Origin: Prochlorococcaceae cyanobacterium jk18x22bins.40
GTDB taxonomy: Bacteria > Cyanobacteriota > Cyanobacteriia > PCC-6307 > Cyanobiaceae
Assembly: GCA_022826155.1 (NCBI GenBank)
Contig: JAJDVL010000002.1
Location: 1-53,163, forward strand
Length of the DNA stretch: 53,163 nucleotides
Direction of reading: 5' to 3'
The notes under the pieces were generated by a model. The model had not been told where the DNA came from. It worked only from the letters and a program-made list of their open reading frames with translations, and searched no databases. The stretch's first letter is position 1. Each line of letters opens with the position of its first letter. The position numbers and the translations under genes are program-made. This document shows positions 1 to 53,163 of this stretch, piece after piece.

Positions 1-902
1 TGGCTGACAAAGTCGTAGGCACGAAGGTTCAGCGCCAAACCCACGATGCCGATGGAACTGGTCCATAAACCCATCACCGGCACAAACAGCATGAAAAAGT
101 GCAGCCACCTCTTGTTGCTGAACGCTATGCCGAAAATCTGAGACCAGAAACGGTTGGCCGTCACCATCGAATAGGTCTCTTCCGCCTGGGTCGGCTCAAA
201 TCCCTTGAACGTGTTGGCTCCGTCTCCGTCCTCAAACAGCGTGTTCTCCACCGTGGCGCCATGTATGGCGCACAGCAGCGCTCCACCCAAAATGCCGGCC
301 ACTCCCATCATGTGAAACGGGTTCAGCGTCCAGTTGTGAAAGCCCTGCAGAAACAGCAAAAACCGGAAAATCGCCGCTACCCCAAAGCTGGGAGCAAAAA
401 ACCAGCCACTCTGTCCCAACGGGTACATGAGAAACACACTCACAAACACCGCAATCGGTCCCGAGAAGGCAATGGCGTTGTAGGGACGAATCCCCACCAA
501 ACGCGCAATCTCGAACTGGCGCAGCATGAAGCCAATCAGCGCAAAGGCCCCGTGGAAGGCAACGAAGTTCCACAACCCTCCCAACTGCAACCAGCGGACA
601 AAATCCCCCTGGGCTTCCGGTCCCCACAACAGCAGCAGGCTATGGCCCAGCGCGTTGCCCGGGGTGCTCACCGCAGCAGTGAGAAAGTTGCATCCCTCCA
701 GGTAGCTGGAGGCAATGCCGTGGCTGTACCACGACGTCACAAAGGTGGTGCCGGTCAGCCATCCACCTAAAGCAAGGTACGCCGTCGGAAACAAAAGCAG
801 GCCCGACCAGCCCACAAAAACAAAACGGTCGCGCTTCAGCCAGTCATCGAGGACGTCAAACCATCCCCGTGCTGCTGGCGCTCCCCCTACAGCAATGGTC
901 AT
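1..902 (-). CDS. psbD: Photosystem II D2 protein PsbD (5' part, runs off left edge)
   Basis: D2 is one of the two reaction-centre subunits of photosystem II in the thylakoid membrane; it binds P680 chlorophylls, pheophytin and plastoquinone QA. The reading frame starts at ATG 902 and gives about 300 residues of the usual ~352. It begins [20 protein letters not shown] and contains the helices around [20 protein letters not shown] and [20 protein letters not shown], which include conserved chlorophyll- and iron-ligand histidines. No frameshift is visible. In cyanobacteria psbD usually overlaps psbC downstream, which would lie left of this window. The 5' region (903-1079) is clearly AT-richer than its surroundings and should hold the promoter. 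Identification rests on near-universal D2 sequence and is not in doubt. Confidence 0.98.
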
Positions 903-973
903 AGGGTTTCAAAGTGTTGCAAAATCACCTTAGGAAAATCTCCAGAATTGCCTGCTGAGTACTTTTACTCAAA

Positions 974-1001
974 ATTATCTGGGAAAACTAAAATTTTTCT
1001 A
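974..1001 (-). promoter_or_regulatory. Possible psbD promoter (TAGAAA-16-GATAAT)
   Basis: On the minus strand a TAGAAA box (1001-996) lies 16 nt before GATAAT (979-974), inside an AT-rich island in otherwise GC-rich DNA. This would start transcription near 967 and leave a ~65-nt leader before the psbD ATG. Only the -10 box is close to consensus, and no transcript data are available here, so this is a weak call. Confidence 0.3.
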
Positions 1002-1079
1002 TACAGAGCCTTGGTCTCCAGCACCGCACCGAACCATTCCCTGCCCAATACACTTGCTCAGCAAGCGCTGATTGATTCG

Positions 1080-1346
1080 GTGTTCACCGTCGAAATTTCC
1101 CTCAAACGCAACCCGCTCCCACTCACTGTCCAGCGACGGGAACAAGCTGATGCAGAGGCCCTGCTGCAAAGCTTGGGAGGAGCGATGGCGTCCCAACGCT
1201 CCCAACTGCTCCGGCTCAACTGCGACGCCAGCAGTGAGCGCAAAGTTCTGCTTCTGAGTGACGAGATTGCCTCCGTGCAGATGTACGAGCGCTCCAGTGG
1301 CGGCAGTGGACGCACCCGGCGGCCTGGCTTCAGCCTGGATGCTTGA
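1080..1346 (+). CDS. UPF0367 family conserved cyanobacterial protein
   Basis: This 88-residue protein begins at GTG 1080 (VFTVEISLKRNPLPLTVQRR). It matches the cyanobacterial UPF0367 pattern of a short beta strand, a 'PxPLxVQR' segment, a helix and a final 'EIASVQMYERSS'. The function is unknown; the family is small and widespread in cyanobacteria. The frame stays open upstream of 1080, but homology begins at the GTG, so I place the start there. The stop overlaps the next gene's ATG region by 8 nt, which suggests a two-gene operon with the ABC ATPase. Confidence 0.72.
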   Translation: MFTVEISLKRNPLPLTVQRREQADAEALLQSLGGAMASQRSQLLRLNCDASSERKVLLLSDEIASVQMYERSSGGSGRTRRPGFSLDA

Positions 1347-2007
1347 GACCAAGCCTCCCTCCCCGCTGTCTCCGTCTCCCCGCGTCCCCCTGCGGATTTC
1401 CGACCTGCGGCTGCGCTGGCCCAGTGGCCCGGTTGTCCTTGACGGGTGCAGTCTGGAGTTGCCGCACCATGGCCTGTGGATGCTGGTGGGGGCCAACGGC
1501 AGCGGCAAAAGTACCCTGCTGCGGGTGATTACGGGCCTCATTCAGCCGGATTCCGGCAGGGTGGAGTGCTGCCGTCCATCCAGCCTGGTGTTTCAGAATC
1601 CCGACCATCAACTGCTGCTGCCCAGTTGCGGTGCCGATCTCCAACTGGGGATGCCCAGCCACCTGTCTTCCCCACAGCGTCAGGAGCGGGTGGGCGTTGC
1701 CCTGGAGCGGGTGGGTCTGCAGGGCTTTGCGCAACGCCCCATCCACACCCTGAGCGGTGGTCAAAAACAACGGCTTGCCATTGCCGCTGCCCTGGCCAGC
1801 GACAGCGGGTTACTTCTCCTGGATGAGCCCACGGCTCTCCTGGATCCCGAGAGCCAGCAGGAGGTACTGACGTTGGTGCGTCACCTCTGTTCGGAGGGCC
1901 TGACCGCGTTATGGGTGACCCACAGACTGGAGGAGCTGGACTGCTGTGACGGAGCTTTCCCCATGCACCAGGGCACCATTGGCTCAGCTATGGCCACTGG
2001 TGGTTGA
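1339..2007 (+). CDS. ABC transporter ATP-binding protein (CbiO/EcfA-like)
   Basis: A single ABC ATPase domain of 222 residues. Visible motifs are Walker A GANGSGKSTLLRVI, the Q-loop region 'SLVFQNPDHQLLLPS' (the FQNPD motif is typical of cobalt/ECF-type ATPases), signature LSGGQKQRLAIAAAL, Walker B LLLLDEPTALLD and a switch histidine in WVTHRLEEL. ATG 1339 was chosen because it overlaps the upstream stop and leaves only a short N-terminus before the domain. No membrane partner is encoded next to it, so it probably works with a permease encoded elsewhere. The FQNPDHQ motif suggests a cation or vitamin importer, but the substrate cannot be told. Confidence 0.85.
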   Translation: MLETKPPSPLSPSPRVPLRISDLRLRWPSGPVVLDGCSLELPHHGLWMLVGANGSGKSTLLRVITGLIQPDSGRVECCRPSSLVFQNPDHQLLLPSCGADLQLGMPSHLSSPQRQERVGVALERVGLQGFAQRPIHTLSGGQKQRLAIAAALASDSGLLLLDEPTALLDPESQQEVLTLVRHLCSEGLTALWVTHRLEELDCCDGAFPMHQGTIGSAMATGG

Positions 2008-2067
2008 CTCCGACAACCAGGAAGGGTTGCTCAAACGACAGCAGGCAAGCTAGGCTCTCCCCCGTAG

Positions 2068-2139
2068 TCCTCGGTAGCTCAGCGGTAGAGCGGTCGACTG
2101 TTAATCGATTGGTCACTGGTTCGAATCCAGTCCGGGGAG
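2068..2139 (+). tRNA. tRNA-Asn (GTT)
   Basis: A full cloverleaf can be drawn. The acceptor stem is TCCTCGG with CCGGGGA, the D-arm is GCTCAGCGGTAGAGC, the anticodon loop CTGTTAA carries GTT at 2100-2102, and the T-arm is ACTGG-TTCGAAT-CCAGT, with discriminator G at 2139. The next three bases (2140-2142) are CCA, so the 3' end appears to be genome-encoded. It stands alone between the ABC ATPase and rpaA. Confidence 0.97.
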
Positions 2140-2298
2140 CCATTTTACGACCGCCAGCCTCCGTGGCGACGAGGGCCGCCCATCCATCCGTTGGTGGCGA
2201 ACATGGGGGGCATGGGCGGACACGGAAGCACTGGCAGACGGCAGGAAGACCCCGAGCATGGTCAATTTGTGTATTTGCAAACCCAAGGCGCCTGATTG

Positions 2299-2316
2299 CC
2301 GGCCCTCCCCGGCCGG
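2299..2316. repeat. Inverted repeat CCGGCC-6-GGCCGG upstream of rpaA
   Basis: A perfect 6-bp palindromic stem (2299-2304 with 2311-2316) separated by CTCCCC lies about 85 nt before the rpaA ATG. It has no trailing T-run, so it is not a classic terminator. It could be the end of the tRNA-Asn transcript, a regulator site or chance. The rest of the 2140-2400 gap contains no gene that I can support. Confidence 0.3.
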
Positions 2317-2400
2317 GACCACTAAGATTCCCTTGAAGAAAATTCTGACGTTTTGATCCGCCAATCCTGGTGGACTCTTCTCAATCCCTTGCTTCTGCCC

Positions 2401-3246
2401 ATGAGGTCCAACATTCTCTTCATAGAAGACGACCAGGATATGCGCCAGTTGGTGGCGGGAAGCCTGAAGCACGCCGGCTTTGATGTGCAACTGGCCGAGG
2501 ATGGTGTCAAGGGTCAGGCCCTGGCCATGCAAAGCAGCCCCGACCTGATCATCCTGGACTTGATGCTGCCCCTGGTGGATGGTCTCACCCTCTGCCAGCG
2601 TCTGAGACGGGATAGCCGCACCTCTCAGGTGCCCATCCTCATGCTCACGGCTTTGGCCAGCACCAAAGACAAGGTGAGCGGTTTTAACTCGGGCGCCGAT
2701 GATTATCTCGCCAAGCCGTTTGAACTGGACGAGCTGCTGGCCCGGATCAAGGTGCTGTTGCGGCGCAGTGACCACTCGCCATTCTCGGCAAAGAACACGG
2801 AAATCCTGAATTTTGGTCCGCTTACCCTGATCCCGGAACGCTTTGAGGTCATCTGGTTTGGTAAACCCGTGCGCCTCACCCACCTGGAGTTTGAACTGCT
2901 CCACTGCCTCCTGCAGCGCCACGGCCAGACGGTGGCCCCCTCCTTGATTCTCAAAGACGTGTGGGGGTACGACCCGGACGACGACATTGAGACCATCCGC
3001 GTCCATATCCGCCACCTGCGCACCAAGCTGGAGCCCAACCCCCGCAAGCCCACCTACATCAAGACCGTTTACGGGGCCGGCTACTGCCTGGAGCTCCCCG
3101 GAGATCCTGCAGCGGCGGAGCGCTACCACAACGAACTCGCCTTGGCCCAAGAGGCAAGCGCGGAAAGCGCCAATAACGGGGCCAACAACAAGGAGGCGGC
3201 GCCAATCTCCGGTTTTAGCGCTGCACCAACCCGCCCAGGAGGGTGA
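2401..3246 (+). CDS. rpaA: OmpR-family response regulator RpaA
   Basis: RpaA is the DNA-binding output regulator of the cyanobacterial circadian clock, phosphorylated through SasA, and controls global day/night expression. The 281-residue product has an N-terminal receiver (acidic pair D10/D11, phospho-acceptor D53 in LIILDLMLP, lysine in the AKPFELDEL segment) and a C-terminal winged helix ending in [15 protein letters not shown]. The stretches [20 protein letters not shown] and [20 protein letters not shown] are characteristic of RpaA. ATG 2401 was preferred over the upstream TTG 2353 because the receiver starts immediately. A ~35-residue polar tail follows the DNA-binding domain, and its last codons overlap the convergent holB by 32 nt. 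The position beside holB-tmk fits the picocyanobacterial rpaA locus. Confidence 0.9.
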
Positions 3247-4192
3247 CCTCCCAGGCCAGACGGGGCTGCACATAGCCCCTCAATTGCCGGTGAAGGCGCT
3301 CCAGATCCCTCATCCTCGCCCCGATCAAGGACGGATCCCCATGCCCCCGTCTCCACAGATGCTGCTGCCACCAGCCAATGAGCCAGAGTTGCTGCTCCAG
3401 ATCCAGGCGCTCGGCAATGTTCCTGGCCAACGTCAAGGCCTGATGAGGCGTCTCCAAGGGCTGCTCCAATAGCGCCCGCTGGTCAGGTGCCAGGGCTTGC
3501 CACTGTTGCCGGTGGCGGAGCAACTCCCCCGGACTGCCGGCCGCCAAGGCCAGGAGTTCCGGGGAGTCTTCCTCCTCAGGGTACTCCAGGCCCCGCAGCA
3601 CTTGCTGCATTGCTGCCGGGGAGAGGGAACGGAAATTGACCATATGGCAGCGGGACAGGATGGTGGCGAGAACATGGCTGCGGCTGGGGGCCAGCAACAC
3701 CAGCAGGCCGCCACCGGGTTCCTCCAGGGTTTTGAGCAAAGCGTTGGCTGCTGCCTCATGGAGACGCTCCACCCCGTCCAACAGCGCACAGGAGCGCTGT
3801 CCCTGCAGAGGATTACGGGCCAGGAAACGACCCACGTCCCGCACCTGTTCCAAACGCAACTGGGGGAGGCCCCGCTTTTTGAGGCCTTGACCATCTGCTT
3901 CCGCAGCGGTCAGCAGACGGCCCTGGCTGCTGTAGGTGGGTTCCACAATCAGCAAGTCGGGGTGATTGCCCTCCTCCAGCCGCCGCCGCTGGGCAGGATC
4001 CCCTTGCGCACGGCCACTCAGAACAGCCTCCAGGAACCGTAAAGCCGTTCGGCGACGACCCACCCCGTGGGGGCCGCAAAACAGGTAGGCCGGCGCCTGG
4101 CGCTGCTTCTCCAGGCTGGCCTGCAGTAATTCCACGGCCTGCTCCTGACCAGTCACATCGGCAAAGACGGTCCCGGAGACTGGGGCGCTCAT
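3215..4192 (-). CDS. holB: DNA polymerase III delta' subunit
   Basis: This is the clamp-loader subunit that acts as the stator for loading the beta clamp. The protein has 325 residues with an AAA+ fold. The P-loop-like stretch [14 protein letters not shown] lacks the Walker lysine, as expected for delta', which does not hydrolyse ATP. The SRC motif appears in [12 protein letters not shown] and supplies the arginine finger to the neighbouring ATPase subunit. No Cys4 zinc module is evident between the P-loop and SRC, which is common in cyanobacteria. It follows tmk with a 6-nt gap, so the two are probably co-transcribed, as in many bacteria. Confidence 0.88.
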
Positions 4193-4198
4193 CCTGCT

Positions 4199-4825
4199 TC
4201 AGGCCGCAAAGGCGCTGCGGGTGGCCGCCTGGATGGCAGCTTCCACAGCGGCGCAGGCTTCCCCAGCCGGGATTCGCCGCCAGCCTCGCTCCCTTGCCAA
4301 CTGCCGGAAGCCGTGGGCCACCCGCTGGGCAAAGTCCAACCCGGCACCCTCAAAACGGTCTTGGCCTTGTGGGGATTTGCGGGCACGGGCTTGTTGGGGG
4401 GGGAGGTCCAACCAAAGGGTGAGATCCGGCGTCAGGCCACCAGTGGCCACCTGCTCCAAGGTGTGGACGAGATCCAAGTCACAGCCACGGCCATAGCCTT
4501 GGTAGGCCACGGTGGAGCCGCTAAAGCGGTCACTCACCACCCAGTGGCCCGCGTTGAGGGCTGGACGGATCACGGCCTCCACATGTTGAGCCCTGTCCGC
4601 AGCAAACAACAGGAGTTCGGCGCGGCTGTGAACTGTCAACCGGCGACTGAGCAGGATGGGGTACAACTGCTCACCCAGGGGGGTCCCACCAGGTTCTCGG
4701 GTCACCAGCAGTCTGGCGCCAGCGGGCATGAGCCCGGAGCGGGGTAACCAGTGGCGCAGGCGTTCCACCTGGCTGGATTTGCCCGCACCGTCAACGCCCT
4801 CGAGCACCAAAAAGCGACCAGGCAT
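4199..4825 (-). CDS. tmk: Thymidylate kinase
   Basis: The enzyme phosphorylates dTMP to dTDP. The 208-residue product begins at ATG 4825 (MPGRFLVLEGVDGAGKSSQV). It shows P-loop GVDGAGKSSQ, the TREPGGTPLGEQL motif, the substrate-binding VSDRFSGSTVAYQGYGRG, and a LID segment PPQQARARKSPQGQDRFE. A TTG 33 nt upstream is possible but would add only 11 non-homologous residues. A run of eight G (C on the coding strand) sits in the PPQQ codons. Together with thyX at 48 kb the cell has a complete FAD-dependent route to dTTP. Confidence 0.93.
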   Translation of the reverse strand: MPGRFLVLEGVDGAGKSSQVERLRHWLPRSGLMPAGARLLVTREPGGTPLGEQLYPILLSRRLTVHSRAELLLFAADRAQHVEAVIRPALNAGHWVVSDRFSGSTVAYQGYGRGCDLDLVHTLEQVATGGLTPDLTLWLDLPPQQARARKSPQGQDRFEGAGLDFAQRVAHGFRQLARERGWRRIPAGEACAAVEAAIQAATRSAFAA

Positions 4826-4872
4826 GGTGAGCGGTCCCAATCCCCTCTGTACTGGCAAAGGTTGCCCATCAA

Positions 4873-5733
4873 CTAGACCATCTTACTTGTCCGGCGAAGG
4901 GCGCCAAGGTAGAGGAGCACCGTCCCGAACATGATGAGGCTATAGGTGGCTGCCGGCACGACCGTAAGGCCACCACCGAACAGCAGAACGCCGACTGCAA
5001 TGGCCATGGTGCCGTTTTGCAGTCCACATTCAATGGTGATGGCAATGCGCTGCTTGGGACCGGACGCCAAGCCACGGGCAATGGTCCAGGCCACAGCCAT
5101 CATCACCACGTTCAACACCAGGGTCACCAGACCGGCTTGGGCAAAGTAGGGAACAATGTCGTTCCGCGCTTCAGCCACCGCTCCCAACAGCACCAGGACA
5201 AACAGCACGACGGATAGCTTGCGGGCCTGCTGCCGCAGCCGTCGCACAGCGGGCTGGGCCAGATGGTGGGTCAGTAGACCCACCATCACCGGAAGGGTAA
5301 CGATGGCAAACACCTGAAGTGCCGTGCTGGTGACAGAAAAATCACCCAGGCTGTCGCCACCCATGAATTGATGGTGGGACAACGCCACAATCAAGGGAAC
5401 CGTCACCACGCTCACCACGCTGGTGACCGCTGTCAGGGAAATGGACAGCGCCACATCACCACCCGCAAACGCCGTCAGCACGTTGGAGGTGACACCGCCA
5501 GGCACAGCGGCGATGAGCATCACCCCCAGCGCCAACTCTGGCGCCATCGGCCAGGTGCTGGCCAAAGCAAAGCCGACGATCGGCAGTAGGACCACCTGGG
5601 AGAGGATGCCCACCAGAACGTCCCTTGGCTGCCGGGCAACACGGAAGAAGTCGTCAATCGTGAGACCAAGGCCCAGGCTGAACATGATGAACGCCAGGGC
5701 AACCGGTAAGCCCACGTCCGTCAGTTGTCCCAT
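4873..5733 (-). CDS. BASS-family (bile acid:Na+ symporter-like) transporter
   Basis: A 286-residue, very hydrophobic protein with about nine or ten membrane segments. It has features of the BASS superfamily: an N-terminal MFSLGLGLTIDDFFRV, the crossover region GGVTSNVLTAFAGGDVALS, and a second GxQNG-type motif ECGLQNGTMAIAVGVLLFGG. Members of this group carry organic anions (for example bicarbonate, pyruvate or pantothenate-like acids) with sodium; the substrate here cannot be inferred. The gene lies between tmk and a P-type ATPase and interrupts the order I expect in picocyanobacteria. The frame is intact. Confidence 0.82.
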   Translation of the reverse strand: MGQLTDVGLPVALAFIMFSLGLGLTIDDFFRVARQPRDVLVGILSQVVLLPIVGFALASTWPMAPELALGVMLIAAVPGGVTSNVLTAFAGGDVALSISLTAVTSVVSVVTVPLIVALSHHQFMGGDSLGDFSVTSTALQVFAIVTLPVMVGLLTHHLAQPAVRRLRQQARKLSVVLFVLVLLGAVAEARNDIVPYFAQAGLVTLVLNVVMMAVAWTIARGLASGPKQRIAITIECGLQNGTMAIAVGVLLFGGGLTVVPAATYSLIMFGTVLLYLGALRRTSKMV

Positions 5734-5784
5734 GTTTTTTTGTGCCTGTCCGGGTTACGCCGCCAATCCTATCTGGGACATTCC

Positions 5785-8154
5785 TCATACCTTTTCCCGC
5801 AAGGGTCGCCAAGACAGAAGCAGGGCGTTGGTGACCACGCTGATGGAACTGACGGCCATCAGGAACGCAGCCAACGGGGGAAGCAGGACCCAGCCCAGGC
5901 TGGGCAGAAGCAGACCCATGGCCAGGGGGAGGGCCAGGCTGTTGTAGGCAAAGGCCCAGAACAGGTTCTGGCGCACCTTGGTCATGGTGGCCCGGGCCAG
6001 GAGGAGGGCATCCGCCAGACCGGCCAGGCCTTCGCCCATCACCACCAGATCAGCCGTGTCCTGGGCAATCTGGGTACCGGTGCCCACCGCGATGCCCAGA
6101 TCCGCACAGGCGAGAGCCAGGGCATCGTTGATCCCGTCCCCCACCATGGCCACACAGCGGCCCTGGGTGCGCAGTTGCTCAATCACTTGACCCTTGCCCT
6201 GGGGGCGGGTGTCGGCGATCACGTCCTGGGGCCCGAGGCCGACACGGTGGGCCAGGTGTTCAACAGCAGCGCGGCGATCCCCGCTGAGTAGGCGCAGCTC
6301 CAGGCCCATGGCCCGCAACCGCGCCATGGTGGCAGGTGCATCCTGGCGCAGGGGGTCTGCCACGGTCAGGAGCCCCAGGATTTGGGTGGTACTGGCCAGG
6401 GCCATCACGGCCTGACCGGCTTGCTCCCACTCCCGCAGGCAATCCTGAAAAGACGGATCCATGGTCAGACCCTGCTGTTCCAGCCAGTCCGGACGTCCCA
6501 GGGTGAACCTCTCGCCAGCCACGACGCCATGCACCCCCAGGCCTGCTTCCGTGCGGCTGTCCTGCACTGGGAGGAGGGGGAGCTGCCGCTCCTGGGCTGC
6601 CTGGATCAGCGCATGGGCCAGGGGGTGCTGGGTCTGCTGCTCCAGACTGGCAGCCCACTGCAAAAGCAGCGTTTCCCTGGCTGTGGCGCCGTCTTGCTCC
6701 CAAGTGGGCGACGGCGCCACAGCCTGCAACAAGGGGCGGCCGATGGTCAAGGTGCCGGTCTTGTCCAGGACCACCGTGTCCAGCCGGGCGGCAGCTTCCA
6801 GCACGTCACCGCCGCGAAACAACAGACCGGCCTTGGCGCCCCGCCCTGTGGCCACACTCACCACCGTTGGTGTGGCCAACCCCAACGCACAGGGACAGGC
6901 CACCACCAACACGGCAACAGCCAGTTGGAGACCCAGCCCCAGGGGTGTAGTGCCCAGGCCCATGTCCCCATGGCCATGGGCCTGGTTGGAGATGGTCAAC
7001 ACCGTGGGCCAGAGACGGGCTCCCCAGAGCCACCAGAACAAAAGGGTGAAGGCAGCCAAGGCCAGCACGCCGTAGCAAAACCGTCCCGCCACCTGATCCG
7101 CCAGTCGCTGGATGGGGGCCTTGCGGCTCTGGGCCTGCTCCACAAGGTACACAAGACGGGCCAGGCTGGTCTTGGCGCCGGCCTGCTCCACCCTGACCAC
7201 CAACGGGCCAGTGAGGTTGCGGCAACCAGCAGCGACCTTGTCTCCGGGGCTCGCCTCCACCGGCAGAGGCTCGCCCGTGAGGCTGGCCAAATCAAGGCTG
7301 GAGCGTCCGGCCAGAATGGTGCCGTCCACTGGAATCCGATCCCCCGGCAGCAAGAGCAGGCGGTCTTGTTCCCTTAGCGCCGCAGCCCGTACAGGCCGGT
7401 GGTTGCAGGCCAACAATTGATTGGGCTCTGCCGCCGTCGCTTCCGGCCCCACCAACAGGCGGGCGGTCTCCGGCTGCAGGTCCATCAACTGTCGCAGGGC
7501 CAGGCCGGTGCGACGGCGGGCCCGCTCCTCCAAAAATCTGCCCAGCAGAACAAAGCCCAGCAGCATGACCGCCTCGTCAAAAAAGCATGGCCAGCCCACT
7601 GCAGGCCACAACAAGGCCACCAGACTGGAGCCATAGGCGCTGGTGATGCCCAGCCCCACCAGGCTGTCCATGGTGGGAATCCCATGGCGCAAGACTCGCC
7701 AACCGCCTGTGAGGATGGCGCGACCGGGACCAGCCAAGGCAACCGTGGCCACCACCCCGTGGAACACCATGGAGTCCAACAGCGGCAAGGTCCACTGCTG
7801 GACCATGGCCAGATGGGCCAGGCCCGAGATGGCCATGAGAGCCAGGGCCACCATGAGGCGGCGCCAGCGGCTCCACCAGCCATGGTTCAAGGAAGGGGTC
7901 TCCACCATGGCCTGCTCCTGATCCCGCAGCCGGGCCGGGAAGCCGATGCCTTGCAGCGCCGCGGTCAACTGGCGGGGATCCGCCGGTGTCTGGGGATCCA
8001 GGCCCACGGCAGCGGTGCGGGTGAGCAGGTTCACCGCAACTCCACTCACGCCGTGGTGCTCTGTGAGACGGCGCTCCACCGCGTGGACACACCCGCCACA
8101 CTTCATCCCCTCAATCTCCAGAAGGATATGTTCGGAATGGGCCGAGGTCTTCAT
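5785..8154 (-). CDS. Copper-type P1B ATPase (CtaA/PacS-like)
   Basis: Pumps a soft metal, most likely Cu(I), across a cyanobacterial membrane. The 789-residue protein has one N-terminal heavy-metal-associated domain with GMKCGGCV (C19, C22), the transmembrane metal site ACPCALGLATP, the phosphorylation motif DKTGTLT, and the hinge GDGINDALALACADLGIAVG. In cyanobacteria two such pumps, CtaA (import) and PacS (thylakoid), deliver copper to plastocyanin and cytochrome oxidase. The sequence alone does not tell me which one this is. It is divergently transcribed from ycf3 with only 53 nt between the starts, so the two promoters must be packed together. Confidence 0.9.
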   Translation of the reverse strand: MKTSAHSEHILLEIEGMKCGGCVHAVERRLTEHHGVSGVAVNLLTRTAAVGLDPQTPADPRQLTAALQGIGFPARLRDQEQAMVETPSLNHGWWSRWRRLMVALALMAISGLAHLAMVQQWTLPLLDSMVFHGVVATVALAGPGRAILTGGWRVLRHGIPTMDSLVGLGITSAYGSSLVALLWPAVGWPCFFDEAVMLLGFVLLGRFLEERARRRTGLALRQLMDLQPETARLLVGPEATAAEPNQLLACNHRPVRAAALREQDRLLLLPGDRIPVDGTILAGRSSLDLASLTGEPLPVEASPGDKVAAGCRNLTGPLVVRVEQAGAKTSLARLVYLVEQAQSRKAPIQRLADQVAGRFCYGVLALAAFTLLFWWLWGARLWPTVLTISNQAHGHGDMGLGTTPLGLGLQLAVAVLVVACPCALGLATPTVVSVATGRGAKAGLLFRGGDVLEAAARLDTVVLDKTGTLTIGRPLLQAVAPSPTWEQDGATARETLLLQWAASLEQQTQHPLAHALIQAAQERQLPLLPVQDSRTEAGLGVHGVVAGERFTLGRPDWLEQQGLTMDPSFQDCLREWEQAGQAVMALASTTQILGLLTVADPLRQDAPATMARLRAMGLELRLLSGDRRAAVEHLAHRVGLGPQDVIADTRPQGKGQVIEQLRTQGRCVAMVGDGINDALALACADLGIAVGTGTQIAQDTADLVVMGEGLAGLADALLLARATMTKVRQNLFWAFAYNSLALPLAMGLLLPSLGWVLLPPLAAFLMAVSSISVVTNALLLSWRPLREKV

Positions 8155-8207
8155 CCCATCAGCCTAAGGACCAGGCAGGATAGACGACCATCCCTGTCGA
8201 GACCAAC

Positions 8208-8729
8208 ATGGCCCGTAGTCAACGGAACGACAACTTCATTGATAAGAGCTTCACCGTGATGGCAGACCTGATCCTCAAGGTGCTGCCCACGGATCGGCGC
8301 TCCAAGGAGGCCTTTGCCTATTACCGCGACGGGATGAGTGCCCAGGCCGATGGGGAGTATGCCGAGGCCATGGAAAATTTCGCCGAGGCGCTGCGGCTGG
8401 AGGAGGATCCCAACGACCGCAGTTGGATTCTCTACAACATGGGCCTGGTGCATTCCAGCAATGGTGAGCACCAGCAGGCTCTGGAGCATTACGAGCAAGC
8501 CCTGGCCTTGAACGCCAAAATGCCCCAGGCGCTGAACAATATCGCCGTCATCTATCATCATCTCGGCAACCAGGCCGAGCAGCAGGGAGAGTCCGATGTC
8601 ATGGACCGCTACTACAGCCAGGCCGCGGAGTACTGGACCAGGGCCATCCGCCTGGCCCCCAATAACTACCTGGAGGCCCAAAACTGGCTGAAAACCAGTG
8701 GGCGCGGCAGTGTTGACGTGCTGATTTGA
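8208..8729 (+). CDS. ycf3: Photosystem I assembly protein Ycf3
   Basis: Ycf3 is a thylakoid-associated TPR chaperone for assembly of PsaA/PsaB. The 173-residue product starts [20 protein letters not shown], the family hallmark. It contains three tetratricopeptide repeats, seen around [40 protein letters not shown] and [20 protein letters not shown]. It ends with [20 protein letters not shown]. Length and ends match the family (168-173 residues). Confidence 0.96.
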
Positions 8730-8755
8730 CAGCAGTCGAGCCTCGGCTCAGGCAC

Positions 8756-10186
8756 TCAAGCCTGGTGGGGGATGTCTTCGTTCGCCCCGGCCGGATCGTT
8801 TTGCAGGGCAGCCACCAGGGCCTGGCAGATGGTCCCGGCCTCAATGATGGTCATGGTGGCTGGGGGGATGATCTCGTTACCGGCGGGAACCAAAGCCCGG
8901 TGAAACCCCAAGCGTTGTCCTTCCTGGAGGCGCTGCTCCATCCGGGCTACCGGACGCAGTTGACCTCCCAGCCCCAGTTCGCCGATACATAAGGTGCCGG
9001 AGGGAATCAGCAGGTCCCGATAGCTGGCCACCACGGCCAGCGCCACACCCACGTCCGCCGCCGGTTCGGTCACCTCCAGGCCACCAGCAACGGCCAGGTA
9101 GCAGTCAAAGCGGGACAGAGGCAGCCCCAACTGCTTTTCCAGAACCGCCAGGATCTGATGAAGGCGATTGTTGGCAATCCCGGTGGCAGAGCGGCGTGGG
9201 CTGGCGTAACTGCTGGGACTGACCAGGGCCTGCAACTCCACCACCAGGGGACGGGTGCCCTCACAAGCCACGATGGCGGCGGTGCCACTGGTAGGCTCCC
9301 CCTGGCTCAGAAACAGTTGGCTGGGATTGGTGACCTCCGTCAGTCCCCCGTCCCCCATATCGAAGACCCCCAGCTCGAAGGTGGCGCCGAACCGGTTCTT
9401 CAAGGACCTCAGGAGACGGTGGCTGGCAAAACGATCCCCCTCGAAGCTCAGAACAGCATCCACCAAGTGCTCCAGTGTTTTGGGACCAGCCAGCATTCCC
9501 TCCTTGGTCACGTGTCCCACCAGCAGGGTGGCGATGTTCATTGCCTTGGCCCGCTGCCGCAAGGCTGCTGCACACTCCCGCACCTGGGCTACCGAGCCGG
9601 CTGCGGAGCTCAGATCCGGGTTGTGGAGGGCTTGAATGCTGTCAATGACCGCCACATCCGGCACCAGGCTCTCCAATTCCTGCAGCACCAAGTGCAGATC
9701 GGTCTCCGCCTGGAGATTCAACCCCATGGTGCCGGTGGAGTCATGGCCCCGTGTTTGCGGACAGCAACCACGCAACCGTGACCAGCGCAGCCGCACCTGC
9801 TGGGCCGACTCCTCCGCGCTGACATAGAGAACACGCACCTGTCGAGCCATGTGGTGGGCGGTCTGGAGCAGCAAGGTGGACTTGCCAATGCCGGGATCAC
9901 CGCCGACGAGCACCAGAGACCCCCGAACCAGCCCTCCCCCCAGCACCCGATCCAGCTCACCGGAGCCGGTGCTGATGCGCATCTCGTCCATGGGCTCCAC
10001 CGCCGCCATGGGCCGGGAGCGTTGTGGAGTTGAGGACGGTTGGCCCCGCTGCAGCGTCAGGGAGCGGGCTGGGGGCAACTCCTCAAGCAGGGTGTTCCAG
10101 GCACCGCAGGAGGGGCAACGACCAAAAAACTGGTGGGCCTGGGAACCGCAGGCTTGGCAACGGTAAACCGGCTGAACTCTGGGCAC
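8756..10186 (-). CDS. radA: DNA repair ATPase RadA
   Basis: RadA is a RecA-like branch-migration helicase in recombinational repair. The 476-residue product has an N-terminal zinc finger (C10, C13, C24, C27), Walker A GGDPGIGKSTLLLQ, a Walker B-like DVAVIDSIQ, the RadA-specific KNRFG motif (SLKNRFGATFELG), and a C-terminal Lon-protease-like domain. It is divergent from rpaB. Confidence 0.95.
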   Translation of the reverse strand: MPRVQPVYRCQACGSQAHQFFGRCPSCGAWNTLLEELPPARSLTLQRGQPSSTPQRSRPMAAVEPMDEMRISTGSGELDRVLGGGLVRGSLVLVGGDPGIGKSTLLLQTAHHMARQVRVLYVSAEESAQQVRLRWSRLRGCCPQTRGHDSTGTMGLNLQAETDLHLVLQELESLVPDVAVIDSIQALHNPDLSSAAGSVAQVRECAAALRQRAKAMNIATLLVGHVTKEGMLAGPKTLEHLVDAVLSFEGDRFASHRLLRSLKNRFGATFELGVFDMGDGGLTEVTNPSQLFLSQGEPTSGTAAIVACEGTRPLVVELQALVSPSSYASPRRSATGIANNRLHQILAVLEKQLGLPLSRFDCYLAVAGGLEVTEPAADVGVALAVVASYRDLLIPSGTLCIGELGLGGQLRPVARMEQRLQEGQRLGFHRALVPAGNEIIPPATMTIIEAGTICQALVAALQNDPAGANEDIPHQA

Positions 10187-10325
10187 TTCAGCACAGGATG
10201 AGGGACGGGGAGAGTTCCATGAAGAATTAAGATCCTCTTTGTGAAGAAAAATAGCGGCCTGCCGAGATCAACACCGTGGTCCTGATGCTCCTCTTGCGAT
10301 TATTAAGCAAGCATGAATTTTGCCC

Positions 10326-11138
10326 ATGTCTACCGGGAGCCCATCAAAGGAACAAATCCTTGTTGTGGATGACGAGGCCAGCATCCGTCGGATTTTGGAG
10401 GCCCGCCTCTCCATGATTGGTTACATGGTGCATAGTGCCAGCAACGGGGAGGAGGCCCTGGAACTGTTCCATCGTCATCACCCGGACATGTTGGTCCTGG
10501 ACGTGATGATGCCCAAGCTGGATGGTTACGGGGTGTGCCAGGAAGTGCGCCGTGAATCCGATGTGCCCATCATCATGCTCACTGCCCTGGGGGACGTGGC
10601 AGACCGCATTACCGGCCTTGAACTGGGCGCCGACGACTACGTGATCAAGCCCTTCAGTCCAAAGGAGCTGGAGGCAAGAATTCGTTCGGTGCTGCGCCGC
10701 ATTGATAAGGATTCAGGATCGGGGGTGGCGAGTTCCGGTCTGATCCAGGTGGGCCGGTTGCGAATTGATGCCAACAAACGCCAAGTGTTCAAAGGAGACG
10801 AGCGCATTCGTCTCACAGGCATGGAATTCAGTCTGCTGGAGTTGCTGGTGAGTCGATCAGGAGAACCGTTCAGCCGCTCCGAGATTCTCAAGGAGGTGTG
10901 GGGGTACACCCCTGAACGCCATGTGGACACGAGGGTGGTGGACGTGCATATCTCCCGGCTGCGGGCCAAACTGGAGGAAGATCCCGCCAATCCGGAGTTG
11001 ATCCTCACAGCTCGTGGGACCGGCTACCTGTTCCAGCGGATCGTGGATCGGGAGACCCCTGCCGTGCCAGCGGCGGCGCCGGCGCGCAACGGCTATAGCC
11101 GTGTTGAAGTCGCGCCTATGGCCATGTCTTCCAGCTAA
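10326..11138 (+). CDS. rpaB: OmpR-family response regulator RpaB (Ycf27)
   Basis: RpaB is the essential light/redox-stress regulator of cyanobacteria that binds HLR1 elements of photosystem and high-light genes. The 270-residue product has a receiver (D15, D16, phospho-acceptor D59 in VLDVMMPKLDG, lysine in YVIKPFSPKEL) and a winged helix with GMEFSLLELLVSRSGEPFSR and VVDVHISRLRAKLEEDPANP. ATG 10326 is used; a TTG two codons earlier is possible. Compared with RpaA the recognition region differs, as expected for the Ycf27 clade. It sits between radA and plsX as in picocyanobacteria. The 139-nt gap to radA shows no HLR1-like repeat that I can defend. Confidence 0.93.
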   Translation: MSTGSPSKEQILVVDDEASIRRILEARLSMIGYMVHSASNGEEALELFHRHHPDMLVLDVMMPKLDGYGVCQEVRRESDVPIIMLTALGDVADRITGLELGADDYVIKPFSPKELEARIRSVLRRIDKDSGSGVASSGLIQVGRLRIDANKRQVFKGDERIRLTGMEFSLLELLVSRSGEPFSRSEILKEVWGYTPERHVDTRVVDVHISRLRAKLEEDPANPELILTARGTGYLFQRIVDRETPAVPAAAPARNGYSRVEVAPMAMSSS

Positions 11139-11163
11139 ACTCGCTGGTGGATTGCCGAAAGCG

Positions 11164-12438
11164 GTGGCAACGAAAGGATCCGACTCTCATTGGGCGCGCC
11201 GCCGCGCCATCCGCCGCATCCGCCGCATTCGGCGTTTGTCGCGTCAGTCCCGGTTCATGCTGTCCCTGCTGAGCACTGTGGGGCCATTGCGAAACATCCG
11301 CACCACGCGCCATCTCCCCAAATGCTCCGAGGATGACCTGAGTCGTCGTCTCTGGTTGGCAGTGGACGGCATGGGGGGTGACCATGCCCCGGAGGCCATT
11401 CTGCGGGGCTGCCTGGAGGCGGTGCAGCGCTTGCCTGTGCGATTGTGGTTTTGCTGCGAGCCCCAAGCTCTGGATACTCTTTGGCAGGACGAAGCCCTGT
11501 TGCAGGATTTTGAGCGCTCCGTCAGCAACGGCCTCATCACCGTTGTGGATGCCGGCCCTTCCGTGACCATGGCCGACGAGGCCACCGCCGTGCGCCGCAA
11601 ACGCAAGGCCAGCATCAACATGGCCATGGATCTTGTGAACAGTGGCCACGCCCACGGGATCTACTCCGCTGGCAACTCTGGTGCGGTGATGGCCTCGGCC
11701 ATCTTTCGTCTGGGGCGGCTGGAGGGCATTGACCGGCCTGCCATTGGCGCCCTGTTCCCCACCACCGACCCGGCCCGGCAGGTGCTGGTTCTGGACGTGG
11801 GCGCCAACATGGACTGCAAGGCAACCTATCTGCACCAATTTGCCCTGCTGGGCAGCATCTACAGTGCCGCCATTATGGGCGTTGACAAACCCAGGGTGGG
11901 ACTCATCAACATTGGCGAAGAGGCCTGCAAGGGCAACGAACTGTCCCTGGCTACCTACGGCCTGCTGCAGAACGAGCCACGCCTTGACTTCCGTGGCAAC
12001 TGTGAAGGCCGCGACGTGCTCAGTGGACAGTTTGACGTGGTGGTTTGTGACGGATTTACGGGCAACGTGCTCCTGAAATTCCTTGAATCCGTGGGCAAGG
12101 TGCTGTTGGACGTGCTGAAAGCGGAACTGCCCCGCGGTCGTCGCGGCAAGCTGGGGGCCGCGTTCTTGCGTGGGAACTTACGCCGCATCAAGCAACGCCT
12201 TGACCACGCAGAGCACGGGGGCGCCTTGTTGTTGGGGGTCAACGGCATCTGCATTGTGGGCCACGGCAGCAGCCGCACCACGGCAGTGGTTGCTGCACTG
12301 CGCCTGGCCCTCTACGCCAGTGAAAAGAACATCATGGTTCAACTGAGGCAGTTGGTTCACCAGCCGGAGCCCTCCGTGCCCTCTCCGGTTGACATTGACA
12401 GTCCTGTGCAGGAACAACAGCCCACGACATCGGTGTAA
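11164..12438 (+). CDS. plsX: Phosphate acyltransferase PlsX
   Basis: PlsX converts acyl-ACP to acyl-phosphate, the first step of phospholipid synthesis. The core starts at RRLWLAVDGMGGDHAP and continues through SAGNSGAVMASAIFRLGR and VLDVGANMDCK to GFTGNVLLKFLESVGK. I place the start at GTG 11164 (424 residues), which gives a ~60-residue arginine-rich N-terminal extension before the core. ATG 11257 would leave a shorter extension, and TTG 11152 is also possible. The gene heads a fatty-acid/phospholipid run plsX-fabH-fabD-plsC. Confidence 0.9.
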   Translation: MATKGSDSHWARRRAIRRIRRIRRLSRQSRFMLSLLSTVGPLRNIRTTRHLPKCSEDDLSRRLWLAVDGMGGDHAPEAILRGCLEAVQRLPVRLWFCCEPQALDTLWQDEALLQDFERSVSNGLITVVDAGPSVTMADEATAVRRKRKASINMAMDLVNSGHAHGIYSAGNSGAVMASAIFRLGRLEGIDRPAIGALFPTTDPARQVLVLDVGANMDCKATYLHQFALLGSIYSAAIMGVDKPRVGLINIGEEACKGNELSLATYGLLQNEPRLDFRGNCEGRDVLSGQFDVVVCDGFTGNVLLKFLESVGKVLLDVLKAELPRGRRGKLGAAFLRGNLRRIKQRLDHAEHGGALLLGVNGICIVGHGSSRTTAVVAALRLALYASEKNIMVQLRQLVHQPEPSVPSPVDIDSPVQEQQPTTSV

Positions 12439-12477
12439 GAGGCTCTGTGATTGACTGCCCACGGTTGGAGCTGTTCT

Positions 12478-13491
12478 GTGTCTGCAGCGGTTGGCATTGC
12501 CCTTACTGGCAGTGGTGCTGCCACGCCGGCGCGTGTGGTGACCAACGACGAGTTGAGCCTGTGGCTGGACACCAGTGACGCCTGGATTCGCAGCCGCACC
12601 GGCATTGCTGAACGGCGGATTGCCACGGTTGAAGACAGCCTGGAATCCCTCTCCAGTCAGGCGGCACAACAGGCATTGGAGCGGGCTGGCTGGCGGCCGG
12701 ATCAGGTGGATCTCATCCTCCTGGCCACCTCCAGTCCGGACGATCTTTTCGGGTCCGCCCCTGCTGTGCAGGCAGCCTTGGGGGCCAACAACGCAGTGGC
12801 CTTCGACCTCACCGCCGCCTGCAGTGGGTTTCTGTTTGCCCTGATCACCGCGGCCCAGTACATCCGTAGCGGCACCTGTCAGCGGGTGCTGGTGGTGGGA
12901 GCCGACCTGCTCAGCCGCTGGGTGGATTGGCAGGATCGGCGCACCTGTGTGTTGTTTGGCGACGGGGCGGGTGCCGTGGCCATGGAAGTTGCTCCCGAAG
13001 GCTGGGATGGTCTGCTGACCATGGTCATGCGCACCGACGGCCGCCGGCGCAGTTGCCTCGCCATGGCCCGTCAGGCCACGTCCCAGGTGCTCCATGACCA
13101 GCTTCAAGCGGGCCTTGGCGGCTTCCGCCCCATCAGCATGGATGGGCAGGAGGTGTACAAGTTCGCTGTCCAGCAGGTGCCGCTGGTGTTGACCCAGGCC
13201 CTGAAGCAGGCTGGGATCACCGCAGAACAACTGGACTGGCTGCTGCTCCATCAGGCCAACGAGCGGATTCTGGCGTCCGTGGCCCAGCGCCTCGGTATCC
13301 CCGCCGCCAAGGTGCTGAGCAACCTGGAGAACTACGGCAACACTTCGGCCGCCACCATTCCCCTCATGCTCCACGAGGCGGTGATGGCGCAGCGGATCCG
13401 GTCGGGCCACCTGATCGCCAGCAGTGGCTTCGGGGCGGGTCTGAGTTGGGGGGCTGCCCTGCTGCGTTGGGGGCGACCCGACGCGCCCTAG
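12478..13491 (+). CDS. fabH: Beta-ketoacyl-ACP synthase III
   Basis: FabH condenses acetyl-CoA with malonyl-ACP to start fatty-acid synthesis. The catalytic triad is visible: Cys in DLTAACSGFLFAL, His in LLLHQANERILAS, and Asn in NLENYGNTSAATIPLM. The product from GTG 12478 is 337 residues, close to the usual 320-335. This GTG has a GGAG eight bases upstream. TTG 12451 would add nine residues and is less convincing. The gap to plsX is 39 nt and to fabD 28 nt, so co-transcription is likely. Confidence 0.94.
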   Translation: MSAAVGIALTGSGAATPARVVTNDELSLWLDTSDAWIRSRTGIAERRIATVEDSLESLSSQAAQQALERAGWRPDQVDLILLATSSPDDLFGSAPAVQAALGANNAVAFDLTAACSGFLFALITAAQYIRSGTCQRVLVVGADLLSRWVDWQDRRTCVLFGDGAGAVAMEVAPEGWDGLLTMVMRTDGRRRSCLAMARQATSQVLHDQLQAGLGGFRPISMDGQEVYKFAVQQVPLVLTQALKQAGITAEQLDWLLLHQANERILASVAQRLGIPAAKVLSNLENYGNTSAATIPLMLHEAVMAQRIRSGHLIASSGFGAGLSWGAALLRWGRPDAP

Positions 13492-13519
13492 GCTCTCCGG
13501 TAGTCACAGGGCAGAGGTG

Positions 13520-14410
13520 ATGGGGACAGCCTGGGTGTTTCCCGGTCAGGGATCACAGAAGCAGGGCATGGCCACAGGGGTACTGCAGGATGACCTGGCC
13601 CGGGAGCGGTTTGCCCAGGCCAGTGCGCTGCTGGGGCGTGACCTACTGGCCATCTGTGACGGCACTGCCGTCGGTCTGGACCATGACCTCAACGACACCC
13701 GCAACAGCCAGCCAGCCCTGTTTGTGCTGGAGTCTGTTCTGTTGGATCACTGCAAGCAGCAGGGGCATCAGGCTGACGTGTTGGCGGGGCACAGCTTGGG
13801 GGAGTTGGTGGCGCTGTACGGAGCAGGGTGCTTTGACTTCCGGACGGGCCTGAATTTGGTGAAGCAACGGTGCGAGTTGATGGCTGTGGCAGGTGGCGGC
13901 GCCATGACAGCCGTGATGGGCTTTGTGCGCTCTGAACTGGAAGCTGCCGTGGCGGCACAGCAGGATGTGGTCATTGCCAACGACAACAGTGCCGGCCAGG
14001 TGGTGCTCTCCGGCACAGCAACGGCAGTCCGGCAGGTCTGCTCCACCGTTCGCTGCAAGCGCAGTGTCCCCCTGGCTGTCTCCGGCGCCTTCCATTCCCC
14101 CTTGATGAAGGAGCCGGCGGCTCGCTTTGCCCAGGTTCTGGAGACCATCGTCTTTGCCGATGCCACCGTACCGGTGGTGAGCAATGCCACCGCATGCAGC
14201 AGCACGGACGGAGCCACTCTCAAGGCCAACCTGGTGCAGCAAATGGTCTCCGGGGTGCGCTGGCGGGAAACCATGGACCACCTGGCCAGCCTGGGCATGG
14301 ACACCGTACTGGAAATCGGACCGGGGGCCGTGCTCTCGGGACTCCTGAAACGGAGCCTTCCCCATCTCCACCTCCGTCAGATCAACGCCATGGCGGACCT
14401 GGCCCGCTGA
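13520..14410 (+). CDS. fabD: Malonyl-CoA:ACP transacylase
   Basis: FabD loads malonyl groups on ACP. The 296-residue product begins MGTAWVFPGQGSQKQGMATG, with the nucleophile serine in LAGHSLGELVALYGAG, the catalytic histidine in AVSGAFHSPLM, and a conserved VLEIGPGAVLSGLLKR near the C-terminus. ATG 13520 is preferred to GTG 13517, one codon earlier. It lies between fabH and plsC. Confidence 0.95.
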   Translation: MGTAWVFPGQGSQKQGMATGVLQDDLARERFAQASALLGRDLLAICDGTAVGLDHDLNDTRNSQPALFVLESVLLDHCKQQGHQADVLAGHSLGELVALYGAGCFDFRTGLNLVKQRCELMAVAGGGAMTAVMGFVRSELEAAVAAQQDVVIANDNSAGQVVLSGTATAVRQVCSTVRCKRSVPLAVSGAFHSPLMKEPAARFAQVLETIVFADATVPVVSNATACSSTDGATLKANLVQQMVSGVRWRETMDHLASLGMDTVLEIGPGAVLSGLLKRSLPHLHLRQINAMADLAR

Positions 14411-14429
14411 GTCGTCATCGTTCAAGGTC

Positions 14430-15101
14430 ATGGGACAGCACAACAGGACCTTACAGCCCGCCCCCGCTGCGCCCCAGGGCGCCCGGATCAGTTACTGGTT
14501 GCTGCGCACGTTGGTGATCAATCCCCTGTTCCGGCTGGTCTTTCGGGGTCGGGTTGAGGGGCGGCCACCAGCGTACCGGGGAAAGCCCTACGTGGTGGTG
14601 GCCAACCACGGCAGCGATCTGGACCCCCCCCTGCTGAGTTGTGCCGTGGGGCGGCCTGTGTCCTTCATGGCCAAACAGGAGTTGTTTCGTGTGCCCGTGT
14701 TGGCGCCCCTGATTCGTGGGCTGGGGGCGGTGCCTGTGCGCCGCGGCCACGTGGATCGCCGTGCCTTGGAGCGTTGCCTGGCCCAACTCCAGCGGGGCTG
14801 GCTGGTGGGGGTGTTTCTGGACGGCACCCGCAGCGCCACCGGCATGGTGGAGCGTCCCCGCCATGGGGCCGCGTTATTGGCGCAGCGCAGTGGTTGTCCC
14901 CTGCTGCCGGTGGCCATTCTCAATAGCCATCGCGCCCTCTCCAGGGGGAGCACGGGCCTCAAGCTGGTGCCCATCACCATTCGCATCGGCCACCCCATCC
15001 CCGCACCCGTCAACCGTGACCGGCAGACGATGGAGACCACGTCCCAACAGTGTGCCGCCGTGATCAACGGCTTGCTCACGGGGGCGACACGCCTTGGGTG
15101 A
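14430..15101 (+). CDS. plsC: 1-acyl-glycerol-3-phosphate acyltransferase
   Basis: The enzyme makes phosphatidic acid from lysophosphatidic acid at the membrane. The 223-residue product has the catalytic NHxxxxD motif (VVANHGSDLDPPLLS). The second conserved block, usually FPEGTRS, reads FLDGTRSATGM, a change of the conserved Pro-Glu to Leu-Asp. The gene closes the plsX-fabH-fabD-plsC run. One start (ATG 14430) is clear. Confidence 0.9.
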   Translation: MGQHNRTLQPAPAAPQGARISYWLLRTLVINPLFRLVFRGRVEGRPPAYRGKPYVVVANHGSDLDPPLLSCAVGRPVSFMAKQELFRVPVLAPLIRGLGAVPVRRGHVDRRALERCLAQLQRGWLVGVFLDGTRSATGMVERPRHGAALLAQRSGCPLLPVAILNSHRALSRGSTGLKLVPITIRIGHPIPAPVNRDRQTMETTSQQCAAVINGLLTGATRLG

Positions 15102-15773
15102 TCAGGGCGACTCCCATGGGCGCTCCACCGCGGCTGCCGGGTACAACGGCAGCACCCCTTGCCAAGGGCCGGGATCACCCAGGGCATGACGCTCCATCAG
15201 CACCCGCAACAACTCCACCACGTCGGCAGCGGGCTCTACTACGGCAGGCTGATGAAGCCATGGTGATTCTTCCCCAGGGGCCACCGCAGTTGTCAGGAGT
15301 TGGGGCGCCCGGCGCTCCTGGACGCCACCATGGGCCGTGATCCGGTAACGGCCCCGGATCCACCCACGTTTCCTCAACGGCTGCTCCAGTTGAATGGCGC
15401 AACCTTCAGGATGGTCCTGGAGAAGCTGTTGTGCCAGACGCCGTGCCATGAGGACAAAACTGCCGCAGCCAAACAAAGGGATGTGTAAATTCTGGGCCAT
15501 GGTTCGGGCCAGGACCACCCCCAGACGGGTACCCGTGAAGCCTCCGGGTCCTGTGGCTACCGCCAGAGCCGCCAGCCGGCCCCATTGGGAGGCCGGCAAG
15601 AGATGGAGCAGCTCCTGGTGCAGGACGTTGGCGAGGCCTTTTCCCGTTACCTTGCAGCGAAGGGCCACGGGTGTGTCCCCCGACCAGGGGAACGGCGCCA
15701 ACGCCATGGCCAGTTCAGGGCTGGAGGTATGGATCGCCAGCGCCAAATCCGGGTCCATCGGCTGCGCACCCAT
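15102..15773 (-). CDS. tsaB: tRNA threonylcarbamoyladenosine biosynthesis protein TsaB
   Basis: TsaB is the non-catalytic partner of TsaD in making t6A37 on ANN-decoding tRNAs. The 223-residue product from ATG 15773 starts MGAQPMDPDLALAIHTSSPE and contains ALAVATGPGGFTGTRLGVVL, the ASKHA-type signature of TsaB. A longer frame up to 15872 exists but would overlap ycf34 without homology. It directly abuts the convergent plsC, whose stop is at 15101. Confidence 0.88.
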   Translation of the reverse strand: MGAQPMDPDLALAIHTSSPELAMALAPFPWSGDTPVALRCKVTGKGLANVLHQELLHLLPASQWGRLAALAVATGPGGFTGTRLGVVLARTMAQNLHIPLFGCGSFVLMARRLAQQLLQDHPEGCAIQLEQPLRKRGWIRGRYRITAHGGVQERRAPQLLTTAVAPGEESPWLHQPAVVEPAADVVELLRVLMERHALGDPGPWQGVLPLYPAAAVERPWESP

Positions 15774-15787
15774 GGCAGGGGTCAGGC

Positions 15788-16036
15788 TCAAGTGGGCACG
15801 GCCTCCAGGGGGCGCAAACGCTGCCAATGGCCAAGGTCTGTCAAGAAGCTGTTGCAGGCCACCACATCCCACTCCACCGTGGTGGTCAACCCTTGGGACC
15901 GTAGATGGACATTGATGCGAGGCTGGAGGGGCTCAAAGTCCGGTGTTGGCGTCAGATGCTTGGCGCCATGCTGAGTTTCCACAGCGTGATACGTGGAGCA
16001 ACGGTCCACCCAGTGGCAATCAACACAGATGCACAT
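15788..16036 (-). CDS. ycf34: Ycf34 family Fe-S protein
   Basis: Ycf34 is a small cyanobacterial and plastid protein reported to bind an iron-sulfur cluster and affect photosynthetic electron transport. The 82-residue product begins MCICVDCHWVDRCSTYHAVE, with the clustered cysteines of the family (C2, C4, C7, C13), followed by QHGAKHLTPTPDFEP. Its ATG (16036-16034) overlaps the opposite-strand ATG proposed for cca. Confidence 0.9.
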   Translation of the reverse strand: MCICVDCHWVDRCSTYHAVETQHGAKHLTPTPDFEPLQPRINVHLRSQGLTTTVEWDVVACNSFLTDLGHWQRLRPLEAVPT

Positions 16037-17333
16037 GGGCAGTGACGCCACAACAGGTGATGTCCATTGTGGCCCGGCCTTGGCAAAGGCTGCGGCACAA
16101 CTGACCGCTGCCGTAACCAGGTTATCTCCACCCTTCCCCTGGTCTGCGCTGCCTGGGGACGCCCTCTTGGTGGGGGGCGCTGTTCGTGACGCATTGCTGG
16201 GACGCCTGGGAGACAATCCCGACCTGGATCTGACCGTTCCTCGGGGGGCCATCCGATTGTGTCGGCAACTGGCCAGCCGCTGGGGTGGCACGGTGGTGGT
16301 GTTGGACCAGGCGCGTGACATGGGACGCCTGGTCCACGGCCTCTGGACGGTGGACATGGCGGCTTGGGACGGTGCCACCATGGAGGCGGACCTGTGGCGA
16401 AGGGACTTTTCCCTCAATGCCATGGCGTACCACCTGAAGCGGCGAACGTTCCACGATCCCTGTGGTGGTCTGCAGGACCTGGCCCTGCGGCGTCTGCGCT
16501 GTGTGGCGGCCGCCAACCTGGCCGCCGATCCCCTGCGGGTGCTGCGGGCCTATCGCCTGGCGGCCGAGTTGGGATGCGCCATTGAGGAGCGCACCCGTCA
16601 ATGGCTGCAGCAGGAGGCACCGAAGCTGGGCCTGGTGGCGTCCGAGCGGATCCTGGCGGAACTGGAGCGACTCTGTCGGGCGCCCCAGGCCCACCACTGG
16701 CTCCTTGAGACAGACACTGTGTTGCAGGCCTGGCTTCCCATGGTGCGACCATGGCCAGGACTGGAATGTCTGAGCCACCAACTGGCCATGGCTTTGGGCC
16801 TGGAGGGGGAGTCCTTGACGCACCAACTGGCCTTGGCCCGGCTCTCGGGAGTCTTGGGGGCGCAGTCCGCTGTGGAACGCCTGGGCCGCAGCAGGCGCCA
16901 GCAACGGCAGTGGAAACGACTTGACCACTGGCGGCAAGTGTGGGCTGCATCAAGGGCGCGGCTGACGGAGGACCAGCAACTCCAGTTGCACCTGGACTTG
17001 ACGAAGGACCTTCCAGCGCTCCTGCTGGTTCTTCTGGCCCAAAACCGGCTGAGCCTGGAAGAAGCTAAGATGTGGCTGTATCGTTGGCAGGATCCTGGGG
17101 ACTCCCTCTTCCATCCTCGTTGCCCCCTCGGTGGTCACCGTTTGCAGGAAGCTTTGTCTTTATCACCCGGTCCCCGGTTGGGAGCATTGATGGCCTTTCT
17201 GCGGCATGAGAATGCCTTCGGCCGCTTGGCTGTTCATGATGAGGCGTCCATTCTGGACAGCGCCCGACAATGGCTGCAACAGGCAGCCGATTCCCGGCAG
17301 ACGCCCAGCAGGAAGAAAGCCGGGTCATCCTGA
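16035..17333 (+). CDS. cca: tRNA nucleotidyltransferase/poly(A) polymerase family protein
   Basis: It likely adds or repairs tRNA CCA ends. The 432-residue product has the class II motif LLVGGAVRDALLGRLGDNPD with the metal-binding DLDL, the RRDFSLNAMAYHL block, and the primer-binding region AANLAADPLRVLRAYRLAAE. ATG 16035 lies inside the start codon of the divergent ycf34; ATG 16029 is an alternative. Bacteria can split CCA and A-adding functions among paralogs, so the exact specificity is not certain. Confidence 0.88.
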   Translation: MGSDATTGDVHCGPALAKAAAQLTAAVTRLSPPFPWSALPGDALLVGGAVRDALLGRLGDNPDLDLTVPRGAIRLCRQLASRWGGTVVVLDQARDMGRLVHGLWTVDMAAWDGATMEADLWRRDFSLNAMAYHLKRRTFHDPCGGLQDLALRRLRCVAAANLAADPLRVLRAYRLAAELGCAIEERTRQWLQQEAPKLGLVASERILAELERLCRAPQAHHWLLETDTVLQAWLPMVRPWPGLECLSHQLAMALGLEGESLTHQLALARLSGVLGAQSAVERLGRSRRQQRQWKRLDHWRQVWAASRARLTEDQQLQLHLDLTKDLPALLLVLLAQNRLSLEEAKMWLYRWQDPGDSLFHPRCPLGGHRLQEALSLSPGPRLGALMAFLRHENAFGRLAVHDEASILDSARQWLQQAADSRQTPSRKKAGSS

Positions 17334-17391
17334 TGTGATAAAGATAGTGGCGATTTTGGCTTGGGTCCACCCCAAAGGCTCCAACATCAGG

Positions 17392-17412
17392 TTGACTTCA
17401 TCCTTGACTTCA
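17392..17412 (+). promoter_or_regulatory. Direct repeat of TTGACTTCA before rbp gene
   Basis: TTGACTTCA occurs at 17392-17400 and again at 17404-17412, a 12-bp period, about 45-65 nt upstream of the RNA-binding protein ATG. TTGACT resembles a -35 box, but no good -10 follows at 17 nt (GTTACT at 17415-17420). It could be a promoter element or regulator site. Confidence 0.3.
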
Positions 17413-17456
17413 ACGTTACTTTTCACGCTTTCCACGTCCTTTCACCATTGCAACGT

Positions 17457-17909
17457 ATGAGCAACCGTTCCAACAATAATCAGCAAGGAATTCGCATCTA
17501 TGTGGGCAACGTGCCCAAGGATGCTGACCTGCAAGAGCTTGAGGGCCAGTTCAAAGCTGGTGTTGATCAAAGCATTCGCCTCAAACCGGTGACCGACCGG
17601 GAGACTGGCGAGTGCCGTGGCTTTGGCTTCATCAACGTCAGTGATGAGCGGCTGGCCGAGGCCATTATTGCCCAGTTCAACGGCAAGGAGTTTGCCGGTC
17701 AAGCCCTGCGTGTGGAGCGTTCCGAGCGCAAGGACGGCAACCGCAACGCCAACGGCCGCCGCAGTGATCAAGCGCCCCTTCGTGCCAGCAAAGCGGCCGA
17801 CAAGGTGGTTCACCGCGAACTTGCCGAAGCGGATGCCCCGGATCCTCGCTGGAGTCAGGAACTCTCCAAGCTCAAGCTGCTGCTGGAACAACAGAAGACA
17901 GCAGTTTAG
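17457..17909 (+). CDS. RRM-type RNA-binding protein (Rbp)
   Basis: A 150-residue protein with one RNA-recognition motif at about residues 11-92: RNP2 IRIYVGNVP and RNP1 RGFGFINV. An acidic/basic low-complexity tail follows, ending in WSQELSKLKLLLEQQKTAV. Cyanobacterial Rbp proteins bind mRNA, including photosynthesis transcripts, and some are cold-induced. The tail is longer than the glycine-rich or short tails of many Rbps. ATG 17457 was chosen because the RRM starts soon after. It converges with crtB with a 4-nt overlap. Confidence 0.9.
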   Translation: MSNRSNNNQQGIRIYVGNVPKDADLQELEGQFKAGVDQSIRLKPVTDRETGECRGFGFINVSDERLAEAIIAQFNGKEFAGQALRVERSERKDGNRNANGRRSDQAPLRASKAADKVVHRELAEADAPDPRWSQELSKLKLLLEQQKTAV

Positions 17910-18883
17910 CGAGACTGGGCAAGGGCAAAGGCAATGGGCAGGCTCAGCAGCTTTCTCAAGCGGGGGACGTAAGCCCTACGGGAGAAGACGTCATAGCCGT
18001 TGTCTTCAATGACCCTAAGAATGCCCTGGTAAAGCTGCAAGGAGGCCCACACGGGCCAGCGGGCATCTTTGCAGAGCCAACGAATCCCCATCTCCGAGCG
18101 ACGGAACCATTCCCGGGCACGCTGCACTTGGAACTTCATCAGATCACGCCAGTGCTCGTTGATGACACCGTCCATCAGTTCCACTTCCGTATAGCTGAAC
18201 CGGGCCAAGTCCTCCTGGGGAAGGTAAATGCGTCCCCGCTCCCGATCCTCCCCCACGTCCCGTAAAATGTTGGTGAGTTGGCTGGCGATGCCCAGAGCCA
18301 CGGCGCAGTTGGTGGGGTCAGGGCATCGGCTCCAGGGGGCGGAGTAAAAGGCCTCGTCCAACCCCATCACCGCTTGGCTCATCAGGCCCACGGTACCCGC
18401 CACCCGGTAGCAGTAAAGCTTAAGGTCCTCAAACGTCCGGTAGCGTTTCAGGCTGATGTCCATCCGTTGCCCGGCGATCATCTCCAGGTAGGGCTTGATG
18501 TCCTGGGGATAGCGCTGCAGGGTGTCCCAGAGCACCATATCCTGGGCATCGCGTACCTCTCCGGCAAACAGCCGCCGGGTCCGCTCCTCCCATTGGTTGA
18601 GACGCTGATGAAGTTGGGTGGGGTCCATTGTGGCTGCATCGGGAGCGTCCACCAGTTCGTCCGTGCGTCGGCACCACACATAGATGGCCCAGATGGCGCG
18701 GCGCTTCTGGGGGGGCATCAACAGGCTGCCCAGATAATAGGTTTTGGCCCAGTGCTGGGTTTCAGCACGGCAGGCTTCATAGCCCTCCTCCAGGCTGGGA
18801 CAGTCCACTGCGGCGCCACGCCACAGGACGGGCGGACGGGAATCGGCCAGCCAGTTGGGACGGACAGATTGCGAAGAGCTCAT
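17906..18883 (-). CDS. crtB: Phytoene synthase
   Basis: Joins two geranylgeranyl-PP molecules to phytoene, the entry to carotenoids. The 325-residue product carries both Asp-rich motifs: one in WCRRTDELVDAPDA and one in ILRDVGEDRERGRIYLPQED. It also has the family's YCYRVAGTVGLM. In picocyanobacteria crtB and crtP lie side by side. Here they are separated by about 1 kb that contains a transposon remnant. Confidence 0.96.
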   Translation of the reverse strand: MSSSQSVRPNWLADSRPPVLWRGAAVDCPSLEEGYEACRAETQHWAKTYYLGSLLMPPQKRRAIWAIYVWCRRTDELVDAPDAATMDPTQLHQRLNQWEERTRRLFAGEVRDAQDMVLWDTLQRYPQDIKPYLEMIAGQRMDISLKRYRTFEDLKLYCYRVAGTVGLMSQAVMGLDEAFYSAPWSRCPDPTNCAVALGIASQLTNILRDVGEDRERGRIYLPQEDLARFSYTEVELMDGVINEHWRDLMKFQVQRAREWFRRSEMGIRWLCKDARWPVWASLQLYQGILRVIEDNGYDVFSRRAYVPRLRKLLSLPIAFALAQSR

Positions 18884-19074
18884 GGGCGCAATGGCAGCCG
18901 TCCAGACAAGCTGGGAACAGCGTATCAGTGGAGGATTATGGTCATTGAGTCACGGCCTGCGATAACTCCGCTCCCTGCCACTGTTCATGTAGCAAGAGCC
19001 ACAGTTTGACCGCTTAAGCCTTACTCCACTTAACCAACGCCAGTACCGTGGCCGACTCTGGTCCACCTGTCCAC

Positions 19075-19874
19075 CACCGCCAAGTCCGCTACCGGCTCCT
19101 ACCTGGTTCCGCCAGCAAGGCACGGCAACTCTTCTCGGCCTGGTTGGAGCACGCCGATTCATCTGGAATCACTTCCTGGCCAAGCACCAAGAGGCCTACA
19201 ACCCCACAAGGAGAATCCCGAGCAGCACGACAAGCCGTCCGCCAGCTTCTTCTCCTTAGCCAAGGTGTTCACAGAGATCAGGAACAGTGGTGGCCCCCTG
19301 GCTACAGGGCCACTCCTTCAACATTGTCAGGGCAACCCTCCAGCACTTGTCCATGGCGTTCCAGGCGTTCTTCAAGGGGAAGGGACATCCCCACCACTTC
19401 AAGACCAGAGGCCGTGACAAGTCTCTCTTCACCATCCCTGACAAGGTGGGATCAAGGGCAACCGCCTCAGAATCCTCGGCATTAGCCTAGTGGGGCTGCG
19501 GCGCCACGGTGCGGCAAGTGGTACGCCATCGCTCTGGTAACAATGTGCAAAAAAAGCAGAACTCAACCGCTCCATCTTGGCCACGGATTGGAGTGAGATC
19601 GAGCAGATGCTCTGCTACAAAAACCGGGTTGTGTACGTCAACCCTGCCTACCTACATCTCCAAGAGGTGCTCCCACTGTGGACAGGTGGACAGGGCTTCA
19701 AGACGGAATCAGTCCGCCTTCCACTGCACAAGCTGCGGCTACTGGGCCAATGGAGACCTGAACGCAGCGCAGACTATCTTGGCCTCCGGGGTTGGGGCTA
19801 CTGCGCGGGGAGAGGCGTTCTCGGCAGAGACCTCCACGATCCGTGAAACTGGTCCTGGTCACGCTTGTAACTAA
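19075..19874 (+). pseudogene. tnpB: Degenerate IS605/IS607-type TnpB remnant
   Basis: Pieces of TnpB can be read in several frames. They are an N-terminal RYRLLPGSASKARQLFSAW (from about 19084), then after a frameshift RFIWNHFLAKHQEAYN (about 19153), then LQHLSMAFQAFFKGKGHPHH, then GNRLRILGISLVGLRRHG. After a gap come ELNRSILATDW and the C-terminal zinc-ribbon segment SKRCSHCGQVDRAS...CTSCGYWANGDLNAAQ. Frameshifts, internal stops and loss of the central RuvC-I/II part make it non-functional. No tnpA is present. It sits between crtB and crtP in the opposite orientation. The element's ends are not clear to me. Confidence 0.85.
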
Positions 19875-19888
19875 GGATCATTCTCCTA

Positions 19889-22658
<2,770 letters not shown>

Positions 22659-22662
<4 letters not shown>

Positions 22663-23774
22663 ATCACTCGCCCCTGGAAGATGCCCCGTGGTCGCCAGAT
22701 CAACACCACCACCAGGATGATGAAGCAGACGGCGAACTTGTAATCCGTGGACAGCAGTTGCACCAGACCGTCAGCCTCAAAGCCCAGGTAACCGAGAATT
22801 TTTCGATAGGGATAGGTGAAGGCAATTTCCGAGAAGGCCACCACAAAACCACCCACAATGGCCCCGAGGGGTTTGCCAATCCCACCCACAATGGCGCTGG
22901 CGAAGATGGGAAGCAGCAGTTGGAAATAGGTAAAGGGTTTGAAGGATTTATCGAGGCCGTAGAGGGTGCCCGCGATGGTGGCCAGTGTTGCGGCAATGAT
23001 CCATGTCCAGAGGGCCACCCTTTCCGGGTTGATGCCGCTGAGCAGGGCCAGGTCTTCATTGTCGGCATAGGCCCGCATGGCCTTCCCCAGCGGTGTTCGA
23101 TTGAGGAAGAAAAACAGGCCCAGCACCACGATCACGGCCACCACCAGGGTGATCACGTGGGTGGTTCTCAGGGCCAGGCCTTCCGACAGCCCTGTCATCT
23201 CCTTGAATGCCTGGACGCGGACAATGAAGCGGGTTCCGTCGGCAAAGCGCTGATCGCCGGGGCCGATGATGAGGCGCACCAGGCCGTTGGTAACAAACAT
23301 GGCGCCGATGGAAGCAATGACAAAGGTGACGGGCGCTGCCCGCTGCTGTCGATAAAATCGATAGACGGTGCGATCAAGCACCAGGGCCAGGATCACGGCC
23401 CCCAGGATGCCGAAGGGAAGGGCCAACAGGGCCGTGGGGAGTGGTCCTGCCGAGATGCCCATGCCCTGCAACACCCGTGTCACCAGGATGACCCCCATGG
23501 CCCCAAACGCCATGGTGTCCGCATGGGCGAAATCGGAAAATCGCATCACCGCGTAGATCAGGGTCACCCCCAGGGCCCCCAGAGCCAACTGGCAGCCATA
23601 GGAAATCCCTGGAATCACCACAAAGTTGGCAAACCGCACCAGCGCATTGAGGAGATTGACACCTCCCCCGTCCCGGCTCACCGCGGAGAGGACAACAAGC
23701 CCCAAGGCCATCCCCACGGCGATCCACCATGGCGGGCGCCAGGACATGGACGGACGATTGGTCTTCATGATCAA
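22659..23774 (-). CDS. livH: Amino-acid ABC transporter permease (LivH type)
   Basis: First membrane subunit of the importer, 371 residues. Typical LivH signatures are VTLIYAVMRFSDFAHADTMA, TPLGKAMRAYADNEDLALLS (ATPase-coupling loop) and FASAIVGGIGKPLGAIVGGF. It sits between livF (2-nt gap) and livM (4-nt overlap), which implies a single transcript. Confidence 0.92.
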
Positions 23775-23776
23775 TC

Positions 23777-24487
23777 TCAGCCTCCCAGAAAGCTCTGGCG
23801 CACGTCAGGATCGCCCAACAGATCTTGACCCGTACCGGTAAAACGGTTGTTCCCCTGCACCAGGACAAATCCCTTGTGGGCAAAGCTCAGGGCCTGCCGA
23901 GCGTTTTGCTCCACAATCAGCACGGCAATGCCTGCCGCTGCAATCTCCTGAATCTTGGCGAAGAGTTCCTGCACCAGGATGGGGCTCACCCCTGCCGTGG
24001 GTTCATCCAGCATCAGAACCTTGGGCTGGGTCATCATGGCCCGGGCCACAGCCACCTGTTGCCGTTGTCCACCGGAGAGCTCCCCCGCCGGCTGCCGGGA
24101 GCGTTCTTTCAGAATGGGGAACAGTTGGGCCAACTGCTCAATCCTGCCCCCCATGTTGCGGGGGCAGAGGTAGGCGCCCATCTCCAGGTTTTCCCGGACG
24201 GTGAGGGAGGGAAACACGTTATTGGTCTGAGGAACAAATCCCATGCCGGCGGCCACCCGGTCCGGGGGCGTGAGGGTGGAAATGTCCTGACCGCCCAGGC
24301 GCACAGCTCCCCCCCGCAGAGGGAGGAGGCCAAAGACGGCTTTCATGGCCGTGGACTTCCCGGCCCCGTTGGGCCCCACAATCACCGCGATTTCTCCCTT
24401 CTCCACAGAGATGGTGCAGCCGTGGAGAATGTTGGTATCTCCATAGCCACAGGTGATGGCCTCACCGATGAGGAACGGGTCAGCCAT
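23777..24487 (-). CDS. livF: Amino-acid ABC transporter ATP-binding protein (LivF type)
   Basis: One of two ATPases of the importer, 236 residues. Walker A GPNGAGKSTAMKAV, signature LSGGQRQQVAVARAMM, Walker B VLMLDEPTAGVSP, and the LivF-type AVLIVEQNARQALSFAHKGF are all present, so it should be active. It lies 18 nt after livG. Confidence 0.94.
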   Translation of the reverse strand: MADPFLIGEAITCGYGDTNILHGCTISVEKGEIAVIVGPNGAGKSTAMKAVFGLLPLRGGAVRLGGQDISTLTPPDRVAAGMGFVPQTNNVFPSLTVRENLEMGAYLCPRNMGGRIEQLAQLFPILKERSRQPAGELSGGQRQQVAVARAMMTQPKVLMLDEPTAGVSPILVQELFAKIQEIAAAGIAVLIVEQNARQALSFAHKGFVLVQGNNRFTGTGQDLLGDPDVRQSFLGG

Positions 24488-24505
24488 GGATGACGGGGCG
24501 GTGTC

Positions 24506-25273
24506 TCATGGGTTGATCAGGCTTTTGCCAAGGTAGGCCTCCACCACCCGCGGATCCCGCTGCACGTCTGCGGCGCTGCCCTGGCAGAGCACCGTGCCCT
24601 CGGCCATCACCACCACCGAATCACAAAGTTGACCGATCAGGTTCATATCGTGCTCAATCATGCAAAAGGTGTAGCCACGTTCCCGGTTGAGGCGTTTGAT
24701 GGTGGTGGTGACGGTCTTGAGCAGGGTGCGGTTCACCCCGGCACCCACCTCGTCCAGGAACACCACCTTGGGGTTGATCATCATGGTGCGCCCCAGCTCC
24801 AGAAGCTTCTTCTGGCCACCACTCAAGTTGCCGGCCCGTTCGTTGGCCACGTGGGTGATTTGGAGAAAATCCAGCACCTCATCCGCCTGCTGTTGAATGT
24901 CCGCCTCCCGGGCCTGCACCTGCCCCGGGCAGAACCAGGCATTCCACAGTTGTTCTCCCGGTTGTTCACCGGGGACCATCATCAAGTTCTCGCGCACCGT
25001 GAGGGTGGAGAACTCGTGAGCAATTTGAAAGGTGCGCAGCAACCCCCGGGCGAAGAGTTCATGGGCCGTGAGACCCGTCACGTCCTCCTCGTCCAGGTAC
25101 ACACGGCCGGCAGTGGGCTTGTGATGACCGGCAACCACGTTGAAAAAGGTGGTTTTGCCCGCACCGTTGGGTCCAATCAGACCCGTGATCCTGCCCCTGG
25201 GGATCTCCAGGCTGACACCGTTGACAGCCTGGATACCGCCGAAGTGCATGTGAAGACCGTCGGTGCGAATCAT
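24506..25273 (-). CDS. livG: Amino-acid ABC transporter ATP-binding protein (LivG type)
   Basis: Second ATPase, 255 residues from ATG 25273. Walker A GPNGAGKTTFFNVVAG, signature LSGGQKKLLELGRTMM, Walker B VVFLDEVGAGVN (Val replaces the usual Pro after LDE), and ends with the LivG-type MIEHDMNLIGQLCDSVVVMA. The start lies 13 nt after the binding-protein stop. A longer frame to 25471 would run into that gene and is not supported. Confidence 0.93.
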   Translation of the reverse strand: MIRTDGLHMHFGGIQAVNGVSLEIPRGRITGLIGPNGAGKTTFFNVVAGHHKPTAGRVYLDEEDVTGLTAHELFARGLLRTFQIAHEFSTLTVRENLMMVPGEQPGEQLWNAWFCPGQVQAREADIQQQADEVLDFLQITHVANERAGNLSGGQKKLLELGRTMMINPKVVFLDEVGAGVNRTLLKTVTTTIKRLNRERGYTFCMIEHDMNLIGQLCDSVVVMAEGTVLCQGSAADVQRDPRVVEAYLGKSLINP

Positions 25274-25286
25274 GGACAGCGGATCG

Positions 25287-26531
25287 TCAGCGGAAGCGAA
25301 CGGTGATGAATTCGTCACCCTGAGCCTCATACTCCCGATAACTGCCGGATGCCTCGCCAGGACCGACAAGTTCCACGTTGGTGGCGCCCACGTAATCAAC
25401 CTCGCCACCAGCCGCCAGAATCTCAAGCGCCTTACCCAGTTCACCGGGCAGGATCTTTTCCCCTGGCGCATTGGCCACGGCGATCATGTTGTCGGCAATG
25501 GCCTCTGACGTGGCCTCACCACCCTTTTGCATGGCCAGGGCCATGAGGGCCGCAGCGTCGTAGCTTTCACCCGTGAAGGCGCCGTCCCCATCCCCACCGG
25601 CAGCGGTGTAAATCGCCTTGAACGCATCGGCACCTTCTCCTTCGTTGCCCGGGACCGTTCCAAAGGAACCGGTCAAGTCGTTGCCGTCGGCCTTGATGTC
25701 ATCCAGGAATTTCTGAGAGTACATGGCGTCCGCCAACCCGAAGATCTCGAAGGCGCCGGTGTCCAGAGCGGCGCGAACAATGCCGATACCGCCCTGGTCG
25801 GCGTAGCCCAGCACCACCAGCAGGTCACCGCCTGCCTCCGCCAGTTCAGCCACCTCGGCTGTGTAGTCTGCCTTGCCGTCCTCATGGGCCGTGTTGATGG
25901 TGACCGTTCCACCCAGTTCTTCAAAGGCTGCTTCCAAGCTCTCGCTCAAGCCCTTGCCGTAGTCGTTCTTGGTATAGGTGATGGCAATGGTGCCGTAGCC
26001 GCGCTCCTTGATGACCTGGGCCAGCACCTTCCCCTGGCGGGCATCAGAGGGGGACGTGCGGAAGAACAGACCGTCGTCGTCAATTGTGGAGAGGGCCGGA
26101 GAGGTGGCCGAGGGGGACACCAGGGCCATGCCTTTGGGAACAGACACGTTGTTGGCCACGGCAATGGTGACGCCGGAGCAATCCGCACCGAGAATGGCGA
26201 CCACCTTGTCTGCGGTGACCAAGCGCTCCGCGGCTGCCGTGGCGGAACCGGCATCAATGCAGGTGGAATCAGCCCGCACGGGTTCAATGGTTTTGCCGCT
26301 CAGGAACTTGCCACTATCTGAAACCTCCTCAAACGCCAACTCAGCACTGTCGGCCATGGGCGGGGTGAGAGATTCAATCGGACCGGTAAAGCCCAGAAGC
26401 ACACCGACCTTGACGGCCTCGTCCATCTGAGCCAGGACAGAAGTCGTGGCAGCGCAGAGACCCAGGACCACGAGACCGGATCCCAGCGCCGAGGTGAATT
26501 TCGAGTTGACCGAGATCGGATACATGCCCAT
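25287..26531 (-). CDS. livK: Periplasmic amino-acid-binding protein (LivK family)
   Basis: Solute-binding protein for the importer, type I periplasmic fold, about 414 residues from ATG 26531 (ATG 26525 is an alternative). An N-terminal export signal with a hydrophobic core around LGSGLVVLGLCAATTSVLAQ precedes the mature part VKVGVLLGFTGPIESLTPPM. Ligand-fold landmarks include DSTCIDAGSATAAAERLVTA, VPKGMALVSPSATSP and YGKGLSESLEAAFEELGG. The stretch GFTGPIESLTPPMADSAELA resembles Rhodobacterales/Rhodospirillales LivK as I recall them. No lipobox is seen, so it should be free in the periplasm. It is the first gene of the operon and is divergent from the pentapeptide gene, with about 60 nt between them. 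Confidence 0.9.
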   Translation of the reverse strand: MGMYPISVNSKFTSALGSGLVVLGLCAATTSVLAQMDEAVKVGVLLGFTGPIESLTPPMADSAELAFEEVSDSGKFLSGKTIEPVRADSTCIDAGSATAAAERLVTADKVVAILGADCSGVTIAVANNVSVPKGMALVSPSATSPALSTIDDDGLFFRTSPSDARQGKVLAQVIKERGYGTIAITYTKNDYGKGLSESLEAAFEELGGTVTINTAHEDGKADYTAEVAELAEAGGDLLVVLGYADQGGIGIVRAALDTGAFEIFGLADAMYSQKFLDDIKADGNDLTGSFGTVPGNEGEGADAFKAIYTAAGGDGDGAFTGESYDAAALMALAMQKGGEATSEAIADNMIAVANAPGEKILPGELGKALEILAAGGEVDYVGATNVELVGPGEASGSYREYEAQGDEFITVRFR

Positions 26532-26591
26532 GTTCAGAAATGACAAAGAACAATGATTAATTCTAGAGTGAGGATCGGATATGAGCAAGGA

Positions 26592-27131
26592 ATGAACAAG
26601 CTGATCAAGCGGGGGTGTGCCGGCCTGCTGTTGGTCTTGCTGTTGATGGCTGGTGTGGCGCTTCCCACGGGTGACCATGGGCTGGCGGCTGCCGGCCTGG
26701 AGCAGCGGGCCCTCTTTCAAGGGCAGGTGGACTACACTCTCACCACCCATGATCGTGAGGATTTCCAGGGGCAGGATCTGGAAAACACCTCCTTTGCCGG
26801 TGTCCATGCCCGGGACGCCGATTTCAGTGGCAGCAACCTCCACGGCGCCATCCTCACCAAAGGGGTGTTTCAAGGGGCCCGCTTCGTGGCGGCCAATTTG
26901 GGCAACGTCCTGATGGATGCCGCGGATTTCCGCAACACCGACCTGCACAACGCCGATCTCCGCGAGGCTATCGCCACAGGTGTCCGCTGGGAAGGGTCCC
27001 GGATCAAGGGGGCGGATTTCAGCGATGCCCTGCTGGATCCCGGCGCGGCCCGGCAGCTCTGTGCCACCGCCGAAGGGGTCAATCCTGAGACAGGGGCATC
27101 CACCCGGGACAGTCTGGCCCCCTACTGCTGA
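26592..27131 (+). CDS. Exported pentapeptide-repeat protein (probably lumenal)
   Basis: A 179-residue protein with a signal peptide (basic MNKLIKR then a hydrophobic AGLLLVLLLMAGVALP). The mature part has A(D/N)LxX-type pentapeptide repeats from about residue 58 to 155, for example ARDADFSGSNLHGAIL and AADFRNTDLHNADLREAIAT, predicted to form a right-handed quadrilateral beta-helix. The C-terminal LCATAEGVNPETGASTRDSL resembles the conserved end of lumenal pentapeptide proteins in cyanobacteria. Function is unknown. ATG 26553 upstream would place the signal far inside. AAGGA lies immediately before the chosen ATG, too close for an ideal ribosome site. Confidence 0.82.
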   Translation: MNKLIKRGCAGLLLVLLLMAGVALPTGDHGLAAAGLEQRALFQGQVDYTLTTHDREDFQGQDLENTSFAGVHARDADFSGSNLHGAILTKGVFQGARFVAANLGNVLMDAADFRNTDLHNADLREAIATGVRWEGSRIKGADFSDALLDPGAARQLCATAEGVNPETGASTRDSLAPYC

Positions 27132-27409
27132 ACGCTCAAGAAGACGCTGCAAGGGCATCTCGAAACATCGGACGGCTGCGGCTTACGTGGAAAGAATTGA
27201 CAGGGACCGGTAGCCGCGTTCAGGTGAGGCAACGGCGATGTTCCGTGGTCCCCATCATTCGGAACTCGGGTTAGGGCAGCCTGGGGCGGTGGCCATGGGG
27301 ATACCTGGGAAATCCGCGAACTCTGGCACACTGCCAACGTTCTTCAAATTCAACATCCCGAGGGGAGGAATCCATGACGTTCTCGGCACAAGGTGGATAG
27401 TCTTGAACC

Positions 27410-27619
27410 ATGGACACTGCCTCCCCACTGCTGTGGACCCTGCTGGTGGAAGCCGGAGCATTGATGATGCTCATCTACGTCCCTACCCGCATTTATCTGT
27501 CCTTCACCAAGGTGGTGCGGCGGCGCTCTAGAAGGAAACGGGTGCTGAAGTCCATTCGCCAGCTCAGGCGAGAGTTGCAAGATCCCTTTAACCCTGCATC
27601 TCTGGCCAAGGCGGACTGA
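27410..27619 (+). CDS. Small single-pass membrane protein
   Basis: A 69-residue protein with one hydrophobic segment (LLWTLLVEAGALMMLIYVP) followed by a very basic tail (TKVVRRRSRRKRVLKSIRQL). The pattern suggests an N-out/C-in thylakoid or plasma-membrane peptide. I do not recognise the family with confidence. It overlaps the convergent next gene by 32 nt at the 3' end. Confidence 0.55.
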   Translation: MDTASPLLWTLLVEAGALMMLIYVPTRIYLSFTKVVRRRSRRKRVLKSIRQLRRELQDPFNPASLAKAD

Positions 27620-27812
27620 CCCCTTCGGCGGGCTTGACCTGGAGCAGTTGGGCTCCGTAGTGCTCGTTGAGATCCGCCTGCTGGCGCCAGACCTTCAGCA
27701 GCAGCTTAGCCAGACTGCGTAGCTCGTCAACATCTTGACAACGGTCGATGACGCGAGAGTATTGCTCAACGGTGAAGCTGCGGCTCAGGGAGAGGGGACC
27801 GGAGGAAGCCAT
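27588..27812 (-). CDS. Small helical hypothetical protein
   Basis: A 74-residue protein from ATG 27812. It begins MASSGPLSLSRSFTVEQYSR and continues with helical DVDELRSLAKLLLKVWRQQA. It looks like a coding frame (amphipathic helices, no low-complexity bias) and resembles small conserved picocyanobacterial proteins of unknown function. No catalytic motif is seen. The 3' end overlaps the neighbouring membrane-protein gene. Confidence 0.6.
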   Translation of the reverse strand: MASSGPLSLSRSFTVEQYSRVIDRCQDVDELRSLAKLLLKVWRQQADLNEHYGAQLLQVKPAEGVSPPWPEMQG

Positions 27813-27903
27813 GGGAGTCAACGCATGTGTTAATTAATTGTAACAGATTGTTTCACATGCTGCAAGCTCCTGGTGGCGCCGCTCGGAATTCCACCGCTCA
27901 CGC

Positions 27904-28155
27904 TCAAAACTCCACAAAGATGTCGTCCCTGCTGTTGCTGCGTTCCGGAACTCCACTCCTCGGATAGCGGGGCAACAGCAGGGCGCAGGTCAACAAGAGG
28001 CAGGCCAGCGGCAGGTGGAGGCGGCCGTAGCAAAGAGCCAGCACCAACAACATGGCCGCCAACAGCACCTCGAAGGTGGCGATCACCTCGTCACCGTTGC
28101 GGCGCGACTTGCTCCACACAAACGCCGCTAATCCCAGAAACAGAAGCGTCACCAT
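27904..28155 (-). CDS. Small membrane protein, two or three helices
   Basis: An 83-residue protein with hydrophobic segments around MVTLLFLGLAAFVW, TFEVLLAAMLLVLALCYG and LPLACLLLTCALLLPRY. It ends in a charged tail RSNSRDDIFVEF. ATG 28155 is used; a TTG one codon earlier exists. Family unknown to me. Confidence 0.55.
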   Translation of the reverse strand: MVTLLFLGLAAFVWSKSRRNGDEVIATFEVLLAAMLLVLALCYGRLHLPLACLLLTCALLLPRYPRSGVPERSNSRDDIFVEF

Positions 28156-28226
28156 CAAGATAAGGGCGGGGCTTGCCTCCCCATGGAGGATCCGACTTGA
28201 GTTTAGGCGTTGTCTTGAAGACGGAG

Positions 28227-29153
28227 TCAGCGCTCGGCGCGGCCGACGGTTTCACTGCGGGACAGCCAGGCGTCCACCCCTTCCCCCAGAAAAGAAAGAC
28301 CCAACACCAGACCAAACATGGCCAGGCCGGGGTAGAGGGCTGTCCACCAGACGCCGATGGGCACAGCCACAAGGGCTTGTTGCAAGTCACTGCCCCACTC
28401 GGGCACGGTTTCCGGCAGGCCCAGTCCTAGAAATCCCAGTCCCCCCAGCACCAGCACCGCATCCGCTGCATTGAGGGTGATCAGCACAGGCACCGAGGTG
28501 ATCACGTTGCGCAGCAAATAACGGCGCAAGATCCACAACGGCCCGGCTCCCAGGGATCGCGCCGCAGTGACGTAAAGCTCCGCCTTGGCGCCCGCCGTCT
28601 GGTTGCGCACCATGCGGAAGTACTGGGGGATGTACACCACGCAGAGCGCCAATGCGGCGTTGAGGAGACTGCGCCCCAACAAAAACGCCATCACCACCGC
28701 CAGCAGCAACAGGGGCAGGGTGGTGAGGGTGTCCATCAGCAACACCAGCAGCCGGTCAACGGGACCCCCCATGTAGCCGCTCACCATGCCCAGCGGCACA
28801 CCCGCCAACAGGGCCATGGCCACCGCCAACAGCACCACCTGCAGGGCCACACCCGCGCCGGCCATGGTGCGGACGCATACGTCCCGCCCCAGGCGGTCCG
28901 TGCCGCACCAGTGGGCCAGGCTGGGGGGAGCAAAGGCGGGATTCTCCAGGCCGCTGTTGGGATCAGGGAGCCAACCACTGGCAATCAGCAGGGGCATCAC
29001 CACCGCCAGCAGACCGTAGATGGCCACCATCGCCACCCCCACCCGGGTCAGGCGGGCCGAGAGGGTGGGCAGGGGGCGACGGCACCAGCGCCACACCACG
29101 GCCAGGTGTTGGCCGTTATCGGTGCGGGGGACGTCAGCGGGGCTCCGGGGCAT
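28227..29153 (-). CDS. DppC/OppC-type ABC transporter permease
   Basis: One membrane subunit of a peptide/nickel-type ABC importer. The 308-residue product has about six membrane helices. Landmarks are HWCGTDRLGRDVCVRTMAGA, typical of the DppC N-terminal region, and the EAA loop TAARSLGAGPLWILRRYLLR. It ends with ALYPGLAMFGLVLGLSFLGE. No DppB, ATPase or binding protein is near it, so its partners must be elsewhere. Confidence 0.88.
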   Translation of the reverse strand: MPRSPADVPRTDNGQHLAVVWRWCRRPLPTLSARLTRVGVAMVAIYGLLAVVMPLLIASGWLPDPNSGLENPAFAPPSLAHWCGTDRLGRDVCVRTMAGAGVALQVVLLAVAMALLAGVPLGMVSGYMGGPVDRLLVLLMDTLTTLPLLLLAVVMAFLLGRSLLNAALALCVVYIPQYFRMVRNQTAGAKAELYVTAARSLGAGPLWILRRYLLRNVITSVPVLITLNAADAVLVLGGLGFLGLGLPETVPEWGSDLQQALVAVPIGVWWTALYPGLAMFGLVLGLSFLGEGVDAWLSRSETVGRAER

Positions 29154-29277
29154 GGGTCAACCGCGGCAAGTGGGGGAACCATGGGGAAAACCGTGCCGCC
29201 ATCCATCCATGGTTGACCGTTCACAAGCATCGCAACCCACCTTAGGCCTGCCCAGCCGGGCCAAAGCTGGCCGGTGG

Positions 29278-29784
29278 ATGCCAAGCGCCAACAGGCCAAC
29301 GTCCGTCCCCGTCGCCATTCCGGTCTACGGCCCCAAATCCCAACCGCATCTGTACTCGCCCCGTCTGCCACAACCGTGGCGCCGGCACAACCGGCAGCGC
29401 CCCTTGGCCGCCGGCTTCACCTTGGTGGAACTGCTGATTGCCGTGGTCATCATTGGCGTGTTGTCCGGCGTGGCCATGCCCGCGTTTCTGGGCCAACAGA
29501 ACAAAGCCAAGGTCAATGCGGCGAACGTCCAGGCCCGAGGGCTGATGTCTTATTGTCTTGCCCATTTTATTGATAATGGAAAGATGCCAGACTCTAATGA
29601 TGATGAGTATAAACGTCTCGCCAAAGATCCTGGACATTCAATTATTACATGGAAGACTGAACGGAAAGACAGTGAATGCAGAGTCACCATTGAAGGTAAA
29701 AATCTTTCCCGAGGGATATTTTCCATTTATGATAGTGGCGATGCCACCAAGATTCAAGCCACTCCTGCCAAGACAAAGAGATGA
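29278..29784 (+). CDS. Type IV pilin-like protein with unusually long leader
   Basis: The 168-residue frame holds a prepilin site at AAG|FTLVELLIAVVIIGVLSG followed by AMPAFLGQQNKAKVNAANVQ, as in cyanobacterial type IV pilins. The C-terminal part has lysines, a Cys (SYCLAHF) and another Cys near SECRVTIEG, probably a disulfide pair. From ATG 29278 the leader would be 46 residues, much longer than most class III leaders. No closer ATG or GTG lies in frame, only a TTG four codons before the processing site. The pilin body is less GC-rich than the leader. It is divergent from the DppC gene and convergent with the pseudopilin operon. Confidence 0.85.
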   Translation: MPSANRPTSVPVAIPVYGPKSQPHLYSPRLPQPWRRHNRQRPLAAGFTLVELLIAVVIIGVLSGVAMPAFLGQQNKAKVNAANVQARGLMSYCLAHFIDNGKMPDSNDDEYKRLAKDPGHSIITWKTERKDSECRVTIEGKNLSRGIFSIYDSGDATKIQATPAKTKR

Positions 29785-29832
29785 CCTCCTTAGATTTCCA
29801 ATCCCCTGAACAAAGCAAGCTTGTTGGGGGAT

Positions 29833-30528
29833 TTAGTTGCTTGCCTCGCCCTTCAGGAAACCTGCCGCCGTGAAATGGCCCAGGCCCACCGCGGCGCTGG
29901 TGGTGGAATCCTCCTTGCCCTGGCTGAGGCGAACCGTCACCACTCCGGTGGCAGGCTCCATGCAGACGGACAAGGGGAGAGCAAAGGAGTTGCCCACCTC
30001 CATGCCCCTGGCTACAGGGCATTGCTGCCATGGGGTTTCCGGAGGCTGGAGCCCGTCAATGAGCACCCGGCTCAAGAAAGATTTCTTGCTCCATATCCCC
30101 TGTTTGGTGAAGGCCGGTCCACAGCGCATCAGCACACGGCTGGCCCAGATGCTGGAGGGGGGGGGACCCAGGGCATAGGTGATCGGCCCGGCTTTGGTGG
30201 CAATCACCAACACCGGCCGGCGCTGACGCATGGAACAGCGGTGCTTGGCCAGACCTGGATCCAGCAACACCTTGTCCCCCTGGATCAAGTCGTGGCGGAT
30301 CAGATCCAAGGCCCGCTCCCGCTCCTGCCGCTGCCGCCAACGCTCCGCCATGCGCCCCACCAACTGCCCGTCCGCCAGCAGGGCGTTGAAGCACACCAGG
30401 GCCAGCCCCGAGGCCACCAGCAACACGATGAGCAACTCCAGCAAGGTGAAGCCGCTGGCGCGATCCTGGCCAGCACACCGCTGTCTGGCGCGGAGCGACC
30501 AAGGCCAGGGCCTACTTGTCCTTCTCAT
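29833..30528 (-). CDS. Type IV pseudopilin (PilW-like)
   Basis: A 231-residue protein with a prepilin leader ending RASG|FTLLELLIVLLVASGLA. Large minor-pilin type with an extended C-terminal domain containing Cys residues (HRCSMRQRRP, RCGPAF, QQCPVAR, VCMEP). ATG 30528 overlaps the end of the preceding gene by 17 nt, so translation is probably coupled. A nine-C run on the coding strand (30157-30165 as G) encodes three prolines in LGPPPSSIW. It is the last gene of a minor-pilin operon. Confidence 0.8.
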   Translation of the reverse strand: MRRTSRPWPWSLRARQRCAGQDRASGFTLLELLIVLLVASGLALVCFNALLADGQLVGRMAERWRQRQERERALDLIRHDLIQGDKVLLDPGLAKHRCSMRQRRPVLVIATKAGPITYALGPPPSSIWASRVLMRCGPAFTKQGIWSKKSFLSRVLIDGLQPPETPWQQCPVARGMEVGNSFALPLSVCMEPATGVVTVRLSQGKEDSTTSAAVGLGHFTAAGFLKGEASN

Positions 30529-31060
30529 GCTTGACGCACCTCTTCTCGTCGTTGTCGTAAACGCCTGGGCGGACGGTGCCCAGGGGCGGGGCAATCACAA
30601 AGCAGCGTTCCATAGTCAGGTCCCTGTGGCCCACCACCACGGTGCCGCCTGCACCGCTGAGCAGTCCCGTGGAGCCGATCTCCACATCCCGTGTCATGTT
30701 GGTTGTGATGCGCAGACCCGGCGCACCGGCGGTGAGGTCGTTGATGCCGGAGCAGGTGGGTGAAACACTGTTCAGCGGCTCTGCCCAGCCGGATTCCGTC
30801 AAGGCCATGGCACAGGCTCTGCCCTTGGCCGCCGCCCCCGCCCTGGACACCTCCAGGCTGTGGAACAGGGACTGCACGGCCCCGTCACGACGTTGCCGCG
30901 CCAACCAGTTCTGCCCCCTGGGCAGCACAAGGCCCGCCAGCAGGCCCAGGAGAACGGCGGTTATCAGAAGTTCCACCAGGCTGAAGCCCGTCTCCTTTTG
31001 CGTTCTGGTCTCCCGGACCTGGCCCGGTGGCCCTGGCTTCGTCGTCACAAACGGCTTCAT
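30512..31060 (-). CDS. Type IV pseudopilin (FimT/GspH-like)
   Basis: A 182-residue protein from ATG 31060 with an AGAGG-type ribosome site upstream. The prepilin site is KETG|FSLVELLITAVLLGLLAG, followed by GQNWLARQRRDGAVQSLFHS, typical of FimT/GspH. Several Cys residues (RACAMA, PTCSGIN, ERCFVIA, KRCVKH) suggest disulfides. Its start lies 176 nt inside the 3' end of the upstream pseudopilin gene. Confidence 0.82.
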   Translation of the reverse strand: MKPFVTTKPGPPGQVRETRTQKETGFSLVELLITAVLLGLLAGLVLPRGQNWLARQRRDGAVQSLFHSLEVSRAGAAAKGRACAMALTESGWAEPLNSVSPTCSGINDLTAGAPGLRITTNMTRDVEIGSTGLLSGAGGTVVVGHRDLTMERCFVIAPPLGTVRPGVYDNDEKRCVKHEKDK

Positions 31061-31514
31061 CACAAATGGAACCTCTTCTCTCGAATGCCAGCAAGCGTTT
31101 CCGTGGCGCTTGCAATTTGGGGGACAAATAGCGGATGGCCAGCGCAGACGATGCATCGTCCATGAACCACTGGCGCTCCACGGTTTCCGGCAGGTCATGG
31201 GGGAGGGCCTTCATCCCCTCCCGCAATTCGGCCAGGGGAACTTCACACGCCCAGGGTGCCTTTGCCTTCAACTTCTGAATTACAAAGCCCTGTTGCCGTT
31301 GCAGATCCTGCTCAACGGCATCCAGGAGCGCCTGCCGTTGAGCAGCCTGTTGCACCAGGGCCTGCCCCTGGCTCCAGCCCCTGAAGCTGCCGGCCAGGGC
31401 AAAGGCAAGAATACTGCTGCTCACCACCACCTCCACCAGGGTGAAGCCGGCGCTGCCCCTGGAGCCCGTGGCGCCATGGGGCCGCAAAGGCTCCCTCTTC
31501 AGGACGGTCATCAT
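30885..31514 (-). CDS. Type IV pseudopilin (PilV-like), 3' end possibly frameshifted
   Basis: A 209-residue frame with prepilin site GSAG|FTLVEVVVSSSILAFALA and a globular part that looks genuine to about residue 150. The last ~58 residues overlap the next gene in another frame and read as Gly/Pro/Ala-rich sequence (GGTSDNRRSPGPAGGPCAAQ), unlike a folded minor pilin. The original stop was probably lost by a small indel. ATG 31514 overlaps the preceding stop (ATGA). Confidence 0.72.
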   Translation of the reverse strand: MMTVLKREPLRPHGATGSRGSAGFTLVEVVVSSSILAFALAGSFRGWSQGQALVQQAAQRQALLDAVEQDLQRQQGFVIQKLKAKAPWACEVPLAELREGMKALPHDLPETVERQWFMDDASSALAIRYLSPKLQAPRKRLLAFERRGSICDEAVCDDEARATGPGPGDQNAKGDGLQPGGTSDNRRSPGPAGGPCAAQGAELVGAATS

Positions 31515-31708
31515 GAACCCTCCTGGGCCTGGGCCTTAGCCCGTGCTTGGGCCTGAAGATCACCCATGCGTTGATTGTGATCCTCATCGGCGCGCTGCTG
31601 GGCGGTCTCCTGACGCGCCACCCGCTGGTGGCGCAGTTGGGCCCAGGTCTGCACCGCCGCCGCAGTGCCCCAGAGCACGAGGGCGGTAATCAAAGCCAAC
31701 GGGAGCAC
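31511..31708 (-). CDS. Small membrane/coiled-coil protein in pilin operon
   Basis: A 65-residue protein with an N-terminal hydrophobic segment (LPLALITALVLWGTAAAV) and a long charged, Ala/Gln-rich helix (RADEDHNQRMGDLQAQARAK). It has no pilin site. Its stop overlaps the next ATG (ATGA), so it belongs to the pseudopilin operon and may assist pilus assembly, which is inference. Confidence 0.6.
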   Translation of the reverse strand: MLPLALITALVLWGTAAAVQTWAQLRHQRVARQETAQQRADEDHNQRMGDLQAQARAKAQAQEGS

Positions 31709-31729
31709 GGCAAAGCCTGCAACTGCTCC

Positions 31730-32731
31730 TCAGGGTTCCCCGGTTTGCGTGTCGCTTTGCTCGATGGGACGGATCGGCGGGGGGGGAATTGCAGGGGGCG
31801 AGACAATGCCCAACGGCAACCCATCCTGTGGCGGCGGGAGGGGTGCAGGCCCAGGGGATACAACGCCTTGTTGTGGGGGGATGACAGGCCCGGACGGGGC
31901 AGTGTCTCGCCAAGGGGTGGCGGCAGGCTCAGGGGGTAAAGCGCCTTGCTCCGCAAACCAGTAGCTCAATCCCCTGTAGTAGCCCTCGCGACCCGGCAGG
32001 GTTTCCAGGGTGGCGCCACGGCTGGCAAAGCCCCTGGCAAGGGCGGGCAGGGCTTGCAGGTCCAGGTTGGTGACGAGGCGCCCCGCCTTCGCCTCATCCT
32101 CCAGAACCTGCTTCAACATGGGCAGACGCGCCCAGACTCCAGGGTTCCGAAACACGTCATCCAGGGCGTTAATCACTTGGTGACGCCGCTCCAGTCGACC
32201 GATGTCACCGGAAAAGCCACGCCAGCGGGTGAAGTGCTCCACCTGTTGACCGTCGAGCCGCTGCCGGCCCGGTTGCAGGTCGATGAGTAAGCCCTGACTT
32301 TGGTCCCTGTAGGCCATCCGCGTGGGAACCGTGACGGTCAGACCACCGAGGGCATCCACCAAGGCAGCCACAACTCCCTCATGGATCACCACCAGATAGG
32401 GAAAATCGGCGTCCACAAGGACGGCAACCTGCTCTTGCACGGCCTCCGCACCGGCCAGGCCGTAAAGCTCACCGATTTTCCAGGAGCCAAGGGCCTCGCT
32501 GCGGGTAAAGGTGTCACGGGGGATCTGGATGATCCGCATCTGGTCCCGCTCCATGACAACAGCGACCACCACGTCGGCATTGGCGCCAATGGGATCAATG
32601 CCCAGCAGCACCACGTTGCCGGGGCGGCTAAAGCGGTGACGCGCCTCTGGCGAGAGGACCAACTGGCCTCCCCAGAACACCAGCACCAGCAGCAGGGGCA
32701 GCAACAGCCACCGCCACGGGGAGCGCAACAA
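31730..32731 (-). CDS. LytR-CpsA-Psr (LCP) family protein
   Basis: LCP enzymes transfer polyprenyl-linked glycans to the cell wall or attach other surface polymers. The 333-residue protein has an N-terminal membrane anchor (WRWLLLPLLLVLVFWGGQLV), then a cytoplasm-opposed LCP domain: VVLLGIDPIGANADVVVAVV, IIQIPRDTFT, ALVDALGGLTVTVPTRMAYR, and the late LDGQQVEHFTRWR with GDIGRLERRHQV. The C-terminal ~60 residues are Pro-rich. The start is a TTG with no better in-frame codon close by. It lies upstream of the small membrane protein and three pseudopilins, 21 nt ahead. Confidence 0.85.
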   Translation of the reverse strand: MLRSPWRWLLLPLLLVLVFWGGQLVLSPEARHRFSRPGNVVLLGIDPIGANADVVVAVVMERDQMRIIQIPRDTFTRSEALGSWKIGELYGLAGAEAVQEQVAVLVDADFPYLVVIHEGVVAALVDALGGLTVTVPTRMAYRDQSQGLLIDLQPGRQRLDGQQVEHFTRWRGFSGDIGRLERRHQVINALDDVFRNPGVWARLPMLKQVLEDEAKAGRLVTNLDLQALPALARGFASRGATLETLPGREGYYRGLSYWFAEQGALPPEPAATPWRDTAPSGPVIPPQQGVVSPGPAPLPPPQDGLPLGIVSPPAIPPPPIRPIEQSDTQTGEP

Positions 32732-32872
32732 GAAGTGCTTCAGAGCGACCTTCAGTTGAGGTGGAGCAGGAAACCATAGTTTGCCCCAACGGTTGCCGGA
32801 TATGGATATAAAGCTCCAAAGACCGGTTTCCCGCTCTCCGTTCTAAAACGCGTTAGCCTTAGAAGGCGTGAC

Positions 32873-33400
32873 GTGCTCCGTTCCATGGCGATGCTCGGCA
32901 GATCCAGGCTCTGGCTTGCGGTGGCCGTGTTGCTGGCGCCAATGTCCCCGGTCCTGGCCCAGAGCACAGGGGAGTTCTCCATGGTGCTCAGTTCCACGTA
33001 CGACTATACCGAGCTTCAACAAGGGGGCACGGTGTTTGTCGCGGGCGGCATAGAAGGCAGCGCAACGGTTACCAACAGCAGCGGCCCTTTGTTCCAGGAA
33101 GGTCAAAGCCTGTTGCGGTCCTGTGTGTTGTTCTCGGAGCGATCCGAAGACGGTCTCAATGTGAGATCCTATTGCACGCTCAAGGAGACGACCGAGGATG
33201 GTGGAGACCAGATTCTGATGTCGGTCTACAGAAACCAGGGGGACTTCGTTGGCTCCAGAGCAGGGGGGAGGGGCCGCACGGAGTTTGTTGGCGGCACGGG
33301 AAAGTACATGGACATCACGGGCCAATGCGCCTATGACGTCCAATACCTCATCCCCACCCTTGGCGTGCTGCTGGCAGATTGCACCTGGAGCACGCCCTAA
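32873..33400 (+). CDS. Exported four-Cys protein, paralog 1 (unknown function)
   Basis: A 175-residue protein with a signal peptide ending PVLA|QSTGEF. The mature domain has four cysteines (SCVLF, YCTLKE, QCAYDV, DCTWS) and the motif EFVGGTGKYMDITGQC, which recalls the GGTGK(Y/F)xxITG loop seen in allene-oxide-cyclase/dirigent-like barrels. Start GTG 32873 has AAGG six bases upstream; ATG 32885 is an alternative. It is the most divergent of three tandem paralogs. The assignment to a barrel fold is an inference from the motif; a periplasmic or surface role is likely. Confidence 0.72.
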   Translation: MLRSMAMLGRSRLWLAVAVLLAPMSPVLAQSTGEFSMVLSSTYDYTELQQGGTVFVAGGIEGSATVTNSSGPLFQEGQSLLRSCVLFSERSEDGLNVRSYCTLKETTEDGGDQILMSVYRNQGDFVGSRAGGRGRTEFVGGTGKYMDITGQCAYDVQYLIPTLGVLLADCTWSTP

Positions 33401-33500
33401 CCAAACCCTGGGGAGGGACGCGTTCCGTCATCCCCGCATCCCGCCATGGGATTTCTTGTCCACGGTGCTATATTGGTGCTGGTAAGCAACGGTCTTTATT

Positions 33501-34022
33501 ATGGCTCCAGGGTTTTTTGATAGACTTCTTTCGCAATCGGCCACCTGGCTGATTCTGGTTGGTCTGGTGGCGCCCCTGCCGCCTGCTCTCGCGCAAACCA
33601 ACGGTCGATTTACTCTGGACGGGAGTTTCACCTACTCCTACGACCAGCTTCAGCATGGCAGTACAACATTTGCGGCAGGTCATCTTGAGGGTGGCGCCAT
33701 CGTCTCCAGTGGTCGGGGCGCTCTCTTCACGGAAGGCCAGAGTTTTCTCATGTCTTGTGTGGTGTTCTCGGAAAGCTCGGCCGATGATCTCAACCTGAAG
33801 GCGCCTTGCACACTCACGGAACCGAAAGAGGGTGATGGAGACGAGTTGTTTGTCCTGCTCAGCAGGGAAGACGGGAATCTGGGCGGGGGCATGGGTCACG
33901 GGGACCTGGTGGGTGGCACAGGCAAATACGCCAACATCACGGGCCAATGCTCCTATGAGACCCGATATCTCAGCACGAGCATCTTGGTGACCACCTACGA
34001 CTGCACCTGGAGTCAGTCCTAG
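33501..34022 (+). CDS. Exported four-Cys protein, paralog 2 (unknown function)
   Basis: A 173-residue protein with signal peptide ending PALA|QTNGRF. The mature part has the four conserved cysteines (SCVVF, PCTLTE, QCSYET, DCTWS) and LVGGTGKYANITGQC. It is about 95% identical in DNA to paralog 3 over the second half (33750-33960 compared with 34334-34544). Function unknown. No clear ribosome site precedes ATG 33501. Confidence 0.78.
   Translation: MAPGFFDRLLSQSATWLILVGLVAPLPPALAQTNGRFTLDGSFTYSYDQLQHGSTTFAAGHLEGGAIVSSGRGALFTEGQSFLMSCVVFSESSADDLNLKAPCTLTEPKEGDGDELFVLLSREDGNLGGGMGHGDLVGGTGKYANITGQCSYETRYLSTSILVTTYDCTWSQS
33621..33990 (+). repeat. Duplicated segment, copy A (pair at 34205-34574)
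   Basis: This DNA aligns with 34205-34574 at a constant offset of 584 nt without visible gaps. It is highly similar from about 33725 onward and more divergent before. The duplication covers most of the mature part of paralogs 2 and 3. Confidence 0.85.
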
Positions 34023-34102
34023 GTGGAGGGTGCGCCATTCCTGCGGGAGCGGGAACCCCGTTCTTCCCCTATCCTGGAGAAGAATCGTTCTATGGAGTGT
34101 TC

Positions 34103-34606
34103 ATGGGTTTCTTCCGCAAGTCCAGCATCTGGCTAATCCTGGCCGGCATGGTGGCCCCTCTGTCTCCTGCCTTCGCGCAAACCAGCGGCCAAGTGACCCT
34201 GACAGGGAGTTTCACCTACGCCTATAACAAGATTCAGCACGGCAGTACAACATTTACGGCAGGCAGCACCCACGGTGCTGACGTGGTCTCCAGTAGTCAG
34301 GGTTCTCTCTTCGCGGAAGGCCAGATTTTTCTCACGTCTTGTGTGGTGTTCTCGGAAAGCTCGGCCGATGGTCTCAACCTGAAGGCGCCTTGCACGCTCA
34401 CAGAGCCGAAAGAGGGTGATGGAGATGAGTTGTTTGTCCTGCTCCGCAGGGAAGACGGAAATCTGGGCGGGGGCATGGGTCACGGGGACCTGGTGGGTGG
34501 CACAGGCAAATACGCCAACATCACGGGCCAATGCTCCTATGAGGTCCAATATCTCAGCACAAGCGTCTACGTGATCACGTGGGACTGCGCCTGGAGCAGG
34601 CCCTAG
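34103..34606 (+). CDS. Exported four-Cys protein, paralog 3 (unknown function)
   Basis: A 167-residue protein with signal peptide ending PAFA|QTSGQV. It shares the four cysteines and LVGGTGKYANITGQC with paralog 2. ATG 34103 has GGAG five bases upstream; GTG 34097 is two codons earlier. The N-terminal mature segment is less conserved (QVTLTGSFTYAYNKIQHGST), whereas the C-terminal half is nearly identical to paralog 2, which suggests recent duplication or gene conversion. Confidence 0.8.
   Translation: MGFFRKSSIWLILAGMVAPLSPAFAQTSGQVTLTGSFTYAYNKIQHGSTTFTAGSTHGADVVSSSQGSLFAEGQIFLTSCVVFSESSADGLNLKAPCTLTEPKEGDGDELFVLLRREDGNLGGGMGHGDLVGGTGKYANITGQCSYEVQYLSTSVYVITWDCAWSRP
34205..34574 (+). repeat. 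Duplicated segment, copy B (pair at 33621-33990)
   Basis: Second copy of the 584-nt-offset tandem duplication. Differences in the 3' half are mostly isolated substitutions, several at third codon positions. Confidence 0.85.
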
Positions 34607-34711
34607 TGGGGCCCGGAGCGCCAGATCAAGTTTTATGATCCAAAGGAAGAAAAAGGGGCTTTGGCGTGGCGACCCATGGGATCCTGGCTTCCATGTGTCG
34701 CGCCGATGGCC

Positions 34712-34924
34712 ATGTACCCCCACCAACCCTTGAAGAGCGTCCCCCGCCGTTCCTTTCACATCGATTACATTGACCGCTCTGGCGGCCCAGGGAGCTTGCT
34801 CATGGAAGGGCTAAGCGTTGGGGGTACGTTGAAGGATGCGGAGCGGCGCTTCCCTGAGCTCACCATCACCAGGGTCTATCTACAGGCCAACGATCTCAAC
34901 CCGACAGGTGGGTCCTTGAGGTGA
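34712..34924 (+). CDS. Small hypothetical protein
   Basis: A 70-residue frame starting MYPHQPLKSVPRRSFHIDYI. The core FHIDYIDRSGGPGSLLMEGL, followed by KDAERRFPELTITRVYLQAN, resembles a small alpha/beta conserved picocyanobacterial protein. ATG 34706 is two codons earlier and equally possible. No signal peptide is seen, unlike its neighbours. Function unknown. Confidence 0.5.
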   Translation: MYPHQPLKSVPRRSFHIDYIDRSGGPGSLLMEGLSVGGTLKDAERRFPELTITRVYLQANDLNPTGGSLR

Positions 34925-34978
34925 CCCTGGACAAGTCCTCCCCCAGGTGCTTGTCTAGGACTCCCACGACACATCCCC

Positions 34979-35557
34979 ATGACGCCCCCCGCTGTTGGTT
35001 GGTCTCTGCTTCGCCAACAAGCCAAGCGCTTCCCGGCAGGCTTGATGACTGCGTTGGCTTGGGGTGCATTGGCGTCATGGAGCACACCCATGCTTGCCCA
35101 AACGGAAGCCGGCGCCTGTGAGGAGCTCAATGCAGTGGGTGGTGACACCAGCGTCAGCAAAATGATTCAGCTCAATAACCCGCTGACGGTTGTCTTTGGT
35201 CGTACCAATTTCAATACGGACTTCACGGTCGCCAACGTGTACCAGGCCTATTGGGTGAATTTTCAGAGTGACGAGTCCTATGAACCCCAGACCGATGCAG
35301 ACATGGACCAGGAGGGCGTCATGGAGGTGGAAAAAGACCTTTTCCCTGTGGTCTCCTACCTGAAGTTCAGCGACCGCACCAACTTACAGGTTTTTGGAGA
35401 CAAGCTCCTGCTGGATCCCGGCGAATACCGTCGCCTGGGGCCTTTTTATCCCCCACCGGGCAAGCTGGTGACAGAGGTGAACGTGAAAGTGGGTTCCAGC
35501 TCCCGACCCGGGGCATCAGGACTCCGCTACACCATTGCCGTGGACGGCTGCTTCTAG
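34979..35557 (+). CDS. Exported hypothetical protein
   Basis: A 192-residue protein. A basic N-terminus and the hydrophobic stretch GLMTALAWGALASWSTPMLA|QTEAG form a plausible signal peptide of about 41 residues. The mature part has beta-rich text (NNPLTVVFGRTNFNTDFTVA) and two Cys (GACEEL and the C-terminal VDGCF) that could pair. No family recognised. It follows the three four-Cys paralogs in the same direction and shares an AQT-type cleavage site with two of them. Confidence 0.65.
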   Translation: MTPPAVGWSLLRQQAKRFPAGLMTALAWGALASWSTPMLAQTEAGACEELNAVGGDTSVSKMIQLNNPLTVVFGRTNFNTDFTVANVYQAYWVNFQSDESYEPQTDADMDQEGVMEVEKDLFPVVSYLKFSDRTNLQVFGDKLLLDPGEYRRLGPFYPPPGKLVTEVNVKVGSSSRPGASGLRYTIAVDGCF

Positions 35558-35580
35558 GAGATGGCCGCCCATCCCCGGTT

Positions 35581-37086
35581 TCAGTCGGCGGCATGGGCTG
35601 AGACCCATTCCACCAGCGTGCGCACCCCGTAGCCGGTGGCGCCGGCAGGATTGTCCCCGTGGCCCTTATCGGACCAGACCGTGCCGGCAATGTCCATGTG
35701 GGCCCAGGCAACGCCCTGGCTGACGAATTCCTTGAGGAACAGGGCAGCGGTGATGGCGCCGCCGGCACGGGGACCGGTGTTTTTCAGATCGGCAAAGGGA
35801 CTCTTCATACGCTCCAGATAAGAGGCCGGCAGCGGCATCCGCCAGAGGCCTTCACCGGAGCGCTGGGCTGCCTTCAGCAGATCCGCCGCCAGATCGTCGT
35901 CCGGGCTCCATAGGCCGGCAAGCTCGTCCCCCAGGGAAATCAGACAAGCACCGGTCAGCGTCGCCAGATCCACCACTGCGTCCGGCTTCAAGTTACAGGC
36001 ATAGATCAGGGCATCAGCCAGCGTCAGGCGTCCCTCGGCGTCAGTGTTGTTCACCTCGATGGTGACGCCGTTGCTTGCCGTGATAATGTCGCCGGGGCGA
36101 AGGCCGTCACCGCTGACCATATTTTCACAGGTTGCACTAACGAAATGAACCTCAACCCCTTTGGGCCTGAGTTGACCAATGGCGCGGGCCGCGCCCAATA
36201 CTGCACCGCAGCCTCCCATGTCGTATTTCATCATTTCAATCTGGGAGGCGCCCACTTTCAAGTTGTATCCTCCTGAATCGAAGGTGAGCCCCTTCCCCAC
36301 CAGCACCAGACACCGCTTGACCGGCTCTTCCGAGCGGTAGGTGAGGTGTAGAAACTTGGGGGGAAATCCGGAGGCCTGGGCCACACCCAAATAGGAGCCC
36401 ATCCCCAGACGTTCGCAGTCCTCCCGCTCCAGGATCTTCAACCCCAAGCCATGGTCCTCTGCCAACTGTTGAGCGGTTGTAGCCAAGGACAGGGGGGTCA
36501 CCACGTTGGGTGGCGCCGCAACCAGCTCCCTGGCCAACTCCACCCCGGCACAGACGGCCTCAGCCCGCTCCAGCACCAGGGCTTGGGCGCCTGGACAGAT
36601 GATCCGCACGTCGTTCAGGGGGGCGTCTTTCTTGTCAATGCCCTTATCCCCGTTCTGGCCCTTTCCCTTGAAGCGCAAGTCTTTAAACACCGCCAACCGC
36701 ACCGCCATGGCCTGCTTCTGTAGCGCCGCAGCCGGTTCCAACTCCGCCAGGGGCAGGTCCAGCACCAAGGCCTTGACGGATTGATCCTGGGCAGCCCGTG
36801 CCGCCCGAACCGCAGCTTTTTGTAACCCCTGCAGAGTGTGATCGGAGCGTTTCCCCAATCCCAGCAGCATCACGGCTTGAGGGGTCCCACTGAGGGGCTG
36901 GAGGACCAACGCCTCGTCAGCATTGGCTTTGAATTTCCGTTGGCTGACCAGGGTGGCCAGAGGGAGCCCAAGGCGTGTGTTCAGCCCTGTCACCCCAGCA
37001 TCCAACTCATCACTGAACAGCCCCACCGCCAGGGCGGCCTCCTCCGGCAGGGGAGCATCCGCAGGAATGAGATGCAACTCCACCAT
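35581..37086 (-). CDS. pepA: Leucyl aminopeptidase (M17)
   Basis: Cytosolic metallo-aminopeptidase. The 501-residue product has the N-terminal macro-like domain and the catalytic C-terminal domain, with VGKGLTFDSGGYNLKVG (metal-binding Lys/Asp) and NNTDAEGRLTLADALIYACN, the M17 signature with NTDAEGRL. Length fits the family. Confidence 0.96.
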   Translation of the reverse strand: MVELHLIPADAPLPEEAALAVGLFSDELDAGVTGLNTRLGLPLATLVSQRKFKANADEALVLQPLSGTPQAVMLLGLGKRSDHTLQGLQKAAVRAARAAQDQSVKALVLDLPLAELEPAAALQKQAMAVRLAVFKDLRFKGKGQNGDKGIDKKDAPLNDVRIICPGAQALVLERAEAVCAGVELARELVAAPPNVVTPLSLATTAQQLAEDHGLGLKILEREDCERLGMGSYLGVAQASGFPPKFLHLTYRSEEPVKRCLVLVGKGLTFDSGGYNLKVGASQIEMMKYDMGGCGAVLGAARAIGQLRPKGVEVHFVSATCENMVSGDGLRPGDIITASNGVTIEVNNTDAEGRLTLADALIYACNLKPDAVVDLATLTGACLISLGDELAGLWSPDDDLAADLLKAAQRSGEGLWRMPLPASYLERMKSPFADLKNTGPRAGGAITAALFLKEFVSQGVAWAHMDIAGTVWSDKGHGDNPAGATGYGVRTLVEWVSAHAAD

Positions 37087-37147
37087 GACGTTTCGCTTGA
37101 AAAGGTTAAGTTATTCACCTTAGCAAAGGGGGATGAACAGCCCCGTC

Positions 37148-37723
37148 TCAATCCGCCAGCGCCGTGAACGGGGTTCGCCAACGGCCTTGCATCTCCCGAT
37201 TGAACGGGGGCTGCCAGTAGTGGATCAGCCGGGTCTCCTGGGCTCGGCGCGCTGTCCGTTGGGATGGGGCGTCACACCAGAACCGCACCGAGACGGCTGC
37301 GGTGAGGTCCACCGTCTGTAACGTTTGCAGGTAGCTGGCCAGGTAGGCCTTGCAGTCGTGGCCGCCCTTCCAGCGCCGTGCCGCTTGACCGGTTTCACCC
37401 ACGTATAACAGCAGGGCATGGGGCAGGTGGGGGGCATCGTCGATGACGAAATAATGGGCAGCCCCCTGGTTGGGGGGCTCCGGCCAGCGCCAAAAGCTCA
37501 GCGGCTGGGGCAGTAGCGAGAAGGGATCAATGCCATAGGGCGGCAGGGAGTCCTGGGCAGTGGCAAACAACTGCCCCTGATGGCCGCTTCCCCCAAGGCG
37601 GGCAGCCTGCTGGTGGCTGGCCACGCCAGCTTGCCAGTGCCGGAGTTGATCCGGGCGCAGGTGCAGGTGACCCCCAGTCAGGCGGCTGTCGTCTCCTGTG
37701 GGGAACAAGTTTGGCTGGGTCAT
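37148..37723 (-). CDS. GIY-YIG domain protein
   Basis: A 191-residue protein. After an ~85-residue N-terminal region specific to cyanobacteria lies a GIY-YIG-type fold: HALLLYVGETGQAARRWKGG with Arg, then ARRAQETRLIHYWQPPFNRE, supplying Glu and the asparagine. It may be a nuclease, though these small cyanobacterial versions have no assigned role. The ATG overlaps the stop of the HhH-protein gene (ATGA), so the pair is translationally coupled. Confidence 0.78.
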   Translation of the reverse strand: MTQPNLFPTGDDSRLTGGHLHLRPDQLRHWQAGVASHQQAARLGGSGHQGQLFATAQDSLPPYGIDPFSLLPQPLSFWRWPEPPNQGAAHYFVIDDAPHLPHALLLYVGETGQAARRWKGGHDCKAYLASYLQTLQTVDLTAAVSVRFWCDAPSQRTARRAQETRLIHYWQPPFNREMQGRWRTPFTALAD

Positions 37724-38463
37724 GGCCCGGCAGAGAATGGAGGACTGGACCGGTCCGGTTCGAACGCTCGACTGGGAAGGTCCGGTGAGACCGGGCCACG
37801 GCCACAGTGGAGCCGCCCCGCCAAGGCCGCCATCATCGGATCCGGCAGTCGCAAACGGCTTTGCAGGTCAGTCAAACTGAGAAACCGCCCCCGCTGGCGT
37901 TCCCGCAGCAGCAAGGCCACCTGGTCCCCATCCAGGCCAGGCAGGCTGCGCAACTGGGGTCCATTGGCCCCGTTTACGTCCACCAACGGGGGCAGGCGTG
38001 GGGGGTCTCCATGGGAACGGAACACCAAAACAGGCTGCCAGAGCCGGAGCAAGGCGGGGGACACCCCCAGTTGTTGCCCCAACTCCGCCAAATCATGGAG
38101 GTGGGTGCCCCGACGCTGGAGTTGCAGCAGCCGCTCGATCCACTGCCAATGCATCCCGGGCAGCCGTTGCCATTGGGCCGCGGGGGCCCGATTCACGTCC
38201 AGTTGGACCCCCAGCCGGGCAGCACGTTGCACGCTGGCCTCGTCCGGCAAGGACAAACATGGATTTTGGTGAAGTTTTAACGACAGCAGTTCCAGCTCCA
38301 CAGCCTCGTCATGGCCATCCCGCCCAGGCGCTGTTGTCGCCACCGGATCCCGTGGCAAATGCCCCGTAGCCTGGAGGAGGCGACGGGCCAGAGGATCAAG
38401 CCAGTGCCCCTTGGCGACCAACGACCCATCTTCGAGGAAGCCCAAGTGTGGCAAATACGCCAA
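37720..38463 (-). CDS. Helix-hairpin-helix DNA-binding protein (ComEA-like domains)
   Basis: A 247-residue protein with at least two helix-hairpin-helix segments: DVNRAPAAQWQRLPGMHWQW (~90-120) and DVNGANGPQLRSLPGLDGDQ (~180-210). These are the same style as ComEA DNA-binding motifs. No signal peptide is visible, so it is probably cytoplasmic. The start appears to be TTG 38463. It is coupled to the GIY-YIG gene, which suggests a shared DNA-related role. Confidence 0.75.
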   Translation of the reverse strand: MAYLPHLGFLEDGSLVAKGHWLDPLARRLLQATGHLPRDPVATTAPGRDGHDEAVELELLSLKLHQNPCLSLPDEASVQRAARLGVQLDVNRAPAAQWQRLPGMHWQWIERLLQLQRRGTHLHDLAELGQQLGVSPALLRLWQPVLVFRSHGDPPRLPPLVDVNGANGPQLRSLPGLDGDQVALLLRERQRGRFLSLTDLQSRLRLPDPMMAALAGRLHCGRGPVSPDLPSRAFEPDRSSPPFSAGP

Positions 38464-38535
38464 TCACGGCAAGCCTACAGGCAGCGGTTCATGGTGACAA
38501 TTGAAGACACCAGGGTCCCTTCACGCAGTTAAGCC

Positions 38536-38853
38536 ATGAGCTTCTTTGAGTCGGAGATTGTCCAGCAGGAGTCGCAGCGCCTCTTTGAGGACTACCAGAA
38601 ACTCATGCATCTTGGCAGTGACTACGGCAAGTTTGACCGGGAAGGCAAGAAGCTTTTCATTGCCCAGATGGAGGCGCTCATGGAGCGTTATCGGATCTTC
38701 ATGAAGCGCTTTGAACTCTCCGACGACTTCCAGGCCCGCATGACGGTGGAGCAGCTCAGGACCCAACTGGGCCAGTTTGGCATCACCCCGGATCAGATGT
38801 TTGACCAGGCAAAGCGCACCTTGGAGCAGATGCGCCGTCAAACAAGCAGTTGA
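38536..38853 (+). CDS. DUF1825 family protein
   Basis: A 105-residue helical protein starting MSFFESEIVQQESQRLFEDY. It matches the cyanobacterial DUF1825 pattern, with FDREGKKLFIAQMEALMERY and MTVEQLRTQLGQFGITPDQM. Function unknown; conserved in almost all cyanobacteria. Confidence 0.9.
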   Translation: MSFFESEIVQQESQRLFEDYQKLMHLGSDYGKFDREGKKLFIAQMEALMERYRIFMKRFELSDDFQARMTVEQLRTQLGQFGITPDQMFDQAKRTLEQMRRQTSS

Positions 38854-38911
38854 GGTGGCGCCAGGCAGTTGAGGCAGTGGTCTACCATCCAGCCTGGCCA
38901 TACCGCACTGG

Positions 38912-40222
38912 ATGACATTCCCCAGTTGGTTGGAACGGGGTCTGGCGGACCTGTTCCCCAATGCTGCCGATCAGCGGAACCACACCTTGTCGGCCCGGCT
39001 GACTGCAGCACAGCAGGTCAATCGCCCCCTGCGCGTGAAGCTGGGCATTGATCCCACCGCCAGTTCCATTCACCTGGGGCACACCATCCTCTATCGCAAG
39101 CTGCGGGCCTTTCAGGACGCTGGCCACACTGCGGTTGTGATCATTGGGGATTTCACCGCCCGGATCGGGGATCCCACCGACAAATCAACCACCCGCCCTC
39201 AGCTCGGCGCCCAGGAGGTTGAGGAGAACGCCCGCACATATCTGGAGCAGTTGCGCCCGATTCTGGATTTTGACACGCCGGGACGCCTGGACATTCAGCG
39301 GAACAGCACATGGCTGGCCAAGCTGGATCTGACCCAGGTGATCGGGTTGCTGGGCACGGCAACCGTAGGGCAAATGCTGGCCAAGGAGGATTTTGCCAAT
39401 CGCTATGGGCGGGGCGCCCCCATTGCCCTCCATGAGTTTCTCTATCCCCTCCTGCAGGGCTACGACTCCGTGATGGTCAAGGCGGACGTGGAGTTGGGGG
39501 GGACAGACCAGAAGTTCAACGTGGCCATGGGGCGGGATCTACAGCGTCATTTTGGCCAACCGCCACAATTCGGGCTGCTGATGCCCATTCTCACGGGCAT
39601 TGACGGCGTCCGGAAGATGAGCAAGAGCCTGGGCAACACCATCGGTCTTCAGGAGGATCCCCTCGCCACCTATTCCAAGCTGGAGAAGGTGGCGGATGCC
39701 GTGGTGGACGACTACATCACCCTGCTCACCGATCTGGATCCAGCAACTCTGCCCAAGGATCCCCGCCAGCGGCAAAAAACCATGGCCCTGGAGGTCACCG
39801 CCTGTCTCCATGGCAGGGAGGCTGCACGGAAGGCTCAGGCCGCTGCATCTGCAATTGTCTATACTTTTGATGCCTCCGCCTCCATCTCCGAAAACATTGG
39901 AACAGAGCAACAAATAAATGAACCAACTGAAGTTCCCTGCCCCTCCGTAACCCACGAAACAGAGGTACTCCGCAACGCGTCTCTAGCTTCTCTCCCTTGG
40001 GACTGGTCAACCCCCATTCCGGCCTATCAACTGCTGCATGGGGTCTTCAAATCTCAGGCAGGACTCAAAAGCACCAGCGACGCCCGCCGCCGTATCCAAG
40101 GGGGCGCTCTGCGTCTTAATGGGGAAAAGATCACCGATCCCAAAACGACCTTCACCCAAGAGGACCTGGAGGGGAAAGTGCTCCAACTGGGGAAAAAGGT
40201 CTTCTGCCGTCTGGTTGGCTGA
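38912..40222 (+). CDS. tyrS: Tyrosyl-tRNA synthetase
   Basis: Class I synthetase charging tRNA-Tyr, 436 residues. The HIGH-type motif is seen in [14 protein letters not shown] and the KMSKS signature in [15 protein letters not shown]. The C-terminal S4-like domain is [20 protein letters not shown]. Between catalytic and S4 domains (about residues 312-362) is an AT-richer stretch with Ser/Thr/Glu-rich sequence that seems longer than in relatives. It overlaps pyrF by 1 nt. Confidence 0.95.
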
Positions 40223-40989
40223 TGGGCGGTATGGGCAACACGGCGGATCTTCAGGCACTCTTGCCCACCTCCCCGGAAGAGCGGCTCATTCTGGCGTTGG
40301 ATGGGTGTGACGGGGATGGGGCCCTGGCGCTGGTGGAGGGGATCCCTGGGTTGTGCTGGGTGAAGGTGGGTTTGGAGCTATTCATCAGCGCGGGGCCTGC
40401 CATTGTGACGCAACTGCGTAGCCGTGGCCTTCAGGTGTTTCTGGATCTCAAGTTTCATGACATTCCCGCCACCATGGCTGGAGCCTGCCGCCGTGTCGCC
40501 CGGCTTGGAGCCGGCTTGCTCACGGTTCATGCCAGCGCAGGCACGGAGGCCATGGCCATGGCCATGGAAGCCACCGCCGAGGCCGCCATGGCTGCCGGCG
40601 TGTCTCCCCCCCTACTCCTGGCGGTCACCGTCCTTACCAGTTGGCAACCCCAGCCCTTCCGCCAGCAACTGGCCGTTGCGGACCCCCTATCAGCCCATGT
40701 GGAGCACCTGGCCCGGCTGGCGGCCCAGGCCGGTCTCCGTGGCTGCGTCTGCGCCCCCCGGGATGCTGCGCGGCTCCACCACCAGCAGCCCACCATGGCC
40801 CTGGTCACCCCCGGAATCCGCATCCACCGCATCCAGGGGGACGACCAGGCCCGAACCATGACGCCAACGGAGGCCATGGCCACGGGTGCCACATGGCTGG
40901 TGGTGGGTCGGCCCGTGACCCAGGCCGTGGATCCCGGCCTGGCGTTTGCCCAACTCTGCCAGCAGGTTGCCGCAACTCCCGCTGCCTAG
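40222..40989 (+). CDS. pyrF: Orotidine 5'-phosphate decarboxylase
   Basis: Makes UMP in pyrimidine synthesis. The 255-residue product has the catalytic LDLKFHDIPATMAGACRRVA, with Asp-Lys-Asp residues, and ends in the phosphate-binding region ATWLVVGRPVTQAVDPGLAF. ATG 40222 uses the last base of the tyrS stop, so the genes are coupled. It converges with the autotransporter gene with a 4-nt overlap of stop codons. Confidence 0.95.
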   Translation: MGGMGNTADLQALLPTSPEERLILALDGCDGDGALALVEGIPGLCWVKVGLELFISAGPAIVTQLRSRGLQVFLDLKFHDIPATMAGACRRVARLGAGLLTVHASAGTEAMAMAMEATAEAAMAAGVSPPLLLAVTVLTSWQPQPFRQQLAVADPLSAHVEHLARLAAQAGLRGCVCAPRDAARLHHQQPTMALVTPGIRIHRIQGDDQARTMTPTEAMATGATWLVVGRPVTQAVDPGLAFAQLCQQVAATPAA

Positions 40990-43826
40990 AACCGGGTTCC
41001 GAGCCGGAGGCTGGCGGCATAGCGGTTGTCGTCCGAACCCAGGGGGGACGCGGAAATCTCTCCACCCAACGACCACCGGTTCCAGTGAACCACTGCGCCC
41101 AGACCCAGCACCAACCGGGTGCGGTCGACCTCCGAGCCGAGGCGCTCACCCGAGACCTCCACGACTGTCTCCCCATCCCCAAGCACCCGCTCGACGCCCA
41201 GCCGGCCCCGCAGATCGAGCGTCCGTTCGTCGCCGTCCCATGTGTGCGTGGTTTCCGTGACGATGCCGAGGCCAGCGATGGACTGCGCTGCCTCCCGGAG
41301 TGAAACACGGGATCCAACGGCGTCCTGGAAGTCGTCCATGGAAACCTCCGAGTGGGTCAACCAGGCCTGGGGCGTGACCGACAGATGGTCAGCCAGTGAG
41401 AAACGCCGTCCCGCTTCGACACCGATGGACCGGACCGTCGCACCCGCTCCATCCTTCAGGGACCCCCGGCCGTCCCCGCGCAGGTCCGTGTCGTAGCGGG
41501 TCAACGAGACGCTGCCGCTGGCGTAATAGCCGACGGCGTTGTTCCAGGAGATCCCGGCTGACCCGCCGAAGCCCGAAGCGTCAATCCTGCCGCCGCCCGT
41601 CGCTGCGGCCACGTCCGCCGAGCCGTTCACATGGCGCAGGGCGACCCAACCGGTCATGTTCTGCTGTTGGGAAAACCCGAACTCCACCCCCAACTCGGTC
41701 TCGAAGCGGTTGAAATCGTAGGTTGCACCCACATGGGAGTGGTCCGGTTCGTAGGAGCCCTGGCCACCCGAAACCTTGATCCACGCCGGTGAACCGGGGA
41801 TGCGCAGCCGCTTTCCGGCCGTATCCTCCCCTTGGTCCAGCCGCAGCATGAACCCGGGCAACGCCTCGTAGACCGCTGCACGCGGCGCATAGGGGCTCAT
41901 GAAGTCTGTCAGCTTGAACACCCGTCCCGCAACGACCTCCGAGGGCTGAAGGGATACGTCGCGTGCGCCGTTCGGCGCCAACGCACCGGTTGCACCCGCT
42001 GTCTTGTCGTGCAGGACCACGCCGTTTACCGTGATTGTGGTCATGCCGTCGTCGTTCCTGATCTCACCTGCGATTGCCTGGCTCGGCAGGCGATTGTCCA
42101 AGGTCACGTCGATATCCAACTCGGCCCCCTCTCCCTCGGCCCGCACGGCGACACCGGAGTCCGCGCCAACGCTACCCTGGGGGCCAATTTCGACCCGTCC
42201 GCCCTGGTAAAGCCGTACTCCCGCCCCGACGACCGGTGAGTCTCCTTCACGATCTAAAATGGAGCCGCCCCACACGCGCCCGTTCACGACCACGTTCTGG
42301 CTGTGGATTTCGCCGCGGGAGCCACCCGGCTCTTCTGTCGGGACCGATACGCCTGCGGGGGCCTTGACCGGTCCCGTCCTGTCGCCAAATATCCGGCCGG
42401 TGAGACCCAGAAGGATGCCGGAACTTCCCGGCCCCTCCCCTGTAATCCTCCCGCCGTCCACGTGAACATCGATAGCGCCTTCGCCCGAGAAGTTGAATGA
42501 CCGAATGCCAGCGACAGTCTCTCCCGTCGCCTTAACAGTTGAATCGTGAACCGTAATGTCAACGTCACCCGTGCCCTCGTAGCGTTGCCCCCCGCCAATG
42601 CCCACGGAACGGTCGCCGCTCACCTCGATATCCACGTCTTGGGCGGCTATGCTGATAGGGCCGCCACCGTCATGCACGAAGGCAATCCCGCCGGAGTCTG
42701 CGCCGTTTACCACTATACTAGCGCGCTGTACATCAACGTCAACGTCGCCCGTACCACGATGGAAACCAGTAATGCCGTCGACATATCTTTGCCCATGGAC
42801 CTCAATGTTGACGTCTTGGGCATCAACGGAGAGATTTCCCTCTGAGTTCTTCCCCCAGTAGGCATAGATAATGCCGTTCGAGTTTTGACCTCCGCGGACC
42901 TTAATGTCAGCATCTCGCACATGGATGTTGGAGTTGCCACGGCCAAGGTGGTAGCCAAAGACTGCGTCATTCGAACCTGCGTCGCCGCTAACGTCGATTT
43001 CCACTTTTTGGACATCGACGTCGACATCTCCGTTGCCACTGTGGATAGTAGCAACGCCAGCGACCCAGCGGCCATTGCTTTTGATGGTGGAGTCCTGCAG
43101 GACCACGTTCAAGTAGCCCTCACTGCCCTGATATCCAACGATGCCGCCACTCCACGCCCAATCCTCATCATTATAATTAGAAACGTTACTATCAATGGAA
43201 ATGTTGCGGACGACGAGATCATGGTCGCCGCTGAACTCCTGGTCTGTATCATAACCGTCTCCACGATAGGCATGGATAGCATGAGGGAGTGACCATTCAC
43301 TGTTGATCGAGAAGGAACCGCCCGAGATTTCCGTGCGCAATGCGCCCGACTTCCCGTGATGGGCAACCGAAATCCCTCTCCCGTTCGAAGTCACGTCGGC
43401 GGAAGAGAAGAACGAGATGTTGCCGGTGTAGTCCGCATCCGTCTCGATCCTGACGGAGCTGTAGAGGGGGCGTCCGGAGACGGTGCCGACTCCACTGGGA
43501 AACAACAGTGGGTCGTCGTCGGAGTTGTCGCGGTCGTAGCGTATGGAGAGGCCATCAATGAACCGGATGACGATATTGCTCCTGTGGGCCTTGGTGAGGC
43601 GATACACGATGTTGCCGTCCGTGGCCGCATCGTAGTTCGAGGATGAGCAGACGATTGGCGCCCCGGCTGCGAGCGGACCGCATTCTTCCTCTGCCCGCGC
43701 CGCGCCAAAGGCGCCGAGTACAACGGTCACGAGGATGGCAGCGGCGCCCAGCGAGGGCATCCTTTGCGCCTGCCCCAGCCGAAAGCCCTGCTGGTTCATG
43801 TGTGGAAGAATGCGACTCCTATTCAT
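40986..43826 (-). CDS. Autotransporter with beta-helix passenger
   Basis: A ~946-residue surface protein from ATG 43826; ATG 43799 is an alternative. It has an N-terminal signal (AAAILVTVVLGAFGAARA|EE). The passenger (~30-650) includes a series of ~40-residue repeats at about 230-465, with units such as GDVDVDVQKVEIDVSGDAG, GNLSVDAQDVNIEVHGQRYV and GTGDVDITVHDSTVKATGET, a pattern of parallel beta-helix. The last ~270 residues form an autotransporter beta-barrel (SPAWIKVSGGQGSYEPDHSH onward), ending YAASLRLGTRF with the terminal Phe required for BAM insertion. Such proteins are typical of proteobacteria and rare in cyanobacteria. No secretion partner is needed beyond Sec and BAM. Confidence 0.88.
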   Translation of the reverse strand: MNRSRILPHMNQQGFRLGQAQRMPSLGAAAILVTVVLGAFGAARAEEECGPLAAGAPIVCSSSNYDAATDGNIVYRLTKAHRSNIVIRFIDGLSIRYDRDNSDDDPLLFPSGVGTVSGRPLYSSVRIETDADYTGNISFFSSADVTSNGRGISVAHHGKSGALRTEISGGSFSINSEWSLPHAIHAYRGDGYDTDQEFSGDHDLVVRNISIDSNVSNYNDEDWAWSGGIVGYQGSEGYLNVVLQDSTIKSNGRWVAGVATIHSGNGDVDVDVQKVEIDVSGDAGSNDAVFGYHLGRGNSNIHVRDADIKVRGGQNSNGIIYAYWGKNSEGNLSVDAQDVNIEVHGQRYVDGITGFHRGTGDVDVDVQRASIVVNGADSGGIAFVHDGGGPISIAAQDVDIEVSGDRSVGIGGGQRYEGTGDVDITVHDSTVKATGETVAGIRSFNFSGEGAIDVHVDGGRITGEGPGSSGILLGLTGRIFGDRTGPVKAPAGVSVPTEEPGGSRGEIHSQNVVVNGRVWGGSILDREGDSPVVGAGVRLYQGGRVEIGPQGSVGADSGVAVRAEGEGAELDIDVTLDNRLPSQAIAGEIRNDDGMTTITVNGVVLHDKTAGATGALAPNGARDVSLQPSEVVAGRVFKLTDFMSPYAPRAAVYEALPGFMLRLDQGEDTAGKRLRIPGSPAWIKVSGGQGSYEPDHSHVGATYDFNRFETELGVEFGFSQQQNMTGWVALRHVNGSADVAAATGGGRIDASGFGGSAGISWNNAVGYYASGSVSLTRYDTDLRGDGRGSLKDGAGATVRSIGVEAGRRFSLADHLSVTPQAWLTHSEVSMDDFQDAVGSRVSLREAAQSIAGLGIVTETTHTWDGDERTLDLRGRLGVERVLGDGETVVEVSGERLGSEVDRTRLVLGLGAVVHWNRWSLGGEISASPLGSDDNRYAASLRLGTRF

Positions 43827-43906
43827 AAATTGGCTTGCCGATGGCGCGAGAACAAAGACAAACTTAATCTGCAGGGGAAATTTCTGCCCGAATTGTAACT
43901 TGGCTT

Positions 43907-44434
43907 TCAAGCCAGGTTGCGCCGTGTGGCCCTTGCAATCTGGGCAATGGCCTGGCGCTGGGCAGCGTCGTAGTTCCAGCGCTCCAGAAACGCCACGTCC
44001 GCACCGTGGCCCTCGGTTGCCGCCAGCAGTTGGTCGAGGCGTTGCCGGACGATCGGAGGATCCAGTCGGGTGAGGAGGGCCTGGGCGCGCCGTTGCACTT
44101 GCAGGGACCCTTTGGCCTGCTCCCCATGCCCCTGTTGCTGATGCTCAACGGCCATGGCGGTCCCCATGGCCAGGTTGCGGACCACCAGGTCCACCACCGC
44201 CTTCCCACCACGGTGGAGCTGCTCCACGATGGGGGTGGGAGGGTGATCCAGCAAGGGGCCAGGCCCTGCCAGGGCCACCACAAAAAAGCCACGGCGCCCA
44301 TCGGCGCTGGTCAGGAGACCTGCCAACTGCTGGGCCAGCGCCTCAGCGGTCATGTCGCCCGCCTGCCATTGCCGCAGCCAGAATTCTGTGCGGTTGATGG
44401 CCTCGGCAAAGGACAGGGGTTGCTCCGGGTGCAT
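43907..44434 (-). CDS. Conserved cyanobacterial hypothetical protein
   Basis: A 175-residue, mostly helical protein beginning MHPEQPLSFAEAINRTEFWL. Recognisable conserved stretches are RRGFFVVALAGPGPLLDHPP, VDLVVRNLAMGTAMAVEHQQ and VAFLERWNYDAAQRQAIAQI. As I recall, picocyanobacteria keep a similar gene beside era. Function unknown. ATG 44452 would add six residues; longer frames overlap the leader of era. A small hairpin lies at the 3' end. Confidence 0.75.
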   Translation of the reverse strand: MHPEQPLSFAEAINRTEFWLRQWQAGDMTAEALAQQLAGLLTSADGRRGFFVVALAGPGPLLDHPPTPIVEQLHRGGKAVVDLVVRNLAMGTAMAVEHQQQGHGEQAKGSLQVQRRAQALLTRLDPPIVRQRLDQLLAATEGHGADVAFLERWNYDAAQRQAIAQIARATRRNLA

Positions 44435-44560
44435 GTCTCTCGCTACGCCCATGGCCGCGGGCTTGGCACTCTGCCACAAGATGCCACAAGGTGGGTGAAC
44501 CGCAGCCCACTTGCTGGCAAGCACTGCCAAGCTTGAGATTGGGAGACCCATGCGCTGCTC

Positions 44561-45511
44561 TTGTCCCAGTTCCAGTCCCAAGCCTCGGCGGTCAAGGGTG
44601 ACCACGGCGTTGACCCATCCCCTCCGGGGTATCGCTCCGGCTTTGTGGCCCTGATTGGGCGCCCCAACGTGGGCAAGTCAACGCTGCTCAACCAACTGGT
44701 GGGCCACAAGGTGGCCATCACCTCCCCTGTGGCCCAGACAACCCGCAACCGCCTGCGGGGCATTCTGACCCGGGCCACGGCCCAATTGGTGCTGCTGGAC
44801 ACCCCCGGCATTCATAAACCCCACCACTTGCTGGGGGAGCACTTGGTCAAGGTGGCGCGTTCAACCATTGGCGAGGTGGATCTGGTGTTGCTGCTCATGG
44901 ATGGCAGCGCGCCACCAGGCCGTGGGGACGCCTACATCGTCCAACTGCTGCGCCACTGCGCCGCTCCGTTGGTGGTGGGTCTCAACAAGCAGGACCTGGT
45001 CACCCCCAAGCGGGCCGCAGAGTTGCAGCGCAGCTACCGCAGCTTGGTGGGCGGTTGTCCGTTTTTTGGTTTCAGCGCCTTGAGTGGCGCTGGCTGTGAA
45101 CAGTTGGTGGAAGGCCTGAGCCAACATCTACCGGAGGGACCCCATCTTTATCCGTCCCATGCTGTCAGTGATCAGCCGGAGCGTCTGCTGCTGGCGGAGC
45201 AGATTCGTGAGCAGGTGTTGCACCTGACCCGGGAAGAGGTGCCCCACAGCGTAGCTGTGCATATTGACGACATTCGGGAAGAGCGTCAATGCACCCGCAT
45301 CACCGCCGTGGTGCTTGTGGAGCGACGGAGCCAGAAGGGGATTCTGATTGGCAAGGGGGGGACCATGCTGAAAACCATCGGCACCGCTGCACGGTTACAA
45401 ATGCAGACCTTGATTGCCGGTCCTGTCCACCTGGAGCTGTTTGTCAAGGTGTCTCCCCACTGGCGCCGCCACCCGGGACGCCTGGCGGAGCTGGGCTACG
45501 GCCATGGGTGA
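44561..45511 (+). CDS. era: GTPase Era
   Basis: Era assists 16S rRNA maturation and 30S assembly. The 316-residue product has G1 GRPNVGKSTLLNQL, G3 DTPGIHKPHH, G4 GLNKQDLV, and a C-terminal KH domain with GILIGKGGTMLKTIGTAARL. The only start before the G1 motif is TTG 44561, since an in-frame stop lies at 44534-44536. It is the first gene of a row of closely packed genes era-lyase-trmD-ispF-larB. Confidence 0.95.
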   Translation: MSQFQSQASAVKGDHGVDPSPPGYRSGFVALIGRPNVGKSTLLNQLVGHKVAITSPVAQTTRNRLRGILTRATAQLVLLDTPGIHKPHHLLGEHLVKVARSTIGEVDLVLLLMDGSAPPGRGDAYIVQLLRHCAAPLVVGLNKQDLVTPKRAAELQRSYRSLVGGCPFFGFSALSGAGCEQLVEGLSQHLPEGPHLYPSHAVSDQPERLLLAEQIREQVLHLTREEVPHSVAVHIDDIREERQCTRITAVVLVERRSQKGILIGKGGTMLKTIGTAARLQMQTLIAGPVHLELFVKVSPHWRRHPGRLAELGYGHG

Positions 45512-45541
45512 GGATGGGGGCAAATCCCGCCAAACAACGTT

Positions 45542-46027
45542 GTGGCCGCCCCAAGCCCCCCACCCTTCCAACCACCCGCCACTGTGCAGGAGTTGCTGGA
45601 GCGTTGTGCGGGCCGCTGGCTGAGTTTGCGCACCCTGGTGATCGTCAGCCACGAGGAAGAGGGGTGGGACCGGAGTGAATCCGCCCAGTTGGAGTTCAGT
45701 TGGCGCCCGGCGGAGCCGGGGCCTGAACTGGGGGTGTTGCGCCTCCACGGGACGCGGCAGCCGGACTTTCAACTGCGCATGGCAGGTGCGGCCCAGGATC
45801 GGGAGGGCCGTTTCGAGGGCAGCGATGGCCGTTGTGGGCGTTGGCGATTTGATGCGGACCACGTTCTGCAGTTCACTTGGCGCAGCGGCGAGCTGCAGTT
45901 TGCCGAGCGCATCTGGTTCAGCAAAGCGAACCTGCGTCTCCGCAGCCGCACCGTCTCCTGCAGAAACGACCCGTCAGCGGTGCAGGCCTGCGCTTTCTAC
46001 TCGGAAATCCGCCGTTTGCAGCGATGA
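45542..46027 (+). CDS. CpcS/CpeS-family phycobiliprotein lyase
   Basis: Attaches bilin chromophores to phycobiliprotein cysteines. The 161-residue product has the lipocalin-like family features: FAGRW-like start (ERCAGRWLSLRTLVIVSHEE), a central beta-barrel, and the diagnostic ERIWFSKANLRLRSRTV near the end. Start is GTG 45542. I cannot tell CpcS, CpcU or CpeS/U apart by eye. It shows that the organism has phycobilisomes. The stop overlaps the trmD start. Confidence 0.88.
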   Translation: MAAPSPPPFQPPATVQELLERCAGRWLSLRTLVIVSHEEEGWDRSESAQLEFSWRPAEPGPELGVLRLHGTRQPDFQLRMAGAAQDREGRFEGSDGRCGRWRFDADHVLQFTWRSGELQFAERIWFSKANLRLRSRTVSCRNDPSAVQACAFYSEIRRLQR

Positions 46028-46764
46028 TGGAGGAGAGGCAGCCACAGGCGCCCTTGCGGCTGGACGTGGTCAGCCTGTTTCCCCGGACCTTCCAGGCGCT
46101 CCACGGCTTGGGCGTCATCGGTCGGGCCTTCAGGTCGGGTTTGGCGGAGCTTCATACCCACAATCCTCGGGATTTTGCGCCAGGTCCGCACCACAAAGTG
46201 GATGACAGCCCTTACGGCGGTGGAGCAGGCATGGTGCTCAAGCCTGAACCCGTCTTTGCTGCGGTGGAAGCCATTCCCGTGGGTCACCGCCGCCGGATTC
46301 TGCTCATGTGCCCCCAGGGACGTCCTTTTTGCCAGTCCGATGCCCAACGTCTCGCCGCCAACCACGACCAACTGGTGATGATCTGTGGTCACTACGAGGG
46401 CATTGACGAACGGATCCGCCGCCTGGCGGACGAGGAGTTGTGCGTGGGGGACGTGGTGCTCACCGGTGGGGAAATCCCGGCCATGGCCGTGATCAACGGG
46501 GTGCTGCGCCTGCGGCGCGGCACCGTGGGACAGGCTGAATCGTTGCAGCAGGAAAGTTTTTGTCAGGGCTTGCTGGAGTACCCCCACTACACCCGGCCCC
46601 GGGTGTTTCGGGGGATGGAGGTGCCTGGGGTGTTGTGCAGCGGCGACCATGGGGCCGTGGCTCGTTGGCGCCAGGCCCAGCGGGAACAGCGCACCCGCCA
46701 GCGCCGCCCGGAATTGCTGCAGCGCCCATCTGAGACCATGTCCATATCCAGCGACAGCCCATGA
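46024..46764 (+). CDS. trmD: tRNA (guanine37-N1)-methyltransferase
   Basis: Methylates G37 to prevent frameshifting. The 246-residue product has the SPOUT-fold motifs [60 protein letters not shown] and [20 protein letters not shown]. Two successive ATGs (46024 and 46027) overlap the lyase stop. The 3' end overlaps ispF by 4 nt. Confidence 0.96.
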
Positions 46765-47261
46765 ACCTTCGCATCGGTCATGGTTACGACATTCACCGTC
46801 TGGTGGCAGGACGCCCCCTGATCCTGGGGGGCGTGACCATCGACCATTCCCTTGGTCTGGCGGGTCACAGTGACGCGGACGTGCTGGTCCATGCCTTGAT
46901 GGATGCCCTGTTGGGGGCCTTGGCCCTGGGGGACATCGGCCGCTACTTCCCCCCTGACGATCCCCGATGGCGGGGCGCCAACAGCCTGGTGTTGCTCCAG
47001 CAGGTGGCGGCGCTGGTGCGGGAGAAGGGCTGGCGGGTGGTGAACGTGGACACCGTGCTGGTGGCTGAACGCCCCCGCCTGCGGCCCCATATTCCCGCCA
47101 TGGCCGCCAACATGGCCACCCGGTTGGGGCTGAGCCCGGACCAGGTGGGCGTGAAAGCCACCACCAACGAAAAGCTTGGTCCGGAGGGTCGCGAGGAGGG
47201 GATTTCCTGCTCTGCCGTGGCGCTGCTGGTTCATGAGCCGGACTTCTGCCATGACCCGTGA
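46761..47261 (+). CDS. ispF: 2-C-methyl-D-erythritol 2,4-cyclodiphosphate synthase
   Basis: Fifth step of the MEP isoprenoid pathway. The 166-residue product starts [20 protein letters not shown] (metal Asp and His), has [20 protein letters not shown], and ends with [24 protein letters not shown] overlap with trmD and overlap with larB imply co-translation. Confidence 0.97.
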
Positions 47262-47955
47262 GGACAGGGGGCTGAACCTGGACCTGGGCCGCCGCCGCCG
47301 TCTGGGTATGGTGGAGGCCGTCTGGGGGGCGGACAAGACGGTTGACCAGATTGTCGCGGCCGCCCGCCGCTTGCGTGCCGCCGGGGAAACCCTGCTGGTG
47401 ACCCGGGTGGACGAAGCCAAAGCCAGGGCCATGGGCCAGCAACTCCCCGATCTGTGTTACCACCCCCAGGCCCGGTGCATCACCCTGGGAGAGGCCATGA
47501 AAGGCGCCCCATGGCAGCGCTTGGCCTTGCTGACGGGGGGCAGCAGTGATCTGCCCGTGGCCGCGGAGGCCTCCACCGCCCTGGCCTGCCATGGGGTGAA
47601 GGCGGAGTTGATCGCCGACGTGGGCGTGGCGGGGCTTCATCGTCTCATGGCCCGGCTGGACCACCTGGCCCGGTTCCCCGTCCTGATTGTCTGCGCCGGG
47701 ATGGAGGGCTCCCTGGCCACGGTGGTGGCTGGGCTCCTGCCTCAACCCGTCATTGCCGTTCCGGTTTCCGTGGGCTATGGCGTGAGTGCCGGCGGCCATG
47801 CGGCCTGTGTGGGGATGCTGGCAAGCTGTGCCCCCGGTCTCTGTGTGGTGAATATCGACAACGGCTACGGCGCCGCCATGGCGGCCCTGCGCATCCTGCG
47901 CGCCCTGCCCGGGAACACCGAGGGCCGGGCCCGCCAGGCGGCCTCCGGCGGTTGA
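47251..47955 (+). CDS. larB: Nickel-pincer cofactor biosynthesis protein LarB
   Basis: LarB carboxylates nicotinic acid adenine dinucleotide in making the nickel-pincer nucleotide of lactate racemase. In cyanobacteria it occurs without a clear larA partner in view. The 234-residue product has an N-terminal [20 protein letters not shown] and a PurE-like core with [20 protein letters not shown] and [23 protein letters not shown] 47251 overlaps the ispF end by 11 nt. No larC or larE is present in the window. Confidence 0.86.
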
Positions 47956-47956
47956 G

Positions 47957-48604
47957 TCAGGTGGCCCAGTTCAAGGCGTCCAGCGCCGCTGCACAGGCAG
48001 GAAACACGGTGCGGAAAACGGTCTGGGCCCCACAGGCAACAGCCCGGTGTTCCGCCTGGGTGCCGGGCTGACTGCGCAGGGCAATGTAGTGAATCCAGCT
48101 TCGGCAGTTGCCGGTCATGTAGAGGGTGGTGGTGGTGGCCTGTGGCAGCACTGCACGGGCGCACTCCTTGGCAATCCCTGCGGCCAGCAGTTGGCGGTAA
48201 AGCTGGTGGGCGGCATCCAGTTGGGCCTGGATTTTGCCCTGCCAATGGCGCGCCACGTCAGGGGGCAGGGTATCCAGGGACGCCTGGCGGTCCTTGGGGT
48301 GGGGGCTGCGAAGCTGGGGCATGGCCCATGCCACGGGAGCTTGCTCTTCGCCTGCATAGCGGCGTGAAAGCTGTTGGAAGCAGAAGCTGCGATGCCGCAA
48401 AATCTGGGTGGCGACGTCCAGGGTGGTGACAATTTCCAGCGTCATGGAGGCGTGCTCGAACACGCTCCAGTGGCCATGGCGGATGCAATACCCCAGCAGA
48501 CGCCCATGGTCCGGGTTGGACTGGTTGGCTGGATTGCTGACCCTGGCCACGTAGGCCATGAAGGCTTCGGGATCGGGGGTGTGGCCCTGGAGCTTGACGT
48601 TCAT
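47957..48604 (-). CDS. thyX: FAD-dependent thymidylate synthase
   Basis: Converts dUMP to dTMP with FADH2. The 215-residue product from ATG 48604 has the ThyX signature RHRSFCFQQLSRRY and the C-terminal RSWIHYIALRS. An upstream frame to 48709 lacks homology. The stop is 1 nt from the convergent larB stop. Confidence 0.95.
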   Translation of the reverse strand: MNVKLQGHTPDPEAFMAYVARVSNPANQSNPDHGRLLGYCIRHGHWSVFEHASMTLEIVTTLDVATQILRHRSFCFQQLSRRYAGEEQAPVAWAMPQLRSPHPKDRQASLDTLPPDVARHWQGKIQAQLDAAHQLYRQLLAAGIAKECARAVLPQATTTTLYMTGNCRSWIHYIALRSQPGTQAEHRAVACGAQTVFRTVFPACAAALDALNWAT

Positions 48605-48620
48605 GCTGACCAGGGCGGCG

Positions 48621-48785
48621 TTACCGCAAGATGCCCATCGCCACCACCAGGACAGCAGTCCCAATGCCCAGGGCAACGAAAATCCGTTCCTTGGGCTGAA
48701 GACGGCCACGGCGGCCCAGGGGCGCCTGCCCCCCCCGCCGCGACCAGAAATCCCGACTCAACTGCCGCTCTCTGTCTGTGACCAC
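48621..48785 (-). CDS. Small single-pass membrane protein
   Basis: A 54-residue peptide from GTG 48785: charged N-terminus (VVTDRERQLSRDFWSRRGG), basic middle, and a C-terminal membrane helix (ERIFVALGIGTAVLVVAMGI). It resembles tiny conserved picocyanobacterial membrane proteins, but I cannot name it. It lies 16 nt upstream of thyX, same strand. A longer frame exists upstream, but its content is not protein-like. Confidence 0.5.
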   Translation of the reverse strand: MVTDRERQLSRDFWSRRGGQAPLGRRGRLQPKERIFVALGIGTAVLVVAMGILR

Positions 48786-49000
48786 AATCGGACTGCCTGG
48801 GATGGGGAACGCGAGCGTCCAGCTTAAACGGTTGGGGACAGGGAGGGTATTGCCCCCTGTGCTCCAGCCTGGGCTGTTGCATCGGCAAAGGCGGAAGCGC
48901 CAGCGAAACCCTGCTGCGCCGTGTGCCGGACCTGCGCCGGCCCATGGAGCCCAGGTACAACCTGGCTGAAATACGGCCAACCCTGGTTTCCAGCTAAAAC

Positions 49001-49015
49001 CGCTACCAAGTAGCG
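49001..49015. repeat. Perfect inverted repeat CGCTAC-CAA-GTAGCG
   Basis: A 6-bp palindrome with a 3-nt spacer in the non-coding stretch upstream of the surface-protein gene. It is not followed by a T-run on either strand. Possible operator or hairpin; function unknown. Confidence 0.4.
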
Positions 49016-49215
49016 AACCGCTTGCCGTGGAAGCGCCCTGGCCCCATTGACAACCCCGTCTCCACTGGCTCAAGATATTTTCACCTGCTGATCAGCAATG
49101 GCGAGAAGAAGCAAAGCCAACGAGGGCAGACCTGAACAGTGGGTGTGGAGATTGTGCCAACCTCTTGCCTGCCCCCGTCCCATGTTCCGACTCACCAGTA
49201 ACTTAGTACTACTAT

Positions 49216-49227
49216 CCCCCCCCCCCC
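49216..49227 (+). repeat. Poly-C tract (12 C), candidate phase-variation site
   Basis: Twelve consecutive C lie 93 nt before ATG 49321 of the large exported protein. An ATG at 49182 reads into the tract. With twelve C that frame stops at 49245. Loss of one C (or gain of two) joins it in frame to the large gene. Gain of one C makes it end at TGA 49322-49324, overlapping ATG 49321. No other homopolymer this long is seen in the window. Confidence 0.75.
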
Positions 49228-49320
49228 GCAGCGCTGGCCTGCTGTAGGGGACGGAGCGAGGCGATGGGCAGGGAAGTCTGCGACGGAAAGGGCGGGCAGC
49301 TTTTCGCTTCCGGGGGCCGA

Positions 49321-52300
49321 ATGAAAGGAACCCTGACAGGTTTGCTCGGCCTGCTGCTGCTGGCCGGATGGACGCCGGAGGCCGCGGCGCAGACGCCCAA
49401 CGCCACGGCGGAACTGGTCCCCCTCACCCAAGGCCTAACGACGCTGCCGGAGGGTGCGGGGGTGACTTTCAATATCGCGCTGTCGAGATCCCTGGAGGCC
49501 GACGAGACGGTGACGCTGCCGCTGACCGTGGGGGGCACCGCCACCCGCGGGACGGACTACCGTCTGGTCTGCATCGAATCAGGCCCTGCCGGGGCGGGCG
49601 TCTGCAACGGCATCGGCGGCGCCGATCCTTCGATCACCTTCTACGGCGAGCATATGAGGGGCCACCGTGTGACGGGTCCGCTGCGGCTCGAGGCGGTCGG
49701 GGACAACACGGCCGAATCAGGCGAGACGGTCACCCTGTCGCTCGGAGGCGGGCCGACGAAGACGATCACGCTCCAGGACGCGCCGTCTTCGGTGGAACTG
49801 TCCTTCACCCAGGCGACCACCTCGGCGTCCGAATCAATTAACTTTAGCTTTATAGAACCGGTCCTGCGGGCGAGCGCCGCGCCGGGCGGTGACATCACGG
49901 TGCCGCTGGTCTTCACGGACACCACGGACACCACGGCCACGGCGGGGGAGGATTACACGCCCAGGACCACGGCGACGTTCGAGGCGCACGGCGGTACCAC
50001 CAACCCCGTCAGATTTCCGGTTCAGGACGACGCCCTGTGCGAGGGCGACGAGACCTTCCAGATAGCGATCGACACGACGAGGCTGCCGGCCGGCGTCACG
50101 GTGGGGTCGCCGGGCTCGGTGATGGTCACCATCGAGGATGACGACTGCACGGTCACGGTCTCCGGCGTCAATGATGCGCGGGAGGGCGAGGACGCGGTTT
50201 TCGCGGTGCATGTGGATCCGGCGCCGGTCAGGGACATGGCGATCGGCTACGCGGTCTCGGAGGATGCGGGCAACAGCCGGCAGTTCGTGCCCTCGGCAAA
50301 CCTGGGCGCCGGCAAGAGTGTCACCGTCTTCAAGAACAAGGCCTCGCGGGTGGTGCGCATCCCCACGATTCAGGCCGCGGGGGCCGACCCGGAGGGCCGC
50401 GTGGCGGTGACCCTGGAAAGCGGCGACCAATATACGCTCGGCAGCCCGTCCTCTGTCTCGGTGCGGATCTTCGACGATCAATACCCGGCGGCCCACGTGA
50501 ACTTCACGGGCGTCGCCAAATCGGTGAAGGCGCCCCTCTATCCGGGTTCGACGGACGGGAACTTCGAGGTGAACGAGAGCGCGGGCTTCATATGGGTGGA
50601 GCTGGAGTTGAGCCAGAAGCCGGAGTACACGACCACAGTCCTTGTCCGGGAGAGGAGGTCGGGCACCACGGCCACGCACGGCGAGGACTACAAACGTGGA
50701 CCGGTCCGATACGGCTGGATGGCGCATTTCGGCACCAGTCGCAAGACGCGGTTCAAGCTCCCGATCGTCGACGACGGGATCGCCGACGACGGGGAGACGC
50801 TGACGCTGGAGATCTGGAGGGCCCACACCGTCACGTCGCAGTTCAACCAGGTCGTCGGCTCCTGGACCAACAATGAGGGCGTGACCTACCCGTCGTATAG
50901 CGACGACGCCAACACCGGCGCGCTGGGGACCTACGAGATCACGATCCGTGACTACACGTCGAGCCAGGCGGGCGACGACGTTGCGGTGTGGCTGTCGAAG
51001 GACGCCTACGAAGTGACCGAGGGCGATGCGCTCCGGGGGACCGTCCACCTGCAGGAGCCGCGGGGCGCGGACACCACCATCGCCCTGACCGAGACCCGCA
51101 GCACGGCTACGGAGGGCACCGACTACACCGCTGGTCCGTACTCCGTCACGGTCCCGGCGGGCAAGACGAGCGCCGCGTTCACGATCCAGACCACGGAGGA
51201 CGAGGAGCTGGAGATGAACGAGACGTTCACGGTGCGGATCGACGACGCCAGCCTGCCGGCGGGGTTCGTGACGCCGGACGGGACCGGCACGCCGGAAGAC
51301 GCCAGGGTCACGATCAACGACGACGAATACACTTTCTGTTTCGACAGAAACAGCGAGCAGGGCGACGAGGGCGAGGAAGCGGCCATCGGGCTCACGTTCT
51401 CGCGGCCGCTGCCGGAGGGCGGGTTGTTCAAGTTCACGTACCGGAACCTGGGCACCAGCGACAGCGACTACACGCAGGTGAACGCCTACCCGGACAGTTT
51501 CTGGCTTCCGGCGGGGACGGAGAGGTACACGCTCAGGCTTCCGGTCACCGGTGACACCTTGTATGAGAACAACGAGCTTATGAGTATCACGGCCGATGTG
51601 CCGGCCCTTCCGCTCGGATACACAGACTGCAACATAGATTTTATCGTCAGGGACGTGAGCCCCGAGGTGGATTTCCAGGCCGCAGCCTACACGGCCCATG
51701 AGGGGCGGGACGCAGAGGTGGGGATCCGGGTGGTCAACAGGAATGACGGCAATCTCATGAAGCTCCAGAAGCCGGTCACGCTGCACATCGCGGCCACGGG
51801 CACGGGCACGGCGACCGCGGGCACGGACTACGCGGCGGGCCCGTGGACCCTGACCATCCCGGAGGGGGCCTCCAGGGGCGTCCTCAGGATTCCGGTCCAT
51901 GCGGATTCTGCCAATGACGACGGGGAGACCATCGACCTGGAGATCAAGCTGACGACCGGGGACGCCGAAGCGAATCCCACTCGTCAGCTTGCCGACCAGA
52001 ACGGCAACGTGGTGTCCGGAAGCCTCCATGTCCGGGTAAGGGATGATACCGATATGCCCAGCGGCGCCGCGACGGTGACGATCCAGAACGCGTCGGGGGC
52101 CCCATCGGGCACGCCAGTGGTGTGGGTCGAGGCCGGCCCGCAGGTGACCGAGGGCAACGGCGCCACCTTCACGCTGAAGGCCAGCCCGGCGCCCCTTGGC
52201 CCCCTGGACGTGAGCGTCCATGTCGGGGAAGCGGAGGTGTCCCACGATCTGACCGATCCGTTCAGCCAAATCCGGACGCATCTGGCCGAAGAGGACCGGG

Positions 52301-53163
52301 GCCTGAAGACGGCGACCGTGGACACCACCGGCAGCACGGTCTTCACCGTGCCGACGCGGACCAACGGATCGGCCAACACCAGCGCGATCCGGGTCGTGCT
52401 GATGGACCCGTCTCTGCTGTTCGGCGACGGGGAGGCCGACTACATACCGGGCAAGCCGAGCGTCGCGTATGTCGGGGTGGACGCGGCTGCGCCGGAATTC
52501 CCGGCGCAGCGGTCGGAGACGCAGCGGTCAGAGGCGCAGCGGTCGGAGGTCGCCAAGGCGCCGAGCACGCAGGTTCGGAACCTCCGGGTGACGGCCGTCG
52601 ACGCCACGAGCGCGCAGGTATCCTGGGACGCCGTTCCCCATGCCACGGCCTACCGGCTTGAGTGGGAAGCAGGCACTGGGTCCAATCGCATCGGCGGCGC
52701 CCAGACCGGCATCACCGGCACCTCGAGCACGATTTACCATAATGCCCCATCGGCGATGACGCTGACGGTCCGGGTGGTGCCGTGGCATGTGACGGACGAC
52801 GGCCAGGTACAGGTGCACAATGGGCTCGCGGCCACGGCGACGCTGGACGTGGGTCCGGCGGATCCGCTCACCGCCGCACGGACCGCCTGCGTGCCGGCGG
52901 ACGTCCGCTCGGCCGTGAAGGGCTATGCGGGCGAGAGGCATCACGGATCGGCCCATATGAAGCGCTGGAACAGGGCGCTGGCGGCCTTCGGCGACGACAC
53001 CGGCGAGACGGCAATGACCGGAGACGAGGCGCGGGAAATGATGGACAAGTACACGGCGAAGCGCTGGCGGCCGATCGTCGAGGCCATCGAGTGCATCGAG
53101 AAGGCCGGGGAGAAGGCGCAGGAGGAGTCCGCCCAGGCGGAGTCCCTCCCCGGGATCTCGATC
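49321..53163 (+). CDS. Large exported Calx-beta/fibronectin-III surface protein (runs off right edge)
   Basis: The frame is open for 1281 codons to the window end. A signal peptide is clear: MKGTLTGLLGLLLLAGWTPE then AAAQ|TPN. The mature part is a series of about seven or eight Calx-beta-like domains (~30 to ~1060) with repeating TAT(A/E)GTDY and DDGET/NETF motifs, for example TATEGTDYTAGPYSVTVPAG and TATAGTDYAAGPWTLTIPEG. Then come a 15-nt-repeat linker, a fibronectin-III domain (~1082-1180; VRNLRVTAVDATSAQVSWDA), and an alpha-helical segment MKRWNRALAAFGDDTGETAM followed by RWRPIVEAIECIE. Calx-beta domains bind calcium. ATG 49264 lies in frame with a good GGAG seven bases upstream and would lengthen the N-terminus by 19 residues. 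Composition and domain style suggest transfer. Confidence 0.88.
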   Translation, partial: MKGTLTGLLGLLLLAGWTPEAAAQTPNATAELVPLTQGLTTLPEGAGVTFNIALSRSLEADETVTLPLTVGGTATRGTDYRLVCIESGPAGAGVCNGIGGADPSITFYGEHMRGHRVTGPLRLEAVGDNTAESGETVTLSLGGGPTKTITLQDAPSSVELSFTQATTSASESINFSFIEPVLRASAAPGGDITVPLVFTDTTDTTATAGEDYTPRTTATFEAHGGTTNPVRFPVQDDALCEGDETFQIAIDTTRLPAGVTVGSPGSVMVTIEDDDCTVTVSGVNDAREGEDAVFAVHVDPAPVRDMAIGYAVSEDAGNSRQFVPSANLGAGKSVTVFKNKASRVVRIPTIQAAGADPEGRVAVTLESGDQYTLGSPSSVSVRIFDDQYPAAHVNFTGVAKSVKAPLYPGSTDGNFEVNESAGFIWVELELSQKPEYTTTVLVRERRSGTTATHGEDYKRGPVRYGWMAHFGTSRKTRFKLPIVDDGIADDGETLTLEIWRAHTVTSQFNQVVGSWTNNEGVTYPSYSDDANTGALGTYEITIRDYTSSQAGDDVAVWLSKDAYEVTEGDALRGTVHLQEPRGADTTIALTETRSTATEGTDYTAGPYSVTVPAGKTSAAFTIQTTEDEELEMNETFTVRIDDASLPAGFVTPDGTGTPEDARVTINDDEYTFCFDRNSEQGDEGEEAAIGLTFSRPLPEGGLFKFTYRNLGTSDSDYTQVNAYPDSFWLPAGTERYTLRLPVTGDTLYENNELMSITADVPALPLGYTDCNIDFIVRDVSPEVDFQAAAYTAHEGRDAEVGIRVVNRNDGNLMKLQKPVTLHIAATGTGTATAGTDYAAGPWTLTIPEGASRGVLRIPVHADSANDDGETIDLEIKLTTGDAEANPTRQLADQNGNVVSGSLHVRVRDDTDMPSGAATVTIQNASGAPSGTPVVWVEAGPQVTEGNGATFTLKASPAPLGPLDVSVHVGEAEVSHDLTDPFSQIRTHLAEEDRGLKTATVDTTGSTVFTVPTRTNGSANTSAIRVVLMDPSLLFGDGEADYIPGKPSVAYVGVDAAAPEFPAQRSETQRSEAQRSEVAKAPSTQVRNLRVTAVDATSAQVSWDAVPHATAYRLEWEAGTGSNRIGGAQTGITGTSSTIYHNAPSAMTLTVRVVPWHVTDDGQVQVHNGLAATATLDVGPADPLTAARTACVPADVRSAVKGYAGERHHGSAHMKRWNRALAAFGDDTGETAMTGDEAREMMDKYTAKRWRPIVEAIECIEKAGEKAQEESAQAESLPGISI
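52505..52549 (+). repeat. Three 15-nt tandem repeats in linker
   Basis: CGCAGCGGTCGGAGA and two close variants follow each other (52505-52519, 52520-52534, 52535-52549), encoding QRSE(T/A/V) units. They lie between the last Calx-beta-like domain and the FnIII domain. Copy number may vary between strains without breaking the frame. Confidence 0.85.

What the first reader, a model, noticed from the sequence alone, without database searches (positions are those of the whole stretch)
40986..43826. Classical autotransporter in a cyanobacterial chromosome
Signal peptide, repeated beta-helix passenger and a C-terminal barrel ending in Phe are all visible. Type Va autotransporters are characteristic of proteobacteria and I know of few in cyanobacteria. 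It may be acquired and used in surface contact with a host.
Basis: partly seen in the sequence, partly recalled or inferred. Interest (0 to 1): 0.7.

Follow-up and report, generated by a model that had tools for sequence, protein, structure and literature searches.

The report
Borrowed surface autotransporter in symbiotic Synechococcus
This gene encodes a genuine self-secreting surface protein (a type Va autotransporter) that a small Synechococcus-like cyanobacterium, probably a sponge symbiont, most likely acquired whole from an alphaproteobacterium, although autotransporters in general are not rare in its family.

Summary
The AlphaFold2 model matches Vag8 (passenger) and AIDA-I, NalP and EspP (barrel).

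The gene sits tail-to-tail with pyrF inside a cyanobacterial tyrS-pyrF-[AT]-hyp-era block. Congeners show one gene, two tandem copies, broken or partial copies, or an empty site, so it is a real chromosomal insertion and not a binning artefact.

Its relatives are alphaproteobacterial. The closest full-length homologue outside the genus is 36% identical over 742 aa, passenger included. A Pseudomonadota barrel profile gives 180 bits, a cyanobacterial one 7-9. Eight other barrel hits in the same genome belong to other lineages. Tree support is high, but an AU test does not formally reject cyanobacterial monophyly (p about 0.11-0.13).

The claimed rarity is overstated: about 29% of sampled Cyanobiaceae and 10% of sampled cyanobacteria carry PF03797. 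HGT of similar proteins into sponge Synechococcus was already proposed (PMC6506613). The most likely role is a tethered adhesin; host and function are inferred. New member of a known kind, moderate interest.

The parts
40986..43826 (-). type Va autotransporter gene, 946 aa plus stop (start ATG at 43826, alternative ATG at 43799)
43692..43826 (-). N-terminal extension and Sec-type signal peptide, about residues 1-45 (cut after ...GAARA); approximate
   Evidence: read from sequence; h-region and AEEECG conserved in two orthologues
42402..43691 (-). passenger: parallel beta-helix (confident from ~residue 120 to ~475), with ~30-residue imperfect repeats; two conserved cysteines near its N-end (residues 49 and 60)
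   Evidence: AlphaFold2; VIA-align Z 30.6 to the Vag8 passenger over 395 residues; periodicity; cysteines
41892..42401 (-). C-terminal passenger cap / junction region, about residues 476-645, partly low confidence; includes the GAGVRLYQGGRVEIGPQGSVGADSG segment shared with the alphaproteobacterial homologue
41835..41891 (-). alpha-helical linker expected to fill the barrel pore (residues 646-664, YAPRAAVYEALPGFMLRLD)
   Evidence: motif shared with the alphaproteobacterial homologue
40989..41786 (-). 12-stranded translocator barrel (PF03797), residues ~681-946, C-terminal Phe
40222..40989 (+). pyrF; its stop codon overlaps the autotransporter stop tail-to-tail by 4 bp
38912..40222 (+). tyrS, conserved flank
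43907..44530 (-). conserved hypothetical gene upstream of the autotransporter on the same strand; borders the empty site in congeners (longest ORF 43907-44605)
44561..45511 (+). era GTPase, conserved flank

Best explanation
It is a complete type Va autotransporter that entered an ancestor of this Synechococcus-like genus as a whole gene (passenger plus barrel) from Alphaproteobacteria and inserted between the convergent genes pyrF and hyp. Expected working: export by Sec; the C-terminal barrel is assembled into the outer membrane by the native Omp85 machinery; the passenger threads through the pore with the linker helix left inside; it then folds outside as a long beta-helix rod that stays attached and acts as an adhesin or recognition surface, probably towards the host or neighbouring cells. 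Shown: domain architecture, predicted fold, locus insertion polymorphism, alphaproteobacterial sequence affinity, purifying selection. Inferred: secretion, retention on the surface, adhesin role, sponge as the partner.
For: Domain and fold: PF03797 and TIGR01414 over cut-off; AF2 model with beta-helix, helix and 12-strand barrel; PDB matches EspP, Hbp, AIDA-I, NalP and BrkA for the barrel and Vag8 for the passenger (Z 30.6 over 395 residues). No enzymatic domain found in the passenger. Origin: the barrel joins alphaproteobacterium G354 with 100/99 support inside a Pseudomonadota side (100/99) of a 60-barrel tree; Pseudomonadota profile 180 bits against 7-9 bits for cyanobacterial profiles; full-length blastp to G354 36% over 742 aa, E 1e-91, with passenger; G060 homologues match back to residue 413 at 36%; fragments in G073 and G438 are 47-55% identical over 122 and 40 residues. 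Gammaproteobacteria gave nothing better than 32%. Insertion: tyrS-pyrF-hyp-era intact but without the gene in G001 and G003 (gaps of 45 and 12 bp), two tandem copies in G004, broken or partial copies at the hyp-era side in G006 and G002. Selection: dN/dS about 0.3 in both domains.
Against: The AU test does not reject a tree uniting all cyanobacterial barrels (p 0.107 and 0.132), and cyanobacteria plus G354 fit as well as the free tree (p 0.53), so the direction of the window/G354 transfer rests on profile scores and taxon spread, not on rooted topology. The alphaproteobacterial rows were chosen by similarity to the window. GC of the gene (0.62) is like its surroundings, so composition gives no support for recent transfer. 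No expression, localisation or binding data exist. That the host is a sponge is inferred from kinship with known sponge Synechococcus, not shown by a tool.
Confidence: 0.72

Rival explanations
1. Vertically inherited cyanobacterial autotransporter: an old cyanobacterial barrel kept in this genus and lost elsewhere, with similarity to Alphaproteobacteria due to slow evolution or to a transfer out of cyanobacteria.
For: PF03797 is common in Cyanobiaceae; AU test p 0.107-0.132 does not reject cyanobacterial monophyly.
Against: The barrel scores 180 bits on a Pseudomonadota profile and 7-9 bits on cyanobacterial ones; none of the 30 cyanobacteria outside the genus searched with the protein has a match; empty sites in congeners.
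Confidence: 0.12
2. Acquired autotransporter whose passenger is not an adhesin but serves phage or grazer defence, cell-cell aggregation or a carbohydrate-active function on the cell surface.
For: Beta-helix folds of tailspikes and alginate epimerases or lyases also match the passenger (Z 17-24); passenger function cannot be read from the fold.
Against: No Pfam enzyme domain; the best passenger match is the autotransporter Vag8; no PADLOC match.
Confidence: 0.3
3. Binning or assembly artefact: an alphaproteobacterial gene misplaced into a cyanobacterial bin.
For: The alphaproteobacterial affinity itself; the genome is a draft of 51 contigs.
Against: The gene lies inside a 53-kb contig between cyanobacterial genes, and junctions recur in independent genomes G004 (99.9-kb contig), G006 and G002. 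GC matches the surroundings, not the 0.71 of the alphaproteobacterial homologues.
Confidence: 0.01

Closest known systems
   Same: Passenger repeats, GAGV..GGRV junction, APRAAVYEALPGF linker and barrel; 36% over 742 aa
   Different: Higher GC (0.71); that copy is frame-disrupted in the barrel; N-terminal third of the passenger not alignable
Classical type Va autotransporters AIDA-I, EspP, NalP, BrkA, Vag8
   Same: 12-strand barrel with helix, PF03797, beta-helix passenger
   Different: 13-19% sequence identity; passenger specificity unrelated or unknown; no EspP-type Asn at a cleavage site noticed in the linker helix (by eye)
FN3/cadherin plus autotransporter-domain proteins of 'Ca. Synechococcus feldmannii' and 'Ca. 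S. spongiarum' SP3 (PMC6506613)
   Same: Autotransporter-domain proteins in sponge Synechococcus, with FN3 mixed-domain proteins suggested there to come from Alpha- and Gammaproteobacteria
   Different: The window protein has no FN3 or cadherin domain; whether those barrels are of the window's type could not be tested here
Other autotransporter-like genes of the same genome (GDSL lipase type on C14; Calx-beta and LRR types on C30, C33, C35)
   Same: PF03797 hit at the C-end
   Different: Different passengers and barrels from separate lineages

Membership tests
Type Va (classical) autotransporter | C-terminal PF03797 translocator barrel of 12 strands | tested here: met
Type Va (classical) autotransporter | Passenger and barrel in one polypeptide, passenger N-terminal | tested here: met
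   single ORF
Type Va (classical) autotransporter | Sec signal peptide | tested here: inconclusive
   clear by eye (n-, h- and c-region, ARA|EE), conserved in orthologues; no predictor run
Type Va (classical) autotransporter | Alpha-helical linker in the pore | tested here: met
   predicted helix 646-664 preceding the barrel; alignments to AIDA-I and NalP start at 647
Type Va (classical) autotransporter | Beta-helix passenger (common, not universal) | tested here: met
Type Va (classical) autotransporter | C-terminal aromatic outer-membrane signal | tested here: met
   ends ...LRLGTRF; orthologues end ...LGTQF. Comparison with native OprB porins was impossible: no PF04966 hit in this genome
Type Va (classical) autotransporter | Passenger actually secreted to the cell surface | not testable with these tools
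   needs experiment
Alphaproteobacterial autotransporter lineage (origin) | Nests with alphaproteobacterial barrels, not cyanobacterial ones | tested here: inconclusive
   support 100/99 and profile 180 against 7-9 bits, but AU p 0.107 and 0.132

The most novel reading that the evidence does not exclude
A cyanobacterial symbiont took a complete host-binding autotransporter from a co-resident alphaproteobacterial symbiont of the same sponge, so that unrelated symbionts share one surface ligand for one host, and the gene is still turning over (duplication, decay, loss) between Synechococcus species in different hosts.
Probability: 0.3. Interest if true: 0.65.

Novelty: new member of a known kind. 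Interest (0 to 1): 0.45.

Why it matters
It is a well-anchored case (empty site, single insertion point, full-length homology) of a whole secretion-plus-adhesin module crossing from Proteobacteria into cyanobacteria and working, by inference, with the cyanobacterial outer-membrane assembly machinery. It gives a concrete candidate for how a Synechococcus-type symbiont touches its host, and a presence/absence pattern across species that can be compared with host range.

Tried and rejected
PDB sequence search found nothing at E up to 1, so solved-structure kinship had to come from folds. Own-genome porin C-terminal comparison failed because OprB has no match. GC gave no HGT signal. Whether the gene was gained once or lost repeatedly is unresolved: the species tree from tyrS, pyrF and era is weakly supported. 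The names of G354 and G060 could not be recovered (L076 is titled only 'uncultured Alphaproteobacteria bacterium'). Papers on the MAG series of G004 (SB0662) were not found. A defence role was checked in PADLOC: none. AU tests were run on two taxon sets, and neither rejected the rival topology.

Full report
CHECK. The coordinates given are exact: ATG at 43826, stop at 40986, minus strand, 946 aa. Pfam gives the autotransporter beta-domain at 86.6 bits (cut-off 26), NCBIfam TIGR01414 at 93.3 bits. The N-end reads as a Sec signal peptide (LGAAAILVTVVLGAFGAARA|EEECG), conserved in two orthologues. The passenger is rich in G, S, V and D and self-similar at offsets of 31 and 29 residues (z 4.5 and 3.6).

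STRUCTURE. AlphaFold2 from a 25-row alignment (mean pLDDT 73.9, pTM 0.58) gives a long beta-helix (most blocks 85-95 between residues 200 and 470), a poorly predicted junction (477-506, 611-646), a helix at 646-664 and twelve barrel strands at 681-945. Foldseek against the PDB ranks EspP, Hbp, AIDA-I, AaaA, EstA, BrkA and NalP first. VIA-align gives Z 30.6 to the Vag8 passenger over 395 residues, 30.5 to AIDA-I and 29.7 to NalP for the barrel. Sequence search of the PDB finds nothing.

LOCUS. The flanking genes are tyrS, pyrF, a conserved hypothetical gene, era and a CpeS-like phycobiliprotein lyase, so this is a cyanobacterial chromosome. pyrF and the autotransporter overlap tail-to-tail by 4 bp. 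Among the nine other species of the genus held, G001 and G003 have pyrF and hyp separated by 45 and 12 bp with no gene between them; G004 (Synechococcus sp. SB0662_bin_14, identified through L069) has two tandem copies 66-68% identical to the window's; G006 has a copy in pieces, with a frame break and an in-frame TGA, next to hyp-era, and G002 a copy cut by a contig end at the same place. G008 has lost most of hyp; G005, G007 and G009 show no such gene. The shared position argues for one insertion with later duplication, decay and loss. A species tree was too weak to count events.

DISTRIBUTION. PF03797 is not rare in the group: nine matches in this genome, 86 of 300 sampled Cyanobiaceae and 40 of 388 of the class over cut-off, many in single-contig genomes. 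The window's own type is another matter: searched by protein among 39 relatives it is found in G002, G004 and G006 only.

ORIGIN. Outside the genus the best matches on plasmids are mostly Rhizobiales, and those in GTDB genomes are Alphaproteobacteria, mostly Rhizobiales (with some Burkholderiales), at about 27-36%. Gammaproteobacteria give no better than 32%. Two uncultured alphaproteobacterial lineages stand out: G060 (OY282363, two paralogues, similarity reaching back to residue 413) and G354, 36% over 742 aa including the passenger, E 1e-91. In a 60-row barrel tree the window type joins G354 at 100/99 within a Pseudomonadota side at 100/99, while the genome's other barrels that were included fall in three separate cyanobacterial groups. 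Profiles made without the window type, G354 or G060 score the window 180 bits (Pseudomonadota) against 6.9-9.3 bits (cyanobacterial). Caveat: forcing all cyanobacterial barrels together costs 18.6-20.2 log-likelihood units but is not rejected by the AU test (p 0.107, 0.132), and joining G354 to the cyanobacteria is no worse than the free tree (p 0.53). The tree therefore establishes the pairing with G354 but not, by itself, the direction. The direction rests on the alphaproteobacterial character of the barrel, its spread over several alphaproteobacterial lineages (G354, G060, and fragments in G073 and G438) and the empty sites in Synechococcus. GC is ameliorated (0.62 against 0.71 in the alphaproteobacterial homologues), so the transfer is not recent.

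SELECTION. dN/dS is about 0.29-0.35 between the window and either G004 copy in both passenger and barrel; amino-acid identity is 66% in the passenger and 70-78% in the barrel, against 85% for pyrF and 94% for era. This is a functional, fast-evolving surface protein, not a decaying one, in these two species.

MECHANISM. Sec export, barrel insertion by the native Omp85 machinery, translocation with the linker helix in the pore and folding of a tethered beta-helix rod follow from established type Va biology. They are inferred here, not shown. An adhesin role is a common use of enzyme-less beta-helix passengers and fits a symbiont, but tailspike and polysaccharide-lyase beta-helices also match the fold, so a glycan-binding or other surface role remains open.

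PRIOR KNOWLEDGE. PMC6506613 (2019) reported FN3- and cadherin-bearing proteins with autotransporter domains in 'Ca. Synechococcus feldmannii' and a similar architecture in one 'Ca. S. spongiarum' strain, and suggested that the FN3 mixed-domain proteins came from Alpha- and Gammaproteobacteria. The general idea is thus known; the gene described here, with its insertion site and its alphaproteobacterial full-length homologue, appears to be a new instance. The papers listed by the searches were not seen to describe it; most were judged from title and abstract only.

Noticed in passing
L204:4898-7048 (-), genome contig C14: A 717-aa GDSL-lipase autotransporter (PF00657 plus PF03797 at 108.6 bits), EstA-like in architecture, in the same genome; relatives in G001, G002 and G006 (genus_B of the tree).
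   Followed up: partly
L212:2178-6026, L213:1611-6752, L215:3711-6092, L211:1524-8756: Large proteins of the same genome, three with Calx-beta (one also with leucine-rich repeats), with a divergent autotransporter-like barrel: a separate family of probable surface proteins of this genus.
   Followed up: partly
Cyanobiaceae genus g57: G681, G625, G604, G615: Open frames of about 4,700 to 10,770 aa carry a PF03797 barrel, split in the profile match by an insertion. The size recalls SwmB of swimming marine Synechococcus (from memory); a giant autotransporter would be worth checking.
   Followed up: no
L044:2807-8607: Two tandem autotransporter copies in G004, closer to each other in the passenger (dS 0.41) than to the window copy (dS 0.69-0.78), but not in the barrel: possible gene conversion or a recent duplication.
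   Followed up: partly
whole genome G000: No OprB porin (PF04966) match although Synechococcus elongatus rings in the same search.
   Followed up: no
L129: A 'Bacillus subtilis' SK6B4 contig carries a Rhizobiales-type autotransporter barrel, probably a contaminated or mislabelled assembly.
   Followed up: no

Follow-up and report, generated by a model that had tools for sequence, protein, structure and literature searches.

In the copy studied here, a run of twelve cytosines near the start of a giant Calx-beta gene is probably functional, as the tract prone to slippage in a leader for translational phase variation. It lies in the window, i.e., the whole analyzed stretch of 53,163 nt, which is contig C45 of a 1.99 Mb genome in 51 contigs (G000). 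The leader recurs as a cassette of ~100–300 bp ahead of giant ORFs with signal peptides, mostly those of Calx-beta proteins, and because its C runs differ in length between copies, bacteria of this genus probably switch surface proteins by repeat slippage. On balance, we lean slightly toward a broader reading for the genus, which includes sponge symbionts, namely a genome-wide contingency system in which dispersed cassettes of promoter and leader combine up to two stacked frame switches (a poly-C leader ORF and an octamer array, with heptamer or pentamer arrays in relatives). Such a system would control many genes of giant secreted proteins (Calx-beta, LRR and lipoproteins), diversify the surface in a stochastic manner against a background that lacks MutL, and be the first case of SSR phase variation to be described from the Cyanobacteria.

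Reading frames around the poly-C tract

Positions of the relevant features are collected in Table 1. The tract, flanked by T and G, is the longest homopolymer of the window (the second is a G9 at 30157). The earlier note had placed a (C)12 run between ATG 49182 and ATG 49321; a recount gave exactly 12 C, and translation reproduced the frame outcomes it had listed for 11 to 14 C. At the assembled length of 12 C, the frame of ATG 49182 closes at TAG 49245 after 21 codons; with 11 or 14 C, it is open into the large ORF and adds 46 or 47 residues before ATG 49321; with 13 C, it ends at TGA 49322. Inspection of the window sequence also bore out that ATG 49182 is preceded by no SD-like site, which had been taken to weaken the coding model; since the other copies inspected share this trait, we do not count it against the leader ORF. 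A weak codon signature is provided by the dN/dS of this ORF over 10 codons (0.52 vs. 1.63 and 0.83 in the other frames).

Table 1. Features of the leader region and the downstream gene, in window coordinates
Feature	Position	Strand	Basis
Remnant of the family promoter, degenerate: TGAACA (49133–49138) and AGATTG (49149–49154), spacer 10 nt	49133–49154	+	By-eye comparison with family copies
Conserved part of the leader cassette, window copy	49146–49256	+	nhmmer E 8.8e-21; BLAST to C10 and C19
Putative leader ORF (uORF) at 12 C, MFRLTSNLVLLSPPPRSAGLL*	49182–49247	+	Homologous leader ORFs in sister copies
(C)12 tract, proposed frame switch	49216–49227	+	Window sequence; 7–16 C in sister copies
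Large ORF, at least 1300 aa, Calx-beta domains, open at contig end	49264–53163	+	ORF translation, domain search
Signal-peptide-like segment MKGTLTGLLGLLLLAGWTPEAAAQ	49321–49392	+	Sequence; heuristic signal-peptide test

The large ORF has a Calx-beta match (E 1.8e-39), with Calx-beta domains in three stretches, and the upstream stop of its frame is at 49204. Its main start is probably ATG 49264, an in-frame codon with GGAG 7 nt upstream that had previously been overlooked, while no SD-like site was seen in the window sequence at the internal ATG 49321. With 49264 as the probable start, the ATGA coupling at 49321 formerly suggested for 13 C is unlikely to be the decisive state. The encoded protein, presumably located at the surface, combines the signal-peptide-like segment with Calx-beta domains; no anchor was identified in the available part of the gene, inside which the contig ends. 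A second probable surface protein of the window (40986–43910, minus strand, 974 aa) carries an Autotransporter beta-domain (PF03797, E 2.9e-24).

In the proposed mechanism, transcription would start upstream of ATG 49182, as sister copies suggest, and ribosomes would enter the short SD-less leader ORF and run into the C tract, the length of which would pick the exit frame. A tract of 11 or 14 C would make the leader continuous with the Calx-beta protein through the signal peptide; at 12 C, translation would stop ~17 nt short of 49264, permitting reinitiation at most; and at 13 C, the leader frame would pass 49264 out of frame. Sister loci would be under stricter control, since C10 offers no other standard start and an octamer array forms a second switch at C19 and at several loci of a genus relative (G004). 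Slippage in living cells, the site of the transcript start, a change of expression and a benefit are all extrapolated from these sequence features; the benefit may consist in a varied surface as met by host or phages.

The window copy is a weaker case for switching: ATG 49264 could allow expression independent of the tract, and the downstream ATGs make the non-open states leaky. It is conceivable, if unlikely, that leader and tract are a relic here, with constitutive translation from ATG 49264 (or 49321); tract length would then not matter, though sister loci might still phase-vary. Such a reading would draw on the in-frame ATG 49264 with its GGAG, on the signal-peptide Met at 49321, on the degenerate state of the ancestral promoter and on the closest paralog (C32), which has only C7 and an ATG of its own at the signal-peptide ORF; it has to contend with a run that still counts 12 C, although interruptions or a loss of length might be expected without selection, with an open frame that persists from the tract into the gene, and with two sister genes of the same genome that lack independent standard starts. 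The earlier proposal of tract-driven frame switching of a large secreted protein is strongly supported by the sister loci and needs revision in its start-site and promoter details.

The leader as a dispersed cassette

Six leader copies are present in G000, on contigs C45, C10, C19, C40, C32 and C38, of which C10, C19 and C40 were identified by search and C32 and C38 by reading the sequence; the C10 and C19 copies match the window copy at 81% and 84%, respectively, by BLAST. About 20 further copies occur in G004. The exact leader was found in only two of ten genus genomes, and a search of 61 genomes sampled from 59 genera across the family returned matches in G000 only. G004 (MAG Prochlorococcaceae cyanobacterium jk18x1bzbins.87) is very probably sponge-derived, since its name fits the MEGAHIT-assembled jk18x... 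MAG series from Ircinia sponges (PMC9531527); by its genus membership, G000 would also be a sponge symbiont. Of the 14 copies with at least 800 nt of downstream sequence, 10 are followed by an ORF to which a simple hydrophobicity test assigns a signal peptide. Two G004 copies (C96, L137, and C27, L139) have other neighbors, one preceding an IS-transposase-like ORF and one being interrupted by unrelated sequence, so that cassettes are also targets of insertions.

The family consensus begins with a promoter (TTGnCA-N17-TAnnnT) and a pyrimidine-rich 5' region, followed by the ATG of a leader ORF with the sequence M(H/L/F/D)xL...SN(S/L)VL, the C run, GCAGCGCTGGCCTGCTGTGGGGG... and ATGACATCCAACCTTGAGGCGGAGGACTGAATC. 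Next come the main ATG (M(A/V)KDSKAKG...), ...TTGACATGACnGCCATCAAAACTGCTATAAT and the octamer array, with an extension of ~60–100 codons, a signal peptide ending in A-x-A-Q and a large secreted ORF on the 3' side. The window copy is an abridged version, in which the alignment reaches 49256 and then goes straight to 49264. Leader ORFs with long C runs are in various frames; among the eight without, five share the frame of the main ATG (six if L140 is read from the family ATG), and two end in TGA ATC ATG, an arrangement that suggests translational coupling.

The promoter boxes of sister copies precede the leader ATG by ~30–40 nt, and a promoter scan of 48900–49400 gave no match to the sigma-70 consensus in the window. 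The idea, raised in the earlier note, that the tract may alter promoter spacing was rejected on both grounds. They also make a transcriptional switch at large very improbable, whether by altered spacing or with TACTAT (49210–49215) acting as a -10 box that abuts the tract: this hexamer does resemble a -10 box, and a second, unrelated class of poly-C runs also lies 3' of AT-rich TACAAT-like motifs, but leader copies that lack long C runs (L135, L132, L028) do not retain GTACTAT.

This second class, of unrelated sequence, consists of an AT-rich GAATTGTTACAAT-like motif, then C12–C16, followed by N-terminal extensions and signal peptides (G000:C38:5011, L080; G000:C47:37915, L084; G004:C33:3113, L086; G004:C65:180, L093; runs in the class as a whole, C10–C16). 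The proteins encoded behind these runs are an LRR protein at L080, one of unknown family at L084 and lipoproteins, among them the subtilase at L086, which has a Peptidase_S8 match (E 5.9e-30) and is in frame.

Variation of the C run between copies

At the same leader site, the longest C runs measure 12 (C45), 16 (C10), 12 (C19) and 7 (C32) in G000 and 14, 14, 15, 12, 9 and 7 in G004, each length being one assembled value per locus in one genome per species, so that the differences are those between paralogs. The C10 locus (L128) has a signal-peptide/Calx-beta frame devoid of ATG, GTG or TTG from its upstream stop, located inside the leader 5' of the tract, down to the signal peptide. Its leader ATG is joined to that frame by 14 or 17 C only, yielding 651–652 codons; the assembled 16 C is an off state that encodes 125 unrelated residues. 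With the window gene as reference, an apparent 1-nt deletion right after GALGTY splits the C10 Calx-beta gene, and this frameshift may mark a pseudogene, an assembly error or another switch.

A length-dependent RNA switch, in which the C run would pair with a downstream G-rich stretch, is hardly credible. The predicted fold does contain CCCC-GGGG pairing across GCAGCGCUGGCCUGCUGU, but it is no better than those of shuffled sequences (z -0.06), for which the RNA-structure model was rejected, and the G partner is variable or missing in other copies.

Octamer arrays as a proposed second frame switch

Between main ATG and signal peptide, the C19 locus and several G004 loci carry an octanucleotide array. 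Units of these arrays are GATCGCCG, GGTCGCCG, GATCACCG, GGGTGGCC, CAGGAACG, CAGGAATG and CAGGACAG, with 3–17 occurrences; the G004 arrays of 17 units (136 nt) extend to contig ends, so that they may in truth be longer; k values up to 141 were probably used for the assembly of this genome. Five octamer loci (L133, L129, L132, L135 and L140) are resolvable, as their downstream sequence is long enough and offers an open route. In each of them, the main ATG is connected with the signal-peptide ORF in exactly one of three phases, and the assembled phase is in every case an off state. The signal-peptide frames behind the arrays span 314 to >1705 codons, most of them ending at contig ends; a copy without an array (L131) reads through directly and is open for 896 codons. 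From the 3' side of the array (or the array site) to the signal peptide, the frame is kept in five copies despite indels, with segment lengths that differ by 3–38 codons. For the post-array extension, dN/dS is near 1 and uninformative, and purifying selection on it was discarded as an explanation on this account.

Other short repeats were seen near large signal-peptide-bearing ORFs of the relatives, namely a pentamer (ATCGG x7) directly upstream of the first ATG in G003:C20 (L187), a heptamer (GCCGGAT x8) in the 5' extension in G002:C38 (L188) and a C8 run near the 5' end in G002:C127 (L189).

Genome-wide C runs and mismatch repair

Pattern searches of G000, with each tract counted by its start, returned 9 runs of C>=10 vs. 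~25 expected under an i.i.d. model, 6 of C>=12 vs. ~2.5 and 4 of C>=15 vs. ~0.08. Three of the nine C>=10 runs coincide in their position within one repeated leader, so that chance is no explanation for the leader runs. The same count bears on a neutral reading, by which the tract would be slippage-prone 5' junk, or an assembly error, of meaningless assembled length. Homopolymer counts in assemblies can indeed be wrong, and several C>=10 runs of G004 lie inside coding genes (e.g., L081, L090), which indicates that the lineage tolerates such runs; we nevertheless regard this reading as very unlikely, given the recurrence of the run at one leader site across many copies and two genomes, and an array that does equivalent frame work at a second site.

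MutS1 was detected in all ten genus genomes (the G000 match has one internal TAA). MutL was found above the cut-off neither in these ten nor in the 61 genomes sampled across the family; its absence is therefore a background trait, and MutL loss was dismissed as a genus-specific cause. Such a MutL-less background would be permissive, in that slippage is permitted, and not specific.

Relation to known systems and significance

The leader system is a candidate member of SSR translational phase variation. Its repeat units (C1 and octamers) are not multiples of 3 and are located in the 5' coding part, and one phase of three gives the full-length product (11/14 C in the window, 14/17 C at C10, five of five octamer loci). 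The nearest parallel is the poly-G translational phase variation of the Neisseria pilC type (PMC5320596), in which a surface-protein gene likewise has a homopolymer within its 5' coding part and one frame of three leads to protein. In contrast to the pilC type, the repeat here belongs to a dispersed leader, which precedes a long extension ahead of the signal peptide; it is often followed by an octamer array as second switch, the host is a cyanobacterium, and the switching is a prediction. Neisseria fetA, a surface-protein gene, also has poly-C close to its 5' end; however, the fetA tract lies between the -35 and -10 boxes and acts on transcription (PMC5320596), whereas ours is downstream of the promoter boxes of sister copies. 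What sets the system apart is that its leader is dispersed, its switches are stacked, the pre-signal-peptide extension is long and the host belongs to the Cyanobacteria.

Cyanobacterial genomes contain short dispersed repeats such as HIP1 (GCGATCGC) and STRR heptamers. The arrays described here (e.g., GATCGCCG, GGTCGCCG, GGGTGGCC, CAGGAACG) differ from HIP1 in being mostly octamers tied to gene starts, and HIP1 identity was rejected since none of the listed array units contains the GCGATCGC core.

SSR phase variation has been described mainly from vertebrate pathogens and commensals. Our literature search found no clear cyanobacterial case of repeat-slippage phase variation and no paper tying Ca. 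Synechococcus spongiarum to phase variation, an absence that is not proof. A 2025 review of phase variation makes no mention of cyanobacteria (PMC11868660), and long SSRs track dependence on eukaryotic hosts, runs of >=8 being strongly avoided in cyanobacteria (PMC4060949). Calx-beta domains are enriched in Ircinia symbionts, in the context of eukaryotic-like proteins (PMC9531527); our targets share this domain, and the G004 MAG follows the naming scheme of that study, while no description of repeat-based control of sponge-symbiont Calx-beta proteins was found in the literature.

If the proposed switching is real, it would suggest that a beneficial photosynthetic symbiont, too, varies its surface to counter phages or the phagocytes of its host, which could be tested directly in existing sponge metagenome reads. 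A further warning is that the annotation of these genomes probably assigns wrong starts to many surface genes or lists them as fragments.
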